Assembly: GCA_026874595.1 (NCBI GenBank)
Contig: CM049312.1
Coordinates: 75,565,429 to 75,629,428 of the forward strand
DNA from: Sipunculus nudus
Taxonomy: Eukaryota > Annelida > Sipuncula > Golfingiida > Sipunculidae
Reading direction: 5' to 3'
Length of the DNA stretch: 64,000 nt
Each line of letters begins with the position of its first letter. Positions within the stretch are counted from its first letter, which is position 1. This document shows, piece by piece, positions 1 through 64,000 of the stretch. The notes under the pieces were generated by a model. It made no database searches. It was not told where the DNA came from and saw only the letters and a program-made list of their open reading frames with translations. The position numbers and the translations under genes were made by a program.

Positions 1-801
1 CTCATGGTCTTTTCGGGGACTGTTCTATCTTTGTTACATGTAGCTGTAGACCTACCAGCTTTGGAGGCCTGCTTCGTGGTCTTTTCAGGGACTGATCTAT
101 CTTTGTTACATGTAGCTAAAGACTTACCTGCTTTGGAGGCCTGCCTTGTGGTCTTTTCAGGAACTGTGCTTTGTGTCTATTGTTACATGTAGCTGTAGAC
201 TTACCTGCTTTGGAGGTCTGCCTCGTGGTCTTCTCAGGGACTGTGCTTTGTGTCTATTGTTACATGTAGCTGTAGACGTACCTGCTTTGGAGGCCTGCCT
301 CGTGGTCTTTTCAGGGACTGTGCTTTGTGTCTATTGTTACATGTAGCTGTAGACTTACCTGCTTAGGAGGCCTGCCTCGAGGTGTTTTCAGGGACTGTTC
401 TTCGTTACATGTAGCTGTAGACCTACCTGCTTTGGAGGCCTGCCTCATGGTCTTTTCGGGGACTGTTCTATCTTTGTTACATGTAGCTGTAGACCTACCA
501 GCTTTGGAGGCCTGCTTCGTGGTCTTTTCAGGGACTGATCTATCTTTGTTACATGTAGCTGAAGACTTACCTGCTTTGGAGGCCTGCCTTGTGGTCTTTT
601 CAGGAACTGTGCTTTGTGTCTATTGTTACATGTAGCTGTAGACTTACCTGCTTTGGAGGTCTGCCTCGTGGTCTTTTCAGGGACTGTGCTTTGTGTCTAT
701 TGTTACATGTAGCTGTAGACGTACCTGCTTTGGAGGCCTGCCTCGTGGTCTTTTCAGGGACTGTGCTTTGTGTCTATTGTTACATGTAGCTGTAGACCTA
801 C
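1..801 (-). repeat. Array of ten 36-nt AT-hook cassettes with splice-like borders, 443-bp higher-order period
   Basis: Units of 68-77 bp follow exon 21. Each holds a 36-nt stretch homologous to the exon's end, preceded by AG and followed by GTAAGT, GTAGGT or GTACGT. Positions: 56-91, 128-163, 205-240, 282-317, 359-394, 427-462, 499-534, 571-606, 648-683, 725-760. In phase 0 most read [12 protein letters not shown] or a near variant; 427-462 has an in-frame TGA. Offset 443 maps 56 to 499, 128 to 571, 205 to 648, 282 to 725 and 359 to 802, so a block of six units is itself duplicated. The array runs off the left edge. Upstream AGs lack a pyrimidine tract and the gaps are only 32-41 nt, so use as exons is unproven. 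Confidence 0.9.
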
Positions 802-960
802 CTGCTTTGGAGGCCTGCCTCTCGGTCTTTTTGGGGACTGTACTTTCAGCGGTTTAACATCCTCTTCGTCTTCTGACTCCTCCTCTATCATAATTCGGCT
901 TTTCTTTGGGCTGCTGTATCTCTTACTGCTTGACACTGGGCGTTTGACAGAGGGACGCGA
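802..960 (-). CDS. MORC2: MORC2 exon 21, basic tail ending in an AT-hook
   Basis: 159 nt, phase 0 at both ends: [62 protein letters not shown] is a canonical AT-hook (R-G-R-P core), a minor-groove DNA binder. An AT-hook at this place is not a feature I know from vertebrate MORC2. Acceptor TTTCAG, donor GTAGGT. Its last 36 nt are the prototype of the array at 1-801. Confidence 0.85.
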
Positions 961-3900
961 CTGAAATATAATATCACCTCACATAGTCAAGCATTCGGCA
1001 TTCAGCATAAAATCTCTGATAACCTCATCTCAAAAACATATATAAGGAGGTGTTCAGCCCCTCTTACATGATCACCAGTTTGGTAGCAAGTTATCCAAAT
1101 CACCCATTGATCACTAAGGTATGGAAGCAGGCAAGAAATGTGATAATTTCCAAAATTCCCTAGGAGTATATAAAAGTATATTACCAGTTTGGTATGAGTT
1201 TATTACTGTGATTCAAAAGTGAGTGCAGTCCAGTGCACCAAGACCAGCTCCAAATTAAGCATGAGCCACATAAGTAGAGTTTAGCTGCAAAAGTATACCA
1301 TAAGCTTGTAGGACATAATTACGAGCTAGTAAGAATTCAGATTCCTGTAACATGGCTGCAAAGTCTTTCTTGTTGAGGAGGAACCACTTGTCATTTTTGG
1401 GTCTTTGATGACAAGAGACAAGTTATTTTTGGGTCTTTGATGACTAGAGGCAAGTTATGTTGCTGAACTATACAGTATCTCTTTTGGGCAAAAATTTGGT
1501 CTGTATAACTCATAAGATAGTGCCAGTCCAAAACACACTAATCAAAGCTTTCCATGAAATTGCAAAGTTGGTTTCGAGTTTAACAACAGCAGGTAACACT
1601 TACTAAACATCTTCAGTCTTTAAAACATGTTTAAAATACTTGGGGAGTCAGTACAAATCAATATCAATCAGATGAGCTATCTTGAGCTGTTCCACAATTT
1701 TTATTTGAGTTGTGCCAAATGTGCTTCAAACCCAACATGCCGTCTCATAATAGTGGCGAAACCTTATAACAGGGACTACTGGTAATAATATATATCAACA
1801 CTAGAAATAAATATGCAAGACATCAATTGTGCTGGCACAACATCCAAGAATTAAGCTACATCTAAAGTACACATGATGATATCTGGGTCACATGGTCACT
1901 ATACTGTGCAGCATGAGGAACAAGTTCTCCATTTTTTTGTGTGTCAGAGTTCGGCATACTACCGACAAAATAAATGGTTTATTGTGAATAAACTGGAGCA
2001 AAATTAAAATCTTTCAGTGTGCTTTCACAAAAATATAGGCGAGGTTAGACATTGGTAACAGCTGTCTGGTAAGGCTTTAATATACATACTGCAGCTTTCT
2101 GTTTAGGCCGAGTGATACTTACGACAGCTTTCTGGTAAGACCTGGCAGGTTTTTTCTTCGGTGGTGGCTCAATTTCTTCTTCCTCTTCCTCCTCCTCCTC
2201 TTCTTCCTCCTCTTCCTCACTTGATGGTTGCCGTGGAGATGGTTTCGACGTTGTTCTTTTGTGTGTGACTTTATTACTGCTACTGTATCCATTTCTACTG
2301 CTGCTCTGTAAAGTAAAATTTCAAACACCATTATTTTTAGAAAACAATTTTAATCACATAAAGAATGAGAAAAGATCGACTGGTTCCAAAAAGGTCTGTA
2401 ACAGTTTCGTTTTCTGGAATTATGAGAATGCTTTCCCCTGATTTAAAGCATTTTCCCACTAAGGGAAACTAATTTTCCATGTTTGCCAAATTTAAAGGAT
2501 GGCCCAAAATCCTGGTAAGGGTTTAAGTGCCAGAATTAACCTGAACAGTACAACGTGTTAAATACCTTTTTGTTGTCTTCTTCCTCCTCTAGTCGTTTTA
2601 TGTCTCGTGATGAAGTGACTACTTTTTGTTTCTGTAAATACAAAACAATGGAATTAATATACAGCAGAGCGTCATTTATCCTGTCACTGTTTCTCTGAAA
2701 ATCTTTTATTTGATAACCTCTAGTGTATTTGCGTGGTTTATATTATCAGGGTGTTGGGGATACCCTGGCAGGGATGGTCTGAAGCTCTGTAGGGCACCAA
2801 CAGTATAAATAAGGGCCATATGGGGTGGCCTTTGGAGATTGAGAGTTGTGTTCTCTAGGCTGTTGATTGCTGCTGCAAGTCCTACTTTTCACAGGTTTTC
2901 ATAATGAATTTGACAGCTGAACATGTTGGAAAAAATTCTTTAGCACAGAGCTATGATTTTCAAACCTGTGAGACTGTAATTTCTAATGAACTGCCATGAA
3001 AATCATTAACAATCACAGGAAAACATAACTTGTTGCAGAGCAGAAAGACCCCTCACACTACTGTAACTGTGTGAGTGAGAGCTACATATATTTAATTACA
3101 ATAGGTAAATAGGTAGGACTGTCAAAAATTTTCTGAGACCACTGTTCATATGCTGTACATTGATACCTTTGTGTATATTTCTTGTTATATGCCACAACTC
3201 ATCCATAATTTCTTAACAGGCCCATCACCTATGATTTACTAAGATTTAATTGAAAACAAGTTCTTTCTATCTGCAGCAGTGACTTTTTTTCAAATTTATC
3301 TTTATTGCCAATAACAGTATACAATAAATACAATGTTAATGTTTTAACTGAAGCATAACATTTCTGGATATACAACCTGAACTCATGTTGATGGTAATCA
3401 ATACAGATAAATGTTATTGACATACCTACAATTATGTTCCAAAAGTACAATCAATTCTCCTCTCGTACATAATTATTAAAATTTCTCCCAAGAGTGTATT
3501 CTTCCCATCTTTCAATTGAGTAATCTTATTATTTTTTTGTGCTAGTGCTAGCATATAATCTATTCTCGCATATTTCCATATTTCAAAACAAGCTTTTTCT
3601 AATGACGGACCTTCTCCTCTGTTCCTGATCTGAGTTATATATTGTTTTACTATCAAAAGAATTAAGTTACATAAAACAGATCCCCCTATTTCACCATATT
3701 AAACAGTTGTTAAATTTATAACAATATTGAATCCTTTTTGTTTACACCAGCTCTCAATATCTGCCCATAGTTTTTAACCTTGCAGGAGGTCCAGAATAAG
3801 TGCAATAAATTCTCTGGTTCTGTATTACAAAATGTACATAGATTAGAATCTTTAATATTCCATTTGTGTAACCAGTAATTATTTACTAAGCAATTATTTA

Positions 3901-6900
3901 AAAGTTTATACTGGAAAACTTTAGACTTTGTATCCATACATATTTTAAAAGGAAGCATATAAATTTCTTCACAGCTGGAACATATTATCCTACTTTAGGC
4001 AAAAACGGCCCTTCATATAATGTTAATTTTTGAAAACAAGAGTAAATACTTCTGTTTTTTTTTTAAATATGTCATAATTGCAGCAGAAACTTGTATGTGA
4101 CCTAATCCATGAAGGTGTGAACACACACATTTCTAGAGTACATTCCATGAGCTTACCTGTATCTTTTCTAGTTTTTCTTGTTTCTTCTTTATTTCCTGTA
4201 ATATAAAAAGAGAAACTAGAAGTTAACAAACAGTTCTTCCTTGTATTTTTTGCACAAACTAATCTCTTGTTATAATAACAACAGACAAATCGAATCTTTA
4301 CTTTTCTGCACAGTTCTAAAATCAAGGATTTTTGTTCTCTTTTTGCTGAATTTAAAGCGTTAAAGAACTGATGACCATTTTTAGGAGGAACAATTTTATT
4401 AGGTAAGTTTCCTGGCTACATCATGTGACTGTAAACTGAGGGTAGATGCTTTCAATCATATGATTTGAAACCACACTTTCCCATTTATTGGCTCAATACT
4501 AAGTTACACAATGCTCACTCCACTGCTGGAACTGCTTTGGTGAATTTTACAATACTGTCTGCTCCATAATTCCATTATCAGAATACACAGCAACACTATA
4601 CAAGCATATAAAAATAATAAAGTAAATACCTTTTTACTCAAGTACAGACCCCTTGTACTTGTATTTTTACTATATAAAACTGGAAATTATTATACTTGTA
4701 CATAGACTTGTAGTTTGCAATTTCTTAAATATAATTATTATAGTAAATTAATTAAAAAGTACTTGTGCTCAAGTACACTGAAAAAAGTACTCTAATTACA
4801 TTTGTACTTGTAAAATTATTTAGTACATGAACTCAAATACAAAAATTTTAGAACCTGCCCAGTAGTTGTAATTAGCATGTTTAGCCAAGTAAAATACTTG
4901 TACTTAAAGTGTACTTGCCACACACGTACTTGACAATTAACACACCCTCTACTTGAATCAAAGCCTGTAGGTTAAGTGGAACACAGAAAAGATGGGCAAA
5001 ACACTGAAGATCCTTACTCACATCCCATCATACATACCATTTCTAGATCTCTTTCTTTTTGTTCTCGTGACTTGATCTCTTTCTTCAGGACACCTTCTGG
5101 TATGTTAAGTTTCTGCTCAGGTGCCGAACATCTGAAAGAAATCCAGTCATTGAAATGATAAATGGATTGGCAAAACATTTGGGAGCAACTGTGCCTCTGA
5201 CCTGTATAATTTAATCAGTTCCTTTTGTATGAATATTGAACAAAGGTTTACTTTCCATGAGGTCTAATTAAGTGGCATACAAACATACTTGCATGGCAAT
5301 GTCTATTTATGCAGCCTAAGATAGTCTCCAACAGAATTATGTGCTTAACAAGACTGTGATAAGATTTTGCAGCCATGTTATAAACAGAAACAGACTATAG
5401 TGAGCCTATTCACCCACACAAACATATATATATTATATAGAGAGATGTATGAATAGCCATGCTGGTTCACTGTATAAAGAAATGGAATAGGAATACACTG
5501 AAAAGTCTGTTCACTGACAACAGTGAACTGACTTTCTGGGTATTCATGTTCAATTTATATAAGATTAAAATACAGTGGAATGTTGACTGAACAGACCTGT
5601 TATGCTCAGGGTCCTTGTTGTGTGAAATGACCTTTTGTAAGCAGGGTCATTGTTGTGTGAACTGACCTGTTATGAGCAGGGTCATTGTTGTGTGAACTGA
5701 CCTGTAATGAGCAGGGTTGTTGTTGTGTGAACTGACCTGTTATGAGCAGGGTCATTGTTGTGTGAACTGACCTGTTATGAGCAGGGTTGTTGTTGTGTAA
5801 ACTGACCTGTTATGAGCAGGGTCATTGTTGTGTGAACTGACCTGTTATGAGCAGGGTCATTGGTGTGTGAACTGACCTGTTATGAGCAGGGTCATTGGTG
5901 TGTGAACAGACCTGTTATGAGCAGGGTTGTTGTTGTGTGAACTGACCTGTTATGAGCAGGGTCATTGTTGTGTGAACTGACCTGTTATGAGCAGGGTCAT
6001 TGGTGTGTGAACTGACCTGTTATAAACAGGGTTGTTGGTGTGTGAACTGACCTGTTATGAGCAGGGTCATTGTTGTGTGAACTGACCTGTTATGAGCAGG
6101 GTTGTTGTTGTGTGAACTGACCTGTTATGAGCAGGGTCATTGTTGTGTGAACTGACCTGTTATGAGCAGGGTCATTGTTGTGTGAACTGACCTGTTATGA
6201 GCAGGGTCATTGTTGTGTGAACTGACCTGTTATGAGCAGGGTCATTGTTGTGTGAACTGACCTGTTATGAGCAGGGTTGTTGTTGTGTGAACTGATCTGT
6301 TATGAGCAGGGTTGTTGGTGTGTGAACTGACCTGTTATGAGCAGGGTCATTGTTCTGAGAACTGAACTGTTATGAGCAGGGTCATTGTTGTGTGAACTGA
6401 CCTGTTATGAGCAGGGTTGTTGTTGTGTGAACTGACCTGTTATGAGCAGGGTCATTGGTGTGTGAACTGACCTGTTATAAACAGGGTTGTTGGTGTGTGA
6501 ACTGACCTGTTATGAGCAGGGTTATTGGTGTGTGAACTGACCTGTTATGAGCAGGGTTGTTGTTGTGTGAACTGACCTGTTATGAACAGGGTTGTTGGTG
6601 TGTGAACTGACCTGTTATGAGCAGGGTCATTGTTGTGTGAACTGACCTGTTATGAGCAGGGTCCTTGTGGTGTGAACTGACCTGTTATGAGCAGGTTCAT
6701 TGTTCTGTGAACTGACCTGTTATGAGCAGGGTCATTGTTGTGTGAACTGACCTGTTATGAACAGGGTCATTGTTCTGTGAACTGACCTGTTATGAGCAGG
6801 GTTGTTGTTGTGTGAACTGACCTGTTATGAGCAGGGTCATTGTTCTGTGAACTGACCTGTTATGAGCAGGGTCATTGTTCTGAGAACTGACCTGTTATGA

Positions 6901-9888
6901 GCAGGGTCATTGTTGTGTGAACTAGCCTGTTATGAACAGGGTCCTTGTGGTGTGAACTGACCTGTTATGAGCAGGGTTGTTGATGTGTGAACTGATCTGT
7001 TATGAGCAGGGTTGTTGTTGTGTGAACTGACCTGTTATGAGCAGGGTCATTGTTGTGTGAACTGACCTGTTATGAACAGGGTCCTTGTGGTGTGAACTGA
7101 CCTGTTATGAGCAGGGTTGTTGATGTGTGAACTGATCTGTTATGAGCAGGGTCCTTGTGGTGTGAACTGATCTGTTATGAGCAGGGTCATTGTTCTGTGA
7201 ACTGACCTGTTATGAGCAGGGTCATTGTTCTGTGAACTGACCTGTTATGAACAGGGTCATTGTTGTGTGAACTGACCTGTTATGAGCAGGGTCACTGGTG
7301 TGTGAACTGACCTGTTATAAACAGGGTTGTTGGTGTGTGAACTGACCTGTTATAAGCTGGGTCGTTGTTGTGTGAACTGACCTGTTATGAGCAGGGTCAT
7401 TGTTGTGTGAACTGACCTGTTATGAACAGGGTTGTTGGTGTGTGAACTGACCTGTTATAAGCTGGGTCATTGTTGTGTGAACTGACCTGTTATGAGCAGG
7501 GTCATTGTTGTGTGAACTGACCTGTTATGAGCAGGGTCATTGTTGTGTGAACTGACCTGTTATAAACAGGGTTGTTGTTGTGTTAACTGATCTGTTATAA
7601 ACAGGGTCGTTGTTGTGTGAACTGACCTGTTATAAACAGGGTTGTTGGTGTGTGAGCTGACCTGTTATGAGCAGGGTCGTTGTTGTGTGAACTGACCTGT
7701 TATGAGCAGGGTCATTGTTGTGTGAACTGACCTGTTATGAGCAGGGTCGTTGTTGTGTGAACACACCCAATGTTCTGGGTATTCTCTGCCGATGTTGTTT
7801 GCAGAAAAAGGAAGGATCCTCCACTTCAGACATGTATCTGAAAACAAAATAATTATAACAGAGTTGAACAAATCGCACAAAAGGGTACCATTTTTAAAAC
7901 GCTAAAACATGCAGAAATCCTTTAGAATGGTGATGACACCAAATTTGGTTTGTGGTGCACTTGTGCCAACAAACATGTATACAAAGTTATATAAGAATAT
8001 GCCATGGGGAAAATCGTGAAATATTTAAAGGGGCCTATCCCGATATCTGATGTGTATTAACTAAAGATAAACCCTTGATGATCATATGGTACACAGGCTG
8101 TTTGTTTTATTTATATCCATGTATTTATAACATGTGGGGAGCCCACCAAAATAAACCAAACCCATTCAAAAAGGACATTTGTGGTAGCAAGTCAGAGGAA
8201 CCACAGTTCTGCATAGGGCGTTTTTCAACTAGTCACCTTTCAGCTTCCACATATATGCAATCAATCAAGGTTGCAAGGTTTTTCTGTTTGTCAACATAGA
8301 AACATGTGAAGTGTTTACTAACAGCACGCAGATATACAAGGTCATATGTCCATCAAAGAAGTGTTATAAGAAGATTCTTAGCAGGAATTACACTCAGTTC
8401 ATTATTATGTACACAGAGTAGCTAGAAACCACATAAATCTTACAGATAAGCCAGGTGAATAGCTGGCCTTAAACTTGTGAATCTAAAACAGTTACATTGT
8501 GCCTTATTTTCCAGCAGTTACTTCATAATACTTACTACATAAAAACAAGGGACCCATGGGTCACGGCGCTCAGCTGATCCTGATTGGACTATAAATGTAT
8601 CACCATTGTGATACTATATTGAGTAGATAAAGCTTAGAATATCATGGTCATGTTGGGTTTTATAAAGGAATATAATGTAATATGTGAGTAAATGATATAT
8701 GAAATAACCTGACTGATGGATTAATATGGAGTAAAATATAGTGGTTTATTTTTTATTTATTTGGGAGGGGTCGAAAAAACAATTTATTTGAGCAAATATG
8801 AATGCAATGACAGTATGCTAAGCAGTGGTATAATGATGATAAGGCTATTTGTTGAAGGATCTATAGTGTATGGAAAACTGCAAGAGTTCAATTTGACAGA
8901 TAAAAGGTTATGATTAACTATACTGATGAGGGGATTTATGAATTTGTGACTGTATGACATAATATCTTGACAAGATCGGTCTTGACAAGGTGCATTATTT
9001 TGATGCCCCTGACGTCTACATATTACACATTGACATAATTTCTGGCATGTACATAGGTACCTATGGACAAATGGTCAACAGTACTGAACCACCTGGAAGG
9101 TCAAAATCTTAAAAATATGATGAAATGTAGATAATGTTTGAGAGGAAGAGGTAATCTGGGCCATGGTTGGTTTATATGATTGAAGAAAATGTTGCAAATA
9201 ATATTTGAGACCTGACCATGCCTTTCCATTGGTTACCTTTTTGATAAGCTGTTGACAGTTCAACAGTTTACACATTTGTCTGATGAGATCCAATTTATTT
9301 GGTAAACCTTTTTTATCAATTTTATGATATGTATACAGTTGCCATAACGTCCTCATTCCACAGTTGCAATGACTTGATAGGGGGGGGGGGGTGTTGTGTT
9401 ATGATCAGAGTTACTATGCCTCTGTCTCTCTGTAGATATTTTCTTTAATTATTAAATTTTATGCTATAGCCATAGAACTATTGTTCACAGTGCCAAGGAG
9501 CAAAGCCTCAGTGGGATGAAGAAGGGGATGGTGAGAGTTACAACACCCTTGCATATACATACAGGATATTAAATTTAATTCAACAGTGCTTATAAAAAAA
9601 ATTTTATTCATGAACATTAAATATTTAAAACAGAAAGAAAGATGGAGAAACAAAGCAAATAATTTTTTTCCCCATTCTACTGATATTTGCATTTATTCCT
9701 TTTTTTTCATTACATAATTTTAATCCAAGTTTCCAAATGTTACTATAAATTTACAGTATAACATACATGTGATTGTGAATATTTCAGTTGATTCACATTT
9801 CTAAATTGCATCAACATTTATAGCTAATGCATCTAGTTTATAGTACCTGTCAACAGAATGGGATGGAGGGAGCAAGGGAGGCAATTAG

Positions 9889-9948
<60 letters not shown>

Positions 9949-12900
9949 AAGATGGAGAAAGAAAGAGAAAAAGCAGAGGAGAGAAAGAGAGAGAAAGAGA
10001 GACCTAGACTGCCAGAGAGAGAGAGAAAGAGAGGCTCTCTGGTAATTACTGCCTGACCCAGCCTGACCCAGACACTCACAGTGGCAGTAGGTCAGACCTG
10101 AAGGTGTTATGTAACTGCCCAGTACACTGCATTTATACTCATCTGATGCAAACAATGAAGACATGGTACCTGGAAACTTGAATAAAATCTACAGTTTTTG
10201 ATCAATTGGTTTCAAATTTCTGATTTTAACAGATGAAATGTTAATGTGTACATGCTGTGAAAATTATATCCACAGCACTAACAGGAAAAATTTGAATATT
10301 TATATTTTTTTAAATGGTATCAGGAAAAAAAGAAAAGTATTCTCAGCTATAAAACTAATACATGTGTTAAAATTAATCCACGGATCAAAACACCCAATAT
10401 ATCATACCAGGAGCAAACTGGAGTTGGGAATGTTTAATTTTATGAACTGAAATAAAGGACCAGCAATATAAATTTTGATTATTTAGCCAGTCTCATGTAA
10501 CAACTGATACAACCATGAGTTATAAGTCAAACAATTTAAAATCTTTCATGAACACTTGTCTGAGTAATATTTTAAATTTTTGACATATTTATTTATTATT
10601 TTAATTTTGTAATAAATATAAACCAACAAGTTAAAGACCTGGAAAAGACCTGGAAATTTAGATTAATTTAATATAATCAACTGCATCCTTGTCTATCATT
10701 ATCTTGCTTCATATAATCCCTAATAGTAAACAACAATTTATTTTAATTATTTATTTTTCATTTTTATGGTTGAAATGAAAAATACCCAATGGTGACTGCA
10801 TGGTGTTATTTGAAATACAATTTTGGCCATCCATGGAAGATCCATAAATGATCAGTAATTGCAAGGTAATCCCCTGTAACTCATTAACTATAAATTCCTT
10901 TTCCATTTATTTTTTTAAGTTCTTATCATAAACCAAATATTAAAAAAAAGTTTATTGTTATGTTTATGGCCTAAACAAATACTAGTGGAGGGGGTTGGAC
11001 AGTTAGAACCAGTTGAAGCCACCCAAGAGCTGGCTGGCTGCAGAGTGCCTCGCTTCAAGCATGCATAATTGGCCTGAAAGGTCAATGTGGGGACATAAAA
11101 GGGGGCTTCAGTACAGCCAAGGTGTGATATGGTCTCATAAAAACTTTCATAAAAGCTAGTTTTTGACCAATTTCTTTTATAACTTCAGAATTTAGAAGCT
11201 TAAATCCTTACCAGTGCAAGATATGAAAATTAAATCAACAGTGCTTACAGGGAAAAAACATGCCATGGCCAAAGTTGGGCAAAATTTAAGGTACTGATTT
11301 TATATTTATGCTAATAACTTATAAAATTTGAAAAATTCAGAACTAATTTTGGGAATACAATTGAACCTTGATTAAATAATGTTATATCCCTGGCAAAAAA
11401 TGTCTACCTTCAGCAATTTTCATGTTAAGAGAGTAAATATATTTCTTGATTTTTTACAAAGTGCATTATGTTTGGGCCTAGAACTTAAAACAATTACAAG
11501 ATACTGACATCCTTTCTGGCATATGCATAGCAAATGTATAGAAAAATATGTATATTATATATTATCAAAGTCAGATCAGTGGTTTTGATATTAGGCAATC
11601 TTAAAGTTTAACAATGGGGTTTTAATGGAAAAATGAAGTTTTTTCTTAATATTTCGAAGGAATGCAGTCCTAGTGACCAAACTTTTAGTATGGTAGAGGA
11701 TTTTGGAGACATCTAACTGTATGCAAAATTTAAGGAACTTAGAGCTGAAGCTGGAGAGCTGAGCTCTAGTAAACTGCATAACACTAGCTTGGTGTAAACA
11801 ATATATGACATGGTGCTTTAAAACTTGAATAAAATCTACAATTTTTGATCAACTGGTTTCAAATTTTTTGTTTTAACAGTTGAAATGGCAACAAAAACAT
11901 GCTTTGAAAATTAAATCCACAGCAGTTACAGGAAAAAAACGTGCCATGGTCAAACTTGGGCAAAATTTAAGGTACCAATTTTATATTTTTGCCAATATTT
12001 AAAAAAATTTAACAGATTTTGATCTAATTTTTGGTATACAATTCAATTTTGATTATTTAAAGTAGTATTACTGAAAAAAAAATTCCTACCTTAAACACTT
12101 TTGGTGACAAAATATCTTTCCTCATTTTTTTACAAAGTCCATTATATTTGGGCCCATAACTTTTTTAAATTAAATAATACTGACTTAATTTCTGGCATGT
12201 ACATAGGAACCATATAGAGGAATATTTATGGTAAAATTGAAGAAAACCAGATGAGTGGTTTTGATATTAGGCAGTCCTGAAGTGTGAAAATAGATTTCTA
12301 ATAAAAAATTGATGTTTTTCCTTAATATCTCGAAGGAACGAAGTCATATTGACCCAATTTTTAGCATGGTAGGAGATTTTGGGGACATCTAAATGTATGC
12401 CGAATTTCAGATTCGTAGGTCGAATGGTGTCGAAACGTGCCAGTCTTACGGACGGACATCCAGACGGACAGACAGACGGACAGACGGACGGACGACGGAC
12501 AATGGACCACAACTATAGCTCAGATGACTTATAGTCAGCTGAGCTAATGAGGTACATAAAGCATGTTCTGCATTATCTACAATGTCTGCCCACTCTACAC
12601 TTTTTTTTAGAATTATTCAATTAAGAATTGTTGATGTATCAATATTACCTGCACTCACTTGGTGTAGTTTTCAGAGTTCATAATAACATTCCATATTACA
12701 ACAGGTAAAGAAATCTCCTTCATTGTCTACACACGTACAAATGTCAGTTAATGTAAAATATTGATTAGTGTGTATATTTTTTAGTAACTCACCACACTGA
12801 ACACAATGGGATAGCTGCATGGCTCTCTTGCGAACATATTTTGGATCTTGAGATGGTGGGTCACGCCAGGAATTGCTGATATATCCAAAGTTTTCCCTAT

Positions 12901-15900
12901 AAAATAGATTTACCAGTTGCACATTCCATCATATGACTTAATACAATTTTTCAGACAATATTTTATTTTTTTCATTCCTCAAACGGGTCAAAACAAGATT
13001 CATTAGAGGACAGTTTTCTCCTATGCATGTCAAGTGTAGATGGCATCAATCATTATAACTACAAGAGATCATTCACCATCATATCATCATAATACATTTT
13101 GTTCAATATTAAATTATCACCAAGCAGGGGTACTTACCAGAATTTTGAAATTCCTTGTTGTTCTGAAACAGTGAAGAAAAACAGTTTGAAACATATATTT
13201 CAGAATGAGTATTATTTTATACTGAATACTAATTTGAATGGAAGAGGGAAAAGAATAGTTATTACTTCAGGGGCACCCCACTCAAAACCTCAGTATAAAT
13301 CTGAGGACCTTTTAAATACTACTGAGGACCATATCCATCAGATTTAATGGATCTCTGAATTAGTCACAACACTACATAAGTCCTTGAAAGGTGCTATGTA
13401 TTTCCTTTTACCTTAATATGCTAATCCCTGATTCTTTAGTTAACTTACATTTTTTTATCATAGATCTGGCTTGGTTAAGTAAATTTTTACTTTACTAGAC
13501 TGAACTATTATTATTTAGTTTTAACAAATTCTTTTATCAATGATCTGACCAAGTTAAATTAAGGCCATTAACTACATCAGGCCAATCCAAAGTTATTTAG
13601 TTTAAACTTAAATTTCTTTATCAAATATCTAGGTTAAATAAGTGTTCTTTTATGACCTATAGACTGATGGTACCTATGGCAATATCTTTCCAGTACTGTA
13701 TCATGTGTTCTGTCATTGCTCGCTGTAGTAATCGGTACTCCTTGGCATCAGCAAAGTCCTGTTTGTTATGTGTTGGCTCGAGCACCAGGTAGGGAATGTC
13801 TACAACACCTGAAAACACACACACATTAAACTTTTAAAGTGATGCAACTTTACCAGTAATATATTCCCTATAAATCTTTAAGAAAATTTCACAAAATCTG
13901 ACGCTCCTACCAGATAATCACCTAGTAATGTAATTTAGACCACCCCTGATGGGCACACTACTCTGCCAAAGAAAAAATTGGCTATATCATATTGGTACTA
14001 AAATCTGTAAACAGAGGTCAGCACAGCACCAGGCACCCAGCCTTCAAAATGATTGTTCATCTTAAGGTCAAATCATAGTGGCGCAGGTGGCAAAGCATAA
14101 CAAGTGACCCATGGGTCATGACGCTCAGCTGACAAGCATGACCTGTATTTAAAGACTGATGGTATACCATATGGTATCTGACCATACTTGGAAGATGGAA
14201 GGTTTGGGATGAAAAGTCTGACTTGAAATGCATCCACAACTTTTTTTAAGAAGCTGGTCCTGTGACACTGACCTTTGACCCTAAGACCTAAATATCAAAA
14301 GGTTTGTTCCTCTATTGACATGTAAGGTTTGGGATGATTATTTTGGCTTTAAGAATTAATTCTTGGAGGTGCAAACACACCCTGTAACTCAGAGAATATA
14401 GGCCACAGTGACCTAATTTCAGATCTGCAAGGAGATCTTTTTGGGACCTCTAAGACTGCATAGGGTTCATGTATCTAGCCCTTACAGTTACAATTTGTGC
14501 CCTGCTAACTGCCGGACGGCTGGCCAGACGGACAGATGGAAGGATGACGGACAAAGACCCATCGCTATAGCACAGCATGACTAAAAGTCAGCTGGGCTAA
14601 AAATCACTGAAACTGCACTGACAAAAGGATTTCTAAGGTGGCTAACTGGCAGACATAATGGATTTCTGACAAGTCTGACATTTGATATCACACATCCTCC
14701 AATAAGAGACGAAACCTGTAGCAAATTCTCCAAAGGATGATACAGTAATGAATGTCCAAAACAATTCAAAAGGCATTTTCAGGCCCTCATATTAGATTTA
14801 TAGATATGCAAATGTAAAAAGTGTAAGTCCAATATTTTTTATTATCACTTTGCTTTTCAATGGGATCAGCAGGGTAGGTAAACTGCAAAACCTGAAAGAA
14901 AAGAAATGCAGAAAGCATGACTAAAGGTCTTGTAATAACAAGTGACCGATGGGTCATGACGCTCAGCTGACAAACATGACCTGTATTTAAAGCCTTCCCC
15001 AACACCTGTCCTGCTATGGTATCAAAGGGCAAGCATAACAATAATTGCATAACTATAACATTATATGTGAACTGTTAGATTACTATTTAAGTGAAGGCCT
15101 TATATCAATTAACTGAGTGAAACTGGAAAACATTTTCGCTTTAAAATGCATCCTCAAGCTTTTCAAAGAAGTAGGTACTGTGACCTTGACCTCTGACCTT
15201 GACCTCAAAATAATTATGGTTTTTCCCCTGTTGGCAGGTGGGCTGCATGTGACAGATGAAAGGTTTGGGATGAAAGGTTTAGCTCAAAGTCCGTCCAAAA
15301 TGGTTTTCTAAGAAGTGGGTCCTGTGACTTACACATCTTACCTTGAGACCGAACAATAAATAATGTTCTTCCCCTGTTGGTTGATGATCCATACTTGGAA
15401 GATGGAAGGTTTGGGATGAAAAGTCTGACTTGAAATGCATCCACAACTTTTTTCAAGAAGCTGGTCCTGTGACATTGACCTTTGACCCTAAGACCTAAAT
15501 ATCAAAAGGTTTGTTCCTCTATTGACATGTAAGGTTTGGGATGATTATTTTGGCTATAAGAATTAATTCTGGGAGGTGCAAACACACCCCGTAACTCAGA
15601 GAATAAAGGTCACAGTGACCTAATTTCAGATCTGCAAGAAGATCTTTTTAGAACCTCTAAGACTGCATAGGGTTCATATATCTAACCCTTACAGTTTAAT
15701 TTTGTGCCCTGCTAATGGCCGAACGGCTGGCCGGACGGACAGACGGAAGGACGACGGACAAAGACCCATCGCTATAGCACAGCATGACTAAAAGTCAGCT
15801 GAGCTAAAAATCACTGAAACTGCACTGACAAAAGGATTTCTAAGGTGGCTAACTGGCAGACATAATGGATTTCTGACAAGTCTGACATTTGATATCACAC

Positions 15901-18900
15901 ATCCTCCAATAAAAGACCAAACTTGTAGCAAATTCTCCAAAGAATGTTACAGTAATGAATGTCTAAAACGATTTAAAAGACATTTTCAGGCCCTCATATT
16001 AGATTTATAGATATGCAAATGTAAAAAGTTTAAGTCCAATATTTTTTAATATCACTCTGCTTTTCAATGGGATCAGCAGGGTAGGTAAACTGCAAAACCT
16101 GAAAGAAAAGAAATGCAGAAAGCATGACTAAAAGTCTTGTAATAAAAAAAAAGCCATCCTAAATCCAGGTACACATCCACATATTATGAGAACAAACATT
16201 TGCTTTTATATCTGGTGATTTATATAAAAATATTCAGATATCTAGGAAACTAAGTTTATTGCTATGATTCCATAAAATAAACTGCAAAATGTTTCCATCT
16301 TCTTATAAATCAGTAGGTAAACCTTAATACTATACTCTCACAGTCTTAATGCCTGGCTGAAGCATTCCGGCAACAGTGTTTTTGTTATGCAGTAACGAGG
16401 TATTTATCACTCAGCCTTATCACTTAGCAGGCTGATACAAAAGAGAGTCATATGTCACCAGCATCACTCACAATTACAGCCACACAGTGAGATGTACCAT
16501 AACCAATGGTAAAATGTACAAGAAAAATAGAGATGGTCTACAAAATAAGTTATTGTGAACATCCCTGACCTATGACCTTGGCCTTTTGCCCACATATCAA
16601 CTGGATTCTTTTTAAACGATGGGTAACTACTAACCACTTACATCTGGCCGGGTGTAATTACTTGGCAACTAATGAGTGAATAACTTAGACCTGCAACCGT
16701 TAACCTCCTGACCAGCTGACCTCAAAATCAATTAGTTATTTCTTCATGCAAAAAGACCCATAAATATGAACTCAATTTTGAACTCAACATCAATAGGCTT
16801 CTTCCCCTATTGGTAGGTAAGCCATATATGACAGATGGAAAGTATAGATTGAAAAGTTTGCCCGAAAATGACTCCACGCAAGAAGAGGGTGCTGTGAACT
16901 TGACCTTTGACCTCAAAATCAACAGGTCTTTTCCCCTGTTGGCAGAGAAGCGATACCAGTGCTGAAAGGTTTGGAATGAAAGGTCTAGCTTAAAATGTGT
17001 CCACAACTTTTTCAAAAATGTGGATCCTGTCACCCTGACCTTTGACCTTGTGACCTCAACTTCTATAGGATTCTTCTCCCACTTAGTAGGTGAGCTATAT
17101 GTGAAAGATCAAAGAATTGGGATGAAAGGTTTGGCTTAAAATGCATCCACAGGCTTTTCAAAGAAGTTGGTTCTGTGACCTTGACCTTTGACCTTGTGAC
17201 CTCAAAATAATGATGGTTCTTCCCCTGTTGGTAGGTGAGCTGTATGTGAAAGATGGAAGGTTTGGGATGAAAATTTTGGCTAAAGAATTTTTTCTGGGGG
17301 GTGCAAACACACCCCATAACTTTGAGAATATAGGTCGCAAGGAGATCTTTTTAGAACCTCTAAGACTGCATAGGGTTCATGGCCATAGCCCCTACGGTTA
17401 CGATTTATGCCCTGCTAACTGACGGCCGGCCGGACGGACAGACGGAAGGACGACGGACAAAGACCCATCGCTATAACCCAGCATGACTGAAAGTCAACTG
17501 AGCTAAAAATCAAGTGCCAAGTGTCAGCAAGAGGGAAATATCTGTGACCCTACAGTGTATTCCACCATGGGGTATCCATCAATTTTTTCAGGCATTTTTT
17601 CACATATCTGATCTCTATTAACTGAAGATAACCTCTTGAAGCTTTCATAAAAATAGGCTAATCACAGAGTACACAGGTTGTTTGTTTTGTTTATAGTCAT
17701 ATGTTTATCACATGGGGGGGCAAAATAAATTAAAACACATTTAACAAGGACATCAGACAAACCAGAGTTCTGCAACTGGTGACCTTTCAACTTCTGCACA
17801 TGTGCAACCAACCACCTTCAGTCACATGGTTTTTTCTGTTTGTCAACACTGGAGCATGTAATGTTTACTAACAGCTTGTAGATAAAAAGGGTCATACATC
17901 CCTCAAAGAGGCGTTATAAGAACCTTTCCCAGCAGGAATTACCCCAGGTTCATTAATATGTATGCAGGGTAAGCCAGAAATCACATACTATCTACAGATA
18001 AGGCAGATGAATGGCTGGCTTTAATAAGTTATGTTTGCAATATTTATCACTGAATAAAACAGTTGGGCAAAACATCATATACTGCATAGTTAAATTTCTG
18101 GGACAGCAGTCTTTTGTTAGAATACTGTAGATTCAGATAATATCGTGGGCTTAAAATTTCGTGGTTTTTGTACAAAACGCATATCGTGGGGTATTTGAAT
18201 TCGTGGAAAGACAAAGAAAACTTTAGAAAATTATGGTTATTAATACCTCCATATGCGCAAGGAAGACGAGACCGATGTACACAGGTGGTTTGGCTCAGAT
18301 GCTTATCGCACGGTGCGCCTGTACCGCGGTCAATCAGGTAAGTGTTGAACAAACATGCTCCGCCCAACGCGAGCCTAACAAAGAATTAATCAGCTGTGAC
18401 CGACACGTGCTGGGCGATACATCGGCTGTTAGTTGTAACACCCGATACATCGGCTATCAGTTATAACACCTGATCACACCACGTTCACAGAAAACGTAAA
18501 TCATCACTTGACCGGAGGAAAAAAATAAACGGGACCGTCCACATGAAGGTTTTTAACTTTTTTTTATCTAGGCGGTAGTCACATGTGGCGCCTGTAAATC
18601 CCTGATGGGGCGGTGAGACGAGACACGGTTCGTTCGTCATTCAACATGTCAGCTATATTTGGAGATTATAAAGAAATAATTTGCCTAATGGTATTCGGTG
18701 ACGCTTACTTACGCTAACATATATATGTACCACTATCGGCAATATTCGGAAAAGTACCGCCTTATTCGGAATAAGTGCTCTTTCGCGTCCCGCGGTAATC
18801 GCGGTAATGCAAATGAGTTTACACGGCCCTTGTCTTTTGGACCAATAGGTAGCGTAAGTCTCGTTTAATATCTATTGAAAGAAGGTTGAAAAGGACGGTT

Positions 18901-21900
18901 CCGAAAAAGCCGTGCCTCGGTAGCTATGGTTACGAACATTGGAACTTATGTACCGTTCTTGGCGTGTCAGAACTACCGCTTTGCTCGACAGAAATGTGGT
19001 ATTGTTCTTGAATTTTTCATCCGAAATGCTGATAAGAGGAAAATACGTTTTCAGTTTAAATTATACTTTGGTATTGTTTTATTGTAAAGATATCAGGGGG
19101 CCGTGTTCGTACGATATTAGGGGAAATAATTTAATTGACAAAAGAATATTTATAAATCCCGTATTTTTATAGTAATTTACGAAAAGCAATTCAGTGCATT
19201 TAATGATTGTATCAAAAACAATCATAAAAAAAGTAATAAACAATTTTTGTATCTTTATTGAAAATTCGGCCAGCGGTAACAATTATAAATATAAAGTCGA
19301 CCACCAGCTGCCGTTGAGATACCGTATATCCTCTGACCGTGTGATTTTTTGATCGTTGGAATCATGAATTCGTGGATTATCTTGATCCACGAAAACCACG
19401 AAAATAAAATCCCAACTAATATTTCTGAATCTACAGTATGTAAATTGAGGGTGATGGGAGTAAGAAACACCTCGTGACAAATGTTGTTTGGGTGTTGGTA
19501 CCAAACAAATTTTAAAAATAATTCATCAATTTGAATGAAAATGATATCATTCTTTATCACAGAGAGCCCATATAATTCATTCATATTATTCTTGTCATAC
19601 AATGAATATATCATCTAGTTGGCTTCGCATTCGCAAGGTTATATATTCACAATTTTCACTTCTTCAGCGTTTTGCAAGGGTTTCATTTTTGCAATTTATC
19701 ATACAGTAAGGCCAGACTTTTTTAATTTTTCGGTTTACAAACCGGCCGACCTCCGATATCCTCATTTCAGAAAAAAAATAAAATTGGCATTTTGACTTTT
19801 TTCCCTTTTATATTGCGTCGCTGAATCCAACATGGTTGTTGACAAATGAAATGTTCAGTGACCTTGTGTATTTGATCACCTCAAACGTTAGAACTCTTAT
19901 GATTGGCCAATAAGGTCACTTTCGTAATGACAGATGGAGGGTTTAAGCCAATCACAATAGGGTATCCTTGGGCCATAAATGCAATTGATTGGCCATCACG
20001 TAGTCAAAAGATTCAGCAGGGAAATTGAGAATTCTTGGAGAGTTTTCAAAGTTTGTTTTCTGCACTACAGTACATTTTTAAACCAGCGTTTATGTCATAT
20101 TTACCTCCTTAAACATATTTGTTTTAAATAGATGTGAACTAGAAAAGAAAATTAGTTTGGTTGCATAGCGGCTTTACCAGCTTGCCACTGTTAATAACTG
20201 GCTGGATATACAAACAAATTTACTTCTAACACTAATTATTGCACTCAAAGTCAGACGCTATTTATTACTGCAAATTGCCTAAGTTTCACAAGTTTACTCT
20301 TTAAAAATATTATAACTTGTCAAAAGTTAAAAACGTAGTCTTGTAATGCTTTAAAGAAAATTACCGAACAGATGAAATTATATACTGCACGAGGTCGTCA
20401 TGTATTCTTTGAAAACTCCAGGAATTCTCAGGGTTTCTGCAGGATTTCCGACTATCTGTAGTGTTAGTGGCGCGGGTTTACGTGAAGCGTAGGCTTTGCG
20501 GGTATTTTTAAAGTCAATACAAAAGCAAGCTAAAATGAAAGCCATTTAAAATGCAGAAACTTTGAAAGGATTCATTTAATTGTTCCAAACGGATGTGATG
20601 GAAGCTTTGATGTGTATGGATGCCACTATAGCAATACCGGACTGACAGTGGCCAAGTGACGGCATATTAATTTAATTGAGTACGGTACGTGCTGTCACGG
20701 CCGTGGTAAGAAATGCAGATCTTTATTAATAAATAAAGATTATTAATACTTTTTAAACTTTTGAAATAGTTGAATTATTCAATGTGATCTCCAATGAAAA
20801 CGTCACTTTATTAGCAGTTTTTGTATATTCAAATGTGATCTCCAACAGAAATTTCACTTTATTAGCAGTTGTATATTCAAAGGACTATCAAACATGCGCA
20901 ACACAAAAAAAGGAAAGGTCATGGTCATGAATCAAACCACTCCTACTCCGAGTTCCATGGTGTTGACATTTGATAATATAATAGGCGAATAACTGCAAGT
21001 TGCATATTGTCATTGATATTGTCATTCACGACTGAAAAATAAAAATTGCAATCTATCATGCTAGCAGTGAATATTTAGTTTTCTCCTTGCATATATGACA
21101 AAAATATATTATTTTGTATTTGTATAAGTATTTGACTGGTCTTTAATTTGTAAATCTTTATAAAATAGGCAAGTCACTTGGCAGGGACAGTGACTGAAGT
21201 TTTATTTCAGGTGTGTATGAAATCATATATAACTTAATAAGTTTTACTGTTTAAACTTTTTATTTGTCATTATTTTACCTTCGCTGACATTTGAATGGCT
21301 TGAAATAACATGGCACACGCATAATTCATGTGGAAAACTCAAGAGGATGATAATATTTTAATTTTTATATATTATTCATATATTTTATACAGGTTTATAT
21401 AGTGCCATTTGAAAATGAATTTTATAACCCAACTGTACAATACAGGATTCACAAACACCAGTATCCAGGTTTGTTCCATTTTTTTTTTTTTTTCCTACCT
21501 CCTACCTATCACTTTTGTCAAACATGTTCGTAAACCAAAGAATTAAAAAAGTCTGGCCTAACTTACAGTGCACCATGTACATAACCAATATTTTATCAAT
21601 TACCTTATATGCACACTAAATCTTAACAATTTTGTGAGGAACTAAGGAAACAATGAACAAGTGGAATTCTTCATGCAACAGTGGCAGATATAAAAAACAA
21701 CTGATTTTATTTAAATTATCAATTTTTTAATTATGGATAACATAATATGTATGCTAGTATTGCTGCTACCACTTGGCTATTGAATTAATTACTGTTCACC
21801 TGTTCAGATGTGACGTCTTATTTACAAAGGTTTTCTTTTTGTGGTAATTTCAAATTTGCATTTCCATATCACACGTTTGAAACCCTTAAAAAATAAGCTA

Positions 21901-24900
21901 ACCTCTGTGTACTGTCATATACTGTCACTTTAAAGGGATAGAAATTCTTCAGTTGCCTCAAAGATTATAACACAAAAACCAAGTAAGGCCAGTATTTAAA
22001 TACAGTAGAACCTTGAATATCTGAATAGTTTGAGGGACATAAAATTTGTTTGATTATTTGAGGTTACAGGTATGCAAGGTACGCAGTTTTTCTATAAGCA
22101 TACTAAACTATTTACACAGGCCGGTACACATGAGCATATCAAGGTTAAAAGCCATTAAAATTAATTAGATCAGGCCTTTTGTTTTCTTCACAGCTGAGTA
22201 AACGCCACTCAATCAGTATCCTGGGAGTCGCATTCAGTAATTTGGAAATAATATTTTTTCCGCAGGTCATATTTCTACTTTTCGGTGAATAGAAATAAAT
22301 TTTGGTTCCTCAATTTAAATTTTTGGGGAAATTTGAGGTTCTACTTTAGTATTTAAATCACTTACCTATAATGCCTTTGCACACATCAGAGCCCTCCAGC
22401 TGAGGTCCCGTGTGTTGATACATTTTGATTAGCCGGCTACAATTATAGAAGAACAGACCGTCTTGATAGCGGCTGTCCAAATTCACACCAAAGATGAAAT
22501 TCAAAGTTTTTGGCTCCTTCAGGGATCGGGTTTTTCGCTCAGAAATTTGCTTCTTCAGCTGTGCCTCTTTCCGTAACTCCATACTTTGTGTCTGTGCTTT
22601 CCGCAACTCTGCCTGCAATTTCAGATTAATTTCCTATATGATTAAACCAGCATAAAATGTTACACCTTTTCTTTTATGTAACAAATTCACAGTCCATCGA
22701 TTTTAATGGAAGCATTTTCTGTTTTCATTGAGTTTCCATGCAAATCCAAATCAAATACTACTGATGAAAATTTAAATAATGGAGAAGCATTTAAAAAATT
22801 AAAAAGCCACTCATTTACATAATTTTCCTACATAAACTTGCCATTTATGATGCAATTTTTAAAAATTTGGATATGCTTTTGATTTCTAAGTGCTTTATTC
22901 ATTTAAAATAACCAAAAACTGTATCCAACTGATCCAGTTACAGAACTTTTAGTTCCACAAAGGAACAGCAGGTGTCGACAAACAGCAAGAATATCAGTTG
23001 CTGTTTCATGCAACAGGGGGCAGCACCTGGCCTTCCAGATGCCATGTGATGACATGCAGCTAGAGGCTGAAATCAGAAGCAAGTCTATTTCTTCCAATGG
23101 TCTATGATAAGGATCTTCTTGAATACAGACAATATAAATTAACATTACAAACGAAGCTATGAAATGTTACAACTGAACAAAATAGATTTACCATGTTCAT
23201 ACATAAGTATAACAAAACAGCTTTGCCATTTGCTACTTTAATACTTTTACTTACATTAAATTTTATTTTTTTAAAGCTTACCCTTTGTTCTCTACTGGAT
23301 CCTGTGCCGTATTTGTTTTCAAGATCCCTACAATATACACATACAGAAATAGATACAGCACAAGCAGAATGACATCAGCTGTATACAACATAAAACATTA
23401 TTATGGTGAAGTGGAAGGGATCCTCAGAAAATTAAAATCTGCCAAAACTCACCACAGTGGATTTTACTTGGTAATAGCAATATAAGTGACTAAACTGCAC
23501 CTGACAAAACAAGGTTTACTCTTAAATCACATAACACTTAAGTCAATTAAAATTTGTCAAAATTTTATAGGCTTCATATGAACTCTTGTTTATATATGAT
23601 TGTGTAACCTACAAAATTCATTTCATGAATATGTGATTTATTCATTCACCACACGGTGAAGCGAGCAAACAGATCTGATCTGTGAGGCTTTTAAAAGATG
23701 CAGCATGTCTTCTTTTTTCCGAGGAGCCAATACAGATGATGATTTTGGGATCAAAACTGTATCTCAAAGACGAAACATTGGTTGGAAAGAATTTACAAAT
23801 TTCAAAAGGCTATGTGACAATAATTTTACTTACTTATATGCTGTGTTTGTCCTTATGAACTAGTTTCACTTGCTAAAGTGCATATAATTTATAAATGTAT
23901 TATGATAATACAAGGCATTTCACGATGAAGCAGTTCTATCTAATCAGAGATTAACAAGACTAGGGTTAATCCATAAATGTTCCATCTGATAATGGTATTA
24001 ACCAAACTAATAACACTAGCATGCATTTTGATCTCTGTCACCTAGCTTGTGACATTCAGGTTTTGGTGTAAATAAAATGGCAGCTGCAAGAGCAGTTTTG
24101 CCAAACTAGGAGAAGAAACCTGTCAAGGTTCAATTAGGGGAACACAGAAGAAACACAAAAGTACTCTTAGGACATCGTCCAGGTGAGAAACTATGTGCAG
24201 AGAGATATGAACATTTGGCAAAATATAGGGCAGTATAACACATTTCATAGGCCAAACCCAAAACCACACATTACAGTAGAATAATCAGTTATTTTCATGC
24301 TGGATGAGCATGTGGGTCTATGCATTACTTCAGTCTCGTTCTATTTATCTGCTTGTGCCCTCTAACCAGCCAAAACAGTGCATGATAGCTCCATGACTTA
24401 GTAACTGTGGTGAAAACAAAATTAATTGTTTAACTGACACATTCCTGGTGGGGAGCCGTGACACAGGCGGGATATGGCTTATTCCCCCTTTCTTATCTGC
24501 TTCACACTTTCTGAATGTAAAGGTTTGCGCTCTCTCCACCAGGTGTCTCTCTCTTCAATGCTGACTGTTAAAGAGTGACATCTGGTGTAGACTGTGACAA
24601 TTATTCTAATCTGGTCACAACACTGCTGACTACATCTACTGACATCACGTCAGCCATTACCACCAAGCACATAAATATCTGATGTTCTCTTGTGATTCTG
24701 TTTACTAAGTTTTAAAACATCTCTAGTCTGTATTTTGATGTACTCACTTGTACTTGCTTTCTGCTTCTCTGGCTTTGTGATCAGCTAAAAAAAACCAGAA
24801 ATACACATTCAGAGGGAATGCTTTAACTCACCACTTTCACACAACAGGTGTACACTAGGGCTGAAAGGAGTACTCCTGTCCGGTAATACCGTAGATCCCC

Positions 24901-27900
24901 TTTTAATCACCGCGGCCATAAAAAGGTGATCTACAGTACTTACCCAGTACTTGAGTTCCAAAATTTGGACTGGAGTACTAACTCATTCACTACAACAGGG
25001 CTTTAATCCTATGCCAGGCAATTAAACAGAGGTCCTTAATGTCATTTTATGTCATGTTTCTATTGTTACATTCATACCAATTACATATAAAATACCTGTT
25101 TTTATATTTATTCTTTTATTTTTGAGATAATTAATTCATCAAATTTAAACATATTTTTCACCAGGTGAACTAATGTCAATTTATATCTGTACATAATTAC
25201 CATGGCACAAGCACTCAAATTCAAGATGGGTAATGCCTGTCGAGCACTAGAGTCTAAAATTTAGTAACTGTTTCAGCCCAAGTTTATGCAAATGATGTTA
25301 TTAATTAAGGACTCATCAAGCATACAATATATGTTTGCTGCAATGTTAATATTCACATTACATCTCAGATTGTCAAATATGAGTCAAAATAGGAAGTATT
25401 AAAATTGGTTCTTCTATTGATCAGTATGTATTTTTTTCTTAAACTGTGCATAACCCAAGTTATTTTGTGAGTAGTTACAGAGCATGGATGAAAACACTTA
25501 TGCCATGAAGATAACCAGACATGCCTTGATTTTCATGAATGTTCATCAAAGTTCAACTGAATATGATGGGCCTTAATGTTCATGTTTTTTAAATCAGACA
25601 GAATATAACAAGATAAGTAACTGTTACGGTTACATATTAACCCAATAAGAATAAAGAAATCTTTACATTATAACCAGAGAAGACAAACCAAGAACAGACA
25701 TGTCTAAATGACAAAAAGTTTGTGAATAAATGAGTGATGTAACAAAAATAATCAGGTTTAAATCACAACAGATCAAATATTAAGGGTATTCAGGACATAA
25801 ATAGGGATTCATGATTATTCATAACTAATATTAGTACTGTAATTGGAGAAGAATCCTCATGAATGTTAAATTTATTTATATTCATGAATATTAATATCCT
25901 TACTGTTGTGATGGGCTGATGATCAGATTATAATTAATAATCGGTCAGGTTGATGCAAATGACCAGATGACTTATCTTGCAGTGCCATAATCGATTACAA
26001 ATTTTTCACATAACTTAGGCTTTGTGATGAGGAAATATGTGCTTTTATATACATTATGCAAGCAAACTAGAGAAAAGTCTGCATTTACTAAAAATCTAAA
26101 TTCCTAAGTTACTATATAGACATATAGGCTACAGAATTATGACGTTATTAGCCTAAATGTAAGCCTACATATCAGTTAAGATGATGTACCAGTCCGTATA
26201 TGGTTCGAAAGCTTATACTTCTAAACAAACAATTATTTCTGATTATTGGTTAGTACAGGTCAACCAATTTTTACTGATGATCGTTCATGAAATTACAATG
26301 GATTCTAAAGACCACCTTACTGTATATGATCCCCACACAAACCTGCTTTTGCTTCCTCTTGGGACTTTTTCACCTCATTTTCAGACCTTGTCTTGAAACG
26401 TGTTGATGAGAATTTGTACATGCGTGGCTTAAACACTGTGTCTGCTAGACGTTTTGTCCGGACTTTTTTGCCCTGTATATAGATTTTCATCCTTGGGTCG
26501 ATGTATAAGATAGATACATATGCTCGAAATGACCTCTTCTCTGGCATCAACCTATATAAATATAATTATTTATAAATTCATACAATCCTACACTCAAAAA
26601 CATGTTTAATTCATTTAATATCAAATTTTTTTTCTAACATTATAAAGATTAATTAAATAGTGTATGAGATAGACATAGTAGGAACCAGGCTTACAAAATT
26701 TTTCTGGTAATCACCTTGATTTTTACTTAAGAAGTATGTGCAGCAGTAAGTTCTGTAAATGTAAGCATACTTGTACTTTCTATGAAATATATTTAGCATA
26801 ATTCAGGATAATAAAATGTACATAAAAATAAAGACTGAATTAATATGTAAAGGATATACTAAGTTAAATCATGAAGGTACTGAAATTGTGACATAAATAT
26901 GATACATGAGAAAGTAGACATAACATGATCTGATATTTTCCCTGTACTGACAGCTATGAAATTCATACACAAAAGCACACAAGCAGAGAAATGAGCTCCA
27001 TTTAGCACCCAAGGACATCCATTAAAAGCAAGGTCAAGTAATTTAATGTCCCATTCATTTGCACATCAGTGTACACAATATACCAACAAAAATATTTTTA
27101 AACCTCTTACTGTAGGACTTATAGGAGGTGATGAGTTTATTACTATATCCATATTTGGGTTAAAATTTTTGATGGGTGGACCTATTCAGGTTTCTATGTG
27201 TGCAAAACCATCGATTTCAAAGTAAAAATAAAAATTTTATTTTCGCAATTTTCTGTTTGCGATAGATCTCGATTGTGGCTGATTTTCAAAAGCTGAAATG
27301 TTAGTACGATGATAGTCCTAGATCACAGATTTGCACCTCATATTTATTTTTTGACCTTATACCCTTGGTTGTATGTTCCATAGCCTATTCCCCATAAGCG
27401 CTAATTTGCGAGCCTCGTGGTAGGGGGTCCAGTAATCGAATAACAGTACATCCCGAAGATGGTGTACAAGATCAATTACCTAATAGCATAGTATATCAAT
27501 GGCAAGAATGAACACTTTTTGACTGCCTGCAATGAACCACAGTTCATGAATGGTTCAAATATTAAGGCATGGGCACTTTTTCAATTATTGTACACTGATG
27601 TGCAGCTGATTGTGAGACAAGAAATTAGCTAACAGGCTGAGAACAAAATAATAAATGAAGAAGCTGAAAAGACTATAGTCTGTGCCACCAAGTTTGCCCA
27701 TCGGTTTTTGGTGATATTTATTTTAAAAAAATCAAATTATTTTGAAATATACTGAAATATACCTATTTTTGTCACAATATCTTTACTGAAGTGACGTGGT
27801 AAAGGACACATTTTGAAAGACATGATTGAACTGAACACTGGGTACAGTAAAATATGATAAAATAAATTGTCTGCTAAGAGACACCAAGCTACACTGAGGA

Positions 27901-30900
27901 AACACCCCCAAAGTTGCGAAGTACACTTTAAATAAATCTTTATCAACTGTTTCCTTCTTTATTGCCAAGTTCACATAAGGTTCTGCTATTGTAACATTTT
28001 GTACAGAAATGTTAATATTTCAGAATTATTGCCAAAAACCAATGGACGCCTTCATGGGACGGACTACAGTGTGCTCCACACGATCTGAAATAAATAACGA
28101 CATTAACTTATATTAATATACATACATAAAGCACAATGCGTAAGTGAATTAATGAAATCTGGCACAGCAGGCTTCACCAACATATATTGTGAATTAATTC
28201 ATAATGCAATTATCAATTTTTATTCAAAGTGAATAAAATCAATTTATCTATGTATCTGGTTCAAGTTGATTTGGAAACTTTCATTCGATTACAGAGACTG
28301 AATGTTCAAGGTAAAAACTATAATATTCATCAATTTAAATATTCAGCTGACATATCATTCAATGATCTTGTTTATCACATATAAACAATTTCATTTAGAG
28401 TTGAACAAAGTGACATTTTACTCTGTGATGTCAAATTAATTATATACTTAATGTAATTATATATATAAAGCTTCATTCCTAAACCTACTATTTTTAGGAG
28501 TGGTCAATTTCGAATGGGAACTAGCAACAATATTTCCTATAATTTTCAAATTAACCAGGAATTTTTATTTTAATATTTGCAATTAAAGAAAGATAGGCAG
28601 ACTCCAGTGACGCATTAATTATATATGTATAATATATATCTTCCCAATTTTTTTTTTCAAATCTCAGGTGACAGTTCCTTCAAGAGGAGAAACAAGTAGG
28701 AGATTCTGATTTGTAGAGGATTTCATATGCTGGTCAATTTTGAATGGGAACTAGCAACAATATTTCCTATAATTTTCAAATTAACTAGGAATTTTTATTT
28801 TAATTTTTGCAATTAAAGAAAGATAGGCAGACTCCAGTGACGCATTAATTATATATGTATAATATATATCTTCCCAATTTTTTTTTTTCAAATCTCAGGT
28901 GACAGTTCCTTCAAGAGGAGAAACAAGTAGGAGATTCTGATTTGTAGAGGATTTCATATGCTGGAACAGTTGCAAAATGTCCATGGGCCAGTAATCATTC
29001 ACGTCATTTAGCCATGTACATATGCTGCCCTGCAATAAATGGTTAGGCTAACTCTCGTTGGCTGCTGGTCATAACCTTACTGATGCATTACCTCAAGTGT
29101 TAATATTTAAACATTTATACCTTAAAGAGAAAATTAACTACAATCGCAGGGGCAACACCCTAAATCTGTTAATTTTCCCCCCTTGCAGGCTGGAACATAC
29201 CCAAAAGACACTAAAATGGTAAGACAATACTAGTAATATGTGACACTGATTAAGTAGAAATGACTTAAGATCAGGCCCAAGAGACATATTACTCCTGAAT
29301 TTGAAGTCTGTTATGAAATTAGCTTGCCTTTTTGGTTTAACAGTAAACTTTCAGGGGTCTGTGAAGTACCAGAAATCAGGTCAGAGTGACCTAATTTTTA
29401 ATTAACACTATTTGGGGTTGACAAATGATGCATGGCGATGGTACAGGGTATGGTTTTGGCCCAAAGTAGACAAAAAATTATACCTCAGATACTTGGGAAA
29501 ATGTGTAGACAGAACTGTAGTTGCTCTACAGGTTTCTAGTCCTACCAATGATTAATCTAGTCTTGCTAACAGCAAGCCTATTAAATATCTTGATGGGCTG
29601 ATGGGTAACAAAGGAGAATCAACTGCCGCGTGTCAGCTCAGCAAATTGCAGGTCAGCTAAGCTAAGACTAAATAACTGATAATACCCAGCACACACAGAA
29701 AAACATGCAATTCTATAACTGAACCATGCTAATTATGTCAGACCTTGAGCATAAACCAGGTGAAAGCAGAGGTTTAATTCAGAGCAATGGTTTAATTTCT
29801 GCAGGAAATGCTATTGTTGAAAGTTACAGAAAAAGCAGAGTGCTTTCTAAATTTATGCAAAAAAAAACCAACCTGCTACAGCGTGTCATATCAAAATGCA
29901 AAGTAAAAGAAAGAAAACTGATGAAATGATACCAAAACTGACAAGCAAAGGAAGGAAACCCGGAGAAATGAGTATTGACAATAGCATAGTGCAACCAAAG
30001 CTTGAGTAAACAACACATTACACTCTATATGATATACACCCTATGCCAAAATATATAATTTGGATTTCATGATCTGATTCTTTACAGAAAATGGTTTGAC
30101 ACTGCTGAGCTTTAGTGTACAATAATAACAACAGAATTTCAGAAATTATTTATGATTTATATTTCCTTAGAATAAGATTTTTGTATTACCAAAAAAACAA
30201 TGAATAATTTCATAAGGTTTATTTTAACTATTTTATTGTAAACATGTATGTTTACACATATTTCCAACAGACAAGGGAAATTTTCTGCTGATGTAAAAGG
30301 CAGTTATATTTTACAAAATTAGGAAGTGGATTTGAGCAGTTGGGAACAAAGTGGTTGGGAACAAAGCCCATTTTATATAAGCGAGTACAATATTTTGTTA
30401 AGGAATGAGGACCCGACTTGAATAACATTAGCAATCTTTACATTTCACAAACAGCAATGAATATCAGTTTATAATAATAATAACCAGAGAATCAAACTTT
30501 AACATTCAAATGGCATCTTTTAAATGCCCCTGTAATTGGACAGATTATTAACTAAGTGTACTCAGCAATGTCAACACCACTCCTACAATTACATATGATT
30601 TTTGTGATATATATATATATATATATATATATCTATACATTTACAAGAAAAAAATGCCTGTACAAGGTTTTTATTTACCCCAGATCCTCCCTGTCCAAGC
30701 TACTAACTTCTGAGTGAGCCCTTGAAAATATAAGACATAAATAGCTGAAATCTACTTGAATGCAAATGCCAATATATTATAAATACAAGTCAATTACAGA
30801 GCGTGGTGAACTAATTAAAAAGCCAGGCCATAGTAAAAACCCTTCATGTTTCTTATCAAATATGCGACACTGGGTGAGAATCAAACTAAACTAGAGAATC

Positions 30901-33900
30901 ATTCTCTGGGAACATATTAAAAAAATATATTTAAAGAAATGTTCCATGAATATACAAAAACAGAATGAATTATGGGCACACATGTCCACTAAGCAAAATA
31001 AAATTGTGAAAAATCAGAAACAAGAAATAGTTTCTGATAGCAAATTAATACAATGACGGACAAAAATTTGCGTTGGTTGATTATGTCTGCTGAGGACAAT
31101 GATTTTGTTTACCTATTATATAGGACATACCTTAATTTAAAGTTTCAATTTATATACAGAAGAGCCTCATGATTAAAGACACTGACAAGTTTGAGTCCAG
31201 AGAGGTGGTCATATTAGAAAGGTTATCATCTCCAGGAATATATGTGATGGGGCAACTGCAAGTGTCCATACAGGTGCAAAATAGATAGTTGCCTGTAAGC
31301 AGAGCTTTCCAAGTGCAAACTGAGCATGATCTCATAACATAGAAAGCAATTTGCTTGTATACCAAATATAATCTTTTCTACAGTCTTCACATGGTATGCT
31401 TGAACTAAAAAATAAGTGAAATAAACTATAAATTTAGAACTTAAAAAGCATTGGAATAAAATAACATCTCAATACTGGTTTAGGGCATTTAAGCAAAGCT
31501 GAAACAGTCCTGGTTGTCTCTCTCATCCCTTAAGTTCAAACACCATATTAATGCTCACACACCTGTAGTGGTCAGATAGTTTTGACCATGGTCAAAAAAG
31601 TGAAAATAAATATTGTGACAAAAATTTAGTGGTCAATATTCATGTAAGGCTGATGGTTGCTTGATGTATGTTTAAACTGTACAACTATCTGTTTAAAGTC
31701 CACCGACAGCAGGTGATCATCTAATCAGGGTGGCTCTCACCTTGGCCTTTTAGGACTTTCAATGTTGCAATTTTGACATCAGTGTCTGTGTTAACACAGT
31801 TTAAGAAATATTTGGCAAATCAACCAAAAAAGTTATACCAACTATATAAAACATCCATGAAAATTAATATCTCACTGTAATTTAAAAATCTGTGCAGCCC
31901 TAACAATGCTGATAAAAGATATATATATGTAAAATAAGAACAGAATTGTGTCCAACTAAACTTCAGAATAAAATTCTGAATTTAGCAGTTAGTATGAAAA
32001 TGTAAACTTGTAAGTTTTACCTTTTCATAACAAAAGATAATCATTTTAAAAATTAGGATGAGAGAGACAACAGGACCAATGTTAACATATTCATAATAAC
32101 TGCCTTTTGAGCTACTCCACTGCACATGTTCAGTTAACCATTCACTAGGCCTCAACTGTGTCTCTCTGACAACTAAGCAGTACAGAAGTTAGATATTGCA
32201 AAACAAACTGACTAAGGTCAACTACAAAACTTGCAGAGTAACAGGAATTTGATCATTCACAGTCCATAGTTTCAGACTAAATCAGAAAAAGTCAAAAATT
32301 TGAAAAGTGCTTATAACCAAACCGGCAAGTAAGGAGAGGTAACTTGGCCTCGAATCAACTTTCAATGGGACCTGTGTAACTTGTTGGACTTAAACCATGT
32401 CAGTTGAGAGAGGTTATAATGTAAATAACAGGGCTTGAACCATGTCATTTGAGAGAGGTTACACTGTATAATTGGCTTTAACCACATCATTGTCTGCACA
32501 AGACAGGTGTCAGTTAAGAGAGGTTACAATCTATTGATTGGCCTTTGACCTTGTCAGTTAAGACAGGTTACATTGTATATAACTTGGCTTATACTGTGCT
32601 AGATAAGAGAGGTTGCACTGTATATAAATGGGCTTGAACTGTATCAGTCAAGAGAGATTACACTGTTTGTAACTGGGCTTGAACTGTGTCATTCGTGACA
32701 GGTTACACTGTACATAATTGGGCTTGAACTATGTCAGTTAAGAGAGGTTACACTGTCAATGAATAAGCTTGAACTGTGTCAGTTAAGAGAGATTACACTA
32801 TAAACTATTGGACTTGAATGGTGTCAGTAAAGAAAGGTTACATTGTATATAATTGGCCTTTGACTGTGCTAGATAAGAGAGGTTGCAATGTATACAAATG
32901 GGCTTGAACTGTGTCAGTCAAGAGAGGTTACACTGTTTGTAACTGGGCTTGAACTGTGTCAGTTAGGAAAGGTTACACTGAAAATAACTGGGCTTGAATC
33001 ATGTCAGTTAATTGAGATTACTGTATATAATTGGCCTTCAACTGTGCCAGATAAGGTCGAATACACTGTTTATAACTAGGCCTGAACTGTGTCAGTTAAG
33101 AGAAATTACACTGTTAATAACTGGGCTTGAACTGTGTCAGTTAAAAAAGGTTGCACTGTATATAAATGGGCTTGATGTATGTCAGTCAAGAGAGGTTCCA
33201 CTGTATATAACTAGGCCTGAACTGTGTCAGTTAAGTGAGGTTACATTGTATTTACCTGGGCTTGAATCGTGTCAGTTAAGAGAGGTTACACTGTATATAA
33301 TTTGGCTTGAACCAATGACAGTCAAGTTTTCCAAAAGCTGAACCATGGAGATTATTTTCACATTAAAAATAAAATCATTAATGAGAAACTTATAGGCTTA
33401 GCTGATACAATATGAGGTACATAATGGGAGATGAACATAACATTTCAGAGAAAAACATATACACATTAAACAAACAATGGAATAAAGAAACTATAAAAAT
33501 AAAGTCTTTGCCTTATTTTGATGTGTAAATGTTATTTCTATGTAACAATGTATAAGCATTACCTAGAGAATTGATTAAACATTTCTAGTTAACAGATGAT
33601 ATAAATGTTGGCTGTATTGTTAATGTATCATCCTTGCATTCTGGATTGATGTACACCATTAAAAGTCAGTCACTCACTGATATAAAGGAACATTTTAATC
33701 CGCCCATGCAACACAATCCTTAAAGAATTAGTGATTAATTTGAAATCCCCTTCTGCTGGATATTCCTTAATTAGACAGGATATCAATAACATACTGAAAG
33801 ATTTGAATTGTCCTAAAGGCCTACTTTACCATAAAATTTTCTGATACTTGTACAAAGTAAGGCTGTAACAATACCTCCATGGGCTGATACATTTCAATAA

Positions 33901-36900
33901 AAAGTCAAATATAGTATTTGTATCATAAGATATCACGGTATCCACCTCCTGTCTCCGTCTGATCATCTAACAATAACACGGAGAAATGTCTGGTTGCTCT
34001 GGTATCTGGTACCCCTTTCACATGGCATGTGAAATTTTTTCAAACCATTTGAATGTGAAATTGAGCTGTTACACAGCAATCAAAAGCGGCTTTGATCTGT
34101 TTTGGCCAAAATATTTTAAATCAGGTCATAAGGTCAAAGGTCATAAGCAAAGTATCAGTACAGCCCTAATACATATAAATAAATGTGATGAGCCCCCCTG
34201 CCCCCCCCCCCCCCCTACAAATGTAGAGAACATAATTAATATGGAAAATGACACAGTCAATGATGTAGGCCCTAAACTGAATGATTACGAAGGACAGCTC
34301 TGATCGCAAAAAAAAAAGAATTTCACAGAGAAGATATATGACAGTGAATGAATCTGACAATAATTTATTTATATAAGTGACCTACCCATGCTCAGACTAA
34401 AAGCTACACTGCCAACCAAAGCCAACAGTTCCATCAACTTACTACAACATTTAGCAAACGGGTGAAAGGAATGACAGAATATATGGTAAGCGCTACTACA
34501 AAGTCATCTCACATAATGATGAGCGGGAAGACCATGCTGAACAATAACATGAGCAATAAAAGGAATACAGCGAAACAGAACATTTCAACATCATCCAATT
34601 TCTGTTTACTACAAGGTCCAGACCCATTCTAGATGTTTGTAATCTGACCCATGTAATTTGAAACGGAAAAAAATATGGGTTAGTCTGGGATTGATATGCG
34701 TCTGTTTGCAGAAGGGAACTAATTAATATTAATTAATTAACAATAACTCAGTAACATCCATGGTTCAACAGTATACCTGCTCTTGCGTGGACTTGTGAGT
34801 TTTTTCAATTAACTGTTCAAATTAATAAAGACTTAGGTTTTTTATCTGCTACAGGTAAAATACTGATTTCAATATTTTTGCATGTTGAAATAACTGTTAA
34901 ATTGATTCAAATAATCACATCTATGATTCAAACAGATATTCATTTTCATATGTCATCATTATGGAAAATAAATGAGAAATATTAGTTTAAATTGCTACTG
35001 TGCTTAAATAAAAACTGCACCCATTTTTTTATAAGAATCCTTATAAACCCTTTTCAGTTTACCCTCATGTGTCTAAGGCATGTTTAATTTACAGATTCTG
35101 TCCTTTTTAAGATAAAAGATGATAAACTGAGCATTTACCATGGCCTGTGTTATATTAAATACCTATTAGGATTCGAGAAAGTGGAAATTTTATGTCTTGC
35201 ATTTTCTGTGAAGAGACATGGACTTTGAAATCTGTGAAAATTTTCATATAAATTATTTCATCAGCCCTCGCCATAATTCAATATTCATAAGCCCTTTATT
35301 ATAATTTTCCCTTGTTTTCTTGTCCTTAAAGTGTCAGCAAAAGTTTATATATTACAGATCATACCTGTTTGTGATTCACTAGAGTCTACAAAAGTAGATT
35401 AAAATATTCCCCTTAATGTTAAAGTTAAATATTTCTAATAAGTTATTGTTAATTTAACTTGATAATTTGTTCACACAAGCAAGATGATGGAACAATGGCA
35501 CATGGTGGAATAAACAATGTTCATAGGTCATTCAATCCAACCAACATAATAACTTAATATCTCTCTCTAACTATGGACTGTGAACTTCTTCCTTCAGCAT
35601 ACAAAATAAATCAAACAGCTGACTCATCTTTTATATTACTACCAATCAACACAGCAAATGGCTGGAGATGTTAAAATTTGTTTTAAACAGATTAACCCAC
35701 AGATTTCATTATCATTTAATAACTGAGCAGATAATTCAGCAGATGTAAAGTCCGTTCCTCCACCCCTGTCCACCTGATTTATCACAATTATCTCCACTTA
35801 AGACACACCTGCCGAAACAAAACTTGCAATAATGGCAGAAAGAGGAAAATGAGTAATTTTTGTTACTCTACCTGCTAATGATATAAATATTATTCACTTT
35901 ACGGCCTGGCTGACATGTCTCATTATATATTCATTATATATATATGTATAAACCATTGTTTATCCTCTTTGGATATGGTTATGAAGTAATGTGATGTAAT
36001 AGTGAAGCGCATGCACAAAGGAGAATACAAGTCTCACTGTAAACAGGGGTCACCAGCCCATGGTTATGTGTGCCTCTTTTCTGCAATACATCTATTATGT
36101 CATCATCATTGATCCCTGTCATGCCCATTTTATAGACTGGTGGCAAGTTGTCACTACAGAATAGACTTGTTACTCATAAAATGGTATTAAATTGTCTACA
36201 AGAAAATGGCATAAGGCAGGCTATTATTTCCATAATAGTTAATTACACGTTTTCCTCTTTCTGCCCTAGGGGGCTTACAGTTTTTGTGTTCTTTGACTGG
36301 CAAACATATAGTTGCAAAAAAATCTGTGGACATGGGTGGTGGAACGGACTATAGCAAGTTTTGTTTCCAGAATTCAGCTGTATCAAAAGATAATGATGCT
36401 CTTTTGCAGTAGCCAACTAACAGCATTTTCTTTATAAAAAATATTTGCACATCCAACTAACTAAATCAAATTGGACATAAAACAAATTTTGTTCACAATT
36501 CTGAAATGTAAATACTCAATAGATCATTAATTTAATGCTAATGCTCTGCTCATTAACTAACAGCTGACCCTCTGCTCCTTAACTTAGAGCTGACCCTCTG
36601 TTCATTTACCCAGAGCTACCCCTCCATGTGGGTACTTTATTTCCATTGGATGGCTGGACCTACATGCAGGCAATCGAGATAAGTAACCAAACTTGAATAT
36701 AAATAAGGTTAAAATTTGCATCACCGCCAATAACTGCATGTTGACAGGTAGATACTGCAGCAGTAAACAGCACAGGCAATTCAACGCAATGGGGGTGAAT
36801 GTGTTAACGATATCCGAGTGCGACGGTAATGATAAATCTTGTTACCCACCCTTCATCTGAGTCATAGTCCTCCACAGCGGGGTTGGCCAGTAAGATATCG

Positions 36901-39900
36901 AATGGATCCGCTGTGACGTCCAGTTCCGGCTCACCAGAATCCAGTAACTTCATGTTGTAGATGATGACTAACGTTCCTGATTTTCCCTGGAGGCGGTCAA
37001 ACTCCTTCATCAGCGCATCTTCTGTGTGGAATGGCGAGTACTTCAGGATCAAGTCCATCTCCAATTTATGCTGGGAAAGAATATTTCTTTGTTATTTAAT
37101 GGTCTGTACCTGTGCCATATGCCCTACCCAAAAGCCAATACAAAGGCAATACCAAACACGCCGGTTTATAATATTTTCATTAAATGGCTACGCATGTTAA
37201 CAACACAACCAACCATGTAAAGTAACTCTATTTTCACAAAGTACTCATGTAAAACACTTCAAAACTGCACATGTGCTGGCACCTTCACACATTTAGGGTT
37301 CTAAATAGTTGTCAGCTTCATTCCTAGTTGGTGCTTCACAGAGCATGCTGGTAGTGATGTAACACACCATGTGATGCTTGCTGATTTTATTCAGGGTGGT
37401 GGTTCACAGAGCATGGTGATGTCACACACCATATGCTGCTTGTTGATTTTATTCAGGGTGGTAATTCACTGGGCATGGGGATGTCACATGAATTGTGATT
37501 CTCCTCGATTTCATTCTCTAGTGTTGTGTCACTGAGTAAACGGAGTGATGGGCTGACATGAGACCACTGTATTAAATCAATGTATAAGCCATATCACCCA
37601 CAGGCATTGACATGAGTTTACTATAAAACTAATTATAGAGCAAGATGTGTGACTTCCAGAATTTTTATTTGATACAACCATAAACCATAGGAAAGAAACA
37701 CTGGAAGCAATAACAGGTCTGATCATGTACTTTATCAGAAGGCTGTGGTTCATGTATCAGCAAGTCTGCATGATTACATTTTCTCAGTAGCGTGCAATCC
37801 ATCCAATTTGTTTCCACAAGTACAAAAGGTTTTCTGACAGACACTTCTCACTTGCTTCTTTTGATAATACACGGACACAAGTCAATATAATTTCCCATTA
37901 TTCAAACTGCAACTGGTGACCTGAGCCTTAAGCTCTGCTGAGAAAAGTGGTCATTTTTGCCAACCATGAATGGTCTGAATCGCTCTCAGATCCATTTCGA
38001 TGGGGAACCGTTTTTTGTGGACAGGTACATAGAATGCATACATACATATGGAAACAATTTATCTTAAAGAGAGGGATCACACCTTCATACTACCAAGTCT
38101 GCACTATGTTTCACAGACCTTGATTCAGCGATTCATGAACAATGAACAAAGCCATTGAACACATCAAATGACTTACATACACTTGTTCTAAAAAGACGTC
38201 TGGTGCCATGTTTTGATCAAACATTATGCATTGCTGGGAAGGCATCAAGAATCTGACCAATCAAATAAAGCCATATAAGCCTGTCCCATTTCTGGTATGT
38301 TCTAGTAAAGACAGAGTGTGAACAGGGTACTGTTAGCCTTTGGTTCGTTGAATTTGATTGGTAGTTTTGATTTCTGCCTGAACACTTTCAGGCTTGTTCA
38401 TTATTCATGAAACAGACACCAGAGCAGGTCACTGAATCAAGGTCTGTGAAAGCATAGCCACACACTTGGTGGTATGAAGATTGGGTCCAATTTTTTTAGC
38501 ACTACTGACTTCCAATGGCCACAAGATTTGCAAATACTTGATTTTTATTCTGCACAGCTCTGAATATTTAGTGGGCTATTTTTGTCACCGTCTATCTTTA
38601 ACAATGGCATTCCTTACCTTCTCTTTTTCCGCTGGAGTTTTCGCAAGTGGCTTTTTGGTGGATGAATCAAAGCTTGGCATGGGTACAACAATCTGAAACA
38701 CAAATAGACACCTTTATCATGTGTGTATCATTCAAATAAATTTACTGATCATATATTGATAAATTTCAAAATAAATCTCAGTTTAATTTGTCAAATACAA
38801 TATCTTTCTCAAGAACAGGACAATCTTTCCCATCACTAGGTGACACCTAGTGGTGGTTTGAATAACAAATCATCCCTTTTGGAAAAGGTCTACATTAAAT
38901 ATGGTTTAGGTTTTGTGTGCATCAGAGGTATTAGCACAATTATGGTAGACACAAGTGTTATAAATTTACTTTAATTCTAATTTGAACCAGAAGCCAAGAA
39001 TATTATATGACTTTGCTTCTGAGTATAGTTCTAATTTTAACCTTTTATTCTGATTTTCTTAAAAACAGGTCAGATTTGAAACAGGACTCATAAAATTAGG
39101 AAAATAATAGTTTAAATGGTGTATGTATATAATATCAAATCCTCTAATTATATTTAACACAGTAATTATGAATTGATGTTGTCCATGATGATTATTTCCC
39201 ATGGATTGAAAATATGTCCTCTTTTTGACACAAAGGTGTGGAGTGAAACAACCAGGAAATAGACAAACTGTTGACAGATTAAAGCCTGTGAACAGAAACA
39301 GTTGTAATGTTGACAGAAACAGGTGGCTAATGAAAGCCAACTGATGACCTGTTTATAGACAACAGACGGCAAACAAACAATACACTTGGACTGTACACAG
39401 GTAGAGAGAAGTTGGTGGACAGACTGTGAACCAAAGAACATAGAAATGGATGATAACTGGGTAACATAAACAAGTTGATGGAATGACAAATATCTTATTA
39501 ATGGAAAACATAGACTACAGATGGACTGTAGACAGACAGCAGGTGAACAATGAAAGAACAGACTATAGGCAGACAAAAGATGTCACACAAACAAAAAGTG
39601 GATAGTAGAGAGACAAAATATATCAAATGGAAGCAGATGGACTGTGGACAGACAAATAATGGCCTATGGAAACAATAGACTGTGGACAGACAAATGATGA
39701 TATTGTGGACACATAACATATGGGATTTGGAAACAACAGGTGACTGTAAAGAGACAACAGTAAGCAAATGAAACAACAGATGGACTGTGGACAACAGATG
39801 GCTAATAATAACAGCGACTGGACTAAGGAAAGACAACAGATGGCTCATGTAAACAACAGATGGTTTATAGACAAGATTGCCAATGTCACCAACAGGACTG

Positions 39901-42900
39901 CAGTCAGATATAAGATGGCAAATAGAAATAACAGGTGGACTAAGGAAAGACAACAGATGGTAAATGAAAACAACAGATGGATTGCAGACAAAGAGGACTA
40001 ATGTAAACAACAAGTGGACTCAGGAAGGATGAAAGGTGGCATCTGGAAAGAAAAGGTGGATTGTGGACAACAGGAGGCTAATATTAACAACAGGAGAACT
40101 ACAAACAGATAAATGATGGCAAATAGAAACAACAGGTAGACTCAGGCACATAAAAAACATATGGCTAATGGGGACAACAGATCCTCTGTTAACAGCCACC
40201 AGATTGATTATGGACAGTCACCAGATGTTTTATGATAATAATGAGTGGACTGTACAGAAAGCAGATGGTTAATGGACAGGTGGAAAGCCAAGACAACAGA
40301 TGACTCATGGACAGACAGCAGGTGGATAAAGACAGACAGCAGGTGGATAAAGACAGACTGAATGATGAAAGTACCTCATAGATGGGATAAATGAGCAAAT
40401 ATACATAATATTTAAACCACTTAAAAATGTAACAAGCCTCATTTGTTTTTAACCAGCCTTTTTAAAATATATCGCTTCCCCACAGTACTCCAATCCTGGC
40501 ATTACAAAAGATAGTGTCATCCATCCAAAGCTCATGGCAGCATTACCTCGTCGATATCTTCTTGTTCATGGAAAGTTCGGGACAAGAATATGCATGTCAT
40601 GGATGGCCCTTTCTTTGAGAACAGGATGAAATCATTGCCAACTCTCATGGAGCCCCTGTGCAAGGTAAACATAATCAATGTTATATTTCAATCGCTGAAA
40701 ACAAATCATTTATGAGGTCAAAATAAAATAATGTTTTCCTTGTTGAATATTATGTATATATACAAAGATATTTTCTGATTTTTCACTAACTGGAAATTGT
40801 GCTTCAAAGAAGTATTTTCAATAGATTAGTTATTACTATGAGGTTTCTTAATCTACAATGACACAAAACTATATTAAAACACACATGGATATGTATTATA
40901 CTGCACATTTATTTTTAAGCAGCCACTTCAACATTATAAAAATGTGACAGCATGGTTATGTTACAGCTGTGGTTAGTACTGTTTTGGCTGCATAGGACCA
41001 GTATGCTGATCCTTGTGTGTAAATTTCCATCATAACACTATTTCACTATAAAGTGTTATTACCCTATATAGGGAAAGCATGTGCCTTATGTTGGACCCAC
41101 AGAAACCTACACAGCCAAACAACATCCAGGGCCTGGGGACCAACTCATGGAAAGAGGACAATGAATATTAACTACTATTTCACCCCTAAGCACCCTAAAC
41201 ACCCCAATGCAATAAAATGTACAGATATATCATAAATGCTTCTATAATATGAAATAACTGACCCATCTATACCAATGTTCAACAAGTTTCTAGTTATAAA
41301 CAAAAAATATGACATTTGCTGTAGCCAAACCCTCAGGGGACACATCTTCGGATTATACAGGATCTGGCAGCTATGCTTTCAGAGACCTTTTTTATTGGAC
41401 TACTCTGTCCTCTATTTCTAAATAATGAATAAGGCTGCATGTATTCTGGTTGATCTCATCATTACTGCCAGCCCAGTGAACGAACCAAATGTAGACAATA
41501 CTCAATTGTCCAAACTGTTCACATGCCAGTTGAACCAGAAACACATGCATCAGATACCAGATAACTTAAATTAATATCTAAATATAGCAACAGACATGTA
41601 TCGGCTGTGGCTTGGAGGAAGTGTATGCAAGTCATTTGATTGGTTCAACTGTCCTGTTCATTGTTTATGAAATAGACACCAGAGCAACCTAATGAAGCGA
41701 GGTCTCTGAAAACACAGCTGCAAGATCATTGATATTGGGAAAATGGTCTGACATTGAGATAATATCATGTTGATATCTCAAACTACCACCATAATAATCA
41801 AATCAATTTAGGATAGTTTCCAGCTAAATATATAAATATACACTTTCACAAGGCACTGGGCTTTTATGAATTCCTTTATTTGCAAATTGTATCTTATGAC
41901 ATGGAACATGTAACCTCCACATCAGATTTTTACTATTTTTCTTCTATGATGATCAAGTATGCCATCACACGGTATGCTACAGAGGATTATGAAATGGGGG
42001 ACTTGTGGTTTTGTTTTGTCTCTGAATTATAATTTTTATTTTCCTTATAATTATTTCACCAGGCCGAAATAACCCCAAAAATAATTTTTCATGAACTGCT
42101 AATAAACACAGGAGTGCACAATTTGTGTCTGGGTGACCAATTTTTGGGGTCACCAGGCATACTTGACCTTTGCTCTAGAACACATTGCCTGTCCTGCAAC
42201 AGGACTTGATCATTTATGCAATTAAGGTGATGCAATTATGGTGACCCAGATATGCAGGATTTTCCATGACACAATGAAACAGCATAAAAATAATAATAGA
42301 TATATTCCTTCAATTGAGTGTATGACAATTCAGCCTTAAGATGAACTGTTAGTAAAAGATTTGTAAATATTTTTTCAATGTCTATAAAATTCACCAAGTA
42401 AACAAATATTGAGTGTAAAACTGATCAAATTAGGTTAGAGTGACCCATTTTTTATGCTAATTTGTTAGTCTCATATACAGCTGCTCCACAAATGATACTT
42501 TACATAATGTAATACCAATGAATTAAGGTTGCACTGACCTAATTTAGGCAGGAAAATTACAAATTCCTAATTTTGAACAACTGGTGTTGGACTTACTCAG
42601 GTGAGAAGGATAATTAGGTTAATGTGACCTGATTTCTGTAAGATTGCATAAACCTAAAGTAAATAAGGTTACAGTGACCTAGATATAAAAGGAGGTTGGC
42701 ACCACACTACTGTAGATTCATTTATTAATATTTGTTCACAATATATCATGTGCCTTCACTTACATAGGTAATGATAAAAATGCACTTTAACCAGCATTTT
42801 TATTAGAAAATCTTTGAATAAAATTATCGCCATTTAAGGTTAAATGGGCCTATTTTACAAATAATTGTTGACAGGTTGTACCTCTCTAGCAGATTTCCAA

Positions 42901-45900
42901 GATTACAAGTTAACTTGATCAGCCCTTTGTGCAAAATACATCTTAAATTTTCATGGTTGTGACCTAATCAGGCCTCTAATTTTTATTCTATTATCTTATA
43001 AAAATCAGTTTCACACAAAATTTGTCATATTCAGAAACAAAACATGGCATTTGCTAAAAGAAGCATATAGCCTACACAAAATAATTTTGAGACATTTTTA
43101 CTCAAATTTGTTGTATACAATCCTGTGTGTAATTAGACAAAGTTTTGAAAAAATAAGCCAGGACAATGTATAGGCCAACTTTAACAGAATAGTGCAACTG
43201 CAAAACTGCATTACATCAACTCAGCAAAACACAAGAGGAAACATTTTATTACATTTGATTTTCACACATGACAGGATTGCCAACAAATGGGACACAATGA
43301 CACAAGCCATCCCTATATTTTTTTTTTATTTTTCAATAAGGAAACATTTGAAGGACACTTCTTGCTGTCCATGTCACAGCTGAAGCAGGAATAATTGCGT
43401 ACAGAACTTCCTTCTGCCAAACAAGCAGGCAACCAGTGCATAGTCATAAAGAGCATGACACCTGATTGCCAATAAATAAATCTGGCTTTAGCCCACTCAA
43501 TGGATTCCAATTCAAATGCATATTCACAGTTCAATCTATATTTTGGTGCGTGTTCAGAGGGCAATGAAGATTAACAGAACAATCAATACATAAATTAATT
43601 TTTTTTAAATTTGAGGATTGGGCTTTTAAGTGGCTTAATTGGTATATTTACATACTCCTTGGGGCTGAAGCTTTATTTAAACAAAGACAGGCTGAATTAA
43701 ACACTGCATGCTGATAATGAACACTGTATGAATGTCATTCGTTCTACTCGTAAGAGTTAGCATGGGCCTTATCTCGACCCATTGTGTTTCTTACTCTACC
43801 TGGCTGGTGATACTTACGATTTCAGGCCGTTGCCGTACATTCCAATCAGATGGGCATCCTGTGATTTCTTTGACGATTTGCCAAATGTGACAATATCTGC
43901 TGCCTCCACTGGAGATTAATATGAGTCATTAATAGCTTACAGGATACTTGTTATGATACTACATGTATCACAATTTACACCTCTGTTTGCGATACATGAT
44001 AAATATTACACTTTTAACCCTAACTACTTAAAACAATACTGGTTACGCATAACAATTTATACTATCTCTGGCAAATTACTTATCTTAATACAAGTTACAA
44101 TTGACGCTTTAAAACAAATTGTTACAATACTAGATTCTTTTGTATATATGCTGAAAAATCAATATGCATGTTTTTATACAGATGTGGAGTATATATATTA
44201 CAACCTGTCAAATGGCAAATGTGCGAGCCATTCAATGCTGGGCCAGGATAACAAAACAGGTTTTTATCATGTATGCTTGATAGAAAGTGACAATCAGGAA
44301 ACAGACAAAAACTTCATGTGTTTGACTCATTCATTATTATACTGTTATTACTTTTATTGAGTTTTCCCTCAAACAGCAAAGTTCTGTGGTTGGAAACTAG
44401 AGAAAGGTTTATGCAGGCCTCGCTTTTAAAATGACTACAAACACACACACAACCTATACACCTTACAGTCTGAAACTGCAATCTTTGAATTTGATCACAA
44501 CCCACATTTTATAACGAACATACAGCAACAAGAAATTCTGTGTTATTTCACACAAAAAATCAAGGAATGCTTAATTCATCAAATTAACTTGTCAAACTAG
44601 ACCAATGCTTAAATGCATCGTCTACTCTGTATCTGAAACCTTCTTGTCACAATAATGGAATAAAAATATGATATTATCAAGTGACTTTTCCATGGGAATT
44701 CATATAGAAATGCTGACTAGGGCAAAATAATAATTTAACTACAGATACATGAAAAGTTCAACCAGAGTCATTTACCAAAAGAAAATTTAGATTTAGAGCA
44801 ATTTCTGATAACTAAATGAAGTATTTTTGCTTTCTTTGAAGTGAAAATGGAAACTAAGCAGCCGTCATGTCAGCTACCAGGATACTTCTTACGGCAAGGT
44901 CACATTACTTTTACTTATTTTAAAGTATCAATGGCTCTTAAATGACAGCAATGAGTTGTCAGGAACAAAACTGGATAATGTTAAATATACTATTTAAAGC
45001 CTAACATTTATTGAACTTTTTATAATTAACAAAAAAATTATACATTAAAAAATACAAAATAAATAATGCACACTATGTAATTTAACTAGTCTTTTCACCA
45101 ATAGAAAAATTAACATTACTTATAATTTAAAATTCCTAAATTTAACATTTAAAGAAAACCACAGTACAGTTTGTTTGGTTCATGGCCACATGCATATTAA
45201 CGTGTTGATTTATAGAATTGCCGAAGACAGCTTACATGGGTCCATTCCGTCTCCATCATCCATGAAGCACAGCATATAACCTCCGCGCAGTGACTCATCA
45301 TTTGCTGAAAGAAAGTGAAAATGTAGAGTTCCCACATGAAAAGCTTTTAGCTTTGATAGTATTCTGAAGCCCCAATTTTATGGATAATAATGTATTCATA
45401 ACCACCCTATACATACAAAAACGTCCTTGTCAGTTATTTTCATCTACAATTAAATACTCAACATATGTTATGCCTACAACTGCTTAAATCTATCAAGTAT
45501 CTTGAATTATGCTTTCTTCATGAGGGGTGAAAAATTGTATATATTTTTTAGATATCTCCTATTAAGAACAAGTTAACTATATTATTTGAGGAAATTTTAT
45601 ATTATACAGTCTGCACTGCTTATTAAGAGTTTACACTTTTTGCGATCAATGAATATTCAAATAAATCAAGCAGATGCAATTAACTGTCATTTCACGCATA
45701 GAGTATGGTATACATATTACTACTGATGTAAATTCCTCGAGGTTTTCTATGTAAATAGATAAAACAGACTCCTTAAATATGATGGCAGACATAAATTACC
45801 AGCAAAACCACCACCAAGGATGTTGCATGTCCTCAACATATTTTTAATAATCATCAGATGACAAACCCTATCCAAATTCTTCCTGTATTTGTACCATACA

Positions 45901-48900
45901 ACCTTATTATGAAAAAGGATAAAAAAGCAAAACCTACAGTAATAATTTTTTTTTATATTACCCACACAATGCTGGTATTTTATCTAATTTAACTTCCTGG
46001 ACTTTTTATGACTTCCTGAACACAAAAAAAAAATCTGCTGTATGAAGTCCCTGTAATTTAATAATGTCACGACAACAGGCAACTGAAAGTGAAGCCTGAC
46101 TTTTAAAGTCCTTTTTGGGAAGAATAAATCTCTCTGGATTTATGCTACTGACTTCCCTGGGATACATATATAGGCCAAACAAAACAAATAAACTGATCTA
46201 TGGAACTAAAACTACGCTGTCAATAATAATTTTCTTAAAAAGATTATATTTTTTATCCAAAGAATATTGTCAGTAGACAAATAATCGGCCAGATATTTTT
46301 TCTGTTTTTTAAGCCCAAAAAAACCCAAATTCTTGCATCTCTCCCAAGATCTCTTGCCATATCATTTTTTCTGATAGGCATAAAGAAAAAAATATCTTAT
46401 TAATAATAATTCTTATCAAATCTTCTTCACCATAGCAAGAGACCTTTTTTGCCCCATTTCTTAAAAAATATTCTGGCCATTAGAAATTTTTTTCTAATAG
46501 CAGGAATATTTTTGGCTATGTATATTTTGCTTTGTTTTATATATACATTAATTAAAGAAATTACACACAAATTTGTTTTCTGATTACAATCTGTAAATTT
46601 TCAACAACAACAAAGTGAATCTTTTGGATCCATAATATTTTTACCCAATAGTACATTTTACATCTTTTTTGTTGGACCACACTCTCAAAATTAATTTCTT
46701 AAAAAGATTAAATATTTTATATCCAAAGAATTTGTCAGTTGACAAATAATCGGCCAGATATTTTTTCTGGTTTCTTTTAAGGCAAAAAAAAATTCTTGTG
46801 TCTCCTCGGGATCTCTTGCCATATCATTCTTCTGCCAAAAAAAAAATCTCCTCAATAATAATTCTTATCATAAGCCAAATCTTCTTTACCATAGCAAGAT
46901 AACTTTCTTGCCCCATTTCTTAAAGAAATTAAGCACGTTTTTGTTTTCTGGTCACAATTAGTAAGTTTTCAACAACAAAGTGAATCTTCCTTTTGTTCCA
47001 CAATATTTTTACCCAAAAGTTCATTTAACATCTTTTTTGTTGTGGCCCTTCCACAATTTTTATGTTTTTTAGCCAGTTTCTTAGTGTGCACATTGGCACA
47101 TTCACACAATTTAGGCTTTAGGACTGATTCCATTCCAAAGAATGGAATAAATGTTGATGAAGATTCCCTGATTTTATTTTTCATGATCTCTTCCTGAGAT
47201 AAAAATCAACACATAACTGAAACATGACACCAAACAATTATTCTGCATTTCAGATATTTCTTGATCAGAGTGGACACATCTGAATACATCTTACTAGGTT
47301 TACAAGAATTATTTCCTCCATATCACACACCGACAGATATTCACAAAAATCTCTTGAGCATCACTCCTCAACATGACACAAATGTCAACACAAGTCGCTA
47401 TATTTTTATTCCTTCCTTTCAACAACACAGACATCCACACACTCTTCTGCATTTTTTAATAACACCCTCAGATGATACAACCAACAACTCCAAGCTTCTG
47501 AGTGTCAACTTCCTGCTCAGGAAGCATAAATCAACACCCAGCTTTTGTTTTCTTTATTTACCGGGAAAGTTGCCTCAAAATGCACCAAAGTAACCAGGAA
47601 AAAGGCAAGGCCATTATCTAATTCTGTATCCAGCTAAACTTGTAATTTATGTATACAAAACAAGCGTGATACCAGTTAAACTCCTGTTCTGTGTGCCTCC
47701 TTAATGCTATAATCATTACATATTATTGAATGTTTTTATATGTTTCATGTAGACTATTACAAAACAGTGCAACTTATTAAGCTTAAAGAGCTACTGTCTT
47801 CAAGCAACAATTTGCTTCTGATTTTATGCAATAATAAAAAAAGAAAAATTTCCAAAGTACCAGGCTATCAAACCAGATGACCTGTCCATGAGATTTAGAA
47901 CATCCCCTAAAATGTCCCATCTTGTTAATACATGGACTTAAAATGCAACGGAATACAGGCCAACTTCTCTAACCCCCCCCCCCCCCCCCCGCAAAAGGTG
48001 ACAAACGTGAATTTTTTCTGACTGAATTATTTTTAATACAAGATGAAATAAGCTGAAAAGAGTTGCTTATATAAGCATGCCTGATTTGTAGTACCTAAAT
48101 AGTAAATAGTTGTCTAAAAAAGTTCTGTTCAAATAATATGTCACTGAAACAAGGAATTCAACAACACGGTTCCTATTGTTTCTGGCCACCTTGTTTAAAA
48201 GTAAATTCCAATGGGCAAAACTGACACAATAATCTCATTAAGTCCCTTTCTAACGTTTCAAGACTTTAAAAATAATCCAGATAAAAATGCAGCCTATTGT
48301 ATCAGTTGGGATATCAATTTTTAAATTAGCAACAAAAAATAGACAATCTCAAATTAGAACAAGCCTTATTCTCTATGGCACCCATGCAAGCAATCCAAAA
48401 ATGCAAATTTAGTTGCAGGAACAGAATTTTATGAAACGCTAGTTTTTGAATTACAATGAATAAACTGATCATTTAAGGACTGTCCTTGTCTTCCATGTTT
48501 ATACTTACTCGAGTAGATGTTGATTTCTGTGGCACAGGCATCCCTGGAAAGAAAAGTCCAATCATTATATACAGCACTTGCTAAATAAATAAATGTACTT
48601 TCAAACAGAAAATTTGAACTTGTTAATACTTGAATTAAGAGTAACTCTGGCTAATGACATGGAATCATTAAGGGTATTCTACGGAAACAATTGGTACATA
48701 ACAAGGTTTGACCATATACTGCAAGTTTAATTGTTCAAATCTCAAAAGTTTGTTTTATTTGTAATTATTGCAACTTTAAAAGCTTCCTTGGCTTCAATCA
48801 TGTTAATATTTTTATACTACTTTTTTTTCTATACATGCTTTTTTTAAGTGGTCACTGTGGAAATTAAAGATTTATTTCAATCAGTAATTTCATGGTTATG

Positions 48901-51900
48901 TCACAAACATTACTCTTAAAAATACACTGTGATTTTTCACTCTTGAAGCCATGATCCACAGAAGTCCAAATATGTAAAACTACCGAAGCAGGAGTATGGA
49001 AGGGAAAATTAAATTTAGATCCACCTTAAATCACATATAACAAAAATTAACGACTGAATCAATAATTTTATTTTAGTCTGCCACAAATATTGTCAATGAT
49101 TAGATGATCAGTTAACTTTAAATTTTGTTTTCAGTCTAAAATCAACAAATAATTTAAGTCATTTTTACACTGACCTCACCTTTGATAATATTCAATCCTA
49201 TCACAAAGCAGATCAAACACAGTACTACTTCATAACACATATAAATATATGTATGTAAGTGTGTATGGTTGTATATGTAAATATGAAAAAAGATATATAA
49301 AAAATTTGAAAATAAACTGGTGGGACAAAGATGAGGTATTACAATCACATAAACTTTACTGGTTTATTAACAAAGATGTTGGATCAATAACGGAGAAATT
49401 CTGGAGGTTTATATTTAAACAGAGTTAAAAATAAATACCTAGAAATAAAACATGAAAGTGAAAGGACGGCAAAGATCGAAAAATTACTTAAGTACTACAT
49501 TTCTGCCTTTATGCAGTTTTCTGAAGATGTTGAGATATTGCAATCATAATACTGTCACCTTGTAACTTGCTGTTACATCTATAGAAATATTATTTAGGTT
49601 CTGGCCTTGGCACAGAACTAATCTATTGAAAATATTCTGCTATTGACCTTTTTGCAACCGACTTTTTCATGACAGTTGTGTATTACATTATAAATACTGT
49701 ATGGCTATGTCAATAAACACAAAAGGCAACACATAAAAAAATGTTATTGTTCTAAGGATTTTCTGTGGATCATAATTTTTTTTAGGAAATGAAAAGCAGG
49801 ACCTAGGTGATGTCATGGCACAGTTTTACTACAAGAAATCTAAATACATGGAAAATGGACTAATCTTTGTGTTGATCATCTAACTATTTTAAGAACTGAA
49901 GCAAACTGTTTGTGTTTTCTAGGCAAGCAGACAATATATCAAGTATGGTTTCAGGACCGATAAAAAAGTTATGAAAAAAAAAAAAAAAGAGTCCGAAGAC
50001 CAATAATTTTGTGTGGGGGGCTTTAAAATATTGTGTAAAAAAACACACACACAAAGTGCTTCATCAGATATGCCCCATAAAAGAATCTGCGTCTAAGTTT
50101 GTTGTTACAATATGCAACAGATTCCATCACTGGTGGTTGTCTGATTAAATTTCATTCTTGTGACAGATATTTACCTCTTCTAATGATCTAAACAGCCTCC
50201 TACATAAAGCTGGACACCAGGACCTAGTTCTGGGTTAAACTTTGAAAAGTCTGGGGTATAGTGCACAATAAACCCAAGAAATTATAAATATAACCAACTA
50301 CGTTCCAATTTTCACTAAAAAGGGCAAAATGACCTAGCTTTTCTGGGCTTGGCTCAAATGCATCAATTTTAACAACAAAAACTAGGCCAAACTGACCCTG
50401 AATGTAAACTTCTCAGGACCTGTGTGCCTTATATAACCTTAAGCTAAAACTAAAGTTCAACCAGAATGGCTAAGGAAAATGGCGACTAAATTATTGGTGA
50501 GTTACCATAAAAATTGCAAATATAGACTTTAAGGCATGATTTAGGAAAGACTGTGGAATAACTGTTACTTTGTGGTCACTATGTCACTATGAATGTCACT
50601 ATAAAATACACAATAATCTGATGATGTAATAGATTTTCTACATTTCAGTTACATAATTATGGGACAAAAATGACAATTTTGAACTAAAATAATATTGGGA
50701 CTAAAAATAAAATAAAACAGGAAAGTGGTTAAAACAACATTAATGTGGCTAAATTTATGACTAAAAAATGTATTCGAGGGACAGCGGATCCTGCTTCTCA
50801 AACCAGGTCATTACTCAAAATAACCAGGTTACACAGTCACAATAACATTAATATATATATATATATATATGTGTCAGGTAACGAATTATAAGTGCATGCC
50901 AGGTAACAGGTACCCATTTTTTGTACTTACTGACAAACCAATTTCTTTATATCATGTATGTATACGGTTTACCTTGAATAACTCAACCACCTCGAGTCAG
51001 AAATCTCTGTATTAGTTAATCAGTGACATTTTTATAAAACCAGTGGTTTTTCTATCAAATCATTAAAACTGCTCCAATGGACAGCAGTTGCCATAACCAA
51101 GCAATCCTGTTACAAATGTGGTTTCTCAGATGATAATATATTTGTAAATAATAATTGTAAAACATATTTACGTATCTGTCCATCATTTATATAATTTTAT
51201 AAATTCTTTCGCTTTGTAGTTTGGCAAGGCAATTAACATAATAGTACCTGGCATTATCCACTAATTCTGCCAAAGCACCAAACAGGAATTCATGGGTCGT
51301 TCTGAAAGGAAAAACATGATCAAACAAACATATAAATGTAAACAGAACATGCAAATTATATCCATATATATCCTCTTAAAAATACTTGCTTATCAAGTTA
51401 TTGTTCCCTGCAGCCAATCTTCCTAATGATTACATGTACATATAAAGTTTAACAGTAAATTTAGGAATTAATTATAAAATTGTCCTCCAGTGTTCCTCAC
51501 TGACATTATAAGTAAGATAATATTAACAAGGGTTTGAATGATAACCAGTATTTGGAATTATCACAATATCTGGCAACTGAGATACCTTTATTGTTAGCTT
51601 CCCTTTAATCATGATATACTTTTTTCCACATTTTTTGTACATAAACATCCCCTTTTAAGATTAAAATTTAATGGCATCACCTGGTCTTACTATGTTTGGA
51701 AATTCATGTATTTCCAAGAATGACAATTTTCAATGAACCACAGTAAATTCTATATAGAATTAATCATTGTATTATACTAATTGGTACTGTATGTTCAAAA
51801 TGACACCGTCTGACAAAATTATTTCTCCAAAAACGCTGGGGATTTGCTGATTTATAGGTAATGCCAGAACTATGATGAGAAGAATATACAGTTCTAATGT

Positions 51901-52759
51901 GACGACAAATGCTGGATTTCATGCACCAGATACTGATATTACGATACCAATTTCACCATATCCTGCAATGCTTTTTTATCAATATCATGATATAATAAAA
52001 CTGATATCATACCAACTCCAATATTGACATTATGTATAATTAAATATGACAACCTTAATACTGTGCATTAAATTATAACGAAATATTGCCAATAACCTTG
52101 ATCATTAACTGTCATTATAAATTAAAAATTATTTTTATTAAATTAATATCTAGCTTAATTATATAGACTGAGAAAAAAATTAATTACGCACAAAAGCACA
52201 ATTTACCATCATATAACGCATACATGGAAAACCTGGCTTATTTGACCTAATTTACACAATTACAACTGCTGCACGCATGAATAATTTACAGTCAATTAAC
52301 TGTATTTAAATATAAATTATCGCATGATAAACGGTAATATTACAAGGAAATACAAAATAACCACTATTAACACGTACTACTAGTATGTCATGTGGCAATG
52401 ATGCAATGCAGTATTTCACTAAGATACGTCCTTTCTGGCATATTCCACGCCACAGCGAATCAATTACTAAAAACAAACAATATACATGTCAATTACACTT
52501 TATGCTATTTTATAATTACAACGGCAAATAATTCTACTATAAACTACCACTATCCCTTGCTTTAGTTATAGCCACGTCAGCCCGTGAAAACAGTAGATCA
52601 CGCAAGCCCAACGCGTATCATAAAACTTCCCTTTTGCTAAATTAGGTCACACGAAGAGACTGTGATAAAAACCACCATTCTTTTGGGAGACACTCACGAA
52701 TTCGTATGCAAATAATCATAGCTCAATTGTGCCCGATTAAGGGCACCGTAGTTGGCCAT
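802..52759 (-). CDS. MORC2: MORC2 orthologue, MORC-family CW-type zinc-finger ATPase (3' end outside window)
   Basis: Twenty-one exons on the minus strand join into 722 codons with matching phases at every junction; the last third of the protein lies beyond position 1. Domain order: GHKL ATPase (about residues 20-250) with the ELVDNAR motif at 33-39 (catalytic-site Asn37), DDGDGM at 66-71 and YGNGLKSGS at 98-106; transducer region with RSFRAY and YIDPRM; coiled coil at about 275-360; [29 protein letters not shown] zinc finger at about 503-543; second coiled coil at about 550-610; a 15-Glu run; a basic tail ending in an AT-hook. In vertebrates MORC2 is a nuclear ATPase that works with the HUSH complex in chromatin compaction and silencing. 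The match to MORC2 rather than MORC1/3/4 rests on the coiled-coil insertion and the CW neighbourhood. The ATG has A at -3 and G at +4. The chromo-like domain and final coiled coil known from vertebrate MORC2 are not in view. Confidence 0.95.
961..2122 (-). other. MORC2 intron 20
   Basis: 1162 bp of AT-rich sequence. It holds a short local duplication at about 1392-1450 (TTTTTGGGTCTTTGATGAC twice). No gene or recognisable element seen. Confidence 0.6.
2123..2305 (-). CDS. MORC2: MORC2 exon 20, Ser-rich then 15-Glu linker
   Basis: 183 nt, phase 0 at both ends. It starts [20 protein letters not shown], then has a run of 15 Glu codons, then [17 protein letters not shown]. The composition fits the disordered acidic/basic linker of MORC2 between coil and chromo-like domain. 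Mixed GAA/GAG codons argue against a recent pure triplet expansion. Donor GTAAGT. Confidence 0.85.
2566..2631 (-). CDS. MORC2: MORC2 exon 19
   Basis: 66 nt coding [20 protein letters not shown] plus KK, phase 0 at both ends. Charged linker after the coil; vertebrate counterpart is poorly conserved. Acceptor TTACAG, donor GTATTT. Confidence 0.83.
3432..3958 (-). mobile_element. 5'-truncated LINE (non-LTR retrotransposon) remnant
   Basis: Within intron 18, on the gene's own strand. 3716-3958 reads [20 protein letters not shown], then NYWLHKW and [20 protein letters not shown]: the zinc-binding motif (C-x2-C...H-LFW-x-C) found after the reverse transcriptase domain in many LINEs. 3432-3656, in another frame, reads [17 protein letters not shown], like the extreme C-terminus of the same proteins. 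The frame change and missing catalytic domain mark it as dead. The clade cannot be named from this. Confidence 0.75.
4157..4195 (-). CDS. MORC2: MORC2 exon 18 (coiled coil, 39 nt)
   Basis: Codes [13 protein letters not shown], phase 0 at both ends, matching vertebrate KIRQQQEKLEALQ. Acceptor TTACAG, donor GTAAGC. Confidence 0.88.
4620..4960. repeat. ACTTG/CAAGT-rich stretch, possible degenerate hAT-like element
   Basis: Intron 17 contains many copies of ACTTGTACTT, CAAGTAC and AGTACTTG in both orientations over about 340 bp. Such motif-rich ends occur in some hAT elements, but no clear terminal repeat or target duplication is visible. Confidence 0.3.
5038..5131 (-). CDS. MORC2: MORC2 exon 17 (last CW cysteine, coil)
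   Basis: 94 nt coding [20 protein letters not shown], then [11 protein letters not shown]. Cys543 closes the CW zinc site (vertebrate DRCEASEQKQKVP). Acceptor TTTCAG, donor GTATGT. Confidence 0.93.
5592..7765 (-). repeat. 35-bp minisatellite, about 62 copies, built from the exon 16 splice junction
   Basis: Tandem direct repeats of 35 bp fill most of intron 16. On the minus strand each unit reads GTCAG, then TTCACACAACAATGACCCTG, then CTCATAACAG: 5 nt of intron start plus 30 nt of exon end. The first unit overlaps the true end of the CW exon. Most units keep CATAACAG|GTCAGT, a complete donor; some are altered (ATCAGT, GGCTAG, GTTCAG). Common internal variants swap CAATGACCC for CAACAACCC or CACCAATGACCC-like forms. 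The length estimate is 2174 bp divided by 35. Confidence 0.95.
7732..7837 (-). CDS. MORC2: MORC2 exon 16, CW zinc finger core
   Basis: 106 nt coding [20 protein letters not shown], then [14 protein letters not shown]. It supplies Cys509, Trp512, Trp530 and Cys532 of the CW fold; the fourth ligand is Cys543, from exon 17. CW domains commonly read methylated histone H3K4, though the vertebrate MORC2 CW is reported not to. The last 30 nt are also the exonic part of the adjoining 35-bp minisatellite. The donor used here (GTCAGT, first base 7731) is the only copy that keeps frame with exon 17. Confidence 0.95.
8005..8480. repeat. Dispersed repeat, copy 1 (other copy 17568-18030)
   Basis: Long gapped similarity in direct orientation to 17568-18030: both share ACACAGG(C/T)TGTTTGTTTT, TTTTTCTGTTTGTCAACA, TGTTTACTAACAGC, GCGTTATAAGAA-like and AGCAGGAATTAC blocks in the same order. 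No coding potential. Type unknown. Confidence 0.75.
9375..9391 (+). repeat. Poly-G tract
   Basis: An uninterrupted run of about 11 G within the 4-kb repeat element. Confidence 0.85.
9890..10046 (+). repeat. (GA)n microsatellite
   Basis: About 27 pure GA units to 9944, then imperfect purine-only GA/GAAA repeats. Open frames across it (Arg-Glu or Ser-Leu alternation) are artefacts of the repeat. Confidence 0.95.
12793..12896 (-). CDS. MORC2: MORC2 exon 15 (first CW cysteine)
   Basis: 104 nt coding [20 protein letters not shown], then [14 protein letters not shown]. Cys506 is the first zinc ligand of the CW domain. Acceptor TTATAG, donor GTGAGT. Confidence 0.95.
13138..13162 (-). CDS. MORC2: MORC2 exon 14, 25-nt microexon
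   Basis: Codes E-QQGISKF-W between IAI and ENFGY, aligning with vertebrate AQRGIIKFW. Acceptor TTTCAG and donor GTAAGT are both strong. 25 nt is not a multiple of three, so skipping it would shift the frame. Confidence 0.93.
13674..13808 (-). CDS. MORC2: MORC2 exon 13
   Basis: 135 nt coding [20 protein letters not shown], then [20 protein letters not shown] and DIAI. Near-identical to the vertebrate MORC2 block. Acceptor TTTCAG, donor GTACCA. Confidence 0.95.
14105..14598 (-). mobile_element. Short copy of the AGCTCAGCTGAC-ended repeat family
   Basis: Starts (plus coordinates) with the palindrome TGACCCATGGGTCA and GCTCAGCTGAC; ends with a GGACGG-rich tract and AAAGTCAGCTGGGCT. It includes an AGGCCACAGTGACCT imperfect palindrome at 14400-14414. 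Confidence 0.6.
14182..14938. repeat. 757-bp direct duplication, copy 1
   Basis: Matches 15389-16145 at a constant offset of 1207 with scattered substitutions and no net indel. Covers half a repeat element plus flanking unique-looking sequence, so it is a segmental copy rather than two insertions. Confidence 0.85.
14944..15805 (-). mobile_element. Second short copy of the AGCTCAGCTGAC-ended family
   Basis: Begins with a variant palindrome TGACCGATGGGTCA and GCTCAGCTGAC; ends with a GGACGGACAGACGG tract and AAAGTCAGCTGAGCT. Its middle has tandem modules rich in TGACCT. Confidence 0.6.
15389..16145. repeat. 757-bp direct duplication, copy 2
   Basis: Partner of 14182-14938. Contains the perfect palindrome AGGTCACAGTGACCT at 15607-15621. 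Confidence 0.85.
16550..17504 (-). repeat. Tandem modules of about 140 bp, TGACCT-rich, ending in family terminus
   Basis: At least four diverged copies of a module with TTGACCTTTGACCTC, CTTCCCCTGTTGGTAGGTGA, GATGGAAGGTTTGGGATGAA and AATGCATCCACA. The right end has CGGACGGACAGACGG and AGTCAACTGAGCT, the terminus seen in the 14-15 kb copies. Confidence 0.7.
17568..18030. repeat. Dispersed repeat, copy 2 (other copy 8005-8480)
   Basis: Direct-orientation relative of 8005-8480 with many small gaps. No coding potential seen. Confidence 0.75.
18125..19436. mobile_element. 1.3-kb non-autonomous DNA transposon with TA target duplication
   Basis: Inverted ends CTGTAGATTCAGA at 18125 and at the right edge 19436, flanked by TA on both sides, the Tc1/mariner pattern. 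Sub-terminal TTCGTGG motifs are also mirrored. The interior is more CpG-rich than its surroundings (e.g. 18770-18800) and shows no transposase. Confidence 0.7.
19710..21558. mobile_element. 1.85-kb non-autonomous DNA transposon, PIF/Harbinger-like ends
   Basis: Inverted ends GGCCAGACTTTTTTAATT followed by T(C/T)GGTTTAC, each flanked by TAA. A three-base TWA target duplication is typical of PIF/Harbinger; the assignment is inference from that alone. Interior has a tandem pair of about 62 bp at 20777-20880 (ATGTGATCTCCAA...TTTATTAGCAGTT). No transposase frame. Confidence 0.7.
22366..22612 (-). CDS. MORC2: MORC2 exon 12 (second coil arm, return to transducer)
   Basis: 247 nt. Blocks: [20 protein letters not shown] (coil), [50 protein letters not shown]. 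This is the strongest MORC2 match in the gene. Acceptor TTGCAG, donor GTAAGT. Confidence 0.95.
22613..23281 (-). other. MORC2 intron 11
   Basis: 669 bp. A minus-strand open frame of 80 codons at 22903-23145 has no family I recognise. Otherwise AT-rich. Confidence 0.55.
23282..23327 (-). CDS. MORC2: MORC2 exon 11 (coiled coil, 46 nt)
   Basis: Codes [15 protein letters not shown]. It falls between KAREAES and the ELRKxAxxKK coil and keeps phase on both sides. Acceptor TTGTAG, donor GTAAGC. This loop is poorly conserved, so the call leans on splice signals and phase. Confidence 0.85.
23328..24747 (-). other. MORC2 intron 10
   Basis: 1420 bp. No gene seen. About 24345-24560 is less AT-rich with short direct motifs (CTCTCTCCACCAGGTG), perhaps an old short element, not identifiable. 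Confidence 0.5.
24748..24784 (-). CDS. MORC2: MORC2 exon 10 (coiled coil, 37 nt)
   Basis: Codes [13 protein letters not shown], matching vertebrate [12 protein letters not shown]. Acceptor is T-rich (TTTTTTTTAG), donor GTGAGT. Too short to see without its neighbours. Confidence 0.92.
24891..24933. other. Strong inverted repeat (hairpin)
   Basis: GTAGATC-CCCTTTT is mirrored by AAAAAGG-TGATCTAC around a GC-rich loop (CACCGCGGCC). It sits in intron 9 next to AGTACT motifs and may be the core of a small foldback element. Confidence 0.55.
24934..26342 (-). other. Rest of MORC2 intron 9
   Basis: AT-rich, with scattered ATTCATGAAT motifs around 25540-25900. Nothing else recognised. Confidence 0.5.
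26343..26551 (-). CDS. MORC2: MORC2 exon 9 (transducer, start of coiled coil)
   Basis: 209 nt coding [20 protein letters not shown], then [40 protein letters not shown] and [22 protein letters not shown] and FKTR are family hallmarks. The helical end opens the coiled-coil insertion. Donor GTTTGT is weaker than the others in the gene. Confidence 0.95.
27061..27603. mobile_element. Putative 543-bp inverted-repeat element
   Basis: A perfect 15-bp inverted pair, GCACATCAGTGTACA (27061-27075) and its complement (27589-27603), bounds a segment with more CpG than the intron around it. No clear target duplication. Confidence 0.45.
28501..28961. repeat. Two near-identical 230-bp tandem copies
   Basis: 28501-28730 and 28731-28961 differ at only a few positions (e.g. 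TTTCGAATGG versus TTTTGAATGG, one extra T in a T-run). In intron 8. The low divergence marks a recent duplication. Confidence 0.93.
29350..29670 (-). repeat. Diverged fragment of the AGCTCAGCTGAC family
   Basis: Ends with GGTCAGCTAAGCTAAG and starts with AGTACCAGAAATCAGGTCAG then AGTGACCTAATTT, resembling the end modules at 14-15 kb. Heavily decayed. Confidence 0.4.
30607..30632. repeat. (AT)n microsatellite
   Basis: About 13 pure AT units in intron 8. Confidence 0.95.
32340..33320. repeat. 45-bp minisatellite, about 21 degenerate copies
   Basis: Unit pieces are GGGCTTGAACTGTGTCAGTT, AAGAGAGGTTACACTGTA and TATAACT. Because 45 is a multiple of three, stretches stay open on the plus strand (15-residue TGLELCQL-type repeats), but they are broken by stops and lie inside intron 8 antisense to MORC2, so I do not call a gene. 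Confidence 0.9.
34193..34215 (+). repeat. Poly-C tract
   Basis: Six C, TG, then a run of about 15 C. Confidence 0.9.
34216..36849 (-). other. Remainder of MORC2 intron 8
   Basis: AT-rich sequence with no gene or element I can name; an AT microrepeat lies at about 35925-35945. The parts of intron 8 at 26552-27060, 27604-28500, 29671-30606, 30633-32339 and 33321-34192 likewise show nothing recognisable. Confidence 0.5.
36850..37070 (-). CDS. MORC2: MORC2 exon 8 (transducer)
   Basis: 221 nt with recognisable blocks [37 protein letters not shown] and [12 protein letters not shown]. The donor GTGGGT (36844-36849) is preferred over a GTAACA four bases downstream because only it keeps phase with exon 9. 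Confidence 0.95.
37320..37520. repeat. About three imperfect 65-bp tandem copies
   Basis: Shared blocks TGATTTTATTCAGGGTGGT, TTCACAGAGCATG and GATGTCACACACCAT recur in order. In intron 7; the rest of that intron is unremarkable apart from the foldback at 38075. Confidence 0.75.
38075..38480. mobile_element. Foldback (MITE-like) element, copy 1
   Basis: Arms of roughly 60 bp mirror each other: CTTCATACTACCAAGT...TTTCACAGACCTTGATTCAG on the left, its complement on the right. Contains ATGAAACAGACACCAGAGCA, shared with the element at 41360. Confidence 0.65.
38618..38692 (-). CDS. MORC2: MORC2 exon 7
   Basis: 75 nt, phase 0 at both ends, coding [20 protein letters not shown] and AEKEK. It matches the VIVPLPTW region of vertebrate MORC2. 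Acceptor TTTCAG, donor GTAAGG. Confidence 0.93.
39270..40370. repeat. Degenerate minisatellite rich in ACAACAGATGG
   Basis: Irregular repeats of about 20-35 bp built from GGACTGTGGACAGACAA and ACAACAGATGGCTAATG fill most of intron 6. Long open frames on both strands (up to 171 codons on the minus strand) follow from the biased composition. Confidence 0.8.
40547..40655 (-). CDS. MORC2: MORC2 exon 6
   Basis: 109 nt coding [17 protein letters not shown], then [19 protein letters not shown]. This is the conserved MORC strand pair after the lid. Acceptor GCACAG, donor GTAATG, phase 0 out. Confidence 0.95.
41360..41720. mobile_element. Foldback (MITE-like) element, copy 2
   Basis: Arms GGCAGCTATGCTTTCAGAGA (left) and TCTCTGAAAACACAGCTGC (right) mirror each other; interior shares ATGAAATAGACACCAGAGCA with copy 1. 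In intron 5. Confidence 0.6.
41721..43817 (-). other. Rest of MORC2 intron 5
   Basis: AT-rich. 42430-42690 has several AGGTnAnnnTGACC-type motifs (42439, 42618, 42666) like those of the 14-kb repeats, probably a decayed relative. No gene seen. Confidence 0.5.
43818..43908 (-). CDS. MORC2: MORC2 exon 5 (ATP lid)
   Basis: 91 nt coding [20 protein letters not shown] followed by IGMYGNGLK. It contains the FGKS segment and the glycine-rich lid G-x-YGNGLKSGS. Ser85 aligns with vertebrate Ser87, a position known to be altered in neurological disease. Acceptor CTCCAG, donor GTAAGT. Confidence 0.95.
43909..45235 (-). other. MORC2 intron 4
   Basis: 1327 bp, AT-rich. A plus-strand 135-codon open frame at 43953-44360 has no recognisable family and is antisense to the gene. 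Nothing supported. Confidence 0.5.
45236..45304 (-). CDS. MORC2: MORC2 exon 4 (ATPase motif II)
   Basis: 69 nt coding [22 protein letters not shown]. The D-x-G-x-G motif reads DDGDGM where vertebrate MORC2 has DDGAGM, so Asp69 replaces Ala; the flanking Asp and Gly residues are kept. Donor GTAAGC. Confidence 0.95.
46215..47045. repeat. Imperfect tandem duplication of about 470 bp
   Basis: AATAATCGGCCAGATATTTT at 46281 and 46746, and TTTTCAACAACAACAAAGTGAATC-like blocks at about 46597 and 46962, recur in the same order. The minus strand has broken open stretches in both copies, so this may be a decayed coding element, unidentified. In intron 3. Confidence 0.7.
47973..47991 (+). repeat. Poly-C tract
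   Basis: About 18 uninterrupted C in intron 3. Confidence 0.93.
48509..48543 (-). CDS. MORC2: MORC2 exon 3
   Basis: 35 nt coding [12 protein letters not shown]. It follows the N-box; DACAT replaces the usual DADAT. Acceptor TTCCAG, donor GTAAGT. Found only by joining the flanking exons in phase. Confidence 0.93.
48544..51247 (-). other. MORC2 intron 2
   Basis: 2.7 kb of AT-rich sequence with a poly-A run at about 49975-49988 and an (AT)n at 50851-50870. Nothing else recognised. Confidence 0.5.
51248..51301 (-). CDS. MORC2: MORC2 exon 2 (ATPase motif I)
   Basis: 54 nt coding [17 protein letters not shown] and the first two bases of Arg39. It holds the GHKL N-box E-L-V-D-N-A; Asn37 is the expected Mg-ATP ligand. 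Acceptor TTTCAG, donor GTACTA. Confidence 0.95.
51302..52697 (-). other. MORC2 intron 1
   Basis: 1.4 kb, strongly AT-rich, no gene or element recognised. Confidence 0.5.
52698..52759 (-). CDS. MORC2: MORC2 exon 1 (start codon)
   Basis: Codes [20 protein letters not shown] plus two bases of Ser21. LNRAQL-x3-YLHTNS is the typical MORC N-terminus, the arm that helps dimerise the ATPase. Donor is GTGAGT. The ATG (52757-52759) lies in AAGATGG, a good initiation context, and this is the only Met that fits the family N-terminus. Confidence 0.95.
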
Positions 52760-53330
52760 CTTAATTTCCCCCCTGCAGCCAAGATGATGCTGGAATGGGT
52801 CTGTTGTCTCCTAAATCCACAAGTGATATAACAAGCCCGTCAAATCTGTGCAAGATCTGGAATCAGTTGAGCTGCAAATGGCCATCAAACAAATAACACC
52901 ATTCCTGACCAAGCGTGACTATGTAGACAAGTAATCCGTGCTTGTATTTTGATTAACAACACATCTTGAGTATATGATCCAGTGATTAAGGTGGCTGGGG
53001 CCGCTGGCTGGAGCCTGTAGCTGTGGTTACTGGCTGCGCTGGTCTCGTCTGCTGCTGGCGATCTGCAGCCACATAACGGCAAATGTAAGGACTCCTTTCC
53101 CCTTCAGTGCACTGAGATGGCTTCACTCCCTGGACAGCACAATATTAGCCGCACTGCTTCGAAATCCTGCTTGTTTGAGATCTCCAGCACTAAATTTAAC
53201 TCGCATGAGATGATCTAGCAAAATCCCTCACCCTGGGTTTAGGATAATGGTCAGTTAATTATAATTTGAGCATCCTTCCAACCCAACGTGGCCCTGTCTT
53301 GCGCATCAACCTGCACGCCGAACCAGCCTG

Positions 53331-53340
53331 GTCACGTGAC
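53331..53340. promoter_or_regulatory. Palindromic E-box GTCACGTGAC
   Basis: A perfect 10-bp palindrome, the preferred site of USF and MiT/TFE-type bHLH factors (CLEAR-like), 572 bp upstream of the MORC2 ATG in the CpG-richer stretch. One 10-mer is weak evidence for function. Confidence 0.3.
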
Positions 53341-54164
53341 TAGTTCTGTCGCATGCAGTTTGTGCTTCGAAACAGACCAGTGTATTACAATCCACCTGTC
53401 AAGGTGCTGCTGTCACTTTTACTTCGATCCAAATATCGATCTTTCTATATTCGAAGCAAAGTATTGCTGCCTGCAAGCGAAACAAGCGTGACACCCATGA
53501 CCTAGTTGCATGATTATTAAATAAGGAAAACACAAATCCAGGCGGATAATATTAAGTCATGGTTGGCTATTAATGTTTGGATACGGTTACGACACTTTAT
53601 TAAGGTTTTAATCACAGTTGATGGAAATTATTTCGTGCGACGACTTCTTACGTGAATTTGAGAACACGTATATAGGTCGTTAATAACCAATGATGAATAA
53701 TAAATAAATAGGCTTGGTGTAAAGCCTTAATTTCATAAAGAATTAAATGAATGCACGTGCATGTTGATTGCATTTTCTAAATTCCACAGTTTTACAAGCA
53801 AAACGGTTAACTGAAGACAATTATAATTAATTAAAAACAGAGTTGATTGCAGAGACAGAATTGTTTCCGGTAATTAACATTCATGTGTTAGGATAAGTCA
53901 ACAACCGGGGTCCCTCAAAATGGTGAAGTTTTATGAATAAAAATGAAAAACAGACATTAAATATCATGATTACAATGTCACCTATTCAAATATTTATGAA
54001 CTAGTTATTTGATGTAGATAAAATAAAAAGTCAAATTAAACGGGCCCAATCATCTATAAAGCATGTTGAATTAACATGAAAAATAGCTTTCAAATAAATT
54101 TGTACCTGCCAAAATATTGCCCAGAAACCATTTGAGAAGAAGAAGAGGGAATATAGAATATGAA

Positions 54165-54600
54165 TTTTAGTTCAACAGTGCTGAACGGGAAAAAAGTTTA
54201 TTCATAATTATTAAATATTTAAAAATATACAGACAGATAAAAAAACCAAAGTGACTAATTTTTCTACTGAGGCAGGAAAATAATGAACAAATCATGCTTG
54301 CATTAATTAGATCCTCATTTTTTTATCAAATCAATTTCTTTCAAGTTTATAAATCTTATTATATATTTACAGTATACCATATTTATCTGAATATTTAAGT
54401 TGATTCACAATTTAAAAAACAATAAATATCTGAAAATAACACGATTCAGAATTCACAATTCTAAATTGCACCTTCATTCATTCAAACAATAACAATCATT
54501 GCAATACACTTGGTTCAAGGGGGATGTGACATATGAGAATTACTGTACACAGTAGTGACCAGAAGTGGGCAGCTTGACTTATCGTCAGCTAAGCTAATAA
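54165..54600 (-). mobile_element. Truncated copy of the AGCTCAGCTGAC family
   Basis: Shares the order of blocks with 9560-9830 (TTCAACAGTGCT, TTATTCAT, ATTAAATATTTAAAA, TTTACAGTATA, GTTGATTCACA, TTCTAAATTGCA) and ends with ACTTATCGTCAGCTAAGCT. Confidence 0.6.
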
Positions 54601-54843
54601 ATTAAACGTATACATTTTATTTATTCGTTTTTTTTATTTCTACATTTTTTGGTGTATATTACTTTTATTTTTATCCCTGGCAATTAAATATATAAGGCTT
54701 ATGAATAACGAATGAACTATTATTTTATTTATTTTATTTTGTTGTTTTCCTGTTAAAAATGAGGTAAAATGGGGTTTGTTTGAAATGACTGTTTCAAACA
54801 AAATTTTTCGTAACTGAAAATGCAGTTGTGTTTTCAAAACAAA

Positions 54844-54855
54844 AAACATGGCGGC
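54844..54855 (+). promoter_or_regulatory. TISU/YY1-like element over the CUSTOS start codon
   Basis: AAACATGGCGGC matches 11 of 12 positions of SAASATGGCGGC, the element known to direct both YY1-dependent transcription and initiation on mRNAs with very short 5' UTRs. It spans the ATG at 54848. Confidence 0.5.
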
Positions 54856-54968
54856 CCCCATTAACGGCCGTGCTGTCGAGTCAGATTCCAGCTCTGACGA
54901 AGATGATGAAAATTACGACAAACTCAAGGATGCATTGGCTTCCGATATGTTCAGCATGAATTCTAAAA
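54848..54968 (+). CDS. CUSTOS: CUSTOS exon 1
   Basis: 121 nt, 40 codons plus one base: MAAPINGRAVESDSSSDEDD, ENYDKLKDALASDMFSMNSK. Donor GTAAAG. The ATG has A at -3 and G at +4. Confidence 0.9.
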
Positions 54969-57900
54969 GTAAAGATTATGGAATTTTATAAAATTAGCCT
55001 CAGCAAAAGTTCTGAAGTTATCCATAAATTAACAAATTCGTCTATTATCGCTCATGGTGTGGCCATATCGTTGACCCTCGTTTGTCCGACTGCTGGCGGA
55101 CTGCACGTTTTTTTTTTAGCTCAGCTGACTGTAAGTCATCTGAGCTATAGCGATCACTCTTTGTCCGTCGTCCGTCTGTCTGTCCGTCCGTCCGTTAACC
55201 TGGCACAAATCGTAACCGCTGGACCTAGAAACTTGTAACTTGACATTCTGAGAGGTCCATGAAAAATCTCCTTGGAAACCAGAAATGTGGTCTCTGTTAC
55301 CCATATCCTTCGAGCTATGGGGCCCAAAAATACCCCCAGAATAGTAAAAGATTCATACAAAAACTTCAATATTTCATTAACGTCACTGATGGTCATGATT
55401 TTTGGCATACATATTAATCATGAGATGTTCCATCAGTTCCTGCAGACTGGTGGCGCCACCTGTATTTGTTCAGGTTTTTACCAATTTTTTTCTCTAATTT
55501 TGAGACCTTTAAAGATATGAACTACTGTTAACAGGGCACAGATCATAACAACATGAACTAGAATCTTCATTCTTGACACACAGGGAGACCCATGAAAAGT
55601 CTTCATGGAAACCTGAAATTAGGTCTCTGTTACCCATATCCTTTAAGCTGTATGGCTCCAAAATACCCCCCAGAATAATGAAAAATTTGATACAAAAACT
55701 GCAGTATCTCAATAACTACAACACTGATAGTCATGATTTTTCGCATACATATTGATCATGAGGTGTTCCATCAGTTTCTGCAGACTGGGTGTGCCACCTC
55801 TATTTTTTTCAAATTTTTACGAATTTTTTTCTCTATTTTGAGACCTTTTAAGATGTGGTTATATGTCAACAGGGTACAAATAGTAACAACTGGACCTAGA
55901 ATCTTCATTCTTGTCATGCAAGGAGGCCCATGAAAAGTGTCTGTGGAAACCTGAAATTAGTTCTCTGTTTCCCATATCCTTCAAGCTATAGGACTCTGAA
56001 GTATCCCTCAGAATAATGGAAAATTTGATACAAAAGCTGAAGCATCTGAAAAACTAATGCAGAGATCACCATGATTCTTTGCAGGTATATTGACCATTAA
56101 GTGTTTTTATTAGTTTCTGCAGACTGGTGGAGCCACCTGTATTTTTTTTAAGTTTACGAATTTTTTCTCTATTTTTGAAATATATATAAATGCAGACACA
56201 ATTTTGGCCTGTTGGTTAATCTGTTTGATGCTTCAGTTGAATGGGTATATACTACCATTTAGATGATAAAATTTCATTTTGCGAATCTCTTCCCAGTCAG
56301 CTGAGCGTCATGACCCATGGGTCACTTGTTTTTTTTTTCCGGATAAGCGGGTTTGATACCTACTATTAGCAATTTGAATGCCTTATGAATGACAATAAGA
56401 TTTTGAATACTATGACCAAATAATTCATCCAGAGTGATCACTAAGCCATTATTTATAATTAAATGATTTATTTTAAAGCTCAAGAATTAGTATAACTATA
56501 AAGCTTGATGTGATATATGCTAATGGATAAATTCAAATTTTGGAGCCACTATAGAACGTGGGCTTTGCTTCTATTGAGGAAAATATAAACTAGACCCCCA
56601 GAGGTCGAGCGCTTGCGGGAAGTTGAAATGACAGACAGACGAACAGACAGAACATATTGGGGGTTTTGCTGAGAAGTGGTGGCCCGTAAAATGACATATC
56701 AGACAAAACAACGAGGAAGCAGACAAAGCTGACCACAAAAGACAAACACACAGACATACTGACACATCTGTGATAACAGATGACCAGACAAAAGTGCCGA
56801 AGGTAAAGAAGAGCAAAATTAGCGATAGTTTATGTAGATAAGGTTTATAATTTTGGAGATTTGGCAAAAACATGATATTTTTGGGAGGTGAAAGTGCAGT
56901 GCCCCCTATTGGCTATATCCGGAAAATGAAAAATCTGTTTTGAGATAAAAGTGTAACAAATAAGATGTACCAGTTTTAAAAGGATTCCTGGAAAAAAAAT
57001 GTGGCCTGTAGAATGCTATATATGAGATGCAAGAACCAGCAAGCAGGCGGATTTGAGGACAACTGACAAACAGACAGACACACTGACAAAGCGACACAAG
57101 ATTGAGACCAGATGACATTACTAGGTCATGGAGAAGACTCAGGGAAAGAAAATAAGCCATAGTTTCTGTAATGGAGCTTTGGGTTTTAGAGATATGATCA
57201 ATATAATGATATGTGTGTAAGGGTCATGTGCAGCGCCCTCTAGCGGCCATGTCCGGAAAATGAAAAATAAGTTTTGAAATATTTCTGTAAAACATAATAT
57301 GCATCAGTTTTCAAATGCTTCTTTAAAAACTGTGGCCTGTAGAATGCTATATGTGAGACGCAAGAAGCAGCAAGTAGGCAAATTTGAGGACAACTGACAA
57401 ACAGACTGACACACTGACAAAGTGACACAAGATTGAGACAAAACGACATTATCAGTTTATGGAGAAGACTCAGAGGAAAAAAAATAAGCTATAGTTTATG
57501 TAATTGAGGCTTTGGGTTTTAGAGATATGGCCAATGTAATGATATGTGTGTGAGGGCTGAAAACAGAAAACACAGGTACCATTTCATTTAAAAAAGAAGA
57601 CACCATTTTTGTGTCAATTCAACATGTTTTGTAATTTGTATGTGATTAAGTGGAAAGCTTTTCAGAATAAAACTAGTATTACCAGTGCTTAAGCAGTGTA
57701 GGGCAGAATCAATAAGTATATATATAACCACTTACACGTCATTACAAGAACATAATTTATCATGATTTATTATTTGGTGGGCGACATGGTATGTTCATTG
57801 AAAACTGCTCCATCAAATTTGAGAGCTCACAGAGGACTTTGTGATGGTACATGCAAACAGTAATTATCAATATAAATCAATTCAGAGGTTAATTATTAAT

Positions 57901-60900
57901 TGAAATTTAATCAAGGGCTTGCAGTTTAATGCACTGATTCTTCAATGCATCGTTACACCCTAATAAATACGTTCCCTCGAGTACCACTTTCAGCACTCAC
58001 ATAGTGATGTATGTTGTTTCTCTGACTTCGTTAATTATAATTGTGTATGTTTATTGTTACTGGATAATCCTTAGACTAAGTTATTTTTGGCTCTTTTGTT
58101 TATCAATAAAGTCTAAGACAGAGGATGAATTTCTTGTGTGTATGATAGACAACTGAAGTTGGCTTCTGAGTTCATATTCACAAGGATAAGTTTTGTGATT
58201 TTTAAAATTTAAATTGTTTTGTGAGGGTTTGATTTTCATGATCCATGATTTCATGAATAACCTACACAGGGCAAATCCCATATTATATAAATTAATTATA
58301 TTAAATACTATTTGCACAAAATCAACAATTATAAGGGGACCCAAGTGCGCATCAAAAGAGTTTTAATTACTGTACATCATTCGGATATATCTGGTATTAT
58401 TTGTAATAGCAAACTTTTTCTTTTGACTCGCCTTGTATGATGGGGCTTCTTATTGTATGATGGTTTATTTTCAAGAAAATTTCATTTTCATGAATATTGT
58501 GAAGTTGAATCCCTTGTGAGTAAAAAAATGCAACCATTGAAGTTATCTCTTTGTTTTGCTTTGCAGATAAACATGTATAAAGGTATGTATAATCAAGACT
58601 TTGTTAATTTTTTAGATTTAATCTTTTTTAGATATCAAAGAACCTCGTTCAAGGAAAGATGAAGCTAAAAAGAAGCCATCTTTGAGGTATGCAGTTCCAG
58701 CAACCTTGAAGAAATTTAAGTGAAATGAACAGTGTTTTAGTAATTACGTTTTAAGCAGGCAGCACTCAACATATCAGTAAGTTCTAATATACATTTTTGA
58801 GTGAATAGTTAATTGTTTGTATATGTTAGGCCACACACCAAAAAAAATATTATTCTGCACAACAATATGGTGCATTAGGGGGAACTTCTTTTTTAGTGGT
58901 TATTTATGACAAAGTGTGTGTAATTTTGCCTGCTAGCCTAGAAAATACACAAGTTTGCTTCAGTTTATGAAATGTATAAGAACAACACAAAGAAAATCCA
59001 TTTTCTGTATGTTTAAAAATTCCTTAAGATAATTTGTGGTATAGCACAATTAGCAACATTAACAAGCACCTTGTCATCATTTGTAAAAAAAAAAGAATAT
59101 TTTGACCAAGAAAAAATGGGAGCAAAGAATCAATAGAACAAATTTTCTATGTATGGTCTTACGGATTGCTGGCTTTGCATCATGGTAACAGTAAAGTTGA
59201 ATGTGTGTTTGGAACTTAGCCATCTGTATTAAGAACTGAAAGGGTCTACTCTTTGTATTGACTAAGAATCTCTCCAACTCAAACTGGTGTACGCTCTTCA
59301 CGCAGTAGTTATTTACACTGCAGTCATTCCAGAAATCCTTTCGTGTAATCACTGTTTTTTATGACAAGGTTCTCTGGACATGAACACCAGGGTGAGCACA
59401 GAAATGAAATCAAACCACTGAAAGCGCTGTATTGCATTGTGCATCTAGCCAAAATTTTAACCATGTGACACCCGCTCTCACTGAGACCAATGAGAACAGG
59501 TATCTCATTTTTAGCTCAGCTGACTATAAGTCATCTGAGCTATAGTCGTGGTCCTTTGTCCGTCGGCTGTCGGTCCTCCCATCCGTCCATTAAACTGGCA
59601 CGTTTTGAAACCGTAAGACCTAGGAATCCAAAATTCGGCATAATATTAGATGTCCCCAAGATCTCCTAACAAGCTGAAAACTGGGTCTTTGCGACTTCGT
59701 TCCTTTGAGAAATTAAGGAAAAACCTCAATTTTTTATTAAAAACCTATTTTCACACTTCAGGACTGCCTAATATCAAAACCACTCATCTGTTTTTCCTCA
59801 TATTTACCATGAATATTCCTCTATATAGTTCTGATCTACATGCCGGAAATTAGGTCGGTATTATATAATTTCAAAAAGTTATGGGCCCAAACATAATGCA
59901 TTTTGTAAAAAATCAGGAAAGATATTTGATCACTTAACACAAAAAATATTAAAGTTAAGGACTTTTTTTTCCAGTAATATAACTTTTATTAATAAAAATT
60001 AAATTGTATACCCAAAATTAGATCAAAATCTTTTAAATTTTTTGAGATATTAGCAAAAATAAAAAATTGGTACCTTAAATTTTGCCCAACTTTGACCATG
60101 GCACATTTTTTTTATGTAACTGCTGTGGATTTAATTTTCACAGCAGGTTTTTGATAGCATTTCATCTGTTAACACCAAAAATTTGTAACCCTTTGATCAA
60201 AAACTGTATATTTTATTCAAGTTTTCAAGCACCATGTCACATATTGTTTACATGAAGCTAGTGTTATGCAGTTTGCTAGAGCTCAGCTTCCCAGCTTCAG
60301 CTCTCAGTTCCTAAAATTTGGTATACAGTTAGCTGTCTCCATAACCCCTATCATGCCAAGAATTTGGTCACTAGGACTTAATTCCTTTGAGATATTAATG
60401 AAAAACTTCATTTTTCCATGAAAAACCCATTGTTACACAAGACTGCCTAATATCAAAACCACTGATCTGACTTTGATCATATATAATATGCATATTTTTC
60501 TATACATTGGCTATGCACATGCCAAAATGATGTCAGTATTGCGAAATTGTTTTAAGTTATGGGCCCGAACATAATGCACTTTGTGAACAAGAAATATATT
60601 TACTCCCATAACATGAAAATTGCTGAAGCTAGAGATTTCTCTTTTTTTGTCTGGGATATAAAATTATTTAATCAAGATTCAGGTGTATACCCAAAATTAG
60701 TTCTGAATTTTTCAAATTTTATAAGTTATTAGTATAAATATAAAATCAGTACCTTAAATTTTGCCTAATTTTGATGATGGCATGTTTGTTTCCTGTAAGC
60801 ACTGTTGATATAATTTTCATATCATGCAGAAATAAGAATTTCAGCTTGTTAGTTTTGAAAGTTGAAAGAAATTTGCCAAAAACTGTAGCTTTGATTAAAG

Positions 60901-63537
60901 TTTTTTATGAGACCATGTCAGACCCAGGCTCTACCCAGCCCCTCTTCAGTCACCTGTATGTCCTCTACTTGACCTTTCAGGCCAATTATGCACGCTTGAC
61001 GTGGGGCATATACTTGCAGCTGGGCAGCTTATTGCTGGCCACAGCTGATCCAGGTGTCCAACCAAGCTCATCTATTAGTTGTTTAGACCACTAGCATAAC
61101 AATAAACAAATGAATAAATAAATTTTTATAGGTCTATAATAACAACTTTAAAAATAATCAGTAGACAAGGAATTTGACAGTTGATGAGTAACAGGGAATT
61201 ACCTTGCAGTTACTGATGTTTTATGGATTTTGTATGGATTGATTAAAATGTAATCCAAGTAACACCATTGAGTCACCTATGGTATTTTTCTTTTCAATTT
61301 TAATAATGAAAAAAAAAAAAATAAATAATATTGTTCTATACTATGAGGGATTAAATGAAGGAAATTAATGATTGACAAAGATGCAGTTGATGATTTAAAT
61401 CTAAATTTCCCAGGTCTTTTCCAAGTGTTTAAGCTTGTTAATTTATATTTATTTCAAAATTTAAAAAAAAGTTAAAATGTCAAAATTTTTAAATTTTACT
61501 TAGACAAGTACTGATTAAAGATATCAATATGTTTCACTTATGACATTCAGACATGTGGCTGTAACAGCTGTCACAAGACTATGTAAATAATCAAAATTTA
61601 TATTACTGGTTCCTATATTTCATTTAATAAAATTAAACTTGCCCATCTCTTGTTTTCTCCTTATATGATTTATAGGGTGTTCTTATCCTTGGGGTATTTT
61701 TTACACATATAATGGTTTCATTGCTGAGATACTTCAAATTTTTTCTGATACATTTTTTTAAATAAAAAAAATTGAATATGATAAAAAATCAGATCTTAGA
61801 CAAGTTCTCATTATGATTTCTGTAATGTTAATAATTGTCATAAGACTCTTGCTATGTCTAGTGCATAGATTGATGTGAAGGTAGTCCAAAGTGAATGTTA
61901 TAGTTTTATTTTTTTAATATAAATACAATTCATAAAACCATGTACTTATGATCATTATTTAAATTTGTGATATTTGTTTATTCTGGATTCTCAAGAACTT
62001 TGTTTGGCTGAAACTGAATAAATACCAGACATGGTGCAGTACTTAGCAAATGTATTTGAATGCAAATATGAATATGCACTGCATAATTTCATGTATAAGG
62101 ATAGGAATACAGGTAAAAATTAAAGTATTTGAACACAAATTCATTCATGAATATATTCTGTAATATTATTTTAAAAATAATTTTTTTCTTTAATATTATT
62201 AGACAAAATCTGATGAAAAAAAAACAGATGATACTTTTATTATTTTTAATTTAAATTATACTTGACACAATATTTGTTATTAATTTTATATAAATAGTTT
62301 AACTTTTCAAATAATTCTGCTGCAATGTAGGTAAAGTTTTATGGCCAAGTCAAAACCTGTGTGCTAAAAGCACACCATTTCCAACTGTAAATAATATTAG
62401 TGACATCAATCCTCTTCCCTGTCTCAAAGGGTATTATCAAAATCTTACATAACTTGAGTTAAAGACCATCAACTCACAATAGAGTTATATTACATCACAA
62501 AACCAGCCTTTGCCTACCTCCTCTTCCAAATCATATTTTGTGATCATATATAACAGCTGAGCCCCATGACCCATGGGTCCCATGTTTAAAATTTTGGCTG
62601 GATGCACAATGCAGTTGCACACTTTGTGCTCTGGTTATAATATTGCTCACCCTTGTGTTTTTGCACAGAGAACCTTGCCATTCAAATCAGCAGTTAGGTG
62701 AAAGGATTTCTGGGACAACTGCTGTGTTTATAACCTGTGCATGAGGAGGGAAGCACTGGCGATGTCCCTGGAGGATTGTCATGTTTACATAGAGCTAACC
62801 ACCACCCTTTACCCCTTGAAAGCCCCAACTCCTGGGTCACATTATGTACAATTGTGATTGGAAATTTTTGTAAATGATGTTCAGTGATTGAAAGAAATTA
62901 AATTACAAATTATTGATTATTAATTGTTTATTATAGCTAGCTTAGAATTATATTTGTGAAGTTTGCTTAAATATGGATTTATACCTAAAATATTTACTAT
63001 GTAAATTCAGTCTGACTTTTATATCATGATGAAAGGTCAAGGTAATGGCGCAAATGTTTATACTTGTTTGCTGAACAAGATACAATTCTAATTTTCATAT
63101 GAAATTTTAACATTTTTAAAACTTAAAAATTTCCAAATGGTACACAGTTTTAAGCAACCAGTAACAACAAACAACTTTTTAATGAGTCAGTATCAAACTA
63201 CATGAAACTATGTTAATTTTAAAAAATTTTTCATGTATCTAGTTTCTTTCTAACTTAAAATTGAATTTAAAATTTTGATTCAATAAAAATTTTAAATCTC
63301 ATTTTTAAACCCCACTAAAAAGAAAAAATTGAAGGCAGCTTCTAAATATAAGGCAACAAAGAGACATTTCTCAAAGGTTTGTTTATATTGTATTTATATT
63401 GTAAAAATATTCACAGAGTTGTTGTATTCCATTTATAGACACCAGGAGGTTCTGTCACCTGCAGGGCCGCTTGATCTGAAAACCACACCAGAATTCAGAG
63501 ATTTTGTTGCTAAAAAGCTGTCAGCAATTGTTGAAAG
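54848..63537 (+). CDS. CUSTOS: CUSTOS (C12orf43) homologue, 5' three exons
   Basis: Three exons (54848-54968, 58632-58686, 63439-63537) join in phase into about 91 codons; the 3' part is beyond the window. It begins MAAPINGRAVESDSSSDEDD, an acidic serine-rich start as in vertebrate CUSTOS, and reaches the signature SLRHQEV...LKTTPEFRDFVAKKL, matching vertebrate SLRHKVN...LQTTPEFRAHVAKKL. CUSTOS is reported in vertebrates as a nuclear regulator of Wnt/beta-catenin signalling; function here is inferred from the match. The basic C-terminal tail is not in view. Confidence 0.88.
55118..56324 (+). mobile_element. AGCTCAGCTGAC-ended repeat element with three 345-bp modules
   Basis: The left end (55118-55146) is a near-perfect hairpin AGCTCAG-TGACT...AGTCA-CTGAGCT followed by a CCGT-rich tract (55155-55195). 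The right end has GTCAGCTGAGC and the perfect palindrome TGACCCATGGGTCA (56311-56324). Between them a module of about 345 bp recurs three times (blocks CTTGGAAACC/CATGGAAACC, TTACCCATATCCTT, CAGTTTCTGCAGACTGG). In CUSTOS intron 1. Confidence 0.75.
56590..57560. repeat. Three tandem modules of about 340 bp
   Basis: Blocks CGGAAAATGAAAAAT, TGTGGCCTGTAGAATGCTAT, GACAACTGACAAACAGAC and TGGAGAAGACTCAG recur at 56920/57255, 57000/57330, 57058/57388 and 57128/57460; the first module is more diverged. In CUSTOS intron 1, not related in sequence to the 345-bp modules before it as far as I can see. Confidence 0.8.
57561..58631 (+). other. Rest of CUSTOS intron 1
   Basis: AT-rich, nothing recognised. 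A possible 16-nt exon at 58567-58582 (between CAG and GTATGT) would introduce an immediate stop. Confidence 0.5.
58632..58686 (+). CDS. CUSTOS: CUSTOS exon 2 (55 nt)
   Basis: Codes N-IKEPRSRKDEAKKKPSL-R. The end aligns with the vertebrate QPSLR. Acceptor TTTTTTAG, donor GTATGC; phase matches both neighbours. Confidence 0.85.
59290..59500. repeat. Inverted arm, left (partner 62583-62760)
   Basis: Shares, in reverse complement with 62583-62760, CCAGAAATCCTTTC, AAGGTTCTCTG, AGGGTGAGCA, GCATTGTGCATC and AGCCAAAATTTTAA. It abuts the element at 59513. Confidence 0.75.
59513..62580 (+). mobile_element. 3.1-kb AGCTCAGCTGAC-ended element, inverted relative of 8550-12545
   Basis: Left end hairpin AGCTCAGCTGACTATAAGTC followed by CCGT-like repeats; right end CAGCTGAGC and the near-palindrome TGACCCATGGGTCC. 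The interior shares, in opposite orientation to 10280-12545, blocks such as TTTTGCCCAACTTTGACCAT, TTATGGGCCC, AGGCCAATTATGCA and GTAACAGGGAATTACCTTGC. No transposase. In CUSTOS intron 2. Confidence 0.7.
62583..62760. repeat. Inverted arm, right (partner 59290-59500)
   Basis: Reverse-complement partner of the sequence just left of the 59513 element, starting right at that element's 3' end. Confidence 0.75.
62761..63438 (+). other. Rest of CUSTOS intron 2
   Basis: AT-rich. A lysine-coding stretch at about 63312-63379 has a donor-like end but a poor acceptor and no phase support; not called. Confidence 0.5.
63439..63537 (+). CDS. CUSTOS: CUSTOS exon 3 (signature block)
   Basis: 99 nt coding HQEVLSPAGPLDL, then KTTPEFRDFVAKKLSAIVE and two bases of the next codon. 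TTPEFR-x2-VAKKL is the family signature. Acceptor TTATAG, donor GTAAGT. No further exon is visible before 64000. Confidence 0.92.
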
Positions 63538-64000
63538 GTAAGTGTTACTGGCTCTCTTTGTTTTAAAGCTAGCTATTCATCTATCTTTTCTGTAGAATTT
63601 ACGTGATTTAAAAGGTCATTAATTGACCTGTCCATGAACTCTATATGACCTTAATCACATATTCATTCAATTTATAATCATAAGCTTTGGATTAAGGAGC
63701 AACCAATCAGGTGACCTTAAACATTGTAAAGTGTCAATCATATGACAAAAATAATTTTTTGCATAATTTGACAGAGCTCTGTCAAACAGAACACGTGTTG
63801 TCTGTACCAGGAGGCAGTACCCAGGTCGGCATGTTTTTCGGGAAATTTTTTTTATGCAAATGGAACAGTATACAATAATTTAGGCTATACCAGTTGATGA
63901 CGTCAGTCAATACGACGTCCTGTGTCATCGACCTTTGTGACGTCATTATTATATTGTAAGAAGCTCTCGCTACCAGGGGCATAGAAGACCTTCTGTGTAG

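Follow-up and report, generated by a model that had tools for sequence, protein, structure and literature searches.

The intron that follows the CW zinc-finger exon of a MORC2 ortholog opens with an unusually long mirage-type minisatellite, a real feature that is new in MORC2 and one of several in this genome, built from tandem copies of the exon's own end and splice donor. We consider it very likely that the array is of the same type as the 'mirages' of lancelets, that its exon-proximal donor wins and that the decoy donors stay silent. The kind itself has already been described; the novelty lies in the scale (up to ~100 copies), in how many genes are affected and perhaps in the host animal. 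With tens of copies of its donor at its start, such an intron offers a natural test of spliceosomal choice among identical 5′ splice sites, and if MORC2 functions despite the 54 decoys, a strict rule of first-donor use or of exon definition would be favoured.

Structure and origin of the MORC2 array

The window analysed here is a stretch of 64,000 nt from Sipunculus nudus, on whose minus strand four exon stretches, colinear with human MORC2, jointly match it with an E value of 1.2e-92. The CW zinc-finger exon (7732–7837, minus strand; human MORC2 match 9.3e-19) ends in CATAACAG|GTCAGT, and the repeat unit derives from its final 30 nt. The next coding exon (5038–5131, minus strand; exon 17 of a preliminary description of this DNA) encodes a 32-residue peptide and carries the acceptor of the array-bearing intron. 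Joined to this exon, read from 5131 to 5038, the CW exon gives a full zf-CW match (5.1e-14), and the donor CAG|GTCAGT at 7726–7734 (minus strand, GT at 7731–7730) is therefore the authentic one; no other donor brings back the CW domain when joined to exon 17. Three more CW exons, paralogous to this one, lie elsewhere in the genome.

The array itself occupies 5592–7731 on the minus strand and comprises 61 repeat units of 35 bp, each made of 5 nt of intron and 30 nt of exon end, with 54 intact decoy GT donors. Tandem Repeats Finder (TRF) places it at 5581–7762 with 62.3 copies, 91% matches and a score of 3510, and the units stay in register with the end of the CW exon down to ~5592. The preliminary description, whose span of 5592–7837 takes in the CW exon itself, had given the unit as 30 nt of exon end plus 5 nt of intron in about 62 copies, most of them keeping the donor sequence; both statements agree with the TRF copy number and with the 62 junctions in register. 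Counting the real junction, GT is kept at 55 of these 62 and AG at all 62, with CAGGTCAGT at 51 and CATAACAGGTCAGT at 43, and the 9-base donor of the real site recurs unchanged in 50 of the 54 decoys. Between the exon copy and the array consensus there is one difference in 30 positions, a synonymous AAC/AAT change, and the 61 repeat units differ from each other by 8.8% on average in pairwise comparison. They fall into 31 distinct unit types with no identical block longer than three units, and no age gradient is detected along the array (Spearman -0.13, p = 0.32). Chance is excluded as its origin, because a 14-mer of the array occurs at 68 places in the genome (1.43 Gb), 43 of them inside this array, as against eight for the backward pattern.

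The copied 10-residue peptide aligns with CSMNPDPEQD of human MORC2; the repeat was therefore derived from the coding sequence. Together with the register of the units, this alignment bears out the earlier proposal that the array arose by tandem copying of the exon end and its donor. The founding event would have been a tandem duplication whose unit spanned the exon–intron boundary, perhaps begun where a short match allowed slippage or unequal exchange, and later growth could have followed by ordinary minisatellite expansion. A possible slippage point is TGTTCA, which by eye is present both where the unit starts within the exon and in the last intronic unit that can be recognised.

A second exon-end array in the window, absent from the preliminary description, begins at an exon that codes for an AT-hook (802–960, minus strand) and ends in CAG|GTAGGT. 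This exon is the source of a 77-bp unit (exon end plus GTAAGT, GTAGGT or GTACGT) that is repeated over 1–846 on the minus strand and runs off the left edge of the window. TRF finds 10.9 copies at 31–846, the first overlapping the end of the AT-hook exon, and in the adjoining sequence (L001) the array continues at 9108–9429, with weaker copies visible by eye to ~8840. Judged only by strand and position, the AT-hook exon probably belongs to the MORC2 gene; homology tests of this exon against MORC2 gave no match. The window also holds a diverged minisatellite of 18 copies of 45 bp (32507–33312), at which no exon edge was seen.

Reading frame and the choice of donor

Splicing from any of the 54 decoy GT donors would introduce a stop codon no farther downstream than the end of exon 17. 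The addition of one unit shifts the frame and meets a stop in exon 17, and the addition of two or three units meets a stop inside the second unit, just as the preliminary description had claimed. A functional gene consequently needs the first donor, and we assume that the animal makes a normal MORC2 product. The exon-proximal donor is most likely still the one used, as it precedes all others in the transcript and lies directly behind the real exon body; in that case the decoys would be ordinary intron, and a message occasionally spliced at one of them would contain a stop codon and presumably undergo nonsense-mediated decay. Such an outcome has a parallel in human reporters with two designed donors: where two tandem donors are equal, the first is reported to be predominantly used, and no such preference is described there for acceptors (PMC6783452). 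Those constructs resemble the MORC2 array in that donors of equal strength lie, and may compete, within one intron, and differ in that the array sets 55 natural donors side by side. This first-come-first-served rule accounts for tolerance of the array and does not define a family of elements. A first-donor rule that keeps the decoys silent is the simplest mechanism, and the two alternatives taken up next are possible mechanisms that lack support.

The preliminary description had suggested either that the gene tolerates a long run of competing donors or that copy number tunes MORC2 output. Tolerance has gained support from the arrays in other genes, the lancelet mirages and the first-donor rule; tuning has found none. 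If decoys took a share of splicing and their stop-bearing products decayed, a longer array would mean less protein, and both the stop codon that follows every decoy and the 9-base donor that nearly all of them share with the real site would fit such a scheme. The GT, however, is no more conserved than other columns (the +1 G is present in 55 of 61 units, and many columns are invariant), and no column-level sign of selection on the decoys appears at GT or AG in the MORC2 array. Similar arrays lie in unrelated genes. In a set of 13 exon-end arrays the unit lengths have no bias towards the reading frame (5 are multiples of three, about the chance expectation), and at 3 of these 13, namely L017, L018 and L020, between one and three additional units would add an open, in-frame peptide. 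As the first of equal tandem donors is also the favoured one, we regard tuning by copy number as improbable.

Just as improbable, in our estimate, is a self-healing form of splicing in which a message spliced at a distal donor loses its leftover units in a second step, as a perfect GT-AG intron, and so becomes normal. Tandem AGGT copies that could supply both ends of such an intron are present in the MORC2 array: AG|GT stands at most unit junctions, AG at every one of them, and once whole units are taken out the exon is exactly as before. The textbook model of intron gain (the Rogers model) likewise starts from duplicated AGGT segments, and in it, as here, each unit starts with GT and ends with AG (PMC4974935). 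The MORC2 segment differs from that model, as it is set out there, in that it takes in an exon–intron junction that was already there, and the exon structure gives no sign of a new intron position. A recursive splice site would combine AG|GT, which is present, with a usable branch point and a polypyrimidine tract. Against a second splicing step, the units show no clear polypyrimidine tract by eye, and the invariance of AG is common to other columns.

An assembly artefact is less probable still. Tandem arrays are prone to misassembly and a single assembly was used, and the exact MORC2 copy number may be wrong in it; yet the variety of unit types without long identical blocks, and the comparable arrays at many other places, argue against an artefact as the source of the array. 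Least probable of all, to the point of being very nearly dismissed, is a coding minisatellite whose retained units lengthen the protein: the open, in-frame units at L017, L018 and L020 would suit it, but the reading frame contradicts it in MORC2, where each of the 54 decoys leads to a stop, and multiples of three are no commoner among unit lengths than chance would give.

Relation to known boundary repeats

The founding paper on mirages reportedly dates from 2002. In lancelets they are described as minisatellite-like tandem duplications of exon–intron boundaries, on either side of the exon, with AG/GT in many of the units; they occur in Adh3, the globin genes BflGb6 and BflGb9 and troponin C, with similar repeats in PGBD5, and they reportedly leave splicing undisturbed (PMC3087553, PMC3902484). 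The MORC2 array shares the anatomy that these accounts give. Its tandem unit straddles an exon–intron boundary, with 30 nt of exon and 5 nt of intron, as does the unit of the second array; an authentic exon copy stands at its edge, as seen from the full zf-CW match and from the register that starts at the exon end; and AG/GT is kept in many units, though not in all. Its 35-bp unit falls within the 10–72 bp reported for units of the lancelet Adh3 mirage. Copy numbers are far apart, with three and six units in the BflGb6 haplotypes as reported and about 62 (MORC2) and about 100 (HADH, below) copies here. The present arrays further differ from the lancelet mirages in that many genes of one genome carry them and in that their host is apparently not a lancelet. 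One of its muscle-myosin exons fits 3i5f, a squid structure, best, about one bit ahead of vertebrate myosin and thus a weak hint towards molluscs; searches for egg lysin and molluscan haemocyanin gave no match, which does not demonstrate that they are absent.

Human genes in segmental duplications also contain internal tandem repeats at exon–intron boundaries, which resemble the MORC2 array in being boundary minisatellites with units of ~30 bp; as described, however, they number about four on average, make alternative introns with transcript support and are often exon-retained (PMC2812944). We recognised no further cases of boundary minisatellites in other animals in the open-licence literature.

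Exon-end arrays elsewhere in the genome

Exon-end arrays certainly recur in this genome. The donor word CAGGTAAGT forms 707 pairs spaced 16–46 bases apart among 15,335 sites genome-wide, compared with 286 pairs among 12,947 sites for its backward word, 62 of whose listed matches came from a single array. Among the matches listed, which cover ~258 of 1,427 Mb, there are 22 distinct loci for CAGGTAAGT and 10 for the backward word. For a second donor word, AAGGTAAGT, there are 358 pairs, and for its reversal 141. We make no general claim of enrichment, because only two or three words were examined.

By eye, 10 of the 22 listed CAGGTAAGT loci show an exon with an acceptor and an open frame that runs into the first unit (L008, L014, L015, L017, L018, L019, L020, L022, L024 and L027). 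A mechanical homology test, in which the open frames upstream of each of the 22 arrays were compared with PDB sequences, gave a homologue at five: GFPT (2e-17), TOMM20 (6e-16), ABCC (2e-9), HADH (2e-6) and XPD (8e-6). Single CAGGTAAGT sites treated alike yielded one match in 40 (CFAP54), the 40 being the unclustered places met first on one contig and not a genome-wide sample; for CAGGTAAGT alone the difference has p = 0.018. Downstream of the 22 arrays there was a single match, to the next exon of the same GFPT gene, which places the GFPT array in the intron between two consecutive exons. Beyond these five confirmed by homology, about eight arrays are exon-like by eye or by weak homology. A 62-bp array (L079) starts at an exon with a tetratricopeptide repeat (TPR) match of 1.1e-5, under that family's cut-off, and has only ~5 nt of its unit in the exon. 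The HADH array (L019, 609–5943) comprises ~100 copies of a 53-bp unit derived from the HADH exon end and donor.

The second donor word gave 12 loci, of which two are exon-like by eye (L107 and L113) and none has PDB homology; the sequences of L115 and L116 stop short of the 5′ edge of their arrays. With both words pooled the comparison becomes 5/34 against 1/40 (p = 0.088), and it is for that reason not established that real donors are especially prone to form arrays. About half of the donor-word arrays have no exon at their edge, and an ad hoc exon score did not cleanly separate the real donors.

Arrays on the acceptor side

An acceptor word, TTTTGCAGG, forms 90 pairs among 45,925 sites, and at 3 of the 11 loci with more than one pair the array ends in an exon. 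One of these exons is that of USP39 by homology (L068, 5e-14); the other two (L070 and L072) are exons by eye only. At the USP39 acceptor, ~8.6 copies of a 35-bp unit (L068, 624–922) form a mirror image of the donor-side arrays. Since acceptor-side arrays end in exons too, both boundaries of an exon can be amplified. Among 20 sampled single TTTTGCAGG sites there was no convincing acceptor (best score 7.4, at L083; L098 offered only 97 bases), and several of the 20 look like copies of one dispersed repeat; for these reasons we claim no rate for donors relative to acceptors. On C1, TTTTGCAGG recurs every ~277 bases (for example at 444768, 445045 and 445322), which indicates a dispersed or tandem repeat of that length.

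Tentatively, and with the odds against it, exon edges might be recurrently amplified in hundreds of introns, mostly on the donor side, with the first-donor rule hiding donor-side copies from selection and leaving acceptor-side copies exposed. If this were true, the genome would offer a natural collection of identical donors in competition, from which splice-site choice could be read. Were such arrays common, gene prediction and short-read splicing calls would often misplace exon ends, and boundary minisatellites would be plausible raw material for new introns.

Three other loci deserve mention. An array of 108 copies of a 44-bp unit on C15 (L002, 659–5455) shares AACAGGTCAGT with the MORC2 unit and contains the 14-mer counted above, the 5′ flank examined there being 46 bases. 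Another consists of nine copies of a 42-bp unit (L073, 636–1016) with 100% matches and is for that reason probably very recent. On C2, four successive matches to about the same stretch (109–153) of a myosin head profile lie at 44849337–44852248 and are perhaps alternative exons of a muscle myosin gene.
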